A program made the position numbers and the translations under genes. A DNA stretch of 64,000 nt, taken from positions 62,001 through 126,000 of the forward strand of contig NZ_JAURYU010000045.1 of assembly GCF_030653755.1 (NCBI RefSeq), written 5' to 3'. Shown piece after piece: positions 1-64,000 of the stretch (position 1 is the first letter of the stretch; every line of letters starts with the position of its first letter). The notes beneath the pieces are model-generated. The model was not told the DNA's origin and did no database searches. It saw only the letters and a list, made by a program, of their open reading frames with translations. The stretch comes from Methylotenera sp. (GTDB lineage Bacteria; Pseudomonadota; Gammaproteobacteria; Burkholderiales; Methylophilaceae).

Positions 1-250
1 CATGCATACCAGCCCCGCCAAACAGCGCTGCAATTCTCACAAACGGCTCACAGTTTTCTTGTGGCGGTGGCGCATCCATTGCGATGAAGGTCTCTTCATC
101 CCCATTGTCTGCAACCAGATGCACTCTGAAATAACGCCTAAAGCTTGCATCCGCAGAAGCGGTGCTTAGCCTAAATTCAGTAGATTTTAATACAGTGACT
201 AACCACTCACTTAACTGCTGCTGCCTAACATCTTGTTGACCGTGATTCAC
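1..250 (-). CDS. amgK: AmgK-like cell-wall sugar kinase (N-terminal part)
   Basis: This is a partial gene: it starts near 250 and runs off the left edge of the window. It is not in the ORF track; I translated the reverse strand by hand. The product carries the start of the aminoglycoside-phosphotransferase fold typical of AmgK: a segment reading ASADASFRRYFRV followed by an ATP-site strand ending AMDAPPPQE. AmgK phosphorylates N-acetylmuramate/N-acetylglucosamine at the anomeric position for peptidoglycan recycling, normally with MurU. The neighbouring divergent lptD fits the gene order often seen in betaproteobacteria. The start is chosen at a GTG (248-250); the frame stays open further upstream, and a TTG near 312 is an alternative. 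The catalytic loop lies outside the window, so the kinase activity is inferred from the N-terminal part only. Confidence 0.75.
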   Translation of the reverse strand, partial: MNHGQQDVRQQQLSEWLVTVLKSTEFRLSTASADASFRRYFRVHLVADNGDEETFIAMDAPPPQENCEPFVRIAALFGGAGMH

Positions 251-532
251 ATCTATCTTTCTAAATATTGATATATCTTGAGACCATGTATCGTTAACAC
301 TTCTATCCAAGTATAATTTGCCTTTAATTACAAATTAATACTGAAAAACTTAAAATCTTTTGTCTAAATTTAAGGTACTTACCGCAAGCTTAGCCAATTG
401 CAAGAGCAATTTTTTGATTGCCAAAAATTGCAATATATGAGATTTTAACATCGATAAAATAAAAACAGTTTACCTATATACAGTGCTTCTAATTTCAACG
501 TTAAACTCTACACATCGCCAGATGGTTTATTC

Positions 533-2914
533 ATGCTAAAAAGTCGTTTTTTAGCTGCGATCTCCCCTATTGTATTTGCATACGCATTGCAATCGCACGC
601 CAATGAAACTGCTCTTCCAGAGGTTGCACAATCAGAGAGCTTACCTATTAACGAGCAAGAGGCTGGTAGCATCGTCATCGATGGCGACAAACTAGAACTT
701 CATCTTGATAGAAAAATGAGGGCCATCGGCAATGCATCCATCCATCAAGACGAGCAGAGCGCCTATGGCGATACTATCGAATATAACGTACAAAACGATG
801 AGTTACATGTAACAGGTAATGCACGCATTGAAGTTGGCAATGCCACAATAACAGGGCCTGAGCTACGCATGCGTCTTTCAGAAAGCATTGGTGAAATGCG
901 TGAAGCGTCGATCATCATGGAAAAGCAAGCCATTACACCCAAGCTAATGGATGACCAGACGTCAACTTCAAGAATCAGTAGTAAGAAAAATCCATACATT
1001 GGGAGTCAAAACGCAGCAAATGCATTCTTAGAGGACGATACAGGGACTAATAATTTCAGTGGGAATCAATTATCTTCAAGACCATCCAATGTTCGTGGCA
1101 ATGCGGAAGCCATTTATTTTGATGGTGAAAACAGAAAGCGCTTAGTAGACGCACGTTACACAACCTGCCCAGTTGGCACGGATGACTGGTACATCAAAGC
1201 AAGTGAAATAACGCTAAATAACTACACCAATTCTGGCAGTGCTAAAAATGCATACATTGAATTTAAAGGTGTACCCCTTTTATACACACCATGGATAGAT
1301 TTTTCATTTAACAATCAACGTAAAAGCGGATTGCTTGCACCTACCATCGGCAGTACAAGTCGTAGCGGCTTTGAGGTGTTAACACCGTTTTATTGGAATA
1401 TCTCGCCCAATATGGATGCGACCCTTGCAGTACGCGCGCTTAGTAAGCGCGGCGTACAATTGCAGGGGGAGTTCAGGTACTTAGAAGAAAACTTCTCTGG
1501 TACCAACAGTGTAGAATATTTACCTAGCGACAGCCTAAGTAATGAAACTCGCTATTTCGCCAATCTAAAACACAGGCACCAACTGGGTAATGGATGGTCT
1601 GCTGGTTATAGCCTTGAGAAAGTATCAGATAATGAATACTTTTCAGAGCTATCTACACGAATTGTCACGACGAGCCGTATTAACTTACCGCAACAGTTTA
1701 ACGTTGATTATGCAGATGACACTTGGCGCTTCAACGCGATTGCCCAAAAGTTTCAAACCTTAGACGACCTATCATACCCATATGAGCGCCTGCCACAAAT
1801 GACACTAGTAGGTGACAAGCAATATGGTCATATTAATTTAAATCTATATAGCCAACTAGTTGCTTTCGACAGCAATAAAAACAGCCCTATCAGACCAACT
1901 GGCACTCGCGCCACGCTTTACCCCAGCGTTACCGTACCATTTACCCAACCTTTTGGTTACGTCACGCCCAAATTCGGCATTCATCACACGAGTTACAATC
2001 TAGACAATGTTCCAGCAAACCAAAGCTCACAACAGCGAACACTTCCAATATTTAGTCTAGACAGCGGATTGTTTTTTGATAGAGATTTTAAGATTGCTAA
2101 CCGAGGTTATTCGCAAACCATTGAACCACGGTTGTTTTACGTTTACATACCTGGTAATAAGCAATCAGAAATTCCAATCTTTGATACCAGCTTAGCTGAC
2201 TTAAACTTTTCCTCACTGTTTAATGAAAATCAATTCACAGGCAATGATCGCATCAATGACGCGAACCAGTTGAGCTTTGCACTGACTACGCGCTTTATTG
2301 AAAGCAGTAGTGGCACCGAACGTTTATCAGCTTCGATTGGTCAGCGCTATTACTTTTCAGACCAAGAGGTTGCGCTGGACTACAACAACCTCTCATCATT
2401 TCGCAAAAGCAACAGTTCAGACATCATCGCAGGTGTGACTGGTCAATTAAAAAACAGCTGGAGAATCGACACATTCTGGCAATACAATACTGATGACTCA
2501 TCTGCAGTAAGAACAACCATGACAGGGCGATACAACCCTGAGCCTGGCAAAACGCTAAATTTAAGCTATAGCTATCGAAAAGATTTATTGGACCAATTCA
2601 ACATTTCAAGCCAATGGCCTCTGAGTAAAGGCTGGTATGGTATTGGCCGAGTCAACTACTCGCTTCGTGAGAAAAGTATCATCGAAACGCTGGCAGGTTT
2701 AGAGTATGATGCAGGTTGCTGGCAAGCGCGTGGCGTGGTTCAACGCGTTAGTACGGCAACGGCAGATGCAAACTATGCATTATTTTTCCAACTTGAACTC
2801 GGCGGACTCGCTTCCATTGGCGCAAACCCATTATCAGTGATTAAACGAAATGTTCCAGGCTATGTCAGCTCTGGCTTCATTCCTGAAAATCCTCAACAAT
2901 CATATTACGAGTAA
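533..2914 (+). CDS. lptD: LPS-assembly outer-membrane protein LptD
   Basis: LptD is the outer-membrane beta-barrel that, with LptE plugged inside it, inserts lipopolysaccharide into the outer leaflet. A signal peptide covers about residues 1-23 (cleavage after SHA). An OstA/LptA-like jelly-roll domain occupies about 46-130, and the barrel fills the rest of the 793 residues. Only two cysteines stand out, Cys212 and Cys729, which could form one inter-domain disulfide where E. coli has four cysteines. Residues about 130-190 form a Ser/Asn-rich low-complexity linker between the jelly roll and barrel, longer than expected from memory. surA starts 3 nt downstream, so the two are surely co-transcribed; lptE lies elsewhere in the window (9985). 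The 282-bp gap upstream is AT-rich and must hold divergent promoters for lptD and amgK, but I see no strong consensus there. Confidence 0.96.
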   Translation: MLKSRFLAAISPIVFAYALQSHANETALPEVAQSESLPINEQEAGSIVIDGDKLELHLDRKMRAIGNASIHQDEQSAYGDTIEYNVQNDELHVTGNARIEVGNATITGPELRMRLSESIGEMREASIIMEKQAITPKLMDDQTSTSRISSKKNPYIGSQNAANAFLEDDTGTNNFSGNQLSSRPSNVRGNAEAIYFDGENRKRLVDARYTTCPVGTDDWYIKASEITLNNYTNSGSAKNAYIEFKGVPLLYTPWIDFSFNNQRKSGLLAPTIGSTSRSGFEVLTPFYWNISPNMDATLAVRALSKRGVQLQGEFRYLEENFSGTNSVEYLPSDSLSNETRYFANLKHRHQLGNGWSAGYSLEKVSDNEYFSELSTRIVTTSRINLPQQFNVDYADDTWRFNAIAQKFQTLDDLSYPYERLPQMTLVGDKQYGHINLNLYSQLVAFDSNKNSPIRPTGTRATLYPSVTVPFTQPFGYVTPKFGIHHTSYNLDNVPANQSSQQRTLPIFSLDSGLFFDRDFKIANRGYSQTIEPRLFYVYIPGNKQSEIPIFDTSLADLNFSSLFNENQFTGNDRINDANQLSFALTTRFIESSSGTERLSASIGQRYYFSDQEVALDYNNLSSFRKSNSSDIIAGVTGQLKNSWRIDTFWQYNTDDSSAVRTTMTGRYNPEPGKTLNLSYSYRKDLLDQFNISSQWPLSKGWYGIGRVNYSLREKSIIETLAGLEYDAGCWQARGVVQRVSTATADANYALFFQLELGGLASIGANPLSVIKRNVPGYVSSGFIPENPQQSYYE

Positions 2915-2916
2915 CT

Positions 2917-4218
2917 ATGTTGCGTAACTTTATTAAAATTTCATTCTTAATTGCATTTAGTTTTAACCAATACAGTGCCTTAGCTGCTGACGTGGTCAAA
3001 ATGGACCGCATTGTTGCAGTTGTCGACCAAACTGTCATTACTGAACAAGAGCTAGAAAGCCGCATTACCTCGTTGAGCGCTCAGTTGAGTAAACAAGGCA
3101 CTGAGCTCCCAGAAGAGAGTATTCTGCGTAAGCAAATTCTGGAGCGTCTGATTTCTGATGCGCTTCAACTACAATATGCTGCACAAACAGGTATTAAAGT
3201 GGATGACACTCAGCTCGATAAAACCATTGAGCGTATCGCCGAACAGAACAAAATGACGACTCGTGAGTTTCACGATGCACTTAACCAAGATGGCATTAGC
3301 ATCCGTAAGTTTAGAGCAGACATCCGCAACGAAATCATCATCGCTAGATTGCGTGAACGTGAAGTAGAAAGCCGAGTCAATGTTAGCGAATCAGAAATTG
3401 ACAACTACTTAACGACGCAAGCTTCAAGCAATCAAAATCAAGATGAATATGAAATCTCTCATATTCTTATTCGCGTGCCTGAAGATGCAGCCCCAGAAGA
3501 TGTACAGAAAGCAAAAGCAAAAGTAGATGAAGCATTAGCAGCCCTAGAAGCTGGTACCAGTTTTGCAAAAGTATCTGCTAGCCTCTCTGATGCGCCAAAT
3601 GCACTAGAAGGTGGTAGTATCGGCTGGAAATCAAGCGCACAAGTACCAACCTTATTTTTAGATGCCTTAAAAACCATGCAAGCGGGCGACATTTCAGCAG
3701 CATTACGTAGCCCTAATGGGTTTCATATTCTAAAAGTGAACGACAAGCGCGGCGGCAGCTCCCCTCTGATTATTGAACAAACGCATGCGCGTCATATCCT
3801 GATTAAGCTTTCTGAAATTATGTCTGAAAAAGATGCAAAACAGAAAATGGACGGTATTAAAGAGCGCCTTGATAATGGTGAAAAATTTGAGGTGCTAGCA
3901 CGTCAATTTTCAGAAGATGGTACAGCATCGAATGGGGGGGACTTAGGCTGGGTTAATCCAGGTGATACCGTACCCCAGTTTGAAAAAGCAATGAATATGC
4001 TTAAACAGGATGAAATCAGCGAACCTGTACTCAGCCCCTTTGGTTGGCATGTGATTCAGGTGATAGAACGTCGCAAACAAGATATGAGTAAAGAGGCTGC
4101 TCGTTTAAAAGCGCGTCAGGAAATTCGCACAAGGAAAGCGGATGAAGCTTATCAAGATTGGGTACGTGAGCTTCGAGATCGTGCATTCGTAGAACTTAGG
4201 CTTGAAGATAAGTTTTAA
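2917..4218 (+). CDS. surA: Periplasmic chaperone/peptidyl-prolyl isomerase SurA
   Basis: SurA escorts unfolded outer-membrane proteins, including LptD, through the periplasm. The 433-residue protein has a signal peptide (about 1-23), an N-terminal chaperone region (about 25-165), and two parvulin (PpiC) domains. The first spans roughly 177-282, starting at EISHILIRV. The second spans roughly 288-388, starting at ARHILIKL and ending FGWHVIQV. A short charged C-terminal helix follows, completing the usual N-P1-P2-C order. It begins 2 nt after the lptD stop, consistent with translational coupling and with the protein's main client being encoded next door. Length is normal for the family. Confidence 0.97.
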   Translation: MLRNFIKISFLIAFSFNQYSALAADVVKMDRIVAVVDQTVITEQELESRITSLSAQLSKQGTELPEESILRKQILERLISDALQLQYAAQTGIKVDDTQLDKTIERIAEQNKMTTREFHDALNQDGISIRKFRADIRNEIIIARLREREVESRVNVSESEIDNYLTTQASSNQNQDEYEISHILIRVPEDAAPEDVQKAKAKVDEALAALEAGTSFAKVSASLSDAPNALEGGSIGWKSSAQVPTLFLDALKTMQAGDISAALRSPNGFHILKVNDKRGGSSPLIIEQTHARHILIKLSEIMSEKDAKQKMDGIKERLDNGEKFEVLARQFSEDGTASNGGDLGWVNPGDTVPQFEKAMNMLKQDEISEPVLSPFGWHVIQVIERRKQDMSKEAARLKARQEIRTRKADEAYQDWVRELRDRAFVELRLEDKF

Positions 4219-4271
4219 TAGTACTAAATAACAGTACTCATTTAACTGCGCTAAACCAACACTATACTAAA

Positions 4272-5288
4272 GTGACAAAACCATTAACACGTATTGCTGT
4301 AACTGCAGGCGAGCCTGCCGGCATTGGCCCTGACCTGTGCATCATGTTGGCACATCAACCACTTGATGCGCAGTTAGTGGTAATTGCTAACGCAGAGATG
4401 CTGCGGGTTCGTGCAAAATCCCTCAATCTTGCACTTAACATCACGGCATATGACGCTAATACGCATCACACACACACAGGTACTGGGTCACTCACCGTTT
4501 TAGATTTATCAACAGAAAGCCCCGTGATTGCAGGCCAACTCAATACTAGCAACAGTGATTACGTACTAGAAACCTTAAAAAAAGCGGCTTTAGGCTGTAT
4601 CAAAGGTGAGTTTGACGCCATGGTCACGGCACCTGTTCATAAAGGCATTATTAATGATGCCGGTATCGCTTTCAGCGGCCATACTGAGTTCTTGGCAGAA
4701 TTAACCAATACAGCACAAGTAGTGATGATGCTGGTCGCGGGCAATCAATCAAACAGTATGCGCGTTGCGCTTGCCACCACGCATCTAGCGTTAAAAGATG
4801 TACCGCAGGCCATCACCAGAAAAAGCCTAGAAACGACTATTCGTATTTTGCATCATGATTTGGTCAATAAATTTGGTATTCAGAACCCTCGTATTTTAGT
4901 GGCGGGACTCAATCCTCATGCTGGAGAGGAAGGCTATCTAGGCCGTGAAGAAATAGAAGTGATTAACCCCATGCTAATCAACCTGCGCGAAGAAGGAATG
5001 AACCTGATTGGCGCATTGCCAGCTGACACCTTATTTGCAAAACACCATTTAAAAGATGCAGATGCCGTATTAGCGATGTATCACGACCAAGGACTACCTG
5101 TGTTAAAACATGCAAGCTTTGGTGAAGGGGTTAACGTCACATTAGGCTTACCGATTATTCGCACCTCAGTTGACCATGGCACCGCATTAAACCTTGCGGG
5201 CACAGGCAATATTGAAATTGGCAGTTTATTAGCAGCGATTCAATTAGCTATTCAACTTTCCAACAACAAGCCATTGCTTGCTTTGTAA
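4272..5288 (+). CDS. pdxA: 4-hydroxythreonine-4-phosphate dehydrogenase PdxA
   Basis: PdxA oxidises 4-phosphohydroxy-L-threonine in the DXP-dependent branch of pyridoxal 5'-phosphate synthesis. The 338-residue protein shows the family N-terminus TAGEPAGIGPD, the metal-binding histidine segment in FSGHTEFLAEL, the second in MYHDQGLPVLK, and the C-terminal segment RTSVDHGTALNLAG. The start codon is GTG at 4272; no better in-frame ATG is present before the conserved N-terminus. It sits 53 nt after surA and 36 nt before rsmA. The surA-pdxA-rsmA order is conserved widely in beta- and gammaproteobacteria and suggests a single operon with lptD. Confidence 0.96.
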   Translation: MTKPLTRIAVTAGEPAGIGPDLCIMLAHQPLDAQLVVIANAEMLRVRAKSLNLALNITAYDANTHHTHTGTGSLTVLDLSTESPVIAGQLNTSNSDYVLETLKKAALGCIKGEFDAMVTAPVHKGIINDAGIAFSGHTEFLAELTNTAQVVMMLVAGNQSNSMRVALATTHLALKDVPQAITRKSLETTIRILHHDLVNKFGIQNPRILVAGLNPHAGEEGYLGREEIEVINPMLINLREEGMNLIGALPADTLFAKHHLKDADAVLAMYHDQGLPVLKHASFGEGVNVTLGLPIIRTSVDHGTALNLAGTGNIEIGSLLAAIQLAIQLSNNKPLLAL

Positions 5289-5324
5289 ACTTCCACAAGC
5301 ACTTATCTATTATCGACTGACGCT

Positions 5325-6098
5325 ATGAAACACATTGCAAAAAAACGCTTCGGACAAAACTTTCTGACTGACCAAGGTGTTATTTCTAGTTTGGTTGAAT
5401 CCATCTCGCCAAAGAAAGATGACCTGATGGTAGAGATTGGGCCGGGCTTAGGCGCATTAACCAAACCGTTGATGCAACAACTAGAAATGCTACATGTAGT
5501 GGAAGTAGATCGTGACATTATTGCTTGGATGGAAAAAACCTATGTGCATAACAAAATCACTATCCACAATTCAGATGCGCTCAAATTTGATTTTTCAAGC
5601 CTGGGTAACGCAATTAGAGTGGTGGGCAATCTGCCGTATAACATTTCCACCCCTATCTTGTTTCACCTACTCGATAACGTAGCTGTAATCATTGATATGC
5701 ACTTTATGCTACAAAAAGAAGTCGTAGAGCGCATGGTGGCAGCTCCTTCTACCGCCGCTTATGGAAGACTCAGCGTCATGTTGCAATACCGCTTGCAAAT
5801 GGAGTATTTATTCACCGTACCTCCTGAAGCCTTTGACCCTGCACCCAAGGTCGAGTCAGCATTTGTACGCTGTGTACCTCATGCATCTTTACCATATACG
5901 GCAAAAGATGAAGCTTTATTTGCACAAATAGTCACGGCTGCATTTGGCCAACGCAGAAAAACGCTGCGCAACACACTCAAAGGCTTACTAAATGACGAAG
6001 GATTTGAGGCCGTAGGTATCGACTCACAACTTCGCGCTGAAAACCTAAGCGTTGCAGCGTTTGTGAACATCAGTAACTACCTAAGCCAGAAAAATTAA
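5325..6098 (+). CDS. rsmA: 16S rRNA (adenine1518/1519-N6)-dimethyltransferase RsmA
   Basis: RsmA (KsgA) dimethylates two adjacent adenines in the helix 45 loop of 16S rRNA late in small-subunit maturation. In the 257-residue protein the N-terminal FGQNFLTD motif, the SAM-binding EIGPGLGALT and the catalytic NLPYNIST motif are all present in the usual order. The C-terminal helical domain follows (QRRKTLRNTL). The gene lies 36 nt behind pdxA, as in many proteobacteria. No regulatory oddity is visible. Confidence 0.97.
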   Translation: MKHIAKKRFGQNFLTDQGVISSLVESISPKKDDLMVEIGPGLGALTKPLMQQLEMLHVVEVDRDIIAWMEKTYVHNKITIHNSDALKFDFSSLGNAIRVVGNLPYNISTPILFHLLDNVAVIIDMHFMLQKEVVERMVAAPSTAAYGRLSVMLQYRLQMEYLFTVPPEAFDPAPKVESAFVRCVPHASLPYTAKDEALFAQIVTAAFGQRRKTLRNTLKGLLNDEGFEAVGIDSQLRAENLSVAAFVNISNYLSQKN

Positions 6099-6177
6099 GT
6101 GTTACATCATCAATATCAACAAGAAATTGAGCCGATTAATCGCCTTAGCATCAATAATTTTAATTGGCTAGATTTAA

Positions 6178-6915
<738 letters not shown>

Positions 6916-6984
6916 AATCTAACTTAACAATCGTAATAAATGATTTTAAAATAGATCAGTAAACTAGCTATAGGAGAGGTCTTT

Positions 6985-7305
6985 ATGCTCAAAAAAACAT
7001 TTGATGATGAAATGCTCGAACGCATTATTGAGGCCTCTCTTATTTATATGTGCGCATGCCCGGCACAAGTCGCAAAAGAACTGTTAGACATGCGGCAACT
7101 TTATGCCTACCAACAAAACTGCCTGAGTAATAATCCATTAAACACTAAGGTACATGAACTGATTGCCGAGACAGTAACCGTCAATCATGAGCGCATGGAA
7201 GCAACACTAGATTCAATCCTTACCCTCGAGAACTGGGATCGTGAAACCCTGCAAATGCCAGAAGGCTTAAGAAAATTAAGAGATAAAATAATAGAAGAAT
7301 CGTAG
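6985..7305 (+). CDS. Conserved-looking 106-aa protein of unknown function
   Basis: I do not recognise this family with confidence. The 106-residue protein has no signal peptide or membrane segment and is predicted mostly helical. It contains a cysteine pair in MCACPAQ near residue 23 and one further cysteine, and is acidic towards the C-terminus. It is preceded by a strong AGGAGAGG Shine-Dalgarno, has normal codon use, and sits alone between adk and leuS, so I consider it a real gene. The closely spaced cysteines could be metal- or redox-related, but this is not shown. An AGTCTAAAG...CTTTAGACT inverted repeat (7329-7364) follows the stop but lacks a T-tract. Confidence 0.75.
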   Translation: MLKKTFDDEMLERIIEASLIYMCACPAQVAKELLDMRQLYAYQQNCLSNNPLNTKVHELIAETVTVNHERMEATLDSILTLENWDRETLQMPEGLRKLRDKIIEES

Positions 7306-7498
7306 CAGCAGTCCTGACATCTCAATCAAGTCTAAAGATGAAAACTTTTTTAACGCTTTAGACTAGCCTTCATATTACTTTCCTGAGTAATTAGTACAAA
7401 ACTCCAAAGTTGACTAATTTACTGACAAGCCTACATCTGTCAATATTCCCCCTCAATGATGTGTGTTTTGACACTTCGCTTATTCATACCCTACAAGG

Positions 7499-7504
7499 TA
7501 TAAT
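7499..7504 (+). promoter_or_regulatory. Probable -10 box for leuS
   Basis: A perfect TATAAT lies 35 bp before the leuS ATG. A TTGACA is present at 7468-7473, but the 25-bp spacing is too long for it to be the matching -35. TTCGCT at the right distance (18 bp) is a weak alternative. Only the -10 is convincing. Confidence 0.5.
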
Positions 7505-7530
7505 TCGATAATCTAAAAATTAACTCTTAA

Positions 7531-9981
<2,451 letters not shown>

Positions 9982-9984
9982 ACC

Positions 9985-10506
9985 ATGCAATACCTGAACT
10001 TAACATTTACACGTCATTTAAGTTGGGTCATTTTAGCCACCATGCTAATTTCAGCATGTGGCTTTCAATTGCGTGGCACAGCACCTTTAGCATTTACAAA
10101 ACTGCACATACAAGGAGCAGGACTTAGCATAAAGAAAGATCTAAAGCGAGCCATTGAAACCAATGGCGTTAAGGTCGCTGAGCAAGCGGAAGATGCAGAA
10201 ATGTTGGTTGATTTACTCAATGAAGCAAGTGAAAAACGCATTCTTTCTTTAAGTGGTCGTGGCTTGGTGAGAGAGTTTGAAGTTTACTATACAGTTAATT
10301 TCAGAACGCGTTATGCAAGCAATCCATTATGGGGAACAGCGCAAACCATTCAAATTCGTCGCGACTTCTCATATAACGATGACTCATTATTAGGTAAATT
10401 AGAAGAAGAAGCCAGATTAAATACCGACATGCGAAAAGAAGCGATCAGTGCAATATTGCGTCATCTTTCTGCTAAAACGCCTTATGTACAAGAAGCAACT
10501 CAATAA
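9985..10506 (+). CDS. lptE: LPS-assembly lipoprotein LptE
   Basis: LptE is the outer-membrane lipoprotein that plugs the LptD barrel and binds LPS. The 173-residue precursor has a lipoprotein signal peptide ending in the lipobox ISACG (lipidated Cys near residue 25), immediately followed by the family-typical GFQLRGTAPL. The rest is a small alpha/beta domain. It lies 3 nt behind leuS and 9 nt before holA, the usual betaproteobacterial and gammaproteobacterial arrangement. Its partner LptD is encoded in the first operon of this window. Confidence 0.95.
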   Translation: MQYLNLTFTRHLSWVILATMLISACGFQLRGTAPLAFTKLHIQGAGLSIKKDLKRAIETNGVKVAEQAEDAEMLVDLLNEASEKRILSLSGRGLVREFEVYYTVNFRTRYASNPLWGTAQTIQIRRDFSYNDDSLLGKLEEEARLNTDMRKEAISAILRHLSAKTPYVQEATQ

Positions 10507-10515
10507 AGCAAGCTA

Positions 10516-11529
10516 ATGCGTTTAACCCAAGCACAACTGGAGCCTCATTTAAAACAAGGCTTACAGCCAATCTATGTATTGGTAGGTGATGAGCCTTTAG
10601 CGCAACGCGAGTGTCTGGATGCGATTCGTGTTGCAGCCACCAACCAAGGCTTTGATGAGCGCACTAGCTTAATCGTTGAGCGTAGTTTTAGCTGGCAACA
10701 AATCCAGAATTTTGGTCAGTCGATTTCATTATTCTCCAGCCGCCGATTATTAGAATTAAATATTCCCAATGGAAAACCTGGCGTCGAAGGTGCCAAAGCA
10801 TTACAAGCGTTAGCTGTTAAAGTATTACCAGATACCACGGTGATTATCATTTTGCCAACGCTTGAGCGGGATGCAAAAAATAGCGCATGGTTCTCAACGT
10901 TAGAAGCACATGCGCAAGTCATTACCCTCAATGAAGTAGAAGCTGCAAACCTACCAAAATGGATTGCTAACCGCCTCGCACAACAAGGACAGCATACCAG
11001 TATTCAAACATTAGAGTTTCTTGCACATCAAGTTGAAGGTAATCTGCTTGCAGCAAACCAAGAAGTACAAAAACTAAGCCTGCTCTACCCACAAGGTGAA
11101 CTATCAGATGAAATCGTACGCGAAGCTGTCCTTAACGTATCACGTTACGATGCGTTCCAACTCGGTGAAGCTGTGCTTGCTGGTGATGCAGAGCGCACCG
11201 CAAGAATTCTGCAAGGCCTGCAAGATGAAGGTGAAACTGCCGTGGCCGTGATGAATCCGCTTATGTGGGTGTTACGTCCATTAGTACGCATCAAACAAGC
11301 GGAAATGCGTGGTAGTAATCTTACTACTGCGATGACTAATGCGCGCATTTATGGTGACAAACAAGCACTAGTAAAACGCGCACTAACGCGCTTAAGTCTG
11401 CGTCAGTTAGATGCTGCGCTACAAAAACTAGTGGACATTGATAAAATGGCCAAAGGCGTAATGCTGGGTGATGCTTGGCTAGAAATATCTAGGTTATGTT
11501 TTGGTTTGGCGAAGGTGCGTAGCCGCTAG
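10516..11529 (+). CDS. holA: DNA polymerase III subunit delta
   Basis: HolA is the clamp-loader subunit that opens the beta sliding clamp. The 337-residue protein starts MRLTQAQLEPHL and carries the family pattern IYVLVGDEPLAQRECLDAIR near residue 20. The central AAA+-like region (about 60-200, with the strand TTVIIILPTLERD) and the C-terminal helical collar domain follow. It sits 9 nt after lptE. Downstream is a 113-bp gap before proA, so this probably ends or nearly ends the leuS operon. Confidence 0.95.
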   Translation: MRLTQAQLEPHLKQGLQPIYVLVGDEPLAQRECLDAIRVAATNQGFDERTSLIVERSFSWQQIQNFGQSISLFSSRRLLELNIPNGKPGVEGAKALQALAVKVLPDTTVIIILPTLERDAKNSAWFSTLEAHAQVITLNEVEAANLPKWIANRLAQQGQHTSIQTLEFLAHQVEGNLLAANQEVQKLSLLYPQGELSDEIVREAVLNVSRYDAFQLGEAVLAGDAERTARILQGLQDEGETAVAVMNPLMWVLRPLVRIKQAEMRGSNLTTAMTNARIYGDKQALVKRALTRLSLRQLDAALQKLVDIDKMAKGVMLGDAWLEISRLCFGLAKVRSR

Positions 11530-11631
11530 CTTTTCAAACGCCCATTTATCTAACGCATATCATTTAACAATTATCAACTACACCTCATTGCCGTATCGCA
11601 AAAATGTTTTTTTATTAGCTGTAATAAAAAG

Positions 11632-11637
11632 TATAAT
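11632..11637 (+). promoter_or_regulatory. TATAAT immediately upstream of proA
   Basis: A perfect TATAAT ends 5 nt before the proA ATG, with no recognisable -35 and no Shine-Dalgarno between. If it is a real -10, transcription would start at or next to the ATG, giving a leaderless mRNA. It may equally be chance in this AT-rich gap. Confidence 0.35.
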
Positions 11638-11642
11638 TAATC

Positions 11643-12899
11643 ATGAACATACAACAATACATGCAAAATATTGGCATAGAAGCACGCAAAGCCTCTCGCT
11701 TAATGGCAAGTGCCGAGACCAATCAAAAAAACACCGCACTCAAAGCCATTGCGGCAGCAATTCTACGTGAGAAGACAGCCTTACTTACAGCCAATCAATT
11801 GGACTTAGACGCAGCAAAAGCCAATGGCCTAGATGCTGCCATGCTAGATAGACTGGCCATTACTGAAAAATCCATCAACGGCATGGCTGAAGGCTTAATA
11901 CAAATTGCGAGTCTTGCTGACCCAATCGGTGAAATGAGTAATTTTAAATATCGTCCAAGCGGTATTCAAATTGGTCAAATGCGCGTTCCATTAGGGGTGA
12001 TCGGCATTATTTATGAGGCGCGTCCTAATGTGACTGTAGATGCTGCAGGCCTGTGCATCAAATCAGGCAATGCAGCTATTTTGCGTGGAGGCAGTGAGGC
12101 GATTCATTGCAATCAAGCCCTTGCAAAACTGGTACATGAAGGTCTTGCCGCAGCAGGTTTACCAACGAGCGCCGTACAAATTGTAGAAACTACAGATCGT
12201 GCAGCGGTAGGTGAATTAATCACCATGAAACAATACGTGGATGTCATTGTGCCACGTGGCGGAAAAGGCTTAATCGAGCGTATCTCCAATGATGCGCGTA
12301 TCCCAGTGATTAAACATTTAGATGGCAACTGCCATGTGTATGTTGATGATGATGCAGACTTTGATAAAGCGTTGCGTATTCTAGAAAATAGCAAAACCCA
12401 ACGACTTGGCACCTGCAACACCACAGAGTCATTGTTAATCGCACGTTCAGTTGCAAAAGAAATGTTGCCAAAACTAGCGGAAATGCTGACATCGCATGGG
12501 ATTGAAATTCGCGGCTGCGCAGAAACTTGTGCGCTCGTCAATGAAGCAAAACCAGCCACAGAGCAAGACTACTATACGGAATATCTTGCAGCCATTATCT
12601 CGTGTAAGGTCGTGAGTGGTCTGGATGAAGCCATTGCACATATTAATCAGCATTCCTCTCAGCATACTGAAGCTATCGTCACTGAGAACTACACTAAAGC
12701 ACGCAGGTTCTTACGTGAGGTGGATTCAAGTAGTGTAATGGTCAATGCATCTACGCGTTTTGCAGATGGTTTTGAGTACGGATTCGGTGCCGAAATTGGT
12801 ATTTCAACGGATAAGCTACACGCACGTGGCCCAGTTGGCTTGGAAGGCCTCACTTCACTTAAATACATTGTGTTAGGTGATGGACACGTCCGTGCCTAA
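11643..12899 (+). CDS. proA: Gamma-glutamyl phosphate reductase
   Basis: ProA reduces gamma-glutamyl phosphate to glutamate semialdehyde with NADPH in proline synthesis. The 418-residue aldehyde-dehydrogenase-fold enzyme shows the cofactor-domain segment [17 protein letters not shown] (about 120) and the catalytic cysteine in [11 protein letters not shown] (about 260). It ends with the C-terminal segment [14 protein letters not shown]. The overlapping track ORF at 11501-11770 in another frame is a shadow. The usual holA-nadD neighbourhood has proA inserted here, as in several betaproteobacteria. No proB is in the window. Confidence 0.96.
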
Positions 12900-12963
12900 T
12901 GCTAAAAACTCGTAGGATGACAGCCAAAAGTAGCCACCCTCCTCTTGCTTAAATGTAAACTAA

Positions 12964-13614
12964 ATGAAAACCATCGGCATTCTTGGCGGCACGTTTAACC
13001 CTATCCACTATGGGCACTTACGCATGGCACAAGAGCTTGCCGAGGGTTTAGCCATTGATGCCATACGCTTTATCCCTGCCGCCAACCCACCACATAAAAG
13101 CACACATAACATTAGCGCATCGCATCGTGCTGCGATGGTAGATTTAGCCATTGCCAACAATCCATTATTCCACCTAGATGAGCAAGAGCTAAAAAGAACT
13201 GGTCACTCATACACCATGGATACACTGCTTAACTTGCGTGAGGAGTTGGGGCATGAAACAAGTATTATATTATTCATGGGTAGCGACGCCTTTACACAGT
13301 TTGACACTTGGCATCGCTGGCAAGAAATCATGACACAATGCCACATCGCCCTAGTGCAACGTCCTCAAGCCAGCAAAATTGAGCCTAATCATCAATTATC
13401 ATCAACACTAGAAAACTTTCTGCACAGTCATTACACAGAAATAAGCGATGATTTACACGCAAGCCCAGCAGGCCATATCACAATGCAACAAATTACAGCC
13501 TTAGATATTTCATCCACAGCCATTCGTGATGGATTTCAGCATGGCAACTCTATACGCTACTTAATGCCAGATAGCGTCATAGATTACATTCAAACACATC
13601 AACTTTACAAATAA
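12964..13614 (+). CDS. nadD: Nicotinate-nucleotide adenylyltransferase
   Basis: NadD adenylates nicotinate mononucleotide to deamido-NAD. The 216-residue protein opens with the nucleotidyltransferase signature GILGGTFNPIHYGHLRMA, has the SHRAAMVDLAI helix, and ends with the second signature DISSTAIRDG. It lies 64 nt after proA. The genes commonly following nadD (rsfS, rlmH) are absent here; an M48 protease follows instead. Confidence 0.96.
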   Translation: MKTIGILGGTFNPIHYGHLRMAQELAEGLAIDAIRFIPAANPPHKSTHNISASHRAAMVDLAIANNPLFHLDEQELKRTGHSYTMDTLLNLREELGHETSIILFMGSDAFTQFDTWHRWQEIMTQCHIALVQRPQASKIEPNHQLSSTLENFLHSHYTEISDDLHASPAGHITMQQITALDISSTAIRDGFQHGNSIRYLMPDSVIDYIQTHQLYK

Positions 13615-13718
13615 CTAGCTACTCAAGCGATGATGATTAGCATAGAATAAACAATGCTTTATCATACAGCCGAATAGTGCATCCAAACAATGCGGCCGAC
13701 CCATGCGAGTTTAACACC

Positions 13719-15290
13719 ATGAAATACTATCTACAGAACATTGACCGAAAATTACCGTTTATTTTTCTATTAGCGCTGTCACTCATCGTGAGCGCCTGTG
13801 GGGTAAATCCTGTTACAAAAAAGCGTGAGTTTCAATTTGTCTCGGAAGCACAGGAAATCTCAATTGGCGCACAAAACTACTCACCTACTCGCCAATCTCA
13901 GGGCGGTGATTATGTGCTGGATCCAGAGCTGACAGCATATATACAAAGTGTTGGCAATAAATTAGCAGCAGTATCAGACCGCAAACTCCCTTATGAGTTT
14001 AATTTACTAAACGATTCAGTGCCCAACGCATGGGCGATGCCTGGTGGAAAAATCGCATTTAACCGCGGCCTGCTCTACGAGCTTAATAGCGAGGCAGAGT
14101 TAGCCGCCGTGATGGGGCATGAACTCGTACACGCAGCCGCTAGACATGGCGCGCAAGGTATGGAGCGTGGCGTATTGTTACAAGGCGCCATGATTGCTGT
14201 TGGCATTGGTGCACAAAACACAGACTATGCAAACCTCATTGTAGGCGGAGCACAAGCTGGCGCGCAGTTGGTGAATAGTAAATATGGTCGTGATGCCGAA
14301 AGCGAATCCGACTTATACGGCATGCAATATATGAAAAAAGCGGGTTACGACCCAGCCGCCGCCGTCACGTTGCAGGAAACATTTATACGATTAAGTGCCG
14401 ACAGAAAAAGTAACTTTATCGAAGGCTTGTTTGCAAGCCACCCGCCGTCACAAGCCCGTGTAGATGCAAATAAAGAAACGCTTAAACTGATTGGCGCTGG
14501 CGGTGAATGGGGTAAAGAAATTTATGCCAAGAAAACAGCTAAATTAAGAGCAACCCAAGGTGCGTACAAAGCCTATGATGATGCAGTCAAAGCGCTCAGC
14601 GAAAAGAACCTAGATAAAGCAAAATCTTTAATTAACCAAGCAATCAAAGGCGAGCCACGAGAGGCTCGCTTTCAAGAGCTGTTAGGTGACATTGCACTGA
14701 CAGAAAAAAAACCAGAAGAGGCATTAAAGTTATACGCAAAAGCCATCAATATGCAGCCTGATTACTTTAAGCCGCACATTCAAAGTGGCATTGCCTTATT
14801 TAATATGGGTAAAAAAACAGAAGCAGAACCATTCTTAAAACGTGCCAATGAGTTATTGCCAACAGCACCAGGACACGCACTATTAGGCCAAATTGCTGAA
14901 GGCCGCGGCCAAACAGATGTTGCATTACAGCACTACCAAGTAGCAGCCAGCTCTAACTCAGATATCGGTAAAGATGCGGTTGCCAGAGCTGTACGCATCG
15001 ATTTGCCACGCAACCCTGCCAAGTACATTAAATCAGGCATACAAAGTGATCATTCAGGCAATTTATTTGCAGTCGTTCAAAACGACACGCCAGTAGTATT
15101 AAGCAGAGTGCAAGTCCGTGTCATTCAATACAATGCAAATGGACGCGCGATTGGGCAAAGTCAGCCATTACTGATTCATGGTGTAGCGTCAGGCAAACGT
15201 AATCAGGTTGCTGTAGGTACGCGAATTACAGACCCAAAAGCAATTAATTTTTACAAAGTGGTGGTCGAAAATGCGAGTATCTCAGAATAA
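13719..15290 (+). CDS. M48 metalloprotease lipoprotein with C-terminal TPRs (BepA-like)
   Basis: A periplasmic, probably membrane-anchored zinc protease of the M48 family. A signal peptide ends in the lipobox IVSACG (Cys about residue 28). The metalloprotease domain has the HELVHAAARH zinc motif (HExxH) near residue 130 and the third ligand region ESESDLYGMQYM further on. From about residue 290 there are TPR repeats (KALSEKNLDKAKSLI, PEEALKLYAKAI). This is the BepA/YfgC layout involved in outer-membrane protein quality control. The track starts at a GTG (13677); I prefer ATG 13719 because it gives a normal lipoprotein signal (523 aa). It follows nadD after about 100 bp and converges with bioD. 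Confidence 0.9.
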   Translation: MKYYLQNIDRKLPFIFLLALSLIVSACGVNPVTKKREFQFVSEAQEISIGAQNYSPTRQSQGGDYVLDPELTAYIQSVGNKLAAVSDRKLPYEFNLLNDSVPNAWAMPGGKIAFNRGLLYELNSEAELAAVMGHELVHAAARHGAQGMERGVLLQGAMIAVGIGAQNTDYANLIVGGAQAGAQLVNSKYGRDAESESDLYGMQYMKKAGYDPAAAVTLQETFIRLSADRKSNFIEGLFASHPPSQARVDANKETLKLIGAGGEWGKEIYAKKTAKLRATQGAYKAYDDAVKALSEKNLDKAKSLINQAIKGEPREARFQELLGDIALTEKKPEEALKLYAKAINMQPDYFKPHIQSGIALFNMGKKTEAEPFLKRANELLPTAPGHALLGQIAEGRGQTDVALQHYQVAASSNSDIGKDAVARAVRIDLPRNPAKYIKSGIQSDHSGNLFAVVQNDTPVVLSRVQVRVIQYNANGRAIGQSQPLLIHGVASGKRNQVAVGTRITDPKAINFYKVVVENASISE

Positions 15291-15319
15291 AATTTGGAAC
15301 GAAGCGTATTGCTTTGCTA

Positions 15320-15973
15320 TCAAAAATCGGTGCTAAAACTCACTTCATTTTGCCAGCCAACCACACTAATACATGGCGCAGCGATACGTTGCTGTAAGCT
15401 TGCTAAGTTCTCATCAAAAACAGGCATATCCGCATCTACTTGATTAGCTACCCAGCCAACGAGTGTTAATCCTCGCGCTTGGATAGCCTCTACCGTAAGC
15501 AAGGCATGATTAATACAGCCTAAACGCATGCCTACTACCAAAATGAGGGGAATATTCAGTGTAACAGCCAAATCAGCTAAGGTTTCATGCTTATTCAATG
15601 GCACAAGAAAACCGCCAGCACCTTCTACGATTACCACATCCGCTAACTCAGTTAAATGATGATATGCCTGCTTAATTTTCTCACAGTCAACAATCTCTCC
15701 CACTTGCTCTGCGGCAATATGAGGCGCAATGGCAGGCGCAAAACGATAAAGATTAATGAGGTCTAACGGCGCAGCAACATTACTCGCTGTAGATAATGCA
15801 AGCACGTCATCATTGAGCAAATCGCCATCAGGGGTCTGCACGCAACCTGAAGCGATCGGCTTCATGCCTATTGTTTGATGCCCTTTATTAGCAAAGTGCC
15901 GTACCAAAGCACTGGCAACATAGGTTTTGCCTACGTTGGTATCGGTGCCAATAATAAAATAAGACTGTTTCAT
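15320..15973 (-). CDS. bioD: Dethiobiotin synthetase
   Basis: BioD closes the ureido ring of dethiobiotin from 7,8-diaminopelargonate, CO2 and ATP. The 217-residue protein has the P-loop GTDTNVGKTYVASAL at the N-terminus and VIVEGAGGFLVPL for the second nucleotide-binding segment. It is the last gene of the leftward bioB-F-H-C-D operon, 34 nt after bioC. bioA, needed for the preceding step, is not in the window. Confidence 0.97.
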   Translation of the reverse strand: MKQSYFIIGTDTNVGKTYVASALVRHFANKGHQTIGMKPIASGCVQTPDGDLLNDDVLALSTASNVAAPLDLINLYRFAPAIAPHIAAEQVGEIVDCEKIKQAYHHLTELADVVIVEGAGGFLVPLNKHETLADLAVTLNIPLILVVGMRLGCINHALLTVEAIQARGLTLVGWVANQVDADMPVFDENLASLQQRIAAPCISVVGWQNEVSFSTDF

Positions 15974-16007
15974 ACGGGTTAGTTAGGTTGCGACAGAAAT
16001 AGCACGA

Positions 16008-16910
16008 TTACTTCTTACGTGTAAAATTGATTGGTACAGCACCATCAGGTAACACTTCTTTATCTTTAGCACGCCATGCATGCCCATAGACCACTTCAAA
16101 TGTTGCAGGCAATTTTCCATCTTGTCTAAATCGCTCGTATTCAGCCTCTAGTTTCGTAAAGAAACCACGACCTAACAAACCTCTGGCACGGCCATCTGTT
16201 GCGTTGTGTGCGCCGATACTTTTGAGATCACGCATGACACTTTTCACATCATCATACGTTAGCGTAAACCGCTCTACATCTAATACTGGTGCGCTAAATC
16301 CAGCCCGCACTAAAGCATCGCCAATATCATGCATATCAATAAATCGACTTACACTCGTGTACTCACTATCACTCGCCGCACTGGTCGCTACTCGTAATTC
16401 ACGCAAAGTATCTGGCCCAAAAGTGCTAAACATCAGCAAACCCTCTGGCTGCAATACACGATGAAACTGTTGTAAAGCCGCGTCCAAATCATTACACCAC
16501 TGTATTGCCAGATTGGACCACACCAAGCTGACACTTGAATTGCTAATGGGTAAAGCCTCAATATCCGCACAAACTAAATTTTGCTTGGTTAGCCCGACAA
16601 AAGACTTGAGTAAATGTAACGCACCGATACTTGAGTACGTCTTACGGGTCTGTTGCAACATAGGATATGCAAAATCCAGTGACACCACTTGTGATGCTGG
16701 GTATTTTCTTTGTAGCGCGTGACTACCAAGCCCCGTGCCACAACCCGCGTCTAAAACCACCTGTGGATTTAATTTTACTAAATCTAGGCGGCCTAGCATT
16801 TCCTCACGCACCTGCTTTTGCAAAATAGCAGCTGCATCGTAAGTTTCAGCAGCACGACCAAAAGAGGCACGCGCACGCACTTTGTCTATGCGATAAATAT
16901 CGTCTGTCAT
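16008..16910 (-). CDS. bioC: Malonyl-ACP O-methyltransferase BioC
   Basis: BioC methylates malonyl-ACP so that fatty-acid synthase can build the pimeloyl chain. The 300-residue protein begins with the typical KVRARASFGRAAETYDAAA, has the SAM-binding motif VVLDAGCGTGLGSHAL near residue 55, and the post-motif LVWSNLAIQWCND. It lies 4 nt after bioH. Having both bioC and bioH in the same operon gives the complete E. coli-type route to pimeloyl-ACP. Confidence 0.95.
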   Translation of the reverse strand: MTDDIYRIDKVRARASFGRAAETYDAAAILQKQVREEMLGRLDLVKLNPQVVLDAGCGTGLGSHALQRKYPASQVVSLDFAYPMLQQTRKTYSSIGALHLLKSFVGLTKQNLVCADIEALPISNSSVSLVWSNLAIQWCNDLDAALQQFHRVLQPEGLLMFSTFGPDTLRELRVATSAASDSEYTSVSRFIDMHDIGDALVRAGFSAPVLDVERFTLTYDDVKSVMRDLKSIGAHNATDGRARGLLGRGFFTKLEAEYERFRQDGKLPATFEVVYGHAWRAKDKEVLPDGAVPINFTRKK

Positions 16911-16914
16911 GTTG

Positions 16915-17727
16915 TTACTGCGCTTGGGGTTCTAAAAATTGGACAATCGCATCAATAAACTGCTCTTGATGTGATAAGAATGGCGCATGGGATGCACCCG
17001 CCATCACACGTAAGAAACCTACAGGCAGCGTTTTCATCATCCAATGGGCTGCTTGCACTGGTGCCAAAGTATCACGGTCTCCGTGTACTAGTAATGTAGG
17101 TTTTCTTAAATGTTCGATTTCTGCACGTAAATCTGTTTCTAATAATATATTCAATGCGCGATATAAAGTTTGCGATGTTGGCGTTGGGCGCTCAGCAAAT
17201 TTATTACGTAATAATTTAACGGTACTTCTTGCGTCATTCGAGCCCATACACTGCAAGGTCAAAAACTGTGTCATGGTTTTGTGATAATCTTCATTGACAC
17301 TATCTGCAAAGTTACCAAATACCTCTGGCTCAATGCCGATATCCCATGTGGATTTATACTCCACGCTATCTTGGTCAAAACTCTTATTCACAAAACAAGG
17401 TGTAGCACCTACTAGTACTAATCTACGCACTAGGTCTGGATAATCCAGTGCAATACGCATCGCGACCTGCGCGCCTAAAGACCAGCCGACAACATCCGCA
17501 TGTGCGGGTAGCACTTCAGCCACCTTTTCTGCGGTAGCGTGTAGGTGAAATGGCTCTATCGGGCGGCTTAAGCCCATGCCTGGCAAATCTATAATATGCA
17601 GTGTGAATAATTTGCTCAGTTTTTTAACCAAAGGCTGCCATACAGCACCATTCATGCCCCATCCATGCAGCAATACAAGGTTCGGCCCCGTGCCTACTAT
17701 TTCAACGTGGAGATGATTGGCAATCAT
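16915..17727 (-). CDS. bioH: Pimeloyl-ACP methyl ester carboxylesterase BioH
   Basis: BioH removes the methyl ester that BioC added, ending pimeloyl elongation. The 270-residue alpha/beta-hydrolase has the oxyanion segment LLHGWGMNGAVW, the nucleophile elbow VVGWSLGAQVA, the acid in HGDRDTLAP and the catalytic His in GASHAPFLSH. Its ATG overlaps the bioF stop by 4 nt (ATGA), showing translational coupling. Operon position between bioF and bioC supports the specific function over a generic esterase. Confidence 0.95.
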   Translation of the reverse strand: MIANHLHVEIVGTGPNLVLLHGWGMNGAVWQPLVKKLSKLFTLHIIDLPGMGLSRPIEPFHLHATAEKVAEVLPAHADVVGWSLGAQVAMRIALDYPDLVRRLVLVGATPCFVNKSFDQDSVEYKSTWDIGIEPEVFGNFADSVNEDYHKTMTQFLTLQCMGSNDARSTVKLLRNKFAERPTPTSQTLYRALNILLETDLRAEIEHLRKPTLLVHGDRDTLAPVQAAHWMMKTLPVGFLRVMAGASHAPFLSHQEQFIDAIVQFLEPQAQ

Positions 17728-18887
17728 GCACCAAGCTCACTTTCTGCCCGATGAATCGCGTCAACGAGCTTTTGCATATCATCCAATGTATGTGATGCTG
17801 ATAGTGATATGCGCAACCTTGCAGTGCCAACAGGCACCGTAGGCGGACGAATTGCTGGTACTAAAATACCACAGGTTTGTAAATACTCACTTAGTGCTAA
17901 TGCCTCTTTATTGCCACCTACCACCAACGGCTGAATTGAGGTATCTGAATCCATTAACTGCCATTGATTGAGCTTAAGGTTATTTTTCAAATAAGCGATT
18001 GAGCGGTTGAGATTTGCACGTAAATCATCACCTTGCTCAATCAACTTAACAGATGCCGAAAGCGTGGCTGACAAAGCTGGCGGTGCAGGTGTTGAATACA
18101 CATAACTTTTAGCTTTTTGAATCAGATAGTCAATCACCACTTGCTCACCCGCCACAAAAGCACCTGCAACACCAGCGGCTTTACCTAAAGTAGCCATCAT
18201 GATAATACGTGGTGATTTAATATTGAAGTGACTCAACGAGCCTTTGCCATGTTCGCCTAACACACCAAAACCATGCGCGTCATCTAAGTACAGGTAAGCG
18301 TCATATTTTTCGCAAAGTGCTAGATATTCAGGGATGGGTGCAATGTCTCCATCCATGCTAAACACTGCATCAGCAGCAATCAATTTATGTTTGGCGGTAC
18401 TGGCCTGTAACAACTTTTCTAGCGCAGCCACATCATTGTGCGGGTAGCGTTGAAACTCTGCATGTGAGAAATAAGCACCGTCATTTAAACATGCATGATT
18501 TAACTTATCCGCGAATATTGCATCGCCTCGGCCTGTCAGTGCGCCAAGCACGCCAATATTTGCCATATATCCAGTAGAAAACAGAAGCGCAGCAGGTAAG
18601 TCAACAAATGTTGCAAGTTGCTTTTCTAAGGCATCATGATAGCGATGATGTCCAGTAATCAGGTTAGAAGCACCACTACCCACGCCAGAATCCCCAGCGG
18701 CTTTTTGCATGGCTACAATTAAATCAGGATGGTTCGCTAAGCCTAAGTAATCATTACTGCAAAAAGAAAGATACGGATGCTGATTCGCAACAATATGCTC
18801 AGCCTGGGGTGAGTCTAATAAACGACGCTGGCGCAACAAACCATCGGTTTTGCGCTGATCAAGTTCACGTTGTAAAGAAGCTAACAT
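17724..18887 (-). CDS. bioF: 8-amino-7-oxononanoate synthase
   Basis: BioF is a PLP enzyme that condenses pimeloyl-ACP (or CoA) with alanine. The 387-residue protein shows LSFCSNDYLGLANHP near residue 45, GSGASNLITGHH, the PLP-aspartate segment LYLDDAHGFGVLGEHG, and the Schiff-base lysine in MATLGKAAGVAGAFV. It lies 8 nt after bioB and overlaps bioH by 4 nt. Confidence 0.96.
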   Translation of the reverse strand: MLASLQRELDQRKTDGLLRQRRLLDSPQAEHIVANQHPYLSFCSNDYLGLANHPDLIVAMQKAAGDSGVGSGASNLITGHHRYHDALEKQLATFVDLPAALLFSTGYMANIGVLGALTGRGDAIFADKLNHACLNDGAYFSHAEFQRYPHNDVAALEKLLQASTAKHKLIAADAVFSMDGDIAPIPEYLALCEKYDAYLYLDDAHGFGVLGEHGKGSLSHFNIKSPRIIMMATLGKAAGVAGAFVAGEQVVIDYLIQKAKSYVYSTPAPPALSATLSASVKLIEQGDDLRANLNRSIAYLKNNLKLNQWQLMDSDTSIQPLVVGGNKEALALSEYLQTCGILVPAIRPPTVPVGTARLRISLSASHTLDDMQKLVDAIHRAESELGA

Positions 18888-18895
18888 TGCGATGA

Positions 18896-19951
18896 TTAAA
18901 TCTTGTTAATGCCAAGTTTGGCAAATAATTGCTTGTCAGTTTCCGCTTCTGGGTTACCTGTCGTTAACAATTTTTCACCGTAGAAAATACTGTTTGCACC
19001 TGCCAAAAAGCACAAAGCCTGTATGCCTTCATGCATCGTCTGGCGCCCAGCAGACAAGCGTACAAAACTATTTGGCATGGTAATACGAGCGGCAGCGATG
19101 GTACGCACAAACTCTAATGGGTCTAACTCTTCAGTTCCGTGTAAAGGTGTACCTTCCACTTGGGTCAATAAGTTAATTGGCACGCTTTCTGGTGGGCGCT
19201 CCATATTAGCCAACTGTGCCAACAAACCAGCACGTTGATTACGTGACTCGCCCATCCCGATAATGCCGCCACTGCACACGTTGATATCAACGCTACGTAC
19301 ACGGTCTAATGTTTCCAATCGGTCTTGGTAAGTACGCGTAGTAATCACTTCACCGTAGAACTCTGGTGCTGTATCCAAGTTATGATTGTAATAATCTAAA
19401 CCCGCGTCTTTTAACTGCTCAGCTTGTCCTTCTTTTAACATACCCAAAGTTGCGCAAGTTTCTAGGCCCATCGCTTTCACTTCTGCAATCATTTTAAGCA
19501 CAGGGTCTAAATCGCGCTGTTTTGGGCCGCGCCAAGCAGCACCCATACAAAAACGGCTCGCGCCATTGTCTTTTGCCTCTTGTGCGGCAGCAATCACATC
19601 ATCCAAAGCCATGAGTGGCTCACTTTCAACATCCGTATGATAACGAGCCGCTTGTGGACAATACCCACAGTCTTCAGAGCAACCGCCAGTTTTAATAGAT
19701 AGCAGGGTACTCACTTGCACTGCATTCGGGTCGAAATTGGCACGATGTACATTTTGCGCTCGGTGCATCAAATCACTGAAAGGCATTTCAAACAAGTCAA
19801 CAATCTCCGCCACACTCCAGCGATTCACGGTATTTTCTTCATGTGCATGTGTGCTACATGATTTATTTAAACCTGCCTTTAGGCTATCAGTATTGATAAC
19901 CGCTTCATTAGTAGGTGTTGTTGCTTCTGAGTGAGTTGATGATTCAAGCAT
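18896..19951 (-). CDS. bioB: Biotin synthase
   Basis: BioB is the radical-SAM enzyme that inserts sulfur into dethiobiotin. The 4Fe-4S cluster motif is present in [15 protein letters not shown] (CxxxCxxC), followed by the family segments [14 protein letters not shown] and [14 protein letters not shown]. The 2Fe-2S site arginine region is in [11 protein letters not shown]. At 351 residues it carries about 38 extra N-terminal residues, acidic and Thr/Ser-rich, before the usual [14 protein letters not shown] start. A later start is not obvious because no ATG lies near the homologous position. It is the first gene of the operon, transcribed from a promoter shared with comF. Confidence 0.96.
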
Positions 19952-20007
19952 TGTATTTCCTTGTATATTTACTAAGGTATATTCACAAAAGTGGTGATTA
20001 AGTGAAA

Positions 20008-20058
20008 TTGAGATAGAATTTAAGCGTGATTATACATTGTCAATAAAACTGGCTGCAA
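20008..20058. promoter_or_regulatory. Overlapping divergent promoters for comF and bioB
   Basis: Rightward: TTGAGA (20008-20013), a 17-bp spacer, and TATACA (20031-20036), starting about 20 nt before the comF TTG. Leftward: TTGCAG (20058-20053), an 18-bp spacer, and a perfect TATAAT (20034-20029), leading to bioB. The two -10 elements overlap on opposite strands within ATTATACA, the geometry described for bacterial bidirectional promoters. Assignment is by eye. Confidence 0.6.
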
Positions 20059-20061
20059 ACT

Positions 20062-20769
20062 TTGAACAATAGATTAAAATTTAATCAAATACTGCCAAAC
20101 TTGCAGCAAACATGCGTACTTTGTGCAAGCCACAAGGGTGGAAATCTCGGCCTATGTCAGCCATGCCTAAAAGACCTTCCTTGGCACAACGCGACACAAT
20201 GTCCTCAATGTGCGCTTATTACAAACGGTACAATATGTGGCAGTTGCTTAAGCACATCACCCAGCTTTGATGCAACAGCAGCACTACTCACCTACGATTA
20301 CCCCATAGACGGCTTATTACAACATTACAAATACAACGCAAGTTTAAATTTAGCCCACACTTTTGCATCGTTATTTGTAGAGAAAAAACACACGCAACTG
20401 ACCATGCAAAATTCAATCAACCTCATCATCCCAATGCCCATGCATCAGAATCGCTTAAAAGAACGAGGCTTTAATCAAGCACTTGAAATAGCAAAGCTAT
20501 TGAGCAAGGCTTTAACCATACCACTAGACTACACTGCCTGCCAGCGCACTAAACATACACCCCCACAAGCGAGCCTTAATCTGAAAGAACGTATCAAAAA
20601 CATCAAAGGTGCGTTTAGTTGCCAACAGAATCTGCAACATTTAAACATTGCGATTATTGATGATGTAATGACAACTGGCGCCAGTTTGAATGAACTCGCT
20701 AAAACATTAAAACAAGCAGGCGCTGCCCATGTAGAATGCTGGGTGATGGCAAGAACGTTACCGAAATAA
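20062..20769 (+). CDS. comF: ComF family phosphoribosyltransferase-like protein
   Basis: ComF/GntX proteins combine an N-terminal zinc-finger region with a phosphoribosyltransferase fold. They are linked to DNA uptake and processing, although the biochemical role is not settled. In 235 residues I see cysteine pairs CVLC, CQPC, CPQC and CGSC (residues about 18-75) and the PRPP-binding loop AIIDDVMTTGASL near residue 195. RGFNQALEIAK and the KHTPPQASLN segment are also typical of ComF. The start is TTG at 20062; there is no in-frame ATG upstream. It is divergent from the biotin operon, a neighbourhood also known in other proteobacteria. Confidence 0.9.
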   Translation: MNNRLKFNQILPNLQQTCVLCASHKGGNLGLCQPCLKDLPWHNATQCPQCALITNGTICGSCLSTSPSFDATAALLTYDYPIDGLLQHYKYNASLNLAHTFASLFVEKKHTQLTMQNSINLIIPMPMHQNRLKERGFNQALEIAKLLSKALTIPLDYTACQRTKHTPPQASLNLKERIKNIKGAFSCQQNLQHLNIAIIDDVMTTGASLNELAKTLKQAGAAHVECWVMARTLPK

Positions 20770-20842
20770 AGGCCCTATCGCATGCTAAACAGCAATAATT
20801 AGCGTGACACAAATCTAACTTAACGAAAAACTGATTTTACTT

Positions 20843-21307
20843 ATGTTCCATATTGTTTTATTTGAGCCTGAAATCCCACCAAACACAGGCAACATCATAC
20901 GGCTATGTGCCAACACCGGCGCGCAATTACACTTAGTGAAACCACTAGGGTTCAGCTTAGAAGACAAACAACTAAAACGCGCAGGCTTGGACTATCACGA
21001 ATATGCCAACTTAAAGGTGCATGAAAACTGGGAGGCCTGCAAAGCAGCACTTGCAGGCAAGCGACTATTTGCAATTACCACCAAAGGCAGCACTACACAT
21101 AGTGATATTGCATTTAAAGCTGACGATGTATTTGTATTTGGGCCTGAAACACGTGGCCTATCAGAGGATGTACGCAATGAATTCGCGGCTGAACAACGCG
21201 TACGTTTACCAATGCTACCCAATAGCCGTAGCTTGAATTTATCAAACTCTGCTGCGGTATTGCTTTATGAAGCTTGGCGACAAATTGGGTTTGAAGGCGG
21301 TAGCTAA
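20843..21307 (+). CDS. trmL: tRNA (cytidine(34)-2'-O)-methyltransferase TrmL
   Basis: TrmL is a small SPOUT methyltransferase modifying the wobble nucleotide of tRNA-Leu species. The 154-residue protein has the family opening [20 protein letters not shown] and the knot motifs FGPETRGLS and [19 protein letters not shown]. Length matches the family. It lies 73 bp after comF and may have its own promoter. It converges with gpsA. Confidence 0.96.
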
Positions 21308-21353
21308 GTCCGACTATTCAACCAGGCTATTGCTAAAAACATCATCAACGATG

Positions 21354-22346
21354 TTATACGCCTTCTGGCTTTTGCTCACGACCTAACAAATCCATCACGG
21401 CATCCTGAGCACTTTTACCATGTGATAATGCTTGATTTACCTCACGAGTAATCGGCATATCAACGCCTAATGTTTCAGCGCGACGCATCACCTCGCGTGC
21501 GGTGTTCACGCCTTCTGCCACATGACCAAGCCCTTGCAAAATATCTGCTAAGCCTTTACCGCTGGCAAGCTGCAAACCCACTTCTCTATTTCTAGAGTAC
21601 TGACCAGTACAAGTCAGTATTAAATCGCCAACACCTGCCAAACCCATAAAAGTTTCCGCTTTAGCACCAAGTGCTAAGCCAAAACGCGTCATCTCAGTTA
21701 AACCACGAGTAATCATTGCAGCACGTGCATTATTACCAAAACCCATACCATCAGAAATACCAGCGGCAATCGCCATCACATTTTTAACCGCACCACCAAC
21801 TGACACACCAATCACATCAGTCGTATCGTACACACGTAAATTTGCCCCATGAATCAATAACGCAGCTTCTTTAGCAAAAGCCTCATCATTCGCAGCCAAG
21901 GTAACCGCGGTAGGTAAACCACGTACCAGTTCAGCAGCAAAACTAGGCCCAGATAAAGCGCCCCACTTTTGCTCACTGCTCAACTCTTCAAGCGCCACTT
22001 CATAGGGCAATTTAGCGGTTTGTGGCTCTAGGCCTTTATGGGCCCAGATAATAGGCAGCGTACACTCTAGTTGCTTAATGTCTTTTAAAATATTTCTAAA
22101 GCCAGCAGTCGGTACCACTGATAAAATCAAATCAGCACCATCAAGTGCTATTTGCAAATTATCCTCAATCTGCAACTGGTCATTAAATTTAAAATCACCT
22201 AAATACAAAGGGTTTGCTCGCGCTTTACGCATACCAGAAACATGACCAGCATTACGTGCCCACAGTGAAACCTGGTGACGTTGACTGATATTCATCGCCA
22301 GCGCCGTTCCCCATGCGCCAGCACCTAATACTGCAATTTTTGCCAT
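21354..22346 (-). CDS. gpsA: Glycerol-3-phosphate dehydrogenase [NAD(P)+]
   Basis: GpsA makes sn-glycerol 3-phosphate for phospholipid synthesis. In 330 residues the Rossmann motif VLGAGAWGTALA is at the N-terminus, and GLEPQTAKLPYEV, GPSFAAELVRGLPTAV, the catalytic lysine region GGAVKNVMAIAAGI and the NNARAAMITRGL segment follow. It is the last gene of the rhodanese-grxC-secB-SH3-gpsA operon; secB-gpsA linkage is conserved in E. coli too. Confidence 0.97.
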   Translation of the reverse strand: MAKIAVLGAGAWGTALAMNISQRHQVSLWARNAGHVSGMRKARANPLYLGDFKFNDQLQIEDNLQIALDGADLILSVVPTAGFRNILKDIKQLECTLPIIWAHKGLEPQTAKLPYEVALEELSSEQKWGALSGPSFAAELVRGLPTAVTLAANDEAFAKEAALLIHGANLRVYDTTDVIGVSVGGAVKNVMAIAAGISDGMGFGNNARAAMITRGLTEMTRFGLALGAKAETFMGLAGVGDLILTCTGQYSRNREVGLQLASGKGLADILQGLGHVAEGVNTAREVMRRAETLGVDMPITREVNQALSHGKSAQDAVMDLLGREQKPEGV

Positions 22347-22362
22347 TTAATCAAAACCCTAG

Positions 22363-22815
22363 TTAATCAAAACCCCAAGTAGATGAAACTAAAACATATC
22401 CAGTAACACCATCTCGATGCTTTACCCTCAGCCATCCGTTATTAGAGTTAGCCTCTACCAACTCCAGCACAACATCTTTTTCTAATGTTGCAACGACATC
22501 GGCACCAACATCTGGATGAGCTCTCATTTCGGTCAGACTTTTAGTGACCAGTACCGAACGCTTAACAGACAAATGTTTAGCTTCTACCCAATTCATACTC
22601 CCCTGTGCATCACGAACCTTTAGCCAATCGCCAAGGTTTACCACAACTTCTACAGGATAAAGATGGCTGAGCAATAATACTTTTTTTGCTGAGCTTGATG
22701 GCGCATCATACAAGATGGCTTTGGAGACGGCGACAGACCTAAAATCTAATGCAGATGCCGTGATTGGCATCCACATCAGTGCGAAAATTAAAGCAACTTT
22801 CGAAAGTCGAGACAT
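22363..22815 (-). CDS. Periplasmic SH3-domain protein
   Basis: A 150-residue exported protein with a signal peptide (about 1-22, cleaved after ASA) and two tandem bacterial SH3-like domains. The first is at about 25-85 (LYDAPSSSAKKVLLLS...WLKVRD) and the second at about 88-148 (MRAHPDVGADVV...GWLRVKHRDGVTGYV). Such domains often bind the cell wall, but no catalytic module is present and the exact role is unknown. It is inserted between secB and gpsA with 5- and 16-nt gaps, so it is co-transcribed. Confidence 0.85.
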   Translation of the reverse strand: MSRLSKVALIFALMWMPITASALDFRSVAVSKAILYDAPSSSAKKVLLLSHLYPVEVVVNLGDWLKVRDAQGSMNWVEAKHLSVKRSVLVTKSLTEMRAHPDVGADVVATLEKDVVLELVEANSNNGWLRVKHRDGVTGYVLVSSTWGFD

Positions 22816-22820
22816 TACAC

Positions 22821-23300
22821 TTATTGCACAGAACCTGCTTGTTCAGCTTCTTGTTGCTTTTGTTGTGCAAACAAAGCTTCAAAGTTAATTGGGTTCAACA
22901 ATACAGGTTGGAAACCAGCACGTACCACTAAATCAGAAACACTTTCGCGTAGGTACGGGAACAGAATATTAGGGCAAGTGATGCCAACAATCATTTCCAT
23001 ATTTTCTGCAGGCACGTTACGAATTTGGAAAATACCCGCTTGTGTTACTTCTACCAAAAATACTGTTTTATCAGCAATTTTAGAGGTAACAGTCACTTTA
23101 ATTGCCACTTCAAATACGTTTTCTTCAACTTGCTGCGCTAGGTTACTTAGCTCAATGCTTACCTGAGGTTGCGTACGATCTGTAAAAATTTGTGGTGCAT
23201 GAGGGATTTCTAATGAAACATCTTTCACATAAATTTTTTCAATACTGAAACCAGGTTGTTGCGCTTGCTCTTGTGCTACGTTATTTTCTTCTTGTGCCAT
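22821..23300 (-). CDS. secB: Protein-export chaperone SecB
   Basis: SecB is the cytosolic tetrameric chaperone that delivers unfolded precursors to SecA. The 159-residue protein shows IEKIYVKDVSLEIPHAPQIF and the characteristic CPNILFPYLRESVSDLVVRAGFQPV (shown in part) with the C-terminal Gln/Glu-rich tail. It is preceded by grxC after a 163-bp gap that holds an 8-bp stem-loop, and is followed closely by the SH3 gene. Confidence 0.97.
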   Translation of the reverse strand: MAQEENNVAQEQAQQPGFSIEKIYVKDVSLEIPHAPQIFTDRTQPQVSIELSNLAQQVEENVFEVAIKVTVTSKIADKTVFLVEVTQAGIFQIRNVPAENMEMIVGITCPNILFPYLRESVSDLVVRAGFQPVLLNPINFEALFAQQKQQEAEQAGSVQ

Positions 23301-23394
23301 AATTTTCTACTTAAAAAATATTAATTAAAATGGGTACTCCGTGACAGAGTGATTTGATACTTATGAAGCTTATTAGAACTTAAGCGCCTATTTT

Positions 23395-23420
23395 AGCAGA
23401 GTTTAATTTCCGACTCTGCT
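23395..23420. repeat. Stem-loop between grxC and secB
   Basis: AGCAGAGT (23395-23402) is the exact reverse complement of ACTCTGCT (23413-23420), with a 10-nt loop. Neither strand has an adjacent T-run, so it is not a standard terminator. It could modulate transcription or mRNA stability between grxC and secB. Confidence 0.4.
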
Positions 23421-23463
23421 GTAAATCATAGTGAATATACCCTTAACCATCAAAAACGAGTAC

Positions 23464-23718
23464 TTAAGCCAACAATGGATCCAGCCCGCCAGCTAAATCT
23501 AAAGCCCGCAAATCATCAAAACCACCAATGTGGCGATCATCAATATAAATTTGTGGCACCGTACGACGCCCCGTCTTTTGCATCATTTCATCGCGTCTTT
23601 CTGGCTGCAGATCAATACGGATTTTGTTAATCTCTTTCACACCTTTGCTAGTTAACAAGCGCTCTGCATTGATGCAATAAGGGCAAACCGCTGAGGTGTA
23701 CATCAAAATATTAGCCAT
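23464..23718 (-). CDS. grxC: Glutaredoxin 3
   Basis: A classic 84-residue dithiol glutaredoxin with the active site CPYC (residues 13-16, in TSAVCPYCINAE) and the cis-proline segment TVPQIYIDDRHIGGFDDL. It reduces protein and small disulfides using glutathione. The gene is 4 nt from the upstream rhodanese gene and precedes secB, the same order as yibN-grxC-secB in E. coli. Confidence 0.96.
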   Translation of the reverse strand: MANILMYTSAVCPYCINAERLLTSKGVKEINKIRIDLQPERRDEMMQKTGRRTVPQIYIDDRHIGGFDDLRALDLAGGLDPLLA

Positions 23719-23722
23719 ACGA

Positions 23723-24136
23723 TTACGCTTTCACGATGGGGAGTTTTGCTTCAACCCATGCATTAAGACCACCTTTAAGATTATGCACTTGCTTAAACTC
23801 AGCCTTACGTAAAATATCGCACGCTTTTGCTGAGCGCGCACCACGCTGACAATTAACTAACACTGGCTTATCTTTATATTTAGCCAATTCATTCAAACGA
23901 CTAGCCAATTGATCTAGGGGGATATGTTTTGCATCAACAATGTGCCCATTTGCAAACTCGACATCATCACGCACGTCAATCACCAATGCATGGTTGCGGT
24001 TAATAAGCGTGACCGCTTCGGTCGTACCTAAGTTAGGCACACCACCCGCGCCTCTTCCAAAACTAGGCAACAACAACATGATGCCAGAGCCAAAGGCCAA
24101 GCCAATTAATAAGGCATTATCTTTTATAAATTCCAC
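23723..24136 (-). CDS. Membrane-anchored rhodanese-like protein (YibN-like)
   Basis: The 137-residue protein has one N-terminal membrane segment (about 7-25). A single rhodanese domain follows, with VIDVRDDVEFANGHI and the active-site loop VNCQRGARSA, which holds the candidate catalytic cysteine. Rhodanese domains transfer sulfur or sense redox state; the substrate here is unknown. It is the first gene of the grxC-secB-gpsA operon and is divergent from gpmI. Confidence 0.9.
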   Translation of the reverse strand: MEFIKDNALLIGLAFGSGIMLLLPSFGRGAGGVPNLGTTEAVTLINRNHALVIDVRDDVEFANGHIVDAKHIPLDQLASRLNELAKYKDKPVLVNCQRGARSAKACDILRKAEFKQVHNLKGGLNAWVEAKLPIVKA

Positions 24137-24288
24137 TGATTACCTTTCAAAGTTTTACGCATTTAATTGTAAGAACTGATATAGCGCTTAGCTAGTACAC
24201 CTTACATATTTATAATCAGATTTTACGTGTAAATGCGCTAAAATGCTCGTATTGATATCACAATTTATGCAAAAGATTGAGGCGAAAT

Positions 24289-25845
24289 ATGTCCCCTAAT
24301 AAAAATATCACACCAGTTTGTCTATTGATTCTAGATGGTTTCGGTTATCGTGAAGAAATCACCGATAACGCTATTGCACAAGCGAACAAACCAAACTGGG
24401 ATGCGCTGTGGAAAAACTTCCCACACACATTAATTAACGCCTCTGAACACTATGTAGGATTACCTGATGGGCAAATGGGAAACTCAGAAGTTGGTCATTT
24501 GAATATTGGTGCTGGACGCATTGTGTTTCAAGACTATGAGCGCATTAACAATAGCATTACAACGGGCGAGCTTTTTGAACACCCTGTGTTAGCACCCGCT
24601 TTGGTAAACATCAAGAACAATGATAAAGCGCTACATATTTTTGGTTTGCTTTCAGATGGAGGCGTACACAGCCATCAAGACCACATTCATGCCATGATTA
24701 AAATGGCTGGGATTCACGGCGTGAATAAAGTGTACATACATGCATTCTTAGATGGCCGAGATACGCCCCCAATCAGTGCCGCACCTTATATTGATGCATT
24801 GGAGCAGCAATGCAAAAGCGTCGGAGTTGGTAAGATTGCATCAATCAGTGGACGTTTTTATGGCATGGACAGAGACAAACGCTGGCCACGTGTAGAAGCT
24901 GCATACAAGTTATTTACAGAGGGCATTGGTGAATTTACGGCCGAAACTGCCCTAGCAGGTTTACAAGATGCATACGCACGCGGAGAAAATGATGAGTTTG
25001 TGAAAACCACAGCGATTCATCAGGCCAATGAAGCACCAATCAAGATGGAAGACGGTGACTTGGCTGTGTTTATGAACTTCCGCTCAGACCGTGCACGTCA
25101 ATTAACACACGCCATACTTGCAGAAGAGTTTGATGGTTTTCACCGTCGCCATGTGCCAAAACTAGCAGGGTTCTTTACATTGACCATGTACGACAAAAAA
25201 GAAACCAAAGCGACCGTGATGTTTCCACCTCAGGAAGTGAAGAATACGCTCGGTGAATACATATCAGCACAAGGACTCACCCAACTTAGAATTGCAGAAA
25301 CTGAGAAATACCCACACGTCACCTTTTTCTTTAATGGGGGTGAAGAAAAGGTGTTTGCTGGTGAAGATAGAATTCTCGTACCATCTCCCAAAGTTGAAAC
25401 TTACGACCTGCAACCAGAAATGAGTGCAAATGAAGTCACTGAAAAATTAGAAGAAGCGATTTTAAGCAAAAAATACAATACGATTATTTGCAACTATGCT
25501 AATTGCGACATGGTTGGTCACTCAGGTAACCTCAAGGCGGCTATTGCTGCTGTAGAGGCATTGGATATCTGTATCGGCCGTGTTGTAAACGCCATGCAGA
25601 GTATTGGCGGTGAAGTACTGATTACAGCAGACCATGGCAACGTGGAACAAATGTTTGACACTCAGAACCAACAACCACACACACAGCACACCACTAATCT
25701 AGTACCGCTCATTTACATTGGCAGAAAAGGCCAACTAAACGACAATGGCGCACTCTCTGACCTAGCGCCGACTATCCTCAATTTGATGGGTGTTGACCAA
25801 CCCCATGAAATGACCGGTAAAAACCTAGTTCAATTTAACGCTTAA
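24289..25845 (+). CDS. gpmI: 2,3-bisphosphoglycerate-independent phosphoglycerate mutase
   Basis: GpmI interconverts 3- and 2-phosphoglycerate with two Mn2+ ions. Key segments are the metal site LLILDGFGY, the phosphoserine in GNSEVGHLNIGAGR, FLDGRDTPP, and the second metal site ITADHGNVEQM. The ORF track begins at a TTG four codons earlier; ATG 24289 has a GAGGCGA Shine-Dalgarno at the right distance and gives 518 residues. A TATAAT at 24211-24216 is the best promoter candidate, with only a weak -35. envC follows 19 nt downstream, a linkage also seen in E. coli. Confidence 0.96.
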   Translation: MSPNKNITPVCLLILDGFGYREEITDNAIAQANKPNWDALWKNFPHTLINASEHYVGLPDGQMGNSEVGHLNIGAGRIVFQDYERINNSITTGELFEHPVLAPALVNIKNNDKALHIFGLLSDGGVHSHQDHIHAMIKMAGIHGVNKVYIHAFLDGRDTPPISAAPYIDALEQQCKSVGVGKIASISGRFYGMDRDKRWPRVEAAYKLFTEGIGEFTAETALAGLQDAYARGENDEFVKTTAIHQANEAPIKMEDGDLAVFMNFRSDRARQLTHAILAEEFDGFHRRHVPKLAGFFTLTMYDKKETKATVMFPPQEVKNTLGEYISAQGLTQLRIAETEKYPHVTFFFNGGEEKVFAGEDRILVPSPKVETYDLQPEMSANEVTEKLEEAILSKKYNTIICNYANCDMVGHSGNLKAAIAAVEALDICIGRVVNAMQSIGGEVLITADHGNVEQMFDTQNQQPHTQHTTNLVPLIYIGRKGQLNDNGALSDLAPTILNLMGVDQPHEMTGKNLVQFNA

Positions 25846-25864
25846 AGCTAAACACCTCAACACC

Positions 25865-27112
25865 ATGATGCGCCACCGTATTTTGCAAACGACATCAGTG
25901 CTGACACTGATGCTCTCGCTACTGCTTCACGCATCATGGTGTTTTGCCGAAAAAAAATCAGAACAACCCAAACAAGCACTAAGTGAATTACAGAAGCAAT
26001 TAAAAGCACTAAAAAAAGAACTAGACCAAGCACAGGAAGAACACAAAGATGCTACGGACGCACTTAAAGAGAGTGAAGTTGCCATTAGCGGCGCAAATAA
26101 AAAACTGCATGAAATCAGCAAGCAACAGACTGATAATAAAAAAGAATTAGCCAAATTAGAAGCCGAATCAAAATCAACCAACCTTGCACTTAGCAAGCAA
26201 CAAAAACTATTAAGCGGGCAGCTTTATCAGCAATACATCCATGGCCAAGAAAGTTATGTACAAATGATTCTGCAAAGCCAGCGCCCAAGTGAAGTCGCTC
26301 GCGATTTGCATTATTACTCCTACGTCGCAAAAGCACGCGCAGACTTCATCAGCAAAATGCAAATGAACTTAAATAAAATTACAAAACTTAACGAGCTAAC
26401 TACATCTAAGCTGCAAGAAATCACAGCACTCAAACAAAAACAAATGGATGAAAAGCGCATACTTGAGCTTCAAAAGACAAAGAAATCTAAAGTTGTAAAA
26501 TCACTTTCACAACAGATTGCTGAACAACGTGGGCAAATTAAAAAACTGAGTCGTGACGAAAAGAGACTATCTGAGCTGGTAAGTCGCCTAGCCAAGATTA
26601 TTCCAAAAAAGAAAAAAGTAGCGAAACCATCACCACAAACTATTCAAACAACACCCCAGGCTAAAGTTGCGATTAGTAATGAAAAGTTACCGAGTGATCA
26701 TTTTACTGGTGCCAACTTCTCCGCCTTAAAAGGCAAGCTTCGCTTGCCTGTTCGCGGGGAGGTCAGTAACCGCTTTGGTTCCATAAGGCAGGATAGCGGC
26801 ATCTCATGGAAAGGCTTATTCATAAAAGCCAACGAAGGGGCAGAAGTAAAAGCAGTAGCATCTGGTCGTGTCGTATTTGCCGACTGGTTGAGGGGCTTTG
26901 GCAACCTGATTATTCTTGACCATGGCGATGGATACATGAGCCTATATGGAAATAATCAGTCCGTTTTAAGGCAAGAAGGCGAGATGGTCAAAGGCGGAGA
27001 CACGATTGCCTCAGTTGGCAACACTGGCGGCAATGAATCTAACGGGCTTTATTACGAGCTCAGAAACCAAAGCCGACCATTTGACCCAATGGCATGGAGT
27101 AGCTTGAATTAA
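25865..27112 (+). CDS. envC: EnvC-like murein hydrolase activator
   Basis: EnvC recruits and activates the cell-division amidases in the periplasm. The 415-residue protein has a signal peptide (about 1-28), long coiled coils rich in Lys/Glu/Gln (about 35-260), and a C-terminal LytM/M23 domain (about 290-415). The LytM zinc ligands look degenerate: the usual HxxxD and HxH positions read SWKGLFIKANEG and YYELRNQ. That points to a non-enzymatic activator rather than an endopeptidase. It is cotranscribed with gpmI, and a strong intrinsic terminator lies 85 bp downstream. The ctpA protease gene that often follows is absent. Confidence 0.93.
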   Translation: MMRHRILQTTSVLTLMLSLLLHASWCFAEKKSEQPKQALSELQKQLKALKKELDQAQEEHKDATDALKESEVAISGANKKLHEISKQQTDNKKELAKLEAESKSTNLALSKQQKLLSGQLYQQYIHGQESYVQMILQSQRPSEVARDLHYYSYVAKARADFISKMQMNLNKITKLNELTTSKLQEITALKQKQMDEKRILELQKTKKSKVVKSLSQQIAEQRGQIKKLSRDEKRLSELVSRLAKIIPKKKKVAKPSPQTIQTTPQAKVAISNEKLPSDHFTGANFSALKGKLRLPVRGEVSNRFGSIRQDSGISWKGLFIKANEGAEVKAVASGRVVFADWLRGFGNLIILDHGDGYMSLYGNNQSVLRQEGEMVKGGDTIASVGNTGGNESNGLYYELRNQSRPFDPMAWSSLN

Positions 27113-27196
27113 TCAGACTAAAGTAGTTTGTGAAAATAAAGCCACTTTATGAACACTCATAGTTGACTCCTAATCACGGCTGAATCACCAGGCCCA

Positions 27197-27230
27197 ATAA
27201 AAAAGCACGCAGATAGCGTGCTTTTTTATT
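27197..27230. terminator. Bidirectional intrinsic terminator after envC
   Basis: AATAAAAAAGCACGC and GCGTGCTTTTTTATT form a near-perfect stem with a 5-nt loop and T/A runs on both sides. It can stop gpmI-envC transcripts rightwards and the small lipoprotein gene leftwards. Confidence 0.9.
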
Positions 27231-27233
27231 GAT

Positions 27234-27260
27234 AATATCAGCGGTGTACCCGCTGATATT
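27234..27260. repeat. Second stem-loop next to the terminator
   Basis: AATATCAGCGG (27234-27244) pairs perfectly with CCGCTGATATT (27250-27260) around a 5-nt loop. It lies just after the stop of the leftward lipoprotein gene and only 4 bp from the terminator above, making a tandem hairpin. No T-run adjoins it, so its role may be 3'-end protection. Confidence 0.6.
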
Positions 27261-27267
27261 AATGGGG

Positions 27268-27552
27268 TTATTGCGGTTCTGAATCTGCAAAGCTTGCAAC
27301 TTCACCAGCTGACGCCGTAGCTGCCGCTTCTGTTTCAGCAGCAATTTGTGCTGGGTCTAAAGTAATGCCAGGAACGCGTTCATCCGCAGATGGCTCATAT
27401 CCGCCAGATACTGGCGCTACTGGTGCTGGCGCTTCTACTGATTCTGCAACAGGTGCTTCCTCAACTGGCGCAGCTTCCTCTTTCTCGCCACAACCTACTA
27501 CCAACAAACTTGTCATTCCCAATACCAATAATGAGCGCAATAGCATAGACAT
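27268..27552 (-). CDS. Small Ala/Pro/Glu-rich lipoprotein, function unknown
   Basis: The 94-residue precursor starts MSMLLRSLLVLGM and has a lipoprotein signal with lipobox LVVGCG (Cys about 21). The mature part is low complexity and acidic (repeats of APVEEAPVAES type), ending in a slightly more ordered PGITLDPAQIAAET segment. I do not recognise a family. The track start (27594) is 14 codons too early; ATG 27552 has a GGAG Shine-Dalgarno within AAAAGGAGATTTT. A -10-like TAGAAT with TTGCAG 16 bp away lies on this strand near 27640-27670. It stands alone, between terminators and yjbQ. Confidence 0.75.
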   Translation of the reverse strand: MSMLLRSLLVLGMTSLLVVGCGEKEEAAPVEEAPVAESVEAPAPVAPVSGGYEPSADERVPGITLDPAQIAAETEAAATASAGEVASFADSEPQ

Positions 27553-27783
27553 AAAATCTCCTTTTATATTTAGATAGTTTAAACAGATGCTCATTGTTTT
27601 ATATTCAATGATTTAAGCTGTTTTTTTTAAACCAGAGCTTATTCTAACGCATTCAAGATTCTCTGCAACCTTAATGCAAGATGTGCCTGCAATCAATAGT
27701 CATAAATCTCACATTTCTTACCGTAACTTAGCTTCAGCCACTTAAAAAGTTATCCATTAAGCACTTTTCAATGATAGAAACGA

Positions 27784-28203
27784 TTAATCACCGATTAAAT
27801 GAAAAATAACCCGTCGATGACTAGCCACATGTCGATGTTCATATAAGAAAATACCTTGCCACTGACCTAACGCAAGTTTACCTTCTAATAGCGGAATGGA
27901 TAAATGAGTTTGTGTAAGCGCAGAGCGAACATGGGCAGGCATGTCATCAGGCCCCTCAACTGTATGTATAAATAGAGGATCACCATCAGGTACCAACCGA
28001 TTAAAGAACGACTCCATATCCACCAATACATCGTGATCGTAATTCTCATTGATCAACAGACTCGCGGAGGTGTGTTGTATATAAAGCGTGACCATGCCTG
28101 TGCGTAATCCACTTGATTCCGCCCAATCAATGACTTGCGGCGTAATATCGTAAAGTTTACGTCCATGTGTGTGAATGTTAATTTGTCCTGTTTTTTGTTG
28201 CAT
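27784..28203 (-). CDS. YjbQ/UPF0047 family protein
   Basis: The 139-residue protein belongs to the YjbQ family, sometimes annotated secondary thiamine-phosphate synthase because a member shows weak activity of that type; the physiological role is not known. Typical segments are LYIQHTSASLLINENYD, GPDDMPAHVRSAL and the C-terminal GTWQGIFLYEHR-like stretch (here GQWQGIFLYEHRH). A GGAG Shine-Dalgarno precedes the ATG. It is flanked upstream by the G+C-rich structured element. Confidence 0.9.
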   Translation of the reverse strand: MQQKTGQINIHTHGRKLYDITPQVIDWAESSGLRTGMVTLYIQHTSASLLINENYDHDVLVDMESFFNRLVPDGDPLFIHTVEGPDDMPAHVRSALTQTHLSIPLLEGKLALGQWQGIFLYEHRHVASHRRVIFHLIGD

Positions 28204-28540
28204 TGACTACTCCAAACTCAACCATTAATTGCTTATGGAAACGCGAAATAAGTCGCCGAGCGAGATTAAAGTGCACCCGCAAGGGGCGTGCTCGTTAAGT
28301 GAAGCAGCTCGGCTTAACGCCAAAGGCGCACGGAACGCAGAAGCCAAGACAGTATGCGATATACAGCGAGGTTGCGACAACCTTTGGTTGCGGTGTAGGC
28401 TAACTCGCAAGGCGATGTTAAGTCACTGATAGTGGCGGCTAATCCAAAAAACCGCGCAACGCAACAATTTGCTCGCACAGGCACTTATTCCGCATTTCCT
28501 TAGCGTATATCTAAAAACTTAAGCAACACTCAATCCAAAC
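28204..28540. other. 337-bp gap containing a G+C-rich structured element
   Basis: No convincing protein gene is present: the two track ORFs here (28225-28410 minus, 28229-28429 plus) overlap antiparallel and lack recognisable domains. The centre (about 28240-28440) is visibly richer in G+C than the flanks and folds extensively (next entry). The rest (28417-28540) is plain AT-rich sequence leading to the stop of the downstream leftward lipoprotein gene. Confidence 0.6.
28252..28416 (+). ncRNA. Candidate structured RNA (165 nt), family unknown
   Basis: A long-range closing stem is formed by GTCGCC-GA-GCGAG (28252-28264) with CTCGC-AA-GGCGAT (28404-28416). Inside are CCC-GCAA-GGG (28276-28285, a GNRA tetraloop hairpin), CGTTAAG/CTTAACG (28293-28299 with 28313-28319), and GGTTG-CGA-CAACC-TTT-GGTTG (28370-28390), where the middle arm can pair with either neighbour. 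The G.U pair in the closing stem and the GNRA loop both favour the plus strand. I do not recognise it as RNase P, tmRNA, SRP or 6S RNA, and I see no clear promoter or terminator. A dispersed repeat element is the main alternative. Confidence 0.4.
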
Positions 28541-29104
28541 TTACCAACAACCCCATGGCGAGAAATATCCTGCTCCCATTCCAAAGCGCGGACCAAATCT
28601 AGACCCATATGCACCAAACCCATAAGGGCTAAAACCAAAACGCTGGTATCGACAAAATGGATCGTCGAAACGCTGACGATTAATCATCTGTTGCTTAAGC
28701 TTTGCTAACTCAGCACGTTTATCTTGCTCGCGTTTGTTGATTTCTTCTGCAAGCTTATTTCTTAAGGCAAGCTCACGACTGGTATGAATGTAATCCAGTA
28801 CTTTTTTATCTACACCACGGTTACTTAAATCTACACTTTGACTAGGCGTAAGCGCATAACTTGAATCTGTCTCTTTTATTTTTTGAATAATCTGCTCGTG
28901 GCTGAGCCCTTGTTTAGACAAAGTGACAATTTCATCCAAACTCAATACAGGGTGAGGCTGGGGCATCATTTTCTCTAAGGCCTCGGCAGAAACTCTATCA
29001 ATTTGAGGATGTGCGCCTGCTTGCCTACCATCGGTTGCGCAACCAGTAGCCAAACTCACAAGCATAAGCAATGCAAAATAAGTATGCTTTTTACTATTGA
29101 GCAT
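28541..29104 (-). CDS. Lipoprotein with Gly/Phe/Tyr-rich C-terminus, function unknown
   Basis: The 187-residue precursor has a lipoprotein signal (lipobox LATGCA, Cys about 22). A helical region of about 50-95 holds a repeated pattern resembling short helix-turn motifs (LSLDEIVTLSKQGLSHEQIIQKI, shortened, then SVDLSNRGVDKKVLDYI). A charged coiled coil covers about 108-142. The tail of about 45 residues is very rich in Gly, Phe, Tyr and Arg, ending SPWGCW. No enzymatic motif is visible. It lies 2 nt downstream of the lytic transglycosylase gene, so the two are co-transcribed and may share a cell-envelope role. Confidence 0.8.
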   Translation of the reverse strand: MLNSKKHTYFALLMLVSLATGCATDGRQAGAHPQIDRVSAEALEKMMPQPHPVLSLDEIVTLSKQGLSHEQIIQKIKETDSSYALTPSQSVDLSNRGVDKKVLDYIHTSRELALRNKLAEEINKREQDKRAELAKLKQQMINRQRFDDPFCRYQRFGFSPYGFGAYGSRFGPRFGMGAGYFSPWGCW

Positions 29105-29106
29105 GA

Positions 29107-30018
29107 TTATCCCCTTCGTTTAAAAATAGGAGACGGCTCAGTAATGGTGCCGTCAAAACTATGATTCTTAATTGGGTAACGAGCCTGTACTTTTTTCACA
29201 TACTGACGCGTCTCAGGGAACGGCGGAATGCCATTGTATTTATTGACAGCCCCTTCACCAGCATTATATGCGGCCACAGCCAAGGCAACATCGCCTTTAA
29301 AGTAAGCGAGCAACCAACGCAAATAAGCCACGCCACCCTTGATATTCTGGCTTGCATTAAATGCATTTTTTACGTTAAATCGCTCGGCAGTGTCAGGAAT
29401 CAATTGCATCAAACCTTGTGCATGTTGATTGGATTTTGCACCTGTTACAAAGTTTGATTCCACAGAAATAATCGATAACACTAACTTCGCATCTACTTTA
29501 TACCAAGCTGAAATCGTATCGACCAAATGCAAAATCCAGCGTTTATCCTTTGGTAATCCAGCAATGTACTGGTCAATCACCTCGGCGTTCACATGTGCAG
29601 GCGGTGCTTTCTCTGGATCAATCTCAGCAAGCACACAAGATGGCAACTCAACCATGCTTAGCTCTATAGTCTCCAACATTTTTTGCGACTCATAATGCCC
29701 TTGCAAAGATGCCGTTGCAAACATCGCAGCGGCTAAGTCCCGATTGGCGGGAACGCCTTTACCAGAGGCATACAACATACCCAGCCTAAACTGCGCCTCT
29801 GCACTACCTAGGCGCGATGCCTGGCAATACAACCTCGCAGCCTGCCAATCGCTATCCACATTTTTCACATCCTGCTCCGCCTCTACTGCACGTAAGAGCA
29901 AAGACTGAACCACTTCTGGCTCATGATTAAATGCTTCCTGTTCATGTTGGCTGAGTTCTGCGTACGCCACATTTGCCACCGCAACTAGCATGGCAAACAC
30001 GGCGCTCAATTTACGCAT
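29107..30018 (-). CDS. Lytic transglycosylase with Sel1-like repeats
   Basis: An exported peptidoglycan lytic transglycosylase. After the signal peptide (MRKLSAVFAMLVAVANVAYA) come Sel1-type repeats (about 45-110, AQFRLGMLYASGKGVPANRDLAAAM type). The SLT catalytic domain (about 165-285) has the catalytic Glu in SVESNF, then GLMQLIPDTA and AYNAGEGAV. The start is uncertain. ATG 30018 gives a standard signal peptide of a 303-residue protein. An upstream TTG at 30036 has a better-placed GGAG Shine-Dalgarno and would add six residues. The small lipoprotein gene follows 2 nt later. Confidence 0.9.
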   Translation of the reverse strand: MRKLSAVFAMLVAVANVAYAELSQHEQEAFNHEPEVVQSLLLRAVEAEQDVKNVDSDWQAARLYCQASRLGSAEAQFRLGMLYASGKGVPANRDLAAAMFATASLQGHYESQKMLETIELSMVELPSCVLAEIDPEKAPPAHVNAEVIDQYIAGLPKDKRWILHLVDTISAWYKVDAKLVLSIISVESNFVTGAKSNQHAQGLMQLIPDTAERFNVKNAFNASQNIKGGVAYLRWLLAYFKGDVALAVAAYNAGEGAVNKYNGIPPFPETRQYVKKVQARYPIKNHSFDGTITEPSPIFKRRG

Positions 30019-30073
30019 CAATAGAATACTAATCAATCCTCTCCTTTAGCTAAAGGCACTTCATCGTACGACT

Positions 30074-32665
30074 TTAGGTATTTACTTTTGTGAACACTAA
30101 CTTTCCTGACTTCACATCAATTTTGACAATATCTTTGGCAATAAAATTCCCTGCCAATATTTCACGTGCTAATGGATTTTCAATTTCGCTCTGTATAGCA
30201 CGCTTAAGTGGTCTTGCACCATAAACAGGGTCAAATCCTGCATTGGCAATCTCTGTCACTGCTGCATCTGTCAATTCCAACTGCATATCCATTGCCGCTA
30301 AGCGCTTAGCAAGGTACTGCAACTGAATTGCTGCGATCGATTTGATATTGGCTTCACCCAGCGCGTGGAATACCACGACCTCATCAATCCGGTTCACAAA
30401 TTCAGGTCTAAAGTGTGTTTTCACTTCACCCATTACTGCCAGCTTAACCAACTGATAGTCTTGATCATTCATGCTCTGTATCATCTGACTACCAAGGTTA
30501 GAAGTCATAATAATCACGGTATTCTTAAAGTCTACAGTACGACCTTGCCCATCGGTTAAGCGACCATCATCTAATACTTGCAACAATACGTTAAATACAT
30601 CTGGATGTGCTTTTTCTACCTCATCAAGCAAGATAACACTATATGGTTTACGACGCACAGCTTCAGTTAATGTACCGCCCTCTTCATAACCAACATAGCC
30701 AGGAGGCGCACCTATCATCCGAGCAACAGAGTGCTTCTCCATAAACTCACTCATGTCGATGCGAATCAGATGATCTTCTGAATCAAACAAAAAGTTAGCG
30801 AGTGATTTACATAACTCAGTTTTACCCACGCCTGTTGGCCCTAAAAACAAGAAACTACCATAAGGTCGGTTTGGATCTCCCAAGCCTGAACGTGAACGGC
30901 GGATTGCATCTGAAACCAAACGTACAGCTTCATCTTGCCCGACCACGCGCTCATGCAGTTTTGCCTCCATCGTCAGTAATTTTTCACGTTCGCCTGTCAT
31001 CATTTTGCTCACTGGGATCCCAGTTGCGCGACTCACTACTTCTGCAATTTCATCCGCACCCACTTCAGTGCGCAACATTCTGTGTTTAGTTAAGTCCACA
31101 CTCACTTCAGCATTGGATGCTTGTTTTAATTGTGCTTCAAGCTGAGGTAACTTTCCATATTGCAGTTCTGAGACTTTCTGCCAGTCGCCTTTACGCGTGG
31201 CTTCTTCCATCTCAAATTTTACTTTTTCAATCGCTTCTTTAATATGCGCAGAACCTTGCACCTGTGCTTTTTCTGATTTCCAGATTTCTTCTAAATCAGC
31301 GTACTCTTTTTCAAGTTTGCTAATCTCCTCTTCAATCAATTCAAAGCGTTTTTTACTACCCTCATCTTTTTCACGACGGACAGCTTCACGCTCAATTTTA
31401 AGCTGAATTAGGCGACGCTCCAACTTATCCATCACTTCTGGTTTTGAGTCGATTTCCATTTTAATGCGACTGGCCGCCTCATCAATCAAATCAATCGCTT
31501 TATCTGGTAAAAAACGGTCTGTAATGTACCGATGTGAAAGTTCGGCTGCGGCCACAATGGCAGGGTCAGTAATTTCTACGCCATGGTGCAACTCATACTT
31601 CTCTTGCAGGCCTCGCAAAATCGCAATGGTTGCTTCTACACTAGGCTCATCAACTAACACTTTTTGGAAGCGGCGCTCTAACGCGGCATCTTTTTCAATG
31701 TATTTTCGATACTCATCTAGTGTCGTTGCACCCACACAATGCAATTCACCACGCGCCAATGCTGGCTTTAGCATATTGCCAGCATCCATTGCGCCCTCTG
31801 CTTTACCTGCACCCACCATGGTGTGAATTTCATCAATAAACACAATGGTTTGGCCTTCATCTTGTGCAAGCTCTTTCAACACAGACTTCAAACGCTCTTC
31901 AAATTCACCACGGTATTTAGCACCAGCAAGTAATGCTGCCATATCGAGTGACAGTACTTTTTTACCTTTCAGAGACTCAGGCACTTCACCATTAACAATA
32001 CGCTGTGCCAAGCCTTCTACAATCGCAGTTTTACCTACGCCAGGCTCACCAATTAGCACAGGGTTGTTTTTAGTACGGCGCTGTAACACTTGTATTGCAC
32101 GACGGATTTCATCATCTCGCCCAATCACAGGATCTAGCTTGCCAAGACGCGCCCGCTCGGTTAAATCAATGGTGAATTTCTTAAGCGACTCACGCTGGCC
32201 TTCTGCCTCTTGGCTATCTACATTTTCGTTACCACGTACAGCCTGCACAGCAGCTTCTAAAGCCGTCTTAGTTAAACCGTTTTGCTTGAGCAACTTACCA
32301 GCATCGCCTTTATCATCCGCTAAAGCTAATAAAAACATCTCACTAGCAATATAAGCATCTCCGCGCTTTTGCGAAAGTTTATCAGTGACATTCAACAAAT
32401 TATTCAAATCACGTGAAATAGCCACTTCACCACTGGCATCCGCTGATTTAGGTAGGTTTGCAATGGCTGCAGTTAAGCCTATTTTAAGCTGATTAAGTTG
32501 TACGCCTGCGCGCGCTAATAGCGATGCCGTACCTCCGTCGTCTTGCTGCAACAATGCTTGTAGTAAATGTTGCGGTTCAATTGCAGTATTATCAGCGCCC
32601 AAAGCAAGGCTTTGCGCATCGTTAATCGCCTGTTGAAATTTAGTGGTTAATTTATCAAAGCGCAC
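30074..32665 (-). CDS. clpB: ATP-dependent chaperone ClpB
   Basis: ClpB is the Hsp100 disaggregase that works with DnaK to rescue aggregated proteins. The 863-residue protein has the N domain (about 1-150), AAA-1 with Walker A GEPGVGKT, and the long coiled-coil middle domain (about 400-525). AAA-2 follows with GPTGVGKTE and the conserved [17 protein letters not shown] (shown in part). The mirror ORFs on the plus strand (31464-31826, 31845-32354 and others) are shadows. A sigma-32 promoter lies upstream at 32715-32741 and a good AAGGAG Shine-Dalgarno precedes the ATG. Confidence 0.98.
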
Positions 32666-32714
32666 AGGTTTCTCCTTATGATTACGCTAATGTTTAAATA
32701 CTTATATGCAAGCT

Positions 32715-32741
32715 AGGTGGGGCTGAATGTTTGTTTTTCAA
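32715..32741 (-). promoter_or_regulatory. Sigma-32 (RpoH) heat-shock promoter of clpB
   Basis: Reading leftwards, TTGAAA (32741-32736), 13 bp, then CCCCACCT (32722-32715) closely matches the RpoH consensus CTTGAAA-N(11-16)-CCCCATNT. The predicted start lies about 40-45 nt before the clpB ATG. Heat-shock control of clpB is established in proteobacteria. Confidence 0.8.
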
Positions 32742-32826
32742 TATATAATACAAAGTATTAATTCGTTATTTAAATGGCAATGGAATTAATCGTCTTTTTG
32801 ACGACGCCATTGCATGGAGTGGATTT

Positions 32827-35235
32827 TTGCTAACCGATACTTTAAGTGCTGAAGACACACTACCTAATCCAGCTTGGGCGATTTTAGATACCGAAGACCA
32901 ATGGCAAGCGTTTAGCCAAGCTGTTGACCAAGGTGCGCAGTCTACGTCTGAAACCTTAATAAAATCAGACTTATTACTAGACGGACTTCGTTGCGCGGCC
33001 TGCTCAGGCATTATTGAACAAGGCTTACAAGCAACACCAGGCGTCATCAGCGCTCGTGTCAGCATGTCAAAAAAACGCGCCGTGGTTGTATGGTCGCCAA
33101 GTGTAACCTTACCCTCCAAAATATTGACGGCGATTCATGATCTTGGTTATAGCGGCTTTCCTGCAACCCAACATGAAGATGACTTAGTCTCCCTGCAAAA
33201 ACAAAGAGCAGCATTCTGGCGCTGGATGGTGGCTGGCTTCTGCATGATGCAAGTCATGATGTATGCTAGCCCAACTTACTTTACCGCTCCAGATGAAATT
33301 TCTAGCGACATTTTGCATCTACTGAACTGGGCATCATGGTTACTGAGCTTACCAGTCCTTTTATTTTCAAGCAGATCTTTCTTTAGTAATGCATTGCGCG
33401 ACCTAAAACAAAAACAAATCAGCATGGACCTCCCCGTTGCCCTCGGTATTATCATCACATTTATTGTGAGTTCAGCCGCAACGTTTGAACCCAATAGCTG
33501 GTGGGGCAATACTGTCTATTTTGATTCGCTCACAATGTTCGTATTTTTCTTACTTTCTGCACGCCTGATTGAAGTAAAAATGCATCGTAAAACGTTAGGT
33601 GCACTTGAAAGCTTAGCAAGCCGAATTCCAGAAAATACTGAACGACAAAATCCAGACGGCACATTTACACGGGTGCTGAATACAAAGCTTAAGATTGGCG
33701 ACATTGTGCGCGTGCAAATTGGCGAGGCATTTCCCGCTGACGGAAAAATCATGTCGGGCAACACCAGTGTCGATGAGTCTCTACTCACTGGTGAATCTAC
33801 CCCTATCCAAAAAAATGTTAATGATGATGTGATTGCCGGCAGTTACAACCTACGTCAGCCAGTGTGCATCACACTCAATACCATTGGTGAGTCTACAAAG
33901 TACGGCCAAATTGTTAACCTTATCAACAATGCGGCAGTAGAGAAACCTCGCCTATCAAAACTCGCAGACCGTGTTGCACGGCCATTCTTAATTTTTGTTA
34001 TCTTAAGTGCAGCAATTGCAGCAGCACTATTATGGGACGTTGACCGTGGGCGCGCACTGATGACTGCGGCCGCTGTGCTAATCGTTACCTGCCCGTGCGC
34101 ACTATCTTTGGCAACACCTGCGGCAATGCTTGCTAGCGCCAGTGCTTTTGTGAAACGAGGCATTTTAATCAAGCGCTTGCAAGCCATTGAAAATATTGCA
34201 GATATTGATACTGTGATTTTCGACAAGACAGGCACGCTCACTGAAGACCATATTCAGATTAAAGCGATAGAACCCAAAGCAGGGTTTACTCAATTCGATG
34301 TATTAGCACTTGCTGCTACCATTGCTCAACATTCGATGCATCCTATTTCTCGCGCACTTTTTAACGCCAATAAAGCAGGCAATTTGAACACGCTAAACTT
34401 TGAGTCAAATAATGCCGAATTAAGTAATAGCGAGTTAAATAATACCAAGCTAAGTAATATTGAATTAGATAATATACAAGAAACAGCTGGTGCAGGTATC
34501 AGCGCAACCCTCAAGACAGGCACACTTGATACGCCATTATCTGACTTTAATCTTGCAGGTAGCGAGCTAAAACTTGGCTCAGCAACATTTTGTGGCATCT
34601 CTGAGCGCAACACAAATTTACAACAAGTCTACTTAGCTAATCACCAAGGCTGGCTAGCGACATTTACCTTACAAGAAGCGATCAAACACAACGCCGCCAT
34701 TGCAATAAAGTCATTAAAAGACGTTCAGCTAAGTATCGAACTACTCTCTGGCGACCGCTCAATCGCAGTAGAAAATACGGCAAAACAGATTGGTATTACA
34801 CAATTCCAATCTGCCTGTAGTCCAGAAGATAAACTTTTACGCTTAAAAATACTCAAACAACAAGGTAAGAAAGTATTAATGGTAGGTGACGGCTTGAATG
34901 ATGGTCCTATTTTAGCCAGCGCTCATGTCTCTATCGCTATGGGTAAAGGAGTGCCACTCACATTAGCACATGCGGATTATGTATTCTTAAATGGTGACAT
35001 TAGCCAGATTCCGCACCTAATTCGCCATGCCAAGCAAACGATGAGGATTATTAAAGAAAATATCGCTTGGGCGATTGTTTATAATTTAATCAGCATCCCA
35101 CTCGCTTTCTTCGGCATACTGTCTGCATGGCTGGCTGGTTTAGGTATGGCAGTTAGCTCACTGATTGTGGTGGCTAACGCATTACGTTTAACTAAATTTA
35201 CATCATCAGAAACTGACACCAACAGTCATCAATAA
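32827..35235 (+). CDS. ccoI: Copper-transporting P-type ATPase CcoI (FixI) for cbb3 oxidase assembly
   Basis: CcoI exports copper to the periplasm for the CuB site of cbb3 oxidase. In 802 residues I see an HMA metal-binding domain with C56-A-A-C59, membrane helices from about 125, and the actuator motif LTGESTPI. The transport motif CPC is at 422-424, the phosphorylation motif DKTGT at about 466, SMHP near 510, and GDGLNDGP near 698. The start is a TTG supported by a GGAG seven bases upstream; no in-frame ATG precedes it. The nucleotide-binding domain contains a 15-bp tandem repeat (see separate entry). ccoS follows 11 nt later. The pair is separated from ccoNOQP by the whole aa3/caa3 operon. 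Confidence 0.93.
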   Translation: MLTDTLSAEDTLPNPAWAILDTEDQWQAFSQAVDQGAQSTSETLIKSDLLLDGLRCAACSGIIEQGLQATPGVISARVSMSKKRAVVVWSPSVTLPSKILTAIHDLGYSGFPATQHEDDLVSLQKQRAAFWRWMVAGFCMMQVMMYASPTYFTAPDEISSDILHLLNWASWLLSLPVLLFSSRSFFSNALRDLKQKQISMDLPVALGIIITFIVSSAATFEPNSWWGNTVYFDSLTMFVFFLLSARLIEVKMHRKTLGALESLASRIPENTERQNPDGTFTRVLNTKLKIGDIVRVQIGEAFPADGKIMSGNTSVDESLLTGESTPIQKNVNDDVIAGSYNLRQPVCITLNTIGESTKYGQIVNLINNAAVEKPRLSKLADRVARPFLIFVILSAAIAAALLWDVDRGRALMTAAAVLIVTCPCALSLATPAAMLASASAFVKRGILIKRLQAIENIADIDTVIFDKTGTLTEDHIQIKAIEPKAGFTQFDVLALAATIAQHSMHPISRALFNANKAGNLNTLNFESNNAELSNSELNNTKLSNIELDNIQETAGAGISATLKTGTLDTPLSDFNLAGSELKLGSATFCGISERNTNLQQVYLANHQGWLATFTLQEAIKHNAAIAIKSLKDVQLSIELLSGDRSIAVENTAKQIGITQFQSACSPEDKLLRLKILKQQGKKVLMVGDGLNDGPILASAHVSIAMGKGVPLTLAHADYVFLNGDISQIPHLIRHAKQTMRIIKENIAWAIVYNLISIPLAFFGILSAWLAGLGMAVSSLIVVANALRLTKFTSSETDTNSHQ
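34411..34470 (+). repeat. 15-bp tandem repeat inside ccoI
   Basis: Four in-frame 15-bp units begin with AAT and encode NAELS, NSELN, NTKLS and NIELD (CcoI residues 529-548). Degenerate half-units flank both ends. The period and the Leu spacing resemble pentapeptide repeats. The block lies in the nucleotide-binding domain between the SMHP and AGAGIS motifs. Confidence 0.85.
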
Positions 35236-35246
35236 AGGCTCTCATC

Positions 35247-35387
35247 ATGGACATATTATTTGTACTTATTCCACTCTCAGTCATCATGGCACTCGTTGTA
35301 CTTGGTGGATTATGGTGGGCAGTTTATCGTGGTCAATTTGAAGATATTGAAGATGAAGGCAAGCGTATTTTAGAAGATGATGACTAA
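35247..35387 (+). CDS. ccoS: cbb3 oxidase maturation protein CcoS
   Basis: This 46-residue gene is too short for the ORF track. It starts MDILFVLIPLSVIMALV, one transmembrane helix, followed by the family hallmark GGLWWAVYRGQFEDIEDEG (shown in part) and an acidic tail ending EDDD. CcoS is required for cofactor insertion into CcoN. It lies 11 nt after ccoI, the conserved fixI-fixS arrangement, with an AAAGG Shine-Dalgarno. No terminator is visible before the cox promoter region. Confidence 0.93.
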   Translation: MDILFVLIPLSVIMALVVLGGLWWAVYRGQFEDIEDEGKRILEDDD

Positions 35388-35587
35388 AATAATTTTGTAG
35401 TTAAAAGAAATAACTGTTGCACACACATAGATTTGTTTGCAACGCACTGCCAGCATAATCCCAGCCTCAAACTGTGCTTTTCCCCAGTAGCACATGCGCT
35501 GAAAAAATCTTTCATAAATATTTCCATTTGTTTCAAATCTGTAACAAATTCTCTTGAGTAATTAATTTTTTTATGCTAGTTTCTGAC

Positions 35588-35606
35588 ATGCGTCAAATTG
35601 ACGCAT
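35588..35606. promoter_or_regulatory. RegA/PrrA-type operator upstream of the cox operon
   Basis: ATGCGTCAAATTGACGCAT is a 9+1+9 palindrome containing GCGTC-AAATT-GACGC, an exact match to the RegA/PrrA/ActR pattern GCGNC-N5-GNCGC. It lies 52 bp before the first gene of the cox operon. RegA is encoded in this window. I cannot place the -10/-35 with confidence. Confidence 0.65.
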
Positions 35607-35657
35607 ATGGAATTATGTTAGCAAATCATCAATTGAAACGTAAGGCTTGGATGATGC

Positions 35658-36122
35658 ATGACGGTTTCTGGCTCAAACGGCAACATACTGATTGCAAAGC
35701 CAAATAACTCACTATCCCCAACAGGATTTGTCTGGTTGTTTGTGGGTGTTTTCACCATCACCTCGACAATTACTGTGGGGTTTGTTTTAGCAGGTGCTTG
35801 GTTGGTGCTGCCGTTTGCTGGGCTTGAGATTCTAGTACTAGCCTACGTGTTAATGAACGCTTATTTGCACTACGGTGACTATGAAAGCATTTCGTTAATT
35901 AATGATGATGTAGTGGTTGAGCAATACAGTTACAAAAGTTTTAAGAAATACACTTTTCAACGTTACTGGGTTAGGGTGACATTACGTGAGACCCTAGACG
36001 GTACGGTCGCGATTTTCATTGGCTCTCATGGCAAGGAAATCGAGTTTGGCAGTCGTTATATCAACAAAGAAGAGCGAGAGTCCATCGCCAAGCAACTGAA
36101 GCAAGATTTAAAAATCGTTTAA
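35658..36122 (+). CDS. DUF2244 membrane protein, first gene of the cox operon
   Basis: A 154-residue protein with two central transmembrane helices (about 24-46 and 50-70) followed by a soluble domain. The pattern (a PNNSLSPTG opening, helices, then FGSRYINKEERESIAKQL) fits DUF2244, a family of unknown function found next to cytochrome oxidase genes. Its stop overlaps an in-frame ATG upstream of coxB, so translation is probably coupled. A role in oxidase assembly is inferred from position only. Confidence 0.85.
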   Translation: MTVSGSNGNILIAKPNNSLSPTGFVWLFVGVFTITSTITVGFVLAGAWLVLPFAGLEILVLAYVLMNAYLHYGDYESISLINDDVVVEQYSYKSFKKYTFQRYWVRVTLRETLDGTVAIFIGSHGKEIEFGSRYINKEERESIAKQLKQDLKIV

Positions 36123-36145
36123 TGGTTTTTGTTTTGGGAGAAGGT

Positions 36146-37360
36146 ATGTTGAAGCAGGCTATGAAAAAGATTGGTTTCGGTTTATTTTTGTTACTTACAG
36201 CGCCCCTAGCGCTTGCTGAGTATCGCTGGAACTTTCCTGAACCAGTAACACCGATGGCGCTTGATACGCTACATGTTCACAATAAATTCATGCTGATTGT
36301 TGCCGTGATTTTTGTTGTAGTACTCGCCATCATGATTTACTCATTGATCAAACACCGCAAAAGTGTTGGTCATCAAGCGGTGGCAGACAAAGCACCGTCA
36401 ACCGCTACAGAAATTTTCTGGACACTCATCCCATTCGTTATTTTACTCGTCATTGACTTTGTCATCATGGGCATTCCTGCATATCACAGCGTGGTTATGA
36501 TGGAAGACACCAGAAACGAGTCTGACATGGTGCTCAAAGTCACGGGTTCACAATGGCGCTGGCAATATGAGTACATGGGCAATACCGACAAAGGAAGCCA
36601 AGATGGTTTGGTCGATGCAAAAGGTATTAAGTTTGTCAGCAACCTTTCCACTCCTCAAAACCAAGTGGATGGCACCGTACCTCCTGTAGACACCCCCGAC
36701 AGCCCTTATCTATTAGATGTAGACAACCGACTTGTGCTACCAGTCGGTGCAAAGGTCCGCATATTAATGACATCGACCGATGTATTGCACAACTGGTGGG
36801 TACCGCAATTCGGCTCCTCCCGTCTGGCAGTGCCAGGGTTTATTCGTGAAACCTGGGTACAAGTGGATAAAGCAGGTACTTATCGCGGTCAATGTAAAGA
36901 GTTGTGTGGCAAAGGCCACGGTTATATGCCTGTGGTGGTAGACGCACTGCCTAAAGAAGAATACGCCGCATGGGTCGCGCTTAAAAAGAATGAGATTAAC
37001 GAGCAAGCGGCAGGTGCAGATAAAGAGTGGTCTAAAGACGAGTTAATGGAGCAAGGGAAAGTCGTCTACGAGAAAAACTGTGCAGTGTGCCATATGGCAT
37101 CAGGTGCAGGGTTACCTCCAGCCTTCCCTGCGCTTACTGGCAGTAAAATTACAACCTCACCAATATTTGATGCTGATGGCAAATATCTACCAGATAGCCA
37201 TATGGATCGAGTACTAAACGGTGTGCGTGTCATGCCAGCATGGAAAGCACTATTAAATGATACGGAAATTGCCGCTGTCATTACTTACGAACGTAACGCG
37301 CTGGGTAACAGCGTAGGCGATGTTGTTCAGCCTTCGCAAGTTAAAGCTGCGCGTCAATAA
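36146..37360 (+). CDS. coxB: Cytochrome c oxidase subunit II with fused cytochrome c domain
   Basis: Subunit II receives electrons from cytochrome c through the CuA centre. The 404-residue precursor has a signal peptide (to about 24, TAPLALA), two TM helices (about 45-65 and 85-110), and the CuA cupredoxin domain. The CuA ligands are in GQCKELCGKGHGYMPV. A C-terminal class I cytochrome c follows (CAVCH near 310, axial Met in RVMPAWKAL). This is the caa3-type architecture. I chose ATG 36146 over the track start because of its GGAGAAGG Shine-Dalgarno. coxA follows after 21 nt. Confidence 0.95.
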   Translation: MLKQAMKKIGFGLFLLLTAPLALAEYRWNFPEPVTPMALDTLHVHNKFMLIVAVIFVVVLAIMIYSLIKHRKSVGHQAVADKAPSTATEIFWTLIPFVILLVIDFVIMGIPAYHSVVMMEDTRNESDMVLKVTGSQWRWQYEYMGNTDKGSQDGLVDAKGIKFVSNLSTPQNQVDGTVPPVDTPDSPYLLDVDNRLVLPVGAKVRILMTSTDVLHNWWVPQFGSSRLAVPGFIRETWVQVDKAGTYRGQCKELCGKGHGYMPVVVDALPKEEYAAWVALKKNEINEQAAGADKEWSKDELMEQGKVVYEKNCAVCHMASGAGLPPAFPALTGSKITTSPIFDADGKYLPDSHMDRVLNGVRVMPAWKALLNDTEIAAVITYERNALGNSVGDVVQPSQVKAARQ

Positions 37361-37381
37361 ATATAGGTACAGGAGATAATT

Positions 37382-38974
37382 ATGAGCACTACAACAGTCG
37401 CACATCATGATGAGCACACTGACCATCCCACTGGGATTATGCGTTGGCTCACCACGACCAACCATAAAGACATTGGCACCATGTACCTGACATTTTCACT
37501 TATTATGTTCTTGGTAGGTGGCTCAATGATTTTGGGCATTCGTGCAGAGCTATTTCAGCCTGGTCTACAATTGATGAACCCCGATTTCTTTAATCAGCTC
37601 ATCGGCGTGCATGCCCTTATTATGATTTTTGCTGCATTAATGCCCGCTGCTACAGGCTTTGCTAACTGGATGATTCCGCTACAAATTGGCGCTCCAGATA
37701 TGGCTTTGCCGCGTTTAAATAACTGGGGTTTCTGGCTACTGCCACCTTCAGCAATTTTACTCACACTTCCATTTACCTTAGCACTATTTGGGATTGGTGA
37801 TGGCGCGTTAGCTACTGGCTGGACATTCTACCCACCACTCTCCATTCAAGGTGGCATTGGTGTCGACTTCGCAATTTTTGCAGTTCACTTACTCGGCATT
37901 TCATCTGTATTAGGTTCTATTAACATCATTGTTACATTATTTAATATGCGTGCACCTGGCATGACATTTATGAAAATGCCGATGTTTGCATGGGGCTGGT
38001 TGATTACCGCATTCTTGTTGATTGCAACCATTCCAGTACTCGCTGGTGCCGTGACGATGCTACTCACAGACCGTCATTTTGGCACGCACTTTTTTGACGC
38101 GGCTGGTGGCGGTGACCCTATCATGTTCCAGCACTTATTTTGGTTCTTTGGTCACCCTGAGGTTTATATCTTATTGTTACCAGTATGGGGTTTCATTCCA
38201 CAAATTTTACAAACATTCTCACGCAAACCAATGTATGGCTACAAAGCACAAGTTTATTCATTAATAGCCATTGGCGCGATGTCTATCATTGTGTGGGCAC
38301 ACCATTTCTTTACTGCGGGGATGCCTGTCCCAGCTTTGCTCTACTTTATGTATAGCACAATGGCGATTTCACTACCGCTTGCAGTGCTGTTTTTCTGTTG
38401 GATTAAAACCATGTGGCGCGGCTCTATGAGCTTTGAAACACCCATGTTATTTACTGTCGGCTGGATTATTCTATTTGGTATTGGCGGCCTAACTGGCTTA
38501 GTGCTAGCAGACGTTGCAGCAGATGCGCAATATCACAATAGTTACTTTGTAGTGGCGCATTTCCACTACACACTATTTGCTGGCGGCATCATGGGCATTA
38601 TGGCTGGCGTTTATTACTGGCTACCAAAAATGACTGGACATATGTATAACGAAAAGCTTGGCCAATTGCACTTCTGGTTAACCGCAATTTCGTTTAATCT
38701 AACATTCATTCCACAGTTCTTCTTAGGCTTAGCTGGCATGCCACGTCGCATACCAGACTATGCATTACAGTTTGCTGAGTTCAATATGATCTCTTCAATT
38801 GCTGCGTTTGTACTCGGGTTATCACAACTCATCTTCGTGTATAACATTATCAGCACCGTCAGAGGTGGCAAAAAAGCTACTGACCAAGTGTGGGAAGGTG
38901 CTGAAGGGCTGGAGTGGACATTATCATCCCCCCCTCCTTACCATAGCTTTTCAGAGCAACCGACAGTTAAATAA
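37382..38974 (+). CDS. coxA: Cytochrome c oxidase subunit I
   Basis: The catalytic subunit of the aa3-type heme-copper oxidase, 530 residues with 12 TM helices. Heme a ligation appears in GVHALIMIF (about residue 75). The CuB His-Tyr motif is in WFFGHPEVYILLLP, the CuB histidines in WAHHFFTAGMP, and the heme a/a3 ligands in HFHYTLFAGG. It follows coxB after 21 nt with a good AGGAG-type Shine-Dalgarno and precedes the small assembly peptide. Confidence 0.97.
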   Translation: MSTTTVAHHDEHTDHPTGIMRWLTTTNHKDIGTMYLTFSLIMFLVGGSMILGIRAELFQPGLQLMNPDFFNQLIGVHALIMIFAALMPAATGFANWMIPLQIGAPDMALPRLNNWGFWLLPPSAILLTLPFTLALFGIGDGALATGWTFYPPLSIQGGIGVDFAIFAVHLLGISSVLGSINIIVTLFNMRAPGMTFMKMPMFAWGWLITAFLLIATIPVLAGAVTMLLTDRHFGTHFFDAAGGGDPIMFQHLFWFFGHPEVYILLLPVWGFIPQILQTFSRKPMYGYKAQVYSLIAIGAMSIIVWAHHFFTAGMPVPALLYFMYSTMAISLPLAVLFFCWIKTMWRGSMSFETPMLFTVGWIILFGIGGLTGLVLADVAADAQYHNSYFVVAHFHYTLFAGGIMGIMAGVYYWLPKMTGHMYNEKLGQLHFWLTAISFNLTFIPQFFLGLAGMPRRIPDYALQFAEFNMISSIAAFVLGLSQLIFVYNIISTVRGGKKATDQVWEGAEGLEWTLSSPPPYHSFSEQPTVK

Positions 38975-39024
38975 GACACGGTTAAATAAGATAAGTTAAA
39001 TAGGATAAAAGTGATTGCAGCGAT

Positions 39025-39135
39025 ATGAAAAACCAAGAAACTACTAGACGCAATAAAAACAAAAAAGTGGCAATCGTTTTGGCTGTGATTGCATTTATTT
39101 GGTATTTGGCATCAATGTTTACCGTATGGAAATAG
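39025..39135 (+). CDS. Cytochrome oxidase small assembly protein (36 aa)
   Basis: This short gene is missing from the ORF track. It encodes MKNQETTRRNKNKKVA..., a basic N-terminus followed by one transmembrane helix (about 15-33, IVLAVIAFIWYLASMF). Small single-TM proteins of this design sit between ctaD/coxA and ctaG in many betaproteobacteria and are annotated cytochrome oxidase small assembly protein. Its stop overlaps the ctaG start by 10 nt, indicating coupling. The function is inferred from position and shape. Confidence 0.75.
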   Translation: MKNQETTRRNKNKKVAIVLAVIAFIWYLASMFTVWK

Positions 39136-39686
39136 ATGCCGACAAAAGAGAACCCAGCTCAACTGAGCTAAGATCGATAGCCAATAAGAAGTTAGGCTAC
39201 AAAATGGTGTGGATTGTAGCTGGGTCTCTTTTGTTTGCGTTTGCGCTAGTGCCACTTTATGACGTGTTATGTACGATTACAGGACTAAATGGCAAAACAA
39301 AAAGTACAGCAAGTGAGTTAAGCAACACAAAAGTTGATGAAACCAGATGGGTAACAGTGCAGTTTACGTCCAGCACGATGCCAGGGTTAGGCTGGAACTT
39401 TTATCCTAAACAATCCAGTATAAAAGTGCGCCCAGGTAAAGTTGAAACAGTATTGTTTGAAGCCAAGAACATTACAAGTAGAGTAGTTGCAGGCAGGGCT
39501 GTACCGAGCGTTACACCAGGCGCAGCTGCCGCCCATTTAAAAAAACTGGAATGCTTTTGTTTTGAAAGGCAGGCCTTAAATCCAGGAGAAACAAAAGTAA
39601 TGCCTTTACGTTTTTTTGTTAGTCCAGATATACCCGCAGACGTAAAAGAGATGACCTTATCCTATGCGTTTTTTAGTATAGATTAA
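39126..39686 (+). CDS. ctaG: Cytochrome c oxidase assembly protein CtaG (Cox11)
   Basis: CtaG/Cox11 delivers copper to the CuB site of subunit I. It is an N-in single-TM protein (helix about 24-46, MVWIVAGSLLFAFALVPLYDVLC) with a periplasmic immunoglobulin-like domain. The copper-binding CFCF is in KKLECFCFERQ, followed by PLRFFVSPDIP. I set the start at ATG 39126 (186 aa) instead of the track's TTG nine codons upstream. It overlaps the 36-aa gene. A 176-bp AT-rich gap separates it from coxC. Confidence 0.94.
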   Translation: MEIDADKREPSSTELRSIANKKLGYKMVWIVAGSLLFAFALVPLYDVLCTITGLNGKTKSTASELSNTKVDETRWVTVQFTSSTMPGLGWNFYPKQSSIKVRPGKVETVLFEAKNITSRVVAGRAVPSVTPGAAAAHLKKLECFCFERQALNPGETKVMPLRFFVSPDIPADVKEMTLSYAFFSID

Positions 39687-39862
39687 ACAATCATCAAAAT
39701 AAGTAATACCAAAACAGATAATAAATAGATAAGCAGTTGATAGTTATAGATAATAAATCTGAGAAATAACGAAAATTAAACCTCGAGATAAATCAATTAA
39801 GCATCATTATTGATTTTATTTTAGCTACAAGTAAGTTAAATAATGTAATGGGGAGCTTATGC

Positions 39863-40768
39863 ATGACAACACATTCAAATAATCATTACTATGTCCCACA
39901 TGGTGCTTTGTATCCTGTGACGATATCAGCAGGGTTACTGGCGCTCGCGTCAGGCTTTATTTTTAGTGTCGCTACTGATACCAACAAAGACCTTGCTTAC
40001 CTGCAAACACCAGGAAAGTGGATGATGTATATAGGCGCAGCAATCATCATTCTCATGACTTTTAAATGGCTCAGCGCAGTGGTGATTGAAAGCATTACTG
40101 GTCAATATAAACAATGGGAAGATAAATCTTTTCGCATCGGGATGATTGCGTTTATTTGCTCTGAACTTGCCTTCTTTGCAGCATTTTTCGGCGCATTATT
40201 TTACATGCGCATCATTTCAGTACCCGACCTTGCTGCATTCGACCCCTTGTTCACACCCTATAAAGACTTTCTAGGTACGTGGCCATCAGCAGGCCCTGGC
40301 GGCGTAGTATTAGGCACAGAGTACACACCAGGCAAACTCACCCCGATGGGCGCATGGGGCTTGCCAGCAATCAATACCGCATTACTGCTAACCTCTGGCG
40401 CCACGATTACCTGGGCACATTGGGGTTTGCTTAAAGACAACCGTAAACAGTTAATATTAGGTCTATTTCTGACCGTTGCATTAGGTACTGCATTCTTAAT
40501 CTGCCAAGCATTTGAATATTATGAAGCATACACCCACATGGGCTTAACAATGGGTAGTGGTGCTTATGGGGCAACATTCTTCATGCTGACAGGCTTTCAC
40601 GGCTTTCATGTCACATTAGGTACCATCATGCTAATTGTCATTTTATTACGCTCAATGAAAGGCCACTTCTCTGCCAAAAATCACTTTGGATTTGAAGGCG
40701 TTGCATGGTACTGGCATTTTGTAGACGTAGTCTGGCTAGGTCTATTCATTTTTGTGTATTGGCTATAA
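39863..40768 (+). CDS. coxC: Cytochrome c oxidase subunit III
   Basis: Subunit III of the aa3/caa3 oxidase, 301 residues with seven TM helices. Typical segments are FICSELAFFAAFFGALFYMR (shown in part), the GFHGFHVTLGTIMLIV motif, and the C-terminal YWHFVDVVWLGLFIFVYWL. The track start is five codons upstream; ATG 39863 has a GGGGAG Shine-Dalgarno seven bases away. A bidirectional terminator sits 10 bp after the stop, so the first cox transcript probably ends here. Confidence 0.96.
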   Translation: MTTHSNNHYYVPHGALYPVTISAGLLALASGFIFSVATDTNKDLAYLQTPGKWMMYIGAAIIILMTFKWLSAVVIESITGQYKQWEDKSFRIGMIAFICSELAFFAAFFGALFYMRIISVPDLAAFDPLFTPYKDFLGTWPSAGPGGVVLGTEYTPGKLTPMGAWGLPAINTALLLTSGATITWAHWGLLKDNRKQLILGLFLTVALGTAFLICQAFEYYEAYTHMGLTMGSGAYGATFFMLTGFHGFHVTLGTIMLIVILLRSMKGHFSAKNHFGFEGVAWYWHFVDVVWLGLFIFVYWL

Positions 40769-40777
40769 CGTAATAAA

Positions 40778-40807
40778 AAATAAGCGGTGCATTTGCACCG
40801 CTTATTT
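40778..40807. terminator. Bidirectional terminator between coxC and the twin-TM gene
   Basis: AAATAAGCGGTGC and GCACCGCTTATTT form a perfect 13-bp stem with a 4-nt loop. An A-run precedes it and the right arm ends in TTATTT. It can serve coxC rightwards and the converging DUF2909 gene leftwards. Confidence 0.85.
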
Positions 40808-40861
40808 AACCTATCACTACTGCATTAAAACTTGAGCATTAAACGTTTGCTCAATAATAAA

Positions 40862-41065
40862 CTACACAGAAGCGTGTGGGATCCAATTGAAGTAATATCC
40901 TATTAACAAGAAAGCAAATAATACGATTGAAAGACCAATACGTAAGGTCAATGCTTTTGCAGTGCGAACGCCAGCATCTTTGTCTTTAGCTAGAAAATAT
41001 AACGCTGAGAACAAGCTGGCAATAATAACGAACAGTACCAACACAATAACAACTTTGAATATCAT
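40862..41065 (-). CDS. Twin transmembrane protein (DUF2909)
   Basis: A 67-residue protein made almost entirely of two TM helices (about 4-25 and 41-62) joined by the short charged loop FLAKDKDAGVRTAKALTLR. This matches the DUF2909 twin-TM family, commonly found in antisense orientation beside ctaE/surf1 in betaproteobacteria. Function unknown; an assembly or accessory role in the oxidase is inferred from its conserved position. It converges with coxC and is divergent from surf1. Confidence 0.85.
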   Translation of the reverse strand: MIFKVVIVLVLFVIIASLFSALYFLAKDKDAGVRTAKALTLRIGLSIVLFAFLLIGYYFNWIPHASV

Positions 41066-41116
41066 AATTATGTCCTATCAGTTTAGTTGAGTCATTATGC
41101 GATGCACGTCACACAA

Positions 41117-41857
41117 ATGCAATTTAGATTAGGAAATTACTTATTTTGCCCATCTTGGCTAGGGTTCATCATCCTCATGATTTGCATTCCATTATTCATC
41201 AAACTTGGCTTGTGGCAATACAACAAAGCGGAGCTAAGAAAAGAAATACAATCTAGCTACAATGCCTCTCTAGATCACGATGCATTAACTTTACCTAACA
41301 ACATCAATCACCTAGATGCTTGGAAATACAAAAAAGTAAAAATAAAAGGTCATTACGAAACAAAATATCAAATCCTGCTCGACAATCAAGTTGAAGAAAA
41401 CGTTGCAGGTTTCCACGTCATTACGCCATTAAAATTGGATGGTAGCAATGATTATGTATTGATCAATAGAGGTTGGGTGGCTGGCGGGGCTAATCATACA
41501 GATATTCCAGCAATCAGCACCCCCAATGAACCACTTGAAATTATTGGATTAGTTTGGGTTCCAAGCAAAAAGATTTTCACGCTAGAAAGTGATGCGGAAA
41601 AAAATCACTGGAATACAGTCTGGCAACACATGGATATGGATCGCTACCAAAAGAATGTGCCTATTCACATCTTGCCGCTGGTGATTAAATTAGATGTTAA
41701 AAGTGATGCTGGCGGCTTTGTGCGCAACTGGCAACTACCAGCGAGTAAAATTGCTACCAATATAGGCTACGCTTATCAATGGTTTGGGTTCACGATTGCA
41801 AGCATTCTTATCTTTTTATTCACCAGCATTAAAAAAGCCAACAATACAAAAACATAG
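41117..41857 (+). CDS. SURF1 family cytochrome oxidase biogenesis protein
   Basis: SURF1/Shy1 proteins help insert heme a into subunit I. The protein has an N-terminal TM helix ending in the conserved IKLGLWQYNKAELRK, a periplasmic domain with GHYETKYQILLDNQ, VLINRGWV and a C-terminal TM helix (about residue 220), the standard two-helix layout. Start is uncertain: the track uses TTG 41087, and ATG 41102 and 41117 are alternatives. 41117 (246 aa) best matches the usual N-terminus. None has a strong Shine-Dalgarno. It begins a second cox transcript after the terminator and antisense gene. Confidence 0.9.
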   Translation: MQFRLGNYLFCPSWLGFIILMICIPLFIKLGLWQYNKAELRKEIQSSYNASLDHDALTLPNNINHLDAWKYKKVKIKGHYETKYQILLDNQVEENVAGFHVITPLKLDGSNDYVLINRGWVAGGANHTDIPAISTPNEPLEIIGLVWVPSKKIFTLESDAEKNHWNTVWQHMDMDRYQKNVPIHILPLVIKLDVKSDAGGFVRNWQLPASKIATNIGYAYQWFGFTIASILIFLFTSIKKANNTKT

Positions 41858-41867
41858 GCAAAGTGAC

Positions 41868-42485
41868 ATGATAAATACTGACACAAGCAATATTGAGCAC
41901 ATTGATCAACAACGCAGAGGACGGCTAATCCTTCTTTGTATGTTGATTTTTTTCATCACCCCTGTCATTGCAGTCATTGCGATGTACAAACTGGACTGGC
42001 GCCCCAAAGGTGAAAGCATAGGCGAGCTGGTAACACCAGCAAAAGCGCTTACCATGAATCAGTCACTTATTGATAGCAATGGCACGGTAGTCACCATCGA
42101 TCTTTTGAAAGAAAAATGGAGCATGGTTTACATCACTGCCGACTGCGATACGCAATGTAAAGACAAACTGCATCAAATGCGCCAACTGCATGTATCTTTA
42201 TACAAAGAAATTCCACGCATGCAACGTGTACTATTCACCACCGCATCAGAAATTACGGAGATCAAACAAAACTACCCAGACCTCTTGATTGTGAATCAAC
42301 CTAGAACCGATGTTATTTCATTCGGCGAGCAATTCAACATTCACGATGAATCATCCATAAGCGCAGGCAGAATCTATCTCATTGATCCACTAGGCCATCT
42401 TATCATGAGCTATAGCCCATCAACATCACCAGCGCTAGTTCGCAAAGACATTACGCGGCTAATGAAATACTCTTGGACAGGCTAA
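41868..42485 (+). CDS. SCO-like thioredoxin-fold protein for oxidase assembly
   Basis: A 205-residue membrane-anchored protein: one TM helix (about 27-47) and a periplasmic thioredoxin-like domain. The SCO-type cysteine pair is in ADCDTQCKDKL (CxxxC), and a typical IYLIDPLGHLIMSY strand follows. Canonical SCO1 has a third copper ligand, a His a few residues before the YLIDP strand. Here a His is present (NIHDESS) but about five residues further upstream, so copper binding is not certain. The track start is 28 codons too early. It lies between surf1 and ctaA. Confidence 0.8.
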   Translation: MINTDTSNIEHIDQQRRGRLILLCMLIFFITPVIAVIAMYKLDWRPKGESIGELVTPAKALTMNQSLIDSNGTVVTIDLLKEKWSMVYITADCDTQCKDKLHQMRQLHVSLYKEIPRMQRVLFTTASEITEIKQNYPDLLIVNQPRTDVISFGEQFNIHDESSISAGRIYLIDPLGHLIMSYSPSTSPALVRKDITRLMKYSWTG

Positions 42486-42487
42486 CC

Positions 42488-43492
42488 ATGAGCTACAAGC
42501 TATTCAAGAGCCTGTCATTTTTTGGCGCAATACTCGCACTCTGTGTTGTGGTGCTAGGGGCATACGTGCGGCTATCTGATGCGGGGCTTGGCTGTCCTGA
42601 TTGGCCAGGATGCTATGGAACACTCACAGTTCCCCAAAGCGAGGCCGCCATCCAGCAGGCACAAGCTCTGCACCCAGACAGCCCAATTGAAACAGCTAAA
42701 GCATGGAAAGAAATGGCGCATCGCTACTTAGCTGGCACATTAGGATTATTAGTATTGGCAATATTTGTGTTGGGATGGCACAATAAAAACCAATTAAAAG
42801 TAGCACCTAGCCTCACTACCGCATTGCTCATCATCATCGTTTTTCAAGCACTATTGGGAATGTGGACGGTGACCATGCTATTAAAACCAGTGATAGTCAG
42901 CGCACATCTCATTGGCGGACTCACCACGCTAGGCCTGCTTACATGGATAGCGCATCGGCACAGCACTACACATCACCATCAATCATTACCTCCACTACTA
43001 AAACTAATGGTGCGTGGTGCAATATTCGTCCTGCTAGCACAAGTGCTACTAGGAGGATGGACTAGCACCAACTACGCAGCCCTGGCATGCACCGACTTTC
43101 CAACATGCCATGGTCGCTGGATGCCTGATATGGACTTCAACGATGCATTTCATCTAATCCGCGAGCTTGGGCAAAGTGCGAATGGTGGAAACTTAACGCT
43201 AAGCGCACTTACCGCCATCCAATGGACTCATCGAGTTGGTGCGCTCGTGACTTTTATTTATATTGCAACTCTTGTTTTCTTACTTTTTAAAGTAGTAACC
43301 TTCAGAAAAATAGCATTAGTGCTACTCACCCTATTAGTCGCGCAAATCGCAATCGGCATCGCTAATCTAATTCTGCAATTACCGTTAGTATTAGCCGTTT
43401 CTCATAACCTAGGTGCGGCATTACTGGTCATCACTATTATCGTTCTTAATTCCAAAATCACGGAGCATCAAAATGAGCACTCAAAAACTTAA
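42488..43492 (+). CDS. ctaA: Heme A synthase CtaA (COX15)
   Basis: CtaA oxidises the C8 methyl of heme O to give heme A. The 334-residue membrane protein has eight TM helices. Family motifs include [21 protein letters not shown] (shown in part), the heme-ligand His in [27 protein letters not shown] and the C-terminal [13 protein letters not shown] and [10 protein letters not shown] histidines. A second cysteine pair in CTDFPTC lies in the other half. The start ATG 42488 is 2 nt after the upstream stop. Its 3' end overlaps ctaB by 20 nt. Confidence 0.95.
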
Positions 43493-44405
43493 AAGTGAGC
43501 TACACATGCACGTTAACCTCATGAACCAAATCAAAGTACTAGCTCCGCGATTAAAAAACTTCTTTCCGCTGTGCAAGCCTCGCGTCACTTCTCTGATTGT
43601 TTTCACCGCACTGATTGGTATGTTTTTAGCAACACCAAACATGGTACCGCTTCCATTACTGTTAGCCACCACACTTGGCATTGCATTTGCATCAGGCGCT
43701 GCTGCTGCATTTAACTGTTTAATCGAACACAAAATTGATGCCAACATGGCACGTACACGCGCACGCCCACTACCCACTGGCCAAGTATCTTCAAATGAAA
43801 CTATGATATTCGCCACATTACTCGGCGGCACTGGCCTTGCAATTCTATATTTCTACGTGAACCCGCTTACTATGTGGCTAACCCTTGCTACGTTTGTAGG
43901 TTACGCCGTGATTTATACCATTTTCCTTAAACCTGCCACGCCAATGAACATCGTGATTGGCGGTGCATCGGGCGCTATGCCCCCGATCTTGGGTTGGGCA
44001 GCTGTCACCAACACAGTCTCACCTGAATCACTGATTATGTTTTTAATCATTTTTGCATGGACGCCTCCCCATTTTTGGGCGCTCGCATTGTATCGCCGAG
44101 AGGAGTATGCCAAAGTCGGCATGCCGATGCTACCTGTGACACACGGCGAGGCATTCACCTTACTGCACATCCTGCTTTACACTGTAATTTTGGTGGCAGT
44201 TTCACTGATGCCTTACGGTTTGGGCATGAGTGGCATGTTTTATTTAGTATCCGTCACTATATTAAATGCAATCTTCATGGCTTATGTCATCAAACTTTAC
44301 TTACATTACTCAGATGATTTAGCAAAGCGCACTTTTAGGTACTCAATTATTTACTTAACACTATTATTTGCAGCTTTATTAATCGACCATTACTTACCAC
44401 TTTGA
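43473..44405 (+). CDS. ctaB: Protoheme IX farnesyltransferase CtaB (heme O synthase)
   Basis: CtaB attaches a farnesyl group to protoheme, the step before CtaA. The 310-residue UbiA-family enzyme has about nine TM helices. It has the prenyl-diphosphate motif [20 protein letters not shown] (shown in part) and the second motif [19 protein letters not shown]. The start ATG 43473 has CGGAGC seven bases upstream; the track start is 20 codons too early. The gene overlaps ctaA and ends the caa3 set. Heme A made here supports the aa3/caa3 oxidase encoded upstream. Confidence 0.95.
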
Positions 44406-44452
44406 TTTCAAATACATGTACTGTAAAAATAATCTCTAAAATAATATTTAGA

Positions 44453-44515
44453 TTGATTCTGAACCATATAAAAAGTCAGGTTTCAAATGTAAAATTAAAG
44501 ATTACGTTGTATAAT
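44453..44515 (+). promoter_or_regulatory. Putative ccoN promoter with a weak FNR-like box
   Basis: A perfect TATAAT (44510-44515) is the only good promoter element in the 228-bp gap before ccoN. TTGAT-TCTG-AACCA (44453-44466) matches 8 of 10 fixed positions of the FNR/Anr box TTGAT-N4-ATCAA and would be centred near -62. FNR/Anr control of cbb3 oxidase is common, but this box is imperfect. Confidence 0.3.
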
Positions 44516-44633
44516 CCCGCGGTTAAAGCACGTGCATTATTGTTTAGAATTGAAACAGATGCTGGTATGACTGAGGCGCAACAATAAACCTCTACTCATC
44601 AATATGATTTAGTTTTATTTAAGGATGAAAGTA

Positions 44634-46067
44634 ATGAGCACTAATAATGTAGAAACGTTTTACGACGACTACGTCATACGCAGATTTAGCGTAATGGCAG
44701 TAGTCTGGGGTGTGGTAGGGATGTTGCTGGGTGTTATTGTTGCAGCGCAACTTGCCTTCCCAGAATTAAACCTTGGTTTACCTTGGACAAGCTTTGGTCG
44801 CTTGCGTCCGTTGCATACAAATGCAGTGATTTTTGCATTCGGAGGCTGTGCATTATTTGCAACATCCTATTACGTAGTTCAACGTACCAGCCAAACTAAA
44901 CTAGCGTTTCCATTGCTAGCACGCTACACCTTCTGGGGCTATCAAGCAGTGATTATTGCTGCAATAATTTCGCTTCCATTAGGCTACACGCAAGGTAAAG
45001 AATATGCAGAGCTAGAATGGCCTATAGACTTATTATTACTAGTCGTTTGGATCATGTACGCACTGGTTTTCTTTGGTACGATTGCTCAAAGAAAAATTAA
45101 ACATATTTATGTTGCTAACTGGTTTTATGGCGCGTTCATCATCGTTGTGGCAATTTTGCATATTGTTAACAGTGCTGCAATTCCTGCAGAATGGATGAAA
45201 TCATATTCAGCATACGCTGGTGTACAAGATGCAATGGTGCAATGGTGGTATGGTCACAATGCAGTTGGTTTCTTCTTAACAGCTGGTTTCTTAGGCATGA
45301 TGTATTACTTCGTCCCTAAACAAGCAGAGCGTCCAATATATTCATATCGTCTATCGATTGTGCATTTCTGGGGTTTGATTTTCACTTACATGTGGGCAGG
45401 TTCACATCACTTGCACTACACAGCGCTACCAGACTGGACACAATCAGTAGGCATGGTGCTATCTTTAATACTATTAGCGCCAAGCTGGGGCGGTATGATT
45501 AATGGCATGATGACCATGTCAGGTGCATGGCATAAACTACGTGATGACCCTATCTTACGCTTCCTGATCGTTTCATTATCTTTCTACGGCATGAGTACGT
45601 TTGAAGGCCCAATGATGGCAATTAAAACGGTAAATGCGCTATCGCACTACACAGACTGGACAGTTGGTCACGTTCACTCAGGTGCTTTAGGTTGGGTTGG
45701 CTTCATTTCAATGGGTTCACTATACTTCTTAGTGCCTCGCTTATGGGGCGTAAAACAAATGTATAGCAAAAAAGCTATTGAGCTGCACTTCTGGTTAGCC
45801 ACAATTGGTGTAGTGCTTTACATTACCGCAATGTGGATTTCAGGCGTTACGGCTGGTTTGATGTGGCGCGCGATGAACGATGATGGCACACTCACTTACA
45901 CATTCGTTGAATCTGTTAAAGCAATGCACCCATTCTATGTAATCCGTATGATTGGTGGCTTGATGTATGTGAGCGGCATGATCATCATGTTGTGGAACGT
46001 CATCAAAACAGTGCAAATGGGGCAAGCAACTCGCGCCAGAATCCCTTCAACAGTTGTTCATGCTTAA
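44634..46067 (+). CDS. ccoN: cbb3-type cytochrome c oxidase subunit I
   Basis: Catalytic subunit of the high-affinity cbb3 oxidase, 477 residues, 12 TM helices. Visible markers are the heme-ligand His in [11 protein letters not shown], the CuB segment [19 protein letters not shown] (shown in part), [13 protein letters not shown], and the [12 protein letters not shown] motif. The track start (44625) leaves only 1 nt to the AAGGA Shine-Dalgarno; ATG 44634 is correctly spaced (8 nt). ccoO follows 11 nt downstream. Confidence 0.97.
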
Positions 46068-46078
46068 GAGATCAAAAA

Positions 46079-46705
46079 ATGTCAGATAAAGAACAAAAAG
46101 GCTTTACCCACGAAAAAATTGAAACCAACAGTTTTCTGATGGTAATTTTGATTCTAGTCGTGGTCTCATTTGGTGGCTTAGTTGAAATCGTGCCACTTTT
46201 CTTCCAAAAATCTACGACACAGCCTGTGGAAGGTTTAAAACCTTACACTGCGCTAGAGTTGGCTGGTCGAGACATTTATACACGTGAAGGTTGCTACAAC
46301 TGTCACTCACAAATGATTCGTCCTTTTAAAGCTGAAACATTACGATACGGTCACTACTCTGTGGCTGGGGAGTTTGTTTACGACCGTCCATTCCAATGGG
46401 GTAGTAAACGTACTGGTCCAGATTTACACCGCGTAGGTGGCCGCTACAGTGATGAATGGCACCGTATTCACTTGATTAATCCACGTGACTTGGTACCAGA
46501 GTCTGTTATGCCAGCTTACCCATGGTTAGAAAAAAACCTTGTAGATGCTAAAAACATGCCAGCTCATATGCGTGCTTTAAAAATTGCTGGTGTTCCATAT
46601 ACTGATGAAGAAATCAAAAGTGCAGCAAATGACGTATACGGAAAAACAGAAATGGAAGCAATGATTGCCTACTTGCAAGTGCTGGGTACAGCACTTAAAC
46701 AATAA
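46079..46705 (+). CDS. ccoO: cbb3-type oxidase monoheme subunit CcoO
   Basis: A membrane-anchored monoheme cytochrome c of 208 residues. It has an N-terminal TM helix (about 20-42), the heme site CYNCH in [14 protein letters not shown], and the distal methionine region [12 protein letters not shown]. The track ORF begins 29 codons upstream in a non-coding extension. The gene sits between ccoN and ccoQ in the canonical ccoNOQP order. Confidence 0.96.
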
Positions 46706-46715
46706 GTAATTAATC

Positions 46716-46859
46716 ATGGACATTATAGATTTACGCAGCATAGCCACAGTCGCAGCCCTAGTTACCTTTGTAGGCATCTGGGTCTGGGCTTGGTCTGGGC
46801 GGCATAAAAAAGACTTTGACGAAGCGGCAAAATTGCCGCTTGAGGGAGATGAAGAATGA
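46716..46859 (+). CDS. ccoQ: cbb3-type oxidase subunit CcoQ
   Basis: This 47-residue gene is absent from the ORF track. It starts MDIIDLRSIATVAAL, has one TM helix with IWVWAWSGRHKKDFDEAAKL (shown in part), and an acidic C-terminus PLEGDEE, as is usual for CcoQ/FixQ. CcoQ stabilises the CcoP-CcoNO interaction. Its stop overlaps the ccoP start (ATGA), so translation is coupled. Confidence 0.94.
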   Translation: MDIIDLRSIATVAALVTFVGIWVWAWSGRHKKDFDEAAKLPLEGDEE

Positions 46860-47758
46860 GTGATTTTACAAGCGATTTCTGGCCGTACTTTATTTCGGCA
46901 ATCGTGATTGGCGGTATCGTATTCTGTTTAACGATACTATTTATGACTAGCAAGTCACATGACCCAGCGCACACTGGTGAATCAACTGGCCATGTATATG
47001 ACGAAGACATCGTCGAAATGAACAACCCAATGCCAAGATGGTGGATGTGGATGTTTATCATCACCTGTGTATTTGGTGTAGTCTACCTATTTCTTTATCC
47101 AGGCTTAGGTACTTACGCTGGTAAATTGGGCTGGACTCAAGTAAAGCAGTATGAGCAGGAAGTTAAAGAAACGAACGATCGCATCGCACCTATTTATGCA
47201 AAGTTTTCATCTATGTCAGGTGAAGAAGTTGCACAAGACCCTAAAGCGATGGCAATTGGCGAGCGTTTGTTTATGAACAACTGTTCACAATGTCACGGTT
47301 CTGATGCACACGGCAGCAGAGGCTTTCCAAACCTAACGGATAATGATTGGTTATATGGTGGTGCACATGAAACCATTAAAGAAACGATCACTAACGGCAG
47401 AAACGGTATGATGCCTCCAATGGCTGCAGCAGTAGGTAGCCCTGAAGATGTTAAAAACGTAGCGCACTACGTACTCAGCTTATCAAACAGCGAGCATGAG
47501 GCAAGTCGTGCCGCGTTAGGTAAAGAGAAGTTTGTAGCATGTGCAGCGTGCCATGGTCCAGACGGTAAAGGTAACCAAGCAATTGGTGCACCAAACTTAA
47601 CTGACGACATATGGCTTCATGGCGCTGGTGAAGCAGCGATTATTCACCGCATCAATAACGGCTTAAACAACAAAATGCCAGCACAAGGTTCACGCCTGAC
47701 ACCTGAGCAAATTCATGTGCTAGCCGCTTACGTATGGCGCTTCTCTAATGTTAAATAG
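46856..47758 (+). CDS. ccoP: cbb3-type oxidase diheme subunit CcoP
   Basis: A 300-residue membrane-anchored diheme cytochrome c. Two N-terminal TM helices (about 8-30 and 62-82) flank the segment EMNNPMPRWWMWMF. Two heme c sites follow, NCSQCHGSDAHG (about 141) and ACAACHGPDGKGN (about 228), each with a downstream axial Met (GMMPPM, NKMPAQG). It is the last ccoNOQP gene, and a strong terminator lies 68 bp downstream. Confidence 0.96.
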   Translation: MSDFTSDFWPYFISAIVIGGIVFCLTILFMTSKSHDPAHTGESTGHVYDEDIVEMNNPMPRWWMWMFIITCVFGVVYLFLYPGLGTYAGKLGWTQVKQYEQEVKETNDRIAPIYAKFSSMSGEEVAQDPKAMAIGERLFMNNCSQCHGSDAHGSRGFPNLTDNDWLYGGAHETIKETITNGRNGMMPPMAAAVGSPEDVKNVAHYVLSLSNSEHEASRAALGKEKFVACAACHGPDGKGNQAIGAPNLTDDIWLHGAGEAAIIHRINNGLNNKMPAQGSRLTPEQIHVLAAYVWRFSNVK

Positions 47759-47825
47759 TCTAATGCTAAATAGTTTCATTTAGCGCTAAATATCTAACTT
47801 AACGCTACTGAACAAAAAGCATCTT

Positions 47826-47867
47826 AACGCCCACTATTTAGCTTATGCTAAAATAGTGGGCGTTTTT
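47826..47867 (+). terminator. Intrinsic terminator after ccoNOQP
   Basis: AACGCCCACTATTT pairs with AAATAGTGGGCGTT (14 bp), extended by an AGC/GCT step, and is followed by TTTATTTT. A separate 14-bp palindrome, ATTTAGCGCTAAAT, lies just upstream at 47778-47791. The terminator implies ccoG is at least partly transcribed separately or by read-through. Confidence 0.88.
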
Positions 47868-47902
47868 ATTTTAGTCACAATTTTTAATCAAGTCTGAATA
47901 AA

Positions 47903-49339
47903 GTGTCCATCCAGAAAAGTAAATCAAAAAAAACGATTCCGATCGTCAATGATCCTGCGCAGCCTGTCACTAGATCACTTTACGAACCACATCAAAAAAT
48001 CTACCCTCGCAACACTGCTGGTCTTTATAAAAACTGGCGCTGGGCTATGATTTGGATTACACAAATTGTGTTTTACGGTGTGCCTTGGTTACAATGGGGT
48101 GAGCGACAAGCTGTATTATTGGACATTAGTACCCACCGGTTTTATATTTTTGGTTTAGTACTATATCCGCAAGATCTCATTTACTTGGTGGTGATTTTAA
48201 TCATCGCCGCGTTAGCTCTTTTCTTATTTACTGCTGTAGCAGGTCGACTTTGGTGCGGCTTTGCCTGCCCACAATCAGTCTACACAAAAATATTTTTATG
48301 GATTGAAAGACAAGTTGAAGGCGACCGCGCAGCGCGCCTTCGCTTAGACGCAAGTAAACTTAACCGGAACAAAGTATTCAAAAAAACACTGAAACACAGC
48401 CTTTGGATTAGCTTCTCCGTATGGACTGGCTTTACTTTCTTAGGATACTTCGCACCGATACGCGACCTGATGCAGAGCATTTTACAATTCCATTTAAGCC
48501 CTTGGGAAACCTTTTGGATTTGTTTTTATGGTTTTGCCACTTACGGTAACGCAGGGTTCCTGCGCGAACAAATCTGTAAACATATGTGCCCGTATGCGCG
48601 CTTTCAAAGTGCCATGTTTGACAATGACACGCTCATTGTGACTTACGATGAAGAGCGTGGTGAACCACGTAGTGGACGCTCACGCAAGGTAGATGCCAAA
48701 CAAAGTGGCTTGGGAGACTGTATTGATTGCAACTTCTGTGTACAAGTATGTCCAACTGGTATTGATATCCGCAATGGATTGCAATATGAATGTATTAGCT
48801 GCGGCTTATGTGTGGATGCATGTAATAGCATTATGGACAAAATGGAATATCCTCGTGGCTTAATTCGTTTTTCTACTCAAAATGCGCTAACTAATCACTG
48901 GACACAAGAGCAAGTCGTGAAGAAAATTTTACGTCCTCGTGTGCTCATTTACACAGGTTTGCTCCTGCTCATGAGTGCAGGCTTGGTGTATTCACTAGTG
49001 ACACGCATACCATTCAAGGTAGATATCATCCGTGATCGTGGTGTTATGTCACGACTAGTGTCAGGTGGAAAAGTTGAAAATGTCTATCAAATGCAAATCA
49101 CCAACGCGTCTGAACAAGTTGAAACTTTCAAGATTTCAGTCTCTGGAATTGAGGGTTTATCACTAGCTTCGAGCAAAGAGTTTACAGTGAATGCGGCTGA
49201 ATCCAGAATGGTGGCAGTCAGCTTACAAATTGCAGATGGCTCTATCAAAAGTGGCTCACATCCAGTAATCTTTGAAATTGTTGCAAATGATTCAAACGAA
49301 CGTCTATTTGAGAAGTCTATTTTTTACATGTCACGCTAA
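47903..49339 (+). CDS. ccoG: Cytochrome c oxidase accessory protein CcoG (FixG)
   Basis: CcoG is a polyferredoxin membrane protein that reduces copper for delivery to cbb3 oxidase. The 478-residue protein has about five TM helices, the CGFACPQSVYTKIF segment, and two 4Fe-4S binding motifs, CIDCNFCVQVCP and CISCGLCVDACN. A periplasmic immunoglobulin-like C-terminal domain follows. The start codon is GTG at 47903; no Shine-Dalgarno is obvious. It stands 36 nt after the ccoP terminator and is followed by the short ccoH. Confidence 0.95.
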   Translation: MSIQKSKSKKTIPIVNDPAQPVTRSLYEPHQKIYPRNTAGLYKNWRWAMIWITQIVFYGVPWLQWGERQAVLLDISTHRFYIFGLVLYPQDLIYLVVILIIAALALFLFTAVAGRLWCGFACPQSVYTKIFLWIERQVEGDRAARLRLDASKLNRNKVFKKTLKHSLWISFSVWTGFTFLGYFAPIRDLMQSILQFHLSPWETFWICFYGFATYGNAGFLREQICKHMCPYARFQSAMFDNDTLIVTYDEERGEPRSGRSRKVDAKQSGLGDCIDCNFCVQVCPTGIDIRNGLQYECISCGLCVDACNSIMDKMEYPRGLIRFSTQNALTNHWTQEQVVKKILRPRVLIYTGLLLLMSAGLVYSLVTRIPFKVDIIRDRGVMSRLVSGGKVENVYQMQITNASEQVETFKISVSGIEGLSLASSKEFTVNAAESRMVAVSLQIADGSIKSGSHPVIFEIVANDSNERLFEKSIFYMSR

Positions 49340-49350
49340 AAGGTCAAGTA

Positions 49351-49611
49351 ATGTCAATAAAGCAAACCAACTATCAAAAAGCTAAATGGTGGAAATCAGG
49401 TTATGCATGGCTAGTATTTGGCGGCCCAGCGATTGTGGTAGTCGCTAGCCTAACCACCGTTTATATAGCTGTAAATGGACAAGATCCATTATTAACACGT
49501 GATGAAAATGTAGGCACAAAAACTCAATCACTAACGGCTGAAGAGAAGAATGCGCTTGAACCAGCTATTCGTGCACGCAATCATGCCGCTACTGGCGTGA
49601 ATAATCCATAA
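49351..49611 (+). CDS. Short FixH/CcoH-like protein
   Basis: An 86-residue membrane protein. Its N-terminal half matches FixH: WWKSGYAWLVFGGPAIVVVASLTTVYIAVNGQDPL (shown here for position only) forms the single TM helix (about 18-42). Usual FixH proteins are near 150-180 residues and continue with a DDYYK motif and an immunoglobulin-like periplasmic domain. Here only about 40 residues of polar tail remain. The sequence is intact with a stop and normal spacing, so it looks like a naturally short version rather than a recent frameshift. It lies between ccoG and the TauE-like gene. Confidence 0.8.
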   Translation: MSIKQTNYQKAKWWKSGYAWLVFGGPAIVVVASLTTVYIAVNGQDPLLTRDENVGTKTQSLTAEEKNALEPAIRARNHAATGVNNP

Positions 49612-49614
49612 ACC

Positions 49615-50277
49615 ATGCAAACAGCGCTCATTTATAGCTCATTACTCATGGGCATTGCAGGTGGTCCACACTGTGTTGCCATGTGTGGCGCCGCATGTAC
49701 TGCGCTGACGCAATCACCTCAAACACCTTACGCGATTTACCACTATCACATTGGTCGGCTCTGTGGCTATGCCTTGCTGGGGGCAATTGCAACTTTTGCC
49801 ATCCAAAGTATTGCTTGGCTATCGAGCTATAGCAGTGTACTTCACCCGCTATGGACTTTTTTCCATGTGCTAATATTTTTCTGGGGTGTGCTATTGATTA
49901 TTTATGCGCGCCAGCCAATTTGGGTGGATCGTGCAGGACGTAATATTTGGGGGCACGTAAAGAAACTGAGCACCAAACAAGGTGGCCATTTTTACATAGG
50001 CATGCTTTGGGCACTGATGCCGTGCGGCTTATTATATTCAGCGCTGATTATTGCTTCGTTTAACGGCAATCCTTTAGATGGCGCATTAAGTATGGCCGCT
50101 TTTGCTATAGGATCTAGCGTTTCTTTATTTTTAGCACCTTGGCTTTGGTTGAAGCTCAAAACAAAAACCATTGAGCCTTACGGCATGCGCTTAGCTGGCG
50201 TGTTACTCAGTGCTGCAAGCGCTTGGGCGATATGGATGGAGCTCACGCACAATACAAAAGTCTGGTGTGCCACATAG
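49615..50277 (+). CDS. TauE/UreH-like six-TM membrane protein of the cbb3 cluster
   Basis: The 220-residue protein has about six TM helices and the N-terminal motif GGPHCVAMCGAACTA, typical of the UreH_2/sulfite-exporter-like family (cytochrome c biogenesis transmembrane region 2). A second conserved spot, LWALMPCGLLYSALI, is typical of the same family. Members next to ccoGH are thought to act in metal (copper) handling for oxidase assembly; the substrate is not established. It begins 3 nt after ccoH and ends the rightward oxidase island, converging with the propeller gene. Confidence 0.85.
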   Translation: MQTALIYSSLLMGIAGGPHCVAMCGAACTALTQSPQTPYAIYHYHIGRLCGYALLGAIATFAIQSIAWLSSYSSVLHPLWTFFHVLIFFWGVLLIIYARQPIWVDRAGRNIWGHVKKLSTKQGGHFYIGMLWALMPCGLLYSALIIASFNGNPLDGALSMAAFAIGSSVSLFLAPWLWLKLKTKTIEPYGMRLAGVLLSAASAWAIWMELTHNTKVWCAT

Positions 50278-50310
50278 CACTAGGTGTTGCATTTTTCGCA
50301 ACCAATAAAA

Positions 50311-51507
50311 CTAGATAGCGACAGCCTTTAACCCCTCTGTTGACGTATTCCACATCAAGAATACCTGTTTATTTTTTTGTAGCAATATTGGGTAGTCAGC
50401 ACTGGCTGTGGTATCTGCAATCACAGTGGGTGTTCCCCAACTTTTACCTTCATCATCAGATTTCATCAACCATATTTGACTCTTACCTGCATCTTTTTCA
50501 CGCCAAACCAGCCAGACATTATCGCCAACTGCCGCTAAAGCTGGATGCCCTGCCTGTTTCTTCATATTCCCAAACTTTTTAGAGGGAGATGACACCCAAG
50601 CCTCGCCGTCCATGCGTGCATAATATAGCGTAGCCTTCTCGCCAGCTTCATCATTACCACCATCAAACCAAGCCATGTGATAACCCCACCAGCGCTCCCC
50701 CTCTCCCCCACTCGCAAGTGCTGCGCCATGATGAGGGCAGCCATCTATCTTCCAGCGGCCGAAAGTTGCACGTTTGGGCTGTGGCGTTGTTTGATTGCTT
50801 GGAATCTCTGCAATCATGTGATCGCGCTCACTGCCTTCGAACACATGCCGCCACATTGCAACGACTGTACCATCGGGTTTGTTGGTAAGTGCTATACGAC
50901 AACACTCGCAACTACTATCTGCAAGTTTTTGCTCTAATGAAAAGCTTACGCCTTTATTTTCTGAAACAGCATAGTAAATTGCAGCACCCTCATAAGCTTG
51001 ATTGGCTGCCTTAGCAGCAAACAAATCTCGCTTATCTACCCAAGTCACAGTAATTTTGCCATCTGCGCCGACATTTAATGAATCAAAGCGATGCGTAATT
51101 TCGTTACGGTCCTGATGCACGATATAAGGTGTTTCAAACGTTTTACCTGCATCGATTGAACGCGCAAACCATATATATCCAGCAAATGGTTTTTTAAGCG
51201 CCTCTGTCCATGTTAAATAAATATAGCCTTCTGGTGAAATAGCCACCTTAGGACGCGCTTCTCCATCTGCACCAATTTTATGTGGGATGTGATTAACATT
51301 TGTCGGTTTTGAGAAGGTTTGCCCAGCATCTACACTCTTACTGACCTGTAAGAACCCATCATGCACTAACGCGCGCCATAAATTACCCTGCGCATCAAAA
51401 GCTACACTTACCGCGACAGCTGAACTCTGTTGCTTGGTATGTTCTTCGTGGGCATTTAAAACAAACGCACAACAAAATAAACTTAATCCAAAAAAATATT
51501 TAATCAT
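50311..51507 (-). CDS. Secreted Asp-box beta-propeller (sialidase-like fold), likely metal-related
   Basis: A 398-residue exported protein. The signal peptide (about 1-19, FVLNA) would leave a mature N-terminus beginning HEEH. The body is a sialidase-type beta-propeller with at least three Asp boxes (SVDAGQTF, SIDAGKTF, SDDEGKSW). Annotation pipelines would call it exo-alpha-sialidase, but I see no sialidase Arg triad that I could defend. It has a CECC cluster (SSCECCRIAL) and a CPHHG motif, good candidates for a metal site. Its ATG overlaps the stop of the TonB receptor gene by one base, so the two are translated together. A role in copper or other metal uptake is inference. Confidence 0.75.
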   Translation of the reverse strand: MIKYFFGLSLFCCAFVLNAHEEHTKQQSSAVAVSVAFDAQGNLWRALVHDGFLQVSKSVDAGQTFSKPTNVNHIPHKIGADGEARPKVAISPEGYIYLTWTEALKKPFAGYIWFARSIDAGKTFETPYIVHQDRNEITHRFDSLNVGADGKITVTWVDKRDLFAAKAANQAYEGAAIYYAVSENKGVSFSLEQKLADSSCECCRIALTNKPDGTVVAMWRHVFEGSERDHMIAEIPSNQTTPQPKRATFGRWKIDGCPHHGAALASGGEGERWWGYHMAWFDGGNDEAGEKATLYYARMDGEAWVSSPSKKFGNMKKQAGHPALAAVGDNVWLVWREKDAGKSQIWLMKSDDEGKSWGTPTVIADTTASADYPILLQKNKQVFLMWNTSTEGLKAVAI

Positions 51508-53822
51508 CAGTAATCAAATTTCAATTGCACATAAGCCGTGCGTTGTGGGTAAGGGTGAAATACATAAGATTTATAATTATTCAAATTATCTACGCCCAAA
51601 CTAGCAGTATAGCCTTTAGCAAACTTGTAGTTAGTTTTAAAGTCTACGACAAAAAACTTACTTGCAGCGCCAAATGTACTGTCATTTACATCACTATTAT
51701 CAAGTGCATTATATTGGCGACCACTATAACGAGCGGCTAAACTATACGTAAGATTATTCCCACTGCGGTAAGTGGCTACCGCTTTCAACATATTGCGCGG
51801 AATACGCGGTGGTTTATTGCCTATCGTATTGGGTGCAGCTTCATTACTTAACACCTCAGCCTCTGTAAAAGTAGCGCTTCCTTGAAAATCCAAACCATGG
51901 ATTAATACATCCTGCCACTGTGTAGCCAACTCTAGTCCGCGTGTACGAATATGGTCTACATTCTGTACAAAACCACAAGCAGACCTTGTACAAACACCAG
52001 TATCGTAAGGAATTGCACTACCATTCGCAAGGCTTTGCGAAATAAGCGCATCGTATTTATTTTCACTAAACAAACTAGCTCTAATCAAGCCGCTATCGTA
52101 GCGTCGCTCAACTGTGAGCTCTGCTGCAATCACCTCTTCTGGTTTTAAATTTGGATTAGCTTCAACAAAATAAGCTGTAGCACCATTCTGCAATGGCTGA
52201 AACATTTCGCTTACTGTTGGGAAGCGATATGCTTGACCTAACGCTAAGCGATATCCCCAAGCTGGTTCAGGCTCAAAGCTGATGGAAATCTTAGGTGAGA
52301 ATTTAGTTTCAGACTTATCTTTATAGTTTGCTGTTCGCAATACACTAGCAATTGTGGTTTTATTTTGGCCATCTTCAGCTTGCCAATGTTCTGCTCGCGC
52401 TCCCAAAGTGAGCGCCCATTTTGGGTTAATCTGCCATTTATCTTGCGCATAAATTGCATGGGTGACAGTTTCTCCACGTGCAGATGTATTTAAAGCCTCG
52501 TCATTGCCAGCTTTCCAGTCCGCAGTATTATGCGTATCACTTTTTAACGTGTATCGATCAACATGGTAGCCTAAATCAACAGTATGCTCATGTGGTCGTA
52601 AAGTAGCGCGTGCATCAAACACTGTCCAACCTGTTCCTGACAAGTCAGTGATGCGGCCAGTTCTTGTGATGTAAGGGTTACCTTGAGTCACCGTACCTGA
52701 AGCTATTGCATTAGCTGTGCTGTTTTTATCTTTTTGGTAGTCATAATCAGATAACGTTAATTGCCAATCAAAAAAGCCTTTCGTATTAGACTTAACATCC
52801 AGTGCCTGCATGACATGAAGTGACTCAGTTTCAGCAGGATTCATTCCCGAAACATCATAACGTTGACCATTAAAACTGACCCTACCGTTGTATACAGGAT
52901 TTCCCGCAGCATCCTTAATATAACTCTCAACATCTGTTGTGCCTTTCATATCCCAAACTGCCAAGGTATAGGCTATCTTAAGTGCGGGATTGATGTCGTA
53001 AGCTGTCTTCAGCTTAATGTTAGTCTGTTTGTTGCTATCAATACTGTTTGCCCCAAAAATCACTCGATCTGCATTTGTCTCACTTTTATCCTGATATGCT
53101 CCAGTTACTACAGGGCTTGCTCCAGGTGCAGTAGATGAAAGATTAGCCGTTGAAAAATTCATCGGCTGCCCTTCATTTTCCAAATAATCAGCACCCAACC
53201 AAAATGAAAAGTCATTCACCTTGTTACCAAAAGAGGCAGTCAAGTGATTGCCTTGATAGTGCTCATCAGTGCCATAAAGTTTAAAGTCCTGTGCAAAAGA
53301 CTGTGCACTTGCGTGTGCCTCAAACTTTTCTGGCATACGCGTGGCTATGCTCATCACACCACCAAACGAGTTACCAGCATACAGCGCAGAAAACGGCCCA
53401 TACATCATGCTAATGCTTTCAATTTCCTCTGGGCTCACCATGCCCCAACGTGGTGGGAATGCGAAGGAGTTACCAAGTAAATTAGAAAGTAGTACACCAT
53501 CCGCATACAGCAGACTTTGCGCACTGGATAAGGTACCAATCGTACGCGTCGCGATAATTCCGTTTCTGTCACCGATAAAACGCTCTCGTACTTGTATGCT
53601 AGGTAGATACTTCAAGGTTTGCGCAGGCGTTGCTGCGTTGATGTTCTCTTCAATCTGCTGTTTATCAAAAGTCTCTACAGTGGCTGGGTGCTTACTGATT
53701 CGACTATCAATCATCGATGCACGCACTTCAATGATCTCTAAGTCGATGGCTTCATTATGCTCTGCAAGTGATGTCATACTAAAACTGGCTGCAACGACTG
53801 TAAAAATAAGCTTTATTTGCAT
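51507..53822 (-). CDS. TonB-dependent outer-membrane receptor
   Basis: A 771-residue receptor with a signal peptide (about 1-20, MTSLA), a plug domain (about 35-160, with GVLLSNLLGNSFAFPPRW and ALYAGNSFGGVMSI), and a 22-strand barrel ending in the aromatic residue of KFDY. A CTRSAC pair lies in a predicted extracellular loop near residue 600. The substrate cannot be read from the sequence. The coupled propeller gene and the adjacent copper-dependent oxidase genes make copper the first guess; lanthanides are an alternative in a methylotroph. Two RegA-type sites lie between it and the divergent regB. Confidence 0.92.
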   Translation of the reverse strand: MQIKLIFTVVAASFSMTSLAEHNEAIDLEIIEVRASMIDSRISKHPATVETFDKQQIEENINAATPAQTLKYLPSIQVRERFIGDRNGIIATRTIGTLSSAQSLLYADGVLLSNLLGNSFAFPPRWGMVSPEEIESISMMYGPFSALYAGNSFGGVMSIATRMPEKFEAHASAQSFAQDFKLYGTDEHYQGNHLTASFGNKVNDFSFWLGADYLENEGQPMNFSTANLSSTAPGASPVVTGAYQDKSETNADRVIFGANSIDSNKQTNIKLKTAYDINPALKIAYTLAVWDMKGTTDVESYIKDAAGNPVYNGRVSFNGQRYDVSGMNPAETESLHVMQALDVKSNTKGFFDWQLTLSDYDYQKDKNSTANAIASGTVTQGNPYITRTGRITDLSGTGWTVFDARATLRPHEHTVDLGYHVDRYTLKSDTHNTADWKAGNDEALNTSARGETVTHAIYAQDKWQINPKWALTLGARAEHWQAEDGQNKTTIASVLRTANYKDKSETKFSPKISISFEPEPAWGYRLALGQAYRFPTVSEMFQPLQNGATAYFVEANPNLKPEEVIAAELTVERRYDSGLIRASLFSENKYDALISQSLANGSAIPYDTGVCTRSACGFVQNVDHIRTRGLELATQWQDVLIHGLDFQGSATFTEAEVLSNEAAPNTIGNKPPRIPRNMLKAVATYRSGNNLTYSLAARYSGRQYNALDNSDVNDSTFGAASKFFVVDFKTNYKFAKGYTASLGVDNLNNYKSYVFHPYPQRTAYVQLKFDY

Positions 53823-53940
53823 CCTATATCCATGATTTTATTAGTATTAATTATCCGTATAGCAATCCAAGATAACTGCCTCTTAGATATACTTTATCCC
53901 AATAGATAACGAGTATATTTTAGTTATTCAATATACGGAA

Positions 53941-53957
53941 TGCGGCTAATTGTCGCA
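53941..53957. promoter_or_regulatory. RegA/PrrA-type site 1 between the receptor gene and regB
   Basis: TGCGGCTAATTGTCGCA contains GCGGC-TAATT-GTCGC, an exact GCGNC-N5-GNCGC match with near-symmetric flanks. It lies 119 bp upstream of the receptor ATG and 74 bp upstream of regB, so it could act on either or both. Confidence 0.65.
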
Positions 53958-53977
53958 GGTAACATAGAAGCATCAGC

Positions 53978-53992
53978 GCGACAATTTGACGC
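53978..53992. promoter_or_regulatory. RegA/PrrA-type site 2 upstream of regB
   Basis: GCGACAATTTGACGC is a second exact GCGNC-N5-GNCGC match. A TATAAT (54016-54021) follows, with no matching -35 at the right spacing. A start about 7 nt after it would put this site near -43, a usual activator position. The track's ORF start at 53986 falls inside this site and is rejected. Confidence 0.65.
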
Positions 53993-54030
53993 AATGCAAT
54001 TTATCAATCGGCACGTATAATAATCAAGGT

Positions 54031-55311
54031 ATGAATACGCAATTACCTATTTTAGAAAATCCTACTCGCCGTAACCTACAGCGCTTATTTTTGTTGCGTA
54101 GCGTCATGATAGCCTTCATGCTAGCCGCAACATTAACCTTGTTTTACTTAAAAATCCCACTCCCCAACATGCCGATTGCCTTTGCAGTCGGCGGCATGTT
54201 GCTGCTCAACTTCATGACATTGCTGCGCCTTAAGAAATTTAGCAACGTCACAGACCAAGAGTTACTATTGCAACTCTTGGGTGATTTAGTAGCACTCACT
54301 GTGCTATTTTATTTTACTGGTGGCTACAGCAACCCTTTGGTATGGATGTATCTATTACCACTCACTGTTGCGGCAGTTGCATTAAAACGCGAATACGCAT
54401 GGCTACTAGCAGCAATAGCCGTCAGTTGCTATTCAACCCTCGTGTTTTACTACGTACCGCTCTCACATTTACACATGCATTATTTGGCTGGAAAGTCGTT
54501 AGATATCCATTTGGTGGGCATGTGGCTAGGCTTTGTGGTGAGTGCTGGCATTATTGCTTTTTTTGTCACACGTATTGGGCAAAGCTTACGTGATTATGAT
54601 CAAATCATGGCGTCGATTCGCGAAAAGTCACTAGAAAGTGAGCGCGCACTCTCACTAGGCACGTTGGCGGCCAGCGCAGCGCACGAACTGGGAACGCCCT
54701 TGGCTACCATGGCAATCATCAGCAAAGAGCTCGCGCAGGACCTTTTAAATCAACCTGAACAATTGCAACAGCTAGAAATCATCCGTACCCAAATCGGACG
54801 TTGTAAGGAAATATTATCCTCAATTACCCATAATGCGGGTCAAAGTCGTGCTGATGCTGGACAAGGTTTAACCCTCAATCAATTTTTACAAGAAGCAATT
54901 CAGCGCTGGCGTGATACGCGCCCTGCGACAGAACTCACAGTTGATTTAACCAACAGTAGCAGCGATCCATTAATATTTACTGATAGAACACTAAGCCAAG
55001 CCATACAAAACTTATTAGATAATGCAGCAGATGCCTCACCAGAACGCGTGTTATTCAATGCGAGCTGGAATGAGGATACTTTACAAATTCATATTAGAGA
55101 TTTTGGGAATGGCCTCAGTGATGAAGTTAAAAAGCTGCTGGGCACCCCATTCTTTAGCTCAAAAAATGGGGATGGTATGGGCTTAGGGGTATATCTCACA
55201 GAGATTATTCTCGCAAAGTTCGGCGGCACGCTGACACTAAGCAATCACAATGAAGGCGGTGTGCTTACTGTCGTAAAATTACCGCTACAAAAATTACGTA
55301 TCGAGCACTGA
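54031..55311 (+). CDS. regB: Redox-sensing histidine kinase RegB (PrrB/ActS family)
   Basis: RegB senses the redox state of the quinone pool and phosphorylates RegA. The 426-residue protein has six TM helices (about 20-185). The conserved quinone-site heptapeptide is GGYSNPL (97-103). The family-specific H-box is AASAAHELGTPLATMAI with His218. The redox-active cysteine (Cys258) is in IGRCKEIL, equivalent to R. capsulatus Cys265. The ATPase motifs LLDNAADAS and GDGMGLGVYL follow. ATG 54031 with AAGG upstream is the start; the track ORF begins too early. regA follows 10 nt later. Confidence 0.93.
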   Translation: MNTQLPILENPTRRNLQRLFLLRSVMIAFMLAATLTLFYLKIPLPNMPIAFAVGGMLLLNFMTLLRLKKFSNVTDQELLLQLLGDLVALTVLFYFTGGYSNPLVWMYLLPLTVAAVALKREYAWLLAAIAVSCYSTLVFYYVPLSHLHMHYLAGKSLDIHLVGMWLGFVVSAGIIAFFVTRIGQSLRDYDQIMASIREKSLESERALSLGTLAASAAHELGTPLATMAIISKELAQDLLNQPEQLQQLEIIRTQIGRCKEILSSITHNAGQSRADAGQGLTLNQFLQEAIQRWRDTRPATELTVDLTNSSSDPLIFTDRTLSQAIQNLLDNAADASPERVLFNASWNEDTLQIHIRDFGNGLSDEVKKLLGTPFFSSKNGDGMGLGVYLTEIILAKFGGTLTLSNHNEGGVLTVVKLPLQKLRIEH

Positions 55312-55321
55312 GGATGCAACA

Positions 55322-55900
55322 ATGAGTGATTACAACACAGACATCAAAAATAGCGATGAGCATCCCACGCTATTACTCGTTGATGATGATGAAGCTTTTT
55401 TAAATGCACTTGCAGCCGCAATGCGTAAACGTGGTTTTCTAGTCACACTTGCCAATAGTGCAGAAGCCGCCATTGAGCTTGCTCAGTCAGACCCACCAGA
55501 GTTTGCAGTAGTTGACCTCAAAATGTCGGGCAATTCAGGCTTAGTATTAGTCAGGCAGCTCGCAAGCTTACAAGCTGGCACCAAAATTGTGATACTAACG
55601 GGCTATGCCAGCATCGCTACCGCAATTGAAGCCATTAAGTTGGGGGCAACTCACTACTTGGCAAAACCTGTGGATGCGGATGAAATTGTTGCTGCATTTG
55701 CCAAACAATCTGGCAATGAAGAGATTGAGCTATCCCACAATCCATTATCAGTAGATCGTTTAGAGTGGGAGCATATTCAACGCGTATTAGTGGAGAATGA
55801 TGGCAACATCTCGGCCACAGCACGTAGCCTTAACATGCACAGACGCACGCTACAAAGAAAATTAGGTAAAAAACCTAGCATCAATCCAATCATCATTTAA
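55322..55900 (+). CDS. regA: Redox response regulator RegA (PrrA/ActR family)
   Basis: The 192-residue regulator has a receiver domain with the acidic pocket LLVDDDEAF, phosphoacceptor Asp65 in VVDLKMSG and the Lys in LAKPVD. A Fis-type DNA-binding helix-turn-helix follows (about 160-183), NISATARSLNMHRRTLQRKL, almost identical to the invariant RegA/PrrA recognition region. That near-identity means the GCGNC-N5-GNCGC target should be conserved, and such sites are indeed present in this window. It forms an operon with regB. Confidence 0.95.
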   Translation: MSDYNTDIKNSDEHPTLLLVDDDEAFLNALAAAMRKRGFLVTLANSAEAAIELAQSDPPEFAVVDLKMSGNSGLVLVRQLASLQAGTKIVILTGYASIATAIEAIKLGATHYLAKPVDADEIVAAFAKQSGNEEIELSHNPLSVDRLEWEHIQRVLVENDGNISATARSLNMHRRTLQRKLGKKPSINPIII

Positions 55901-55941
55901 TGCCTATAACTCGGCACTAAAGACTATAAATGTCTATTGAC

Positions 55942-56580
55942 CTAATCGTCGCTAAACCGCTCCTCTTTCCACGGGTCTGCTTCGTTGTGATAGCCACGCA
56001 CCTCCCAAAAGCCAGGGCGATCATGCTCATGTAATTCAATTGCTTTCAGCCATTTAGCACCTTTCCATGCGTAACGCTTAGGCACAATGATGCGAACAGG
56101 CCCGCCATGTGCTGACGTTAAGGGTGCGCCTAACACACTGTGTGCAATGATCACGTCATCATCCAACAACGCATCTAAGGGTAAATTAGTGGTGTAGCCA
56201 TCATAGCCATGCAAGGTAACATACTTTGCGGTTTGCTGTGGCTCAGCCATAGCAATAAGCTCACGTGCTGGCACGCCCTGCCAATCCATGTCCAGTTGGC
56301 TCCAGCGTGTAACACAGTGAAAATCTGAAACCTCAGTGACTTGTGTCATTGCCTGAAATTGAGCCCAATTTATTTTAAGCTCTTTCTCCACTAAACCATA
56401 AATACGGAGACTCCAATTTTCTGTCGTCACATCAGGGCGAATGCCTAAATCCAAGGTCGGAAAGTTCTTAACCTCTGTTTGCCCAGCAGGAATACGCATA
56501 TTTGCATTAGTTTTACCTGGCTTTGTGCCACGTTTTGCTAATGCAATTTTTCCCTCTATGAGCTTCTTCCAGTCTGGCAT
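55942..56580 (-). CDS. Sulfite-oxidase-like molybdopterin oxidoreductase
   Basis: A 212-residue single-domain member of the sulfite oxidase superfamily. The molybdenum-ligating cysteine is in SDFHCVTRWSQLDMDWQGV (shown in part), and cofactor-contact segments are LHGYDGYTTNLPL and HGGPVRIIVPKRYAWKGAKW (shown in part). No signal peptide or Tat motif is visible, so it appears cytoplasmic, like YuiH-type proteins. The substrate is unknown. I use ATG 56580 (GGAA seven bases upstream) rather than the track TTG. It lies downstream of lspA on the same strand. Confidence 0.88.
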   Translation of the reverse strand: MPDWKKLIEGKIALAKRGTKPGKTNANMRIPAGQTEVKNFPTLDLGIRPDVTTENWSLRIYGLVEKELKINWAQFQAMTQVTEVSDFHCVTRWSQLDMDWQGVPARELIAMAEPQQTAKYVTLHGYDGYTTNLPLDALLDDDVIIAHSVLGAPLTSAHGGPVRIIVPKRYAWKGAKWLKAIELHEHDRPGFWEVRGYHNEADPWKEERFSDD

Positions 56581-56623
56581 AAGTGATTCCAAAATTAACT
56601 TCTAAAAATGAACCCCTAAAGAC

Positions 56624-57085
56624 TTACGATACTTTCGACTTCTTAAAACTATCAACAAGCAACAATCCAACACCAACACAGATTGCGCTATCGGCCACAT
56701 TAAATGCTGGCCAATAGAGTTGGTCAATGTGAAAGAATAAAAAGTCCACCACATAACCCAAGCTCAGCCGATCATACAAATTACCAATTGCACCACCTAG
56801 CACTAAGGCTAAACCTAAGCTAAATAGTTTTTCATGATGGTGTTTTTTAATCAGATAACTAATCACAATGACCGCAATCGTGGTGACTGCCGTAAAAAAC
56901 CATTTTTGCCAACCGCCAGCATCCGCTAAAAAGCTAAATGCAGCACCTTCATTATGAAAACGCACTAAATCAAAAAAGCGAGTGATTGTTAAATGCTCAC
57001 CGTACACGAAAGCATTTTGAATCAAATGCTTAGTGTACAAATCTAGCGCGGCCACAATGGCACTGATCACAAACCATTTACGCAT
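56624..57085 (-). CDS. lspA: Lipoprotein signal peptidase
   Basis: LspA cleaves the signal peptide of diacylglyceryl-modified prolipoproteins such as LptE and the lipoproteins in this window. The 153-residue protein has four TM helices. The catalytic aspartates are in [15 protein letters not shown] and [13 protein letters not shown]. The track ORF extends 41 codons too far upstream; ATG 57085 overlaps the ileS stop by 8 bp, the standard ileS-lspA coupling. Confidence 0.96.
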
Positions 57086-59921
57086 GTGAGCGTGCCTCAC
57101 CTTTACCAAACAAATTGCTGACACAACGCCCGCAAATGTGTGGATGTGCCGCATCAGCACCCACGTCTGCGCGGTAATGCCAGCAACGGTCACATTTAGT
57201 ATGTGCACTTGGTGCCACTTGCACTTCTAATGCACCAGCACGCTGATGCAAGGTAGCGCGTGACGTAATCAACACAAAACGTAAGTCATCATTAAGTCGG
57301 TTTAATGCCTCAAAAGTTGCACCATCTGCATAAATGTCTAACTCTGACTGCAAGGATGAACCAACCAGTCCAGCAGCACGTTTTTCTTCTATTGCTTTAT
57401 TTGCCAAGGCGCGGACTTCAAGCACGGTTTGCCAAGATTGAATATCTACATCACTCAAACCATGTGCTGGCAAACTATACCAAAGCTCTTCAAATACCGT
57501 TTTATCTGCATCAAGGCCTAGCGTTTCCCAAATTTCATTAGCAGTGAAGCTTAAAATGGGCGCCATTAAACGCATCATGGTATGGGTAATATGATGCAAA
57601 GTACTTTGTGCAACACGACGTGCGTGTGACGCCTCACCCGTGGTATACAAGCGGTCTTTAAGAATATCTAAGTAGAATCCGCCCAAGTCTTCAGAACAGA
57701 AACCAACAAACTTCTGTACCGCTAAGTGGAACTCATAGCGATCATAGTCGGCCAAAATCTCTGTTTGCAGCTTGTCTGTTAAATGTAAGGCATAACGGTC
57801 TATTTCTAACCATTCATTGACAGGCAATAAATCTTTAGAGGCATCAAAGTCAGCCAAGTTCGCTAATAAGAAACGTAAGGTGTTACGAATACGTCGATAA
57901 CTTTCCGCAACACGTTTTAAGATTTCATCTGAAATGGTGAGCTCACCTGAATAGTCAGTCGAAGCAACCCATAAACGTAAAATATCAGCGCCATAAGTAT
58001 CCATCACTTTTTGTGGCGCAACGACATTACCTTTAGACTTACTCATTTTGTGACCGCTACCATCCACCACAAAACCATGGGTTAACAATGCTTTATAAGG
58101 CGCATGGCCATCAATTGCACACCCTGTTAGTAAGCTAGATTGGAACCAGCCTCGATGCTGGTCTGAACCTTCTAAATACAAATCAGCAGGGAAAGCCAAC
58201 TCAGGACGGCGCTTAAGCACCGCAGCATGTGTGCTACCAGAGTCAAACCATACATCCAAGGTGTCTGTTACCTTCTTATACTGCTCAGCGCTCTCAGGCG
58301 CATGCTGTGCCAAGAAAGCCGCACCATCCAAACTAAACCAAGCCTCTACACCCGTTTTTTCTGTCAGTAAGGCTGCCTGCTCTAACAGCTCCGATGTTTT
58401 TGGATGCGGCTCGCCTGTTTCCTTATGCACGAACAATGGCATCGGCACACCCCAGTTACGCTGACGTGAAACACACCAGTCAGGACGATTTTTAATCATG
58501 GCTTCTAAACGAGCACGACCCCAACTTGGGAAAAACTCAGTCTCATCCACGGCTTTATTGGCATGCTCACGCAACGCTTTACCATTGATGTCCTGTGCAT
58601 TCATCCCAATAAACCATTGGTGTGTTGCCAATTGCATTAATGGTGTTTTATGACGCCAGCAATGTGGGAAGCTATGGTTTAAACGCGCGCTCGCAAGTAA
58701 GTGGCCACTCTCCTGCATTTTTGCCAAAATTACTTTGTTAGCATCCTGTCTGGTCAACCCACGAATTGCCTCAAACTCAACCAATTCACTCGCAAAAAAC
58801 TTACCATCGCCACCCATTAACACTCTTGGTTTTTGTTCTGGGAAGTTAGCACGCATGACCAACCAGTCATCATTACCATGTGCAGCGGCGGTATGAACTA
58901 AGCCAGTACCAGCATCAATTGTTACATGGTCACCAGTGATAATTGGAACTTGGCGACTATCGAACGGATGTTGAAGTACAACACCTTTAAGATTAACACC
59001 TGCTTCGACATGCTGGATTGTGTAACCGAAGTTAAACAGGTCTTCACCAGACGCTTTTCCAAGTCGAACAAGAAAACTATCCATTAAATCTTCACAAACG
59101 ATAAATACCTTATTTGCGTAAATACCTTTGTCAATCCTAATAAAAACATAATTAAGTTCAGCGTTAACACTAACAGCCTGATTAGCAGGCAAAGTCCATG
59201 GCGTGGTTGTCCAGATTACAGCATAAACATCGCCCTCAAAATACCTATCGAAAGCTAATTTACTAACCACTTTAAAACCCACATCAATCGCTGGTGAGTT
59301 CACATCTTCATACTCAACCTCAGCTTCAGCCAAGGCCGAGCCGCAATCCACACACCAATGTACAGGCTTACTGCCCTGATATAGATATCCATTTTTATAA
59401 ATATCACCCAAAGCACGCATAATGTCAGCTTCAGTTTGGTAATCCATCGTTAAATAAGGATTATCCCAATCGGCCTGCACACCTAAGCGGATAAAATCTT
59501 TCTTTTGCTTTTCTACCTGCTCAGCGGCATACGCACGACACAGTTCACGAAATTTAGCAGGATCTATATTTTTACCGTGATTTTTTTCAACTACCAACTC
59601 AATCGGCAAACCGTGGCAATCCCAGCCTGGCACGTATGGTGCATCAAAGCCTGAAAACGTTTTAGATTTAACAATAATGTCTTTTAAGATTTTATTAACA
59701 GCATGGCCAATGTGAATATCGCCATTGGCATAAGGAGGGCCATCATGCAGTATGAATTTTTTCGCACCTTTGCGTGCCTTACGGATGCTCTCATAGAGCT
59801 TTTTATCCTGCCATGCCTTCAACCATGCAGGCTCACGCTTCGCCAAGTCACCACGCATCGGGAAGGTAGTCTCAGGTAGATTTAATTGATACTTACTTTG
59901 CTCTTTATTATCTTCAGTCAT
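57078..59921 (-). CDS. ileS: Isoleucine--tRNA ligase
   Basis: Class Ia synthetase for tRNA-Ile, 947 residues. The HIGH motif is in [13 protein letters not shown] (about residue 72), the CP1 editing domain contains [12 protein letters not shown], and KMSKS is in [13 protein letters not shown] (about residue 635). The C-terminal zinc ribbon has [10 protein letters not shown] and CGRCVSNL. It lies between ribF and lspA in the common murJ-ribF-ileS-lspA order. Confidence 0.97.
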
Positions 59922-60010
59922 TTAAAATCTCAACACATTTCATTTTGATTATTTCGGCCTATCCAGTGATCTACTATTTAGTGATTTACTATTCAGCTAA
60001 TAGTAACTGG

Positions 60011-60931
60011 TTACGTTGGCCGTGAAGCTGGAATACCAGCTCCAAAAAAAATTCTTGCCAATTTTACATCATTTGCAATTTGCGCTTTCAACGCATCCAA
60101 GCTTTCAAACTTCATTTCATCACGTATTTTATGCAAAAACTCCACATGCACATGCTTGCCATACAAGTCCTGATTAAAATCAAGCACATGCACTTCCAAC
60201 GATAGCTTAGGCACGCCAGCAATCGTTGGTCGCACCCCTAAATTCGCAACAGCATTCAAACCATCTAATTTTACCGCATATACCCCTTTTAACGCAGGTC
60301 GTTCGTGACGCATAAGAACATTCGCCGTTGGAAAGCCAAGCTGCCTACCACGCTTTGCACCATGCACGACCTTGCCACTAATGCTATAACCTCGACCTAA
60401 CAGCTGTGCCGCCTCATCCAAGCGTCCATCAGCCAGTGCGGTGCGCACACGCGTGCTAGACACCCGAACATCGGCCAAACTCACCTGCGGCAAACTCACA
60501 AGGTTAAAGCCTTCTGCAATAAAATCACGCACAGAACCAGCACGTTTCTCCCCAAAGCGAAAATCTTCACCCACCAAAATTGCTTGAGCATTAATGGAAT
60601 GACGTAACATATCGCGCATAAAAGCCTCAGCCGTTACCGTCGCAAAACGCTGGTTAAATCGACAGATATATACCCGTTCAACATCAGCCTGTGCAAAGTA
60701 CTCTAGCTTTTCTCGCAAAGAACAAAGCCTAGCTGGCGCACTTTCTGGTGAAAAAAACTCTCGTGGGTGAGGCTCAAAAGTCATCACCGCTGCTTCTAAG
60801 TTACAATTTTGTGCTGTCTGCTTAAGTTGTGCCAATAATGTCTGATGCCCCAAATGCATGCCATCAAAGTTACCTATTGCTAATGCACATGGTTGTTGCA
60901 GCGTAGCTGGTATATGTCTAAAAACCTGCAC
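60011..60931 (-). CDS. ribF: Bifunctional riboflavin kinase/FAD synthetase
   Basis: RibF converts riboflavin to FMN and then FAD. The 306-residue protein has the N-terminal adenylyltransferase with ALAIGNFDGMHLGHQTLL and VGEDFRFGEKR. The C-terminal kinase has GRQLGFPTANV and the catalytic ANLGVRPTI region. The start is a GTG overlapping the murJ stop by one base (TAGTG), so translation is coupled to murJ. ileS follows 89 bp downstream. Confidence 0.96.
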   Translation of the reverse strand: MQVFRHIPATLQQPCALAIGNFDGMHLGHQTLLAQLKQTAQNCNLEAAVMTFEPHPREFFSPESAPARLCSLREKLEYFAQADVERVYICRFNQRFATVTAEAFMRDMLRHSINAQAILVGEDFRFGEKRAGSVRDFIAEGFNLVSLPQVSLADVRVSSTRVRTALADGRLDEAAQLLGRGYSISGKVVHGAKRGRQLGFPTANVLMRHERPALKGVYAVKLDGLNAVANLGVRPTIAGVPKLSLEVHVLDFNQDLYGKHVHVEFLHKIRDEMKFESLDALKAQIANDVKLARIFFGAGIPASRPT

Positions 60932-62475
60932 TATCGATTCACCCTACGCATATAATCCTTAGGCCTAAAACCTAGCAACAAGAGCATCGCAAAATAACTC
61001 ACTGCGCCTAACACCACTAAACCACTAAGATAACTCAAGCGCTGCATTAAACCAAAATCTAACCATAGAGCCGTATTACCCATCGCAAAAAATAACACCA
61101 CACCCATCACACTTAAAGCTATCAATAATTTAAACAAAAACAACAACCAACCTGATTGTGGATGAAATATCTGCGCCTTGCGCAAATGGTGATATAACAA
61201 AGCAGCATTAAGACATGCGGCCACCCCAATTGCCAACGCTAACCCAACATGTTGCATATCCAGCACAAAAACAAAAAACAGATTCATCACCTGTGTCATC
61301 ACCAAAGTGAATACCGCTATTTTGACTGGCGTTTTAATATTTTGCCGCGCATAGAAGCCTGGTGCCAAAATCTTAACCAAAATCAAGCCTAGCAAGCCCA
61401 CACTATAGGCAATCAAAGCCTGCTGAGTCATTAAAACATCTAGTGGTGTGAACTTACCGTAATTAAACAAGGTAGCAACCAAAGGCGTTGCTAGCACAGC
61501 AAGTGCAACTGCGGCGGGCGCCGCCAAAATAAAGGTTAGCCTTAACCCCCAGTCTAGCAATTGGGAATACTCACCATCATCCTTACCCGCATAAGCTTTA
61601 GATAAACTAGGCAACAATATCGTACCTAGCGCAACACCCAACACACCTGTAGGGAACTCCATCAAGCGGTCTGCATAATAGAGCCAACTAACACTACCAG
61701 TATCTAAAAATGAGGCGAATATCGTATTAAGAATCAGTGAAATCTGCGCCACAGACACCCCAAGCACGGCAGGCCCCATTAACTTCAGTATGCGCCAAAC
61801 ACCTTCGTCATCTGACTTAAAATCAAACTTAGGCAACAACCCAATCTGCCTTAAAAATGGAATTTGAAACGCCAACTGCAAAGCGCCCCCAATAAACACT
61901 GCCCACGCCAACACTTTAATTGGCGCTTCAAAATAAGGCGCAACGAACAATATGGCAACAATCATAGAAACGTTAAGCCATACTGGGGTAAACGCTGGAA
62001 TGCCAAATTTATTATAGGTGTTCAATACACCGCCAGCCATGGATACTAACGATATAAAGAAAATATATGGGAAAGTAATACGCAACAATTCAGTGGTCAG
62101 TTGCATTTTTTCCGCATCACCTCTAAAACCAGGCGCAACTAAACTCACAATCCAAGGTGCCGCCAACATCCCAAGAATGGTGACCACCACTAGAATCAAC
62201 CCTAACCAAGTTGCCACCCGACTAACAAGATGATGCGTTTCATCAAAGCCGCGTTGACTTTTGTATTCGGATAAAATAGGCACAAACGCCTGGCTGAATG
62301 CGCCTTCAGCGGATATTCTTCGTAATAAATTTGGGATTTTAAACGCAACAATAAAGGCGTCACTCAACATGCCAGCACCAAATACACGCGCAATAAGCGT
62401 ATCGCGGACAAATCCTAAAATACGCGAAACAAAAGTCATGCTGCCGACTTTAGCCAGCGCGTTGAGTAAATTCAT
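60931..62475 (-). CDS. murJ: Lipid II flippase MurJ
   Basis: MurJ flips the peptidoglycan precursor lipid II across the inner membrane. The 514-residue protein has 14 TM helices with the family opening [22 protein letters not shown] (shown in part), [20 protein letters not shown] (shown in part), and [20 protein letters not shown] in the middle. It is divergent from rpsT and starts the leftward murJ-ribF-ileS-lspA operon, a conserved proteobacterial order. Confidence 0.96.
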
Positions 62476-62589
62476 GCTTTATCGTTATAATGTAGAGGTG
62501 AAAAGTTTAGTATTAACAACATATTGCGTAATTTTAACACGCCAATAGTCACTAGGTATTATTTACAAACATATTTGCAACATTTTAAC

Positions 62590-62618
62590 TTGCAATATAT
62601 TTATAAAATAGCTATGAT
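62590..62618 (+). promoter_or_regulatory. Sigma-70 promoter of rpsT
   Basis: TTGCAA (62590-62595), a 17-bp spacer and TATGAT (62613-62618) form a good sigma-70 promoter. The predicted start near 62625 gives a short leader with an AGGA Shine-Dalgarno before the rpsT ATG. Confidence 0.75.
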
Positions 62619-62658
62619 TATGGGCTTCGAATTTTGAATAGCTTTTTAGGAAAAACAG

Positions 62659-62922
62659 ATGGCAAATACCGCACAAGCAAGAAAACGTGCTCGTCAAGCA
62701 GTTAAGCAACGTGCTCACAATGCAAGCTTGCGTTCTACTTTGCGCACAGCAATTAAAAAAATCATTAAAGCTGTAGAAGCTGGCGACAAAGCCGCTGCTA
62801 CTGCTGCATACAGCGAGAATGTAAGCGTCATTGACCGCATTGCGGACAAAAACATCATTCACAAAAACAAAGCCTCACGTCATAAAAGCCGCTTAAACGC
62901 TGCAATTAAAGCAATGGCATAA
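62659..62922 (+). CDS. rpsT: 30S ribosomal protein S20
   Basis: The 87-residue, highly basic S20 starts [18 protein letters not shown] and ends with [20 protein letters not shown], both diagnostic. It binds 16S rRNA early in assembly. The gene is monocistronic: its own sigma-70 promoter lies 40-70 bp upstream and a strong terminator follows. The minus-strand track ORF over it (62563-62862) is a shadow. Confidence 0.98.
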
Positions 62923-62964
62923 TTAAACGCTTAAGTGTTAACTCACTTAAGTAGTGATTAAATT

Positions 62965-63000
62965 AATAGAAAAGCCGAACAAATGTTCGGCTTTTCTATT
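62965..63000. terminator. Intrinsic terminator of rpsT
   Basis: AATAGAAAAGCCGAAC and GTTCGGCTTTTCTATT form a perfect 16-bp stem with an AAAT loop; the right arm supplies the T-rich end. It could act in either direction. Confidence 0.92.
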
Positions 63001-63194
63001 TGAGCTTTGTATTTTCTGTTACAACAGCAATAATTCCACCTAAAAAGGTGTTAACAGCATATTTGCGTCTAATTGTAATAGATTAACCGATAACACCCAA
63101 ACAACTTAAAAAGAGAAATCACTCACAAACTGTTCAAGTTAACCCTCTTGGTGAAAATTAATTAAGCAATATTGTTCACCACATATCCATAAAA

Positions 63195-63225
63195 AATGGC
63201 ACTGATTTCAAAAATCAGTGCCATT
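63195..63225 (-). terminator. Intrinsic terminator downstream of purK
   Basis: AATGGCACTGATTT and AAATCAGTGCCATT form a perfect 14-bp stem with a 3-nt loop. Reading leftwards, the stem is followed by a run of T, so it should end transcripts from purK, whose stop is 25 bp upstream of it. Confidence 0.9.
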
Positions 63226-63250
63226 CATTAGAATTAAGCCTGCAATAAAA

Positions 63251-64000
63251 TTAATTACCTATATTTAACTCAGATCGCACTTGCAGAGCCAACTTAATGG
63301 CGTCATCACGACTTGTATTCAACACAGTAAAATGCCCCATTTTTCTACCAGCACGCGCTTCGTTTTTACCGTAAAGGTGCATCTTCAATGTTGGCATAGC
63401 AAAGGCTGCTTGCCAAGCAGGCTCTGCTTGTCCTGTCACTTTATCTTCTGGCCAAATATCACCCAACAAATTCACCATTACCGCAGGGCTATGCTGACGA
63501 CTACTGCCTAAGGGAAGACCCGTCATCACGCGCACTTGTTGCTCAAACTGGTTAGTAATACACGCATCTAGCGTATAGTGGCCTGAGTTATGCGGTCTAG
63601 GTGCTATCTCATTAACGAGCAATTCACCATCACACACAAAAAACTCCACACCTAAAACGCCAGTGTACTGCAATTTTTCTGCGACGCTAATAGCAAGCTT
63701 TTGCGCTTGATGATTAACAGCATCACTACCTCGAGCTGGCACAATTGATATGTCCAAAATACCATTCAGATGACTATTTTCTGCGGTAGGAAAAGTTGCC
63801 ACATGCCCATTTGCATCACGAGCTAGCACTACAGAAACTTCGTAATCTAATTTCAGCATTTTTTCCAACACGCATTCTTCTTGCGAGAACGCTGAAAAAG
63901 CTGCTTTTGCCTCGCTCAAGTTAGCAACACGCGCTTGGCCTTTACCATCGTAACCAAATCTTGCTACCTTAAGTATGGCAGGATAAATTTCACTATCATC
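63251..64000 (-). CDS. purK: N5-carboxyaminoimidazole ribonucleotide synthase (C-terminal part)
   Basis: PurK is an ATP-grasp enzyme that makes N5-CAIR in purine synthesis. The gene is cut by the right window edge. The track starts at an internal TTG (63919), but the frame is open to 64000 and encodes the ATP-grasp segment PAILKVARFGYDGKGQ. Downstream are VEFFVCDGELLVNEIAPRPHNSGH (shown in part), containing the metal-binding Glu/Asn, and the C-terminal MHLYGKNEARAGRKMGH. Its usual partner purE would be expected beyond the edge. Confidence 0.95.
   Translation of the reverse strand, partial: DDSEIYPAILKVARFGYDGKGQARVANLSEAKAAFSAFSQEECVLEKMLKLDYEVSVVLARDANGHVATFPTAENSHLNGILDISIVPARGSDAVNHQAQKLAISVAEKLQYTGVLGVEFFVCDGELLVNEIAPRPHNSGHYTLDACITNQFEQQVRVMTGLPLGSSRQHSPAVMVNLLGDIWPEDKVTGQAEPAWQAAFAMPTLKMHLYGKNEARAGRKMGHFTVLNTSRDDAIKLALQVRSELNIGN

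Follow-up and report, generated by a model that had tools for sequence, protein, structure and literature searches.

Here we report that two exact RegA-type palindromes lie between a TonB-dependent receptor gene and regBA in Methylotenera sp., and we consider them to be RegA operators, one for each of the two divergent promoters and activating both, with a probability of roughly 0.8 for this reading as a whole. The binding of RegA to both operators, its activating effect and the redox signal are parts of the reading that we infer from sequence comparison among relatives. The window is the whole stretch of 64,000 nucleotides that was analysed, and positions refer to it unless another contig or locus is named. 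The comparison yields a sharp model of the RegA operator, A/T-spaced and at a fixed distance to the -10 element, in a group whose RegA regulon is undescribed as far as the open-access literature shows. A further suggestion from it is that outer-membrane receptors are under direct redox control, which would link respiration to nutrient uptake.

The pattern GCGNC-N5-GNCGC is matched exactly by TGCGGCTAATTGTCGCA at 53941-53957, with the core GCGGCTAATTGTCGC at 53942-53956 (predicted RegA operator 1, no strand, assigned to the receptor promoter), and by GCGACAATTTGACGC at 53978-53992 (predicted RegA operator 2, no strand, assigned to the regB promoter). Both are held in the divergent gap of 208 bp between the receptor gene and regB, at 53823-54030. 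The first-pass annotation had described two exact palindromes in a divergent region of this size, as was found; its spacing of 22 bp has to be corrected to 21 bp between the cores, or 36 bp from centre to centre. Three exact matches occur in the window against 0.50 expected from dinucleotide shuffles, 2 of 100 of which reach three, and the third, at 35590-35604, had been missed. Under a first-order Markov model of the divergent gap the probability of one core or more was 0.0012, and two or more never appeared in 200,000 draws.

The two regulatory genes encode a redox histidine kinase (regB, 54031-55311, forward strand) and a response regulator with a Fis-type helix-turn-helix and no cysteine (regA, 55322-55900, forward strand). 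RegA scored 203 bits over its full length against NCBIfam NF033791, by far its best family and below the 250-bit equivalog cut-off, and it is called a RegA orthologue here on its other features. Its recognition helix, NMHRRTLQR, is identical in PrrA (1umq) and in a Burkholderia orthologue (3rqi), in line with the near invariance claimed for it earlier, and RegB/RegA (PrrBA, RegSR, ActSR) of Rhodobacter and Bradyrhizobium are the same regulator pair with an identical recognition-helix core. The RegB quinone motif GGxxNPF is present as GGYSNPL at residue 97, with L rather than F as the last residue. Cys258 of RegB stands exactly 40 residues after phospho-His218; the phospho-histidine of Rhodobacter capsulatus RegB, at the position we take it to have, likewise puts Cys265 40 residues downstream. 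Cys265 is the redox cysteine of the R. capsulatus kinase, and a copper-promoted Cys156 dimer has been modelled for R. capsulatus RegA (PMC9147068). The Methylotenera RegA has no cysteine and therefore the copper-dimer model cannot apply to it.

The receptor gene (51507-53822, reverse strand) encodes a plug and a barrel, and the end of the gene is overlapped by that of a BNR/Asp-box propeller protein (50311-51507, reverse strand), whose CECC motif is kept in 9 of 10 homologues. Because the genes overlap, they probably form a single operon. A substrate could not be named for this receptor, whose likeness to heme receptors is weak (best PDB match PhuR). Its predicted -10 element, TATACT (53912-53917, reverse strand), lies 24 nt from operator 1, and the hexamer at the -35 position, TTCCGT (53935-53940, reverse strand), is 17 nt from the -10; relative to the receptor start predicted near 53905, the operator centre is at about -44. 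In 16 of 16 relatives operator 1 is directly flanked by ATTCC/ATTAC at this -35 position. In all 16 receptors adjacent to regBA the hexamer TAnnnT and the core are separated by exactly 24 nt, with a mean of 0.29 of 16 at other distances, and a separately fetched set of receptor orthologues, from regBA-bearing genus members with readable upstream DNA, has the core 24 nt before TAnnnT in 19/19. The compared sequences are related, so counts of this kind are not independent and are inflated. In one genome (G025, locus L303) receptor and regBA are on different contigs, and the receptor still has the 24-nt core; in another (G029, L294 and L048), where a gene is inserted between receptor and regBA, a separate site is retained on either side. 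Two members without detectable regBA (G004 and G023, L301 and L302) have a receptor that is 62-63% identical and lacks the site (0/2, against 19/19 with regBA; Fisher p 0.005, ignoring relatedness). The 24-nt arrangement is also found at non-orthologous divergent genes, namely a different receptor (L066) and a thioredoxin-like gene (L056). The earlier suggestion that the receptor/propeller operon is under this control thus fits an operator of its own that keeps its 24-nt distance in receptors relocated or split off from regBA and is absent in two regBA-less genomes, and direct RegA control of the operon, as predicted from these sequences, is strongly supported.

On the other side, the predicted regB -10 element, TATAAT (54016-54021, forward strand), lies 23 nt from operator 2, which is thereby centred at about -43 relative to the regB promoter, whose transcript is predicted to start near 54028. 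The -10 elements in the divergent gap were located by their spacing to the cores; a sigma-70 consensus scan of the gap found no promoter because the -35 hexamers are poor. Almost every genus member has a palindrome a short distance upstream of regB, as do members of other families of the order; in a wider set of named loci reaching beyond the order it precedes regB in 43 of 76, against 8 for the reversed control. Across relatives, -10-like hexamers follow the last core before regB at 23-26, 34-35 or 45 nt, distances that step by about one helical turn. With a site conserved this widely, the predicted autoregulation of regBA by RegA, which had also been proposed beforehand, is well supported. 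The regB -10 is only 9 nt before the ATG, so the regB mRNA may be nearly leaderless; several relatives have it as close as 9 nt, or closer. Before regB in two loci, RegA palindromes are repeated in tandem, head to tail, with a period of 15 bp, in five (L060) and four (L067) copies. In G029 a gene for a small Cys-rich protein separates the receptor gene from regB, and such a gene also lies close to regB in G016 (L048/L049); by eye the protein looks copper-storage-like, and a Pfam search gave no match.

The remaining exact match in the window is a perfect palindrome, GCGTCAAATTGACGC (35590-35604, no strand). It is likewise a predicted RegA operator and covers about +1 to +15 relative to the predicted promoter of an aa3 oxidase operon that starts with a DUF2244 gene, coxB and coxA (35658-38974, forward strand). 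This promoter was read from the alignment by eye as TTGAGT, 17 nt and TGC-TAGTTT, an extended -10 (35554-35582, forward strand), and it ends 7 nt before the operator; in relatives a conserved TTGAG-N17-TAnTTT, also read by eye, ends 6-7 nt before the core. The oxidase operon has the site in 26 of 30 cases, most of the genus, and in 23/24 with regBA against 3/6 without detectable regBA (Fisher p 0.018). Upstream of the oxidase core, at a distance of about 60 to 44 nt (around 35530-35546 in the window), an inverted repeat, TGTTACA..TGTAAC, is common to the relatives. A RegA core was also found at a second ccoN (TIGR00780; L127, 1501-1515), where the distance from the start of an FNR box to the core is exactly 32 nt in all 10 loci examined (L127, L181-L188 and L194); these loci were chosen for having the site, and the evidence is the constant spacing and not the presence. 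Since the FNR box starts 32 nt before the core, the operator of the second ccoN would lie over the -10/+1 region. In four genomes (L190, L192, L193, L196) a RegA site stands 58-60 nt upstream of nosZ (TIGR04244), and an FNR box precedes the core by 52-53 nt in three of the four loci. No exact RegA site was found at the window's first ccoN (44625).

A further site, at G000:C49:101077-101091 (L118, L085), lies before a second receptor gene that is divergent from coaX. It is present in 20 of 20 readable upstream regions of this receptor, mostly with a -10-like hexamer at 23-24 nt. OprC (E 1.9e-16) is the only PDB entry that this receptor matches, and the receptor sequence contains CANHM, a CxxxM motif of the kind known from OprC. 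Its 92 bits against the TIGR01778 copper receptor are below the 472-bit equivalog cut-off, and it is therefore called OprC-like only. Compared with OprC-type copper receptors, this second receptor falls below the NCBIfam cut-off and the window receptor is not close to OprC.

We propose that RegB would sense a reduced quinone pool or low oxygen, and that RegA would then occupy both operators, each of which directly adjoins the -35 position of its promoter (operator 2 that of regB, operator 1 that of the receptor). Acting from both as a class II-type activator, it would raise the expression of regBA and of the receptor-propeller operon jointly under low oxygen or reduced quinone. RegA would also activate the OprC-like copper receptor, and it would repress the aa3 oxidase operon, the second ccoN (cbb3 oxidase) and nosZ from an operator over the -10/+1 region. 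A class II activator usually sits with its centre at about -43 beside a poor -35 hexamer, and a repressor usually sits over -10/+1. The operator geometry suggests on this ground activation of regBA and both receptors and repression of the two oxidases and NosZ. It is a tentative and rather doubtful extension that RegA in Methylotenera is a copper-economy switch, which would raise the receptors and damp the main copper enzymes (aa3, FNR-driven cbb3 and NosZ) with the sign set only by the operator position, -43 versus -10/+1; the regBA-linked receptor would then perhaps also serve for copper. Since the operator is common to the copper enzymes, the OprC-like receptor and regBA, a redox-copper link is directly testable, and it concerns environmentally important denitrifying methylotrophs, the host being a methanol-using bacterium that groups with Methylotenera by its named relatives.

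The type of site is common with RegR, GNGRCRTTNNGNCGC, and PrrA, YSCGGC(5)GWCRMA (consensuses quoted in PMC5506826), and autoregulation as well as oxidase and nos targets are also known in the Rhodobacter and Bradyrhizobium systems (PMC5359404, PMC4064962). In R. capsulatus, RegA represses nos, and cco under photosynthetic (anaerobic) growth (PMC5359404), with which the repression of oxidases and nosZ proposed for Methylotenera agrees; in Bradyrhizobium, copCAB and nos are under the control of RegR (PMC4064962). It counts against the reading proposed here that RegA of At. ferrooxidans bound promoters without a recognisable motif (PMC5506826). Methylotenera differs from Rhodobacter and Bradyrhizobium in its strict A/T-spaced sites, in a predicted direct receptor operator at fixed spacing and in a RegA without cysteine. 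The receptor had been put forward in the first-pass annotation as an undescribed RegA target, which no longer stands for effects on such genes and stands, as far as the open-access literature shows, for direct binding to a receptor promoter: R. capsulatus RegA affects iron and heme uptake genes including hmuR (PMC5359404), and in the methylotroph Methylomonas sp. DH-1 RegA has a positive effect on iron uptake and on a TonB-dependent receptor (PMC13274454). The DH-1 receptor is lowered in a regA mutant, and ChIP found RegA bound only at feo and not at the receptor, so that the effect was judged indirect (PMC13274454), which also counts against the proposed reading; the Methylotenera receptor promoter, in contrast, has a conserved predicted operator. 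In the open-access literature nothing was found that links RegA/PrrA with TonB receptors and copper, or RoxR with OprC. The RegA sites are of a kind already known; what appears to be new is that receptor genes have predicted direct operators, that these sit in a fixed geometry, and that the set of targets is linked to copper.

It is rather unlikely, yet worth weighing, that RegA occupies both operators with the opposite sign, as a repressor of the receptor and of regBA. In favour of this, many iron-uptake genes are under RegA repression in R. capsulatus (PMC5359404), and operator 1 is in contact with the -35 position. On the other hand, activators typically show the features seen here, namely a centre near -43, poor -35 hexamers and a regB site displaced upstream by full helical turns, and a repressor does not need such phasing.

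We regard it as improbable that another regulator with a similar site, be it a Fis-type response regulator or another factor, reads the palindromes. This would account for several genomes without detectable regBA that keep oxidase or OprC-like sites. Ten genus members, all draft genomes, have no detectable regBA and are mixed for RegA-type sites: the receptor site is absent (0/2), the oxidase site is absent in G004, G017 and G022 and kept in G008, G028 and G035 (3/6), and the OprC-like site is kept in G034 and G035 (2/2). Either the draft assemblies miss regBA or something else reads these sites. Against another reader, the sites recur at regB itself across families, the RegA helix is identical to that of PrrA, the oxidase sites are commoner in genomes with regBA, and the receptor sites are found only with regBA.

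It is also quite improbable that regBA alone is controlled, with both sites serving regB and the receptor a mere neighbour. Relatives without the divergent receptor keep the sites before regB, so conservation there needs no receptor, and in some species one site could serve both sides. Activation of both promoters by RegA is favoured over this since the receptor retains its operator at 24 nt away from regBA (L303) and after an insertion (L294/L048), has none where regBA is absent, and is matched in its arrangement by the OprC-like receptor elsewhere in the genome.

The genome-wide frequency of the sites was assessed by pattern searches with the reversed pattern as control. The bare GCGNC-N5-GNCGC gave 28 matches against 10 reversed, and its version with an A/T spacer gave 9 against 1. 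The motif thus clearly exceeds random frequency with the A/T spacer, as anticipated for a RegA site, and is not very specific without it. Among the nine A/T-spaced matches, five are convincing promoter sites (operators 1 and 2, the oxidase, the second ccoN at L127 and the OprC-like receptor at L118) and the remainder are hairpin-like repeats. That the palindromes are chance matches to a short palindrome, to which the 28 bare matches against 10 would lend some colour, is hardly credible, since phylogenetic footprinting across relatives, with conservation and exact spacing over many genomes, excludes a chance origin. A site near an ArsR/metallo-beta-lactamase gene pair (L081) has a G/C spacer. 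As a genome-wide predictor the bare pattern was rejected, many of its matches being GCGGCTA[CGT]TAGCCGC repeats or otherwise unconvincing. These repeat palindromes occur in at least 8 copies on several contigs of the genome and probably form a small family of repeats that has nothing to do with RegA.
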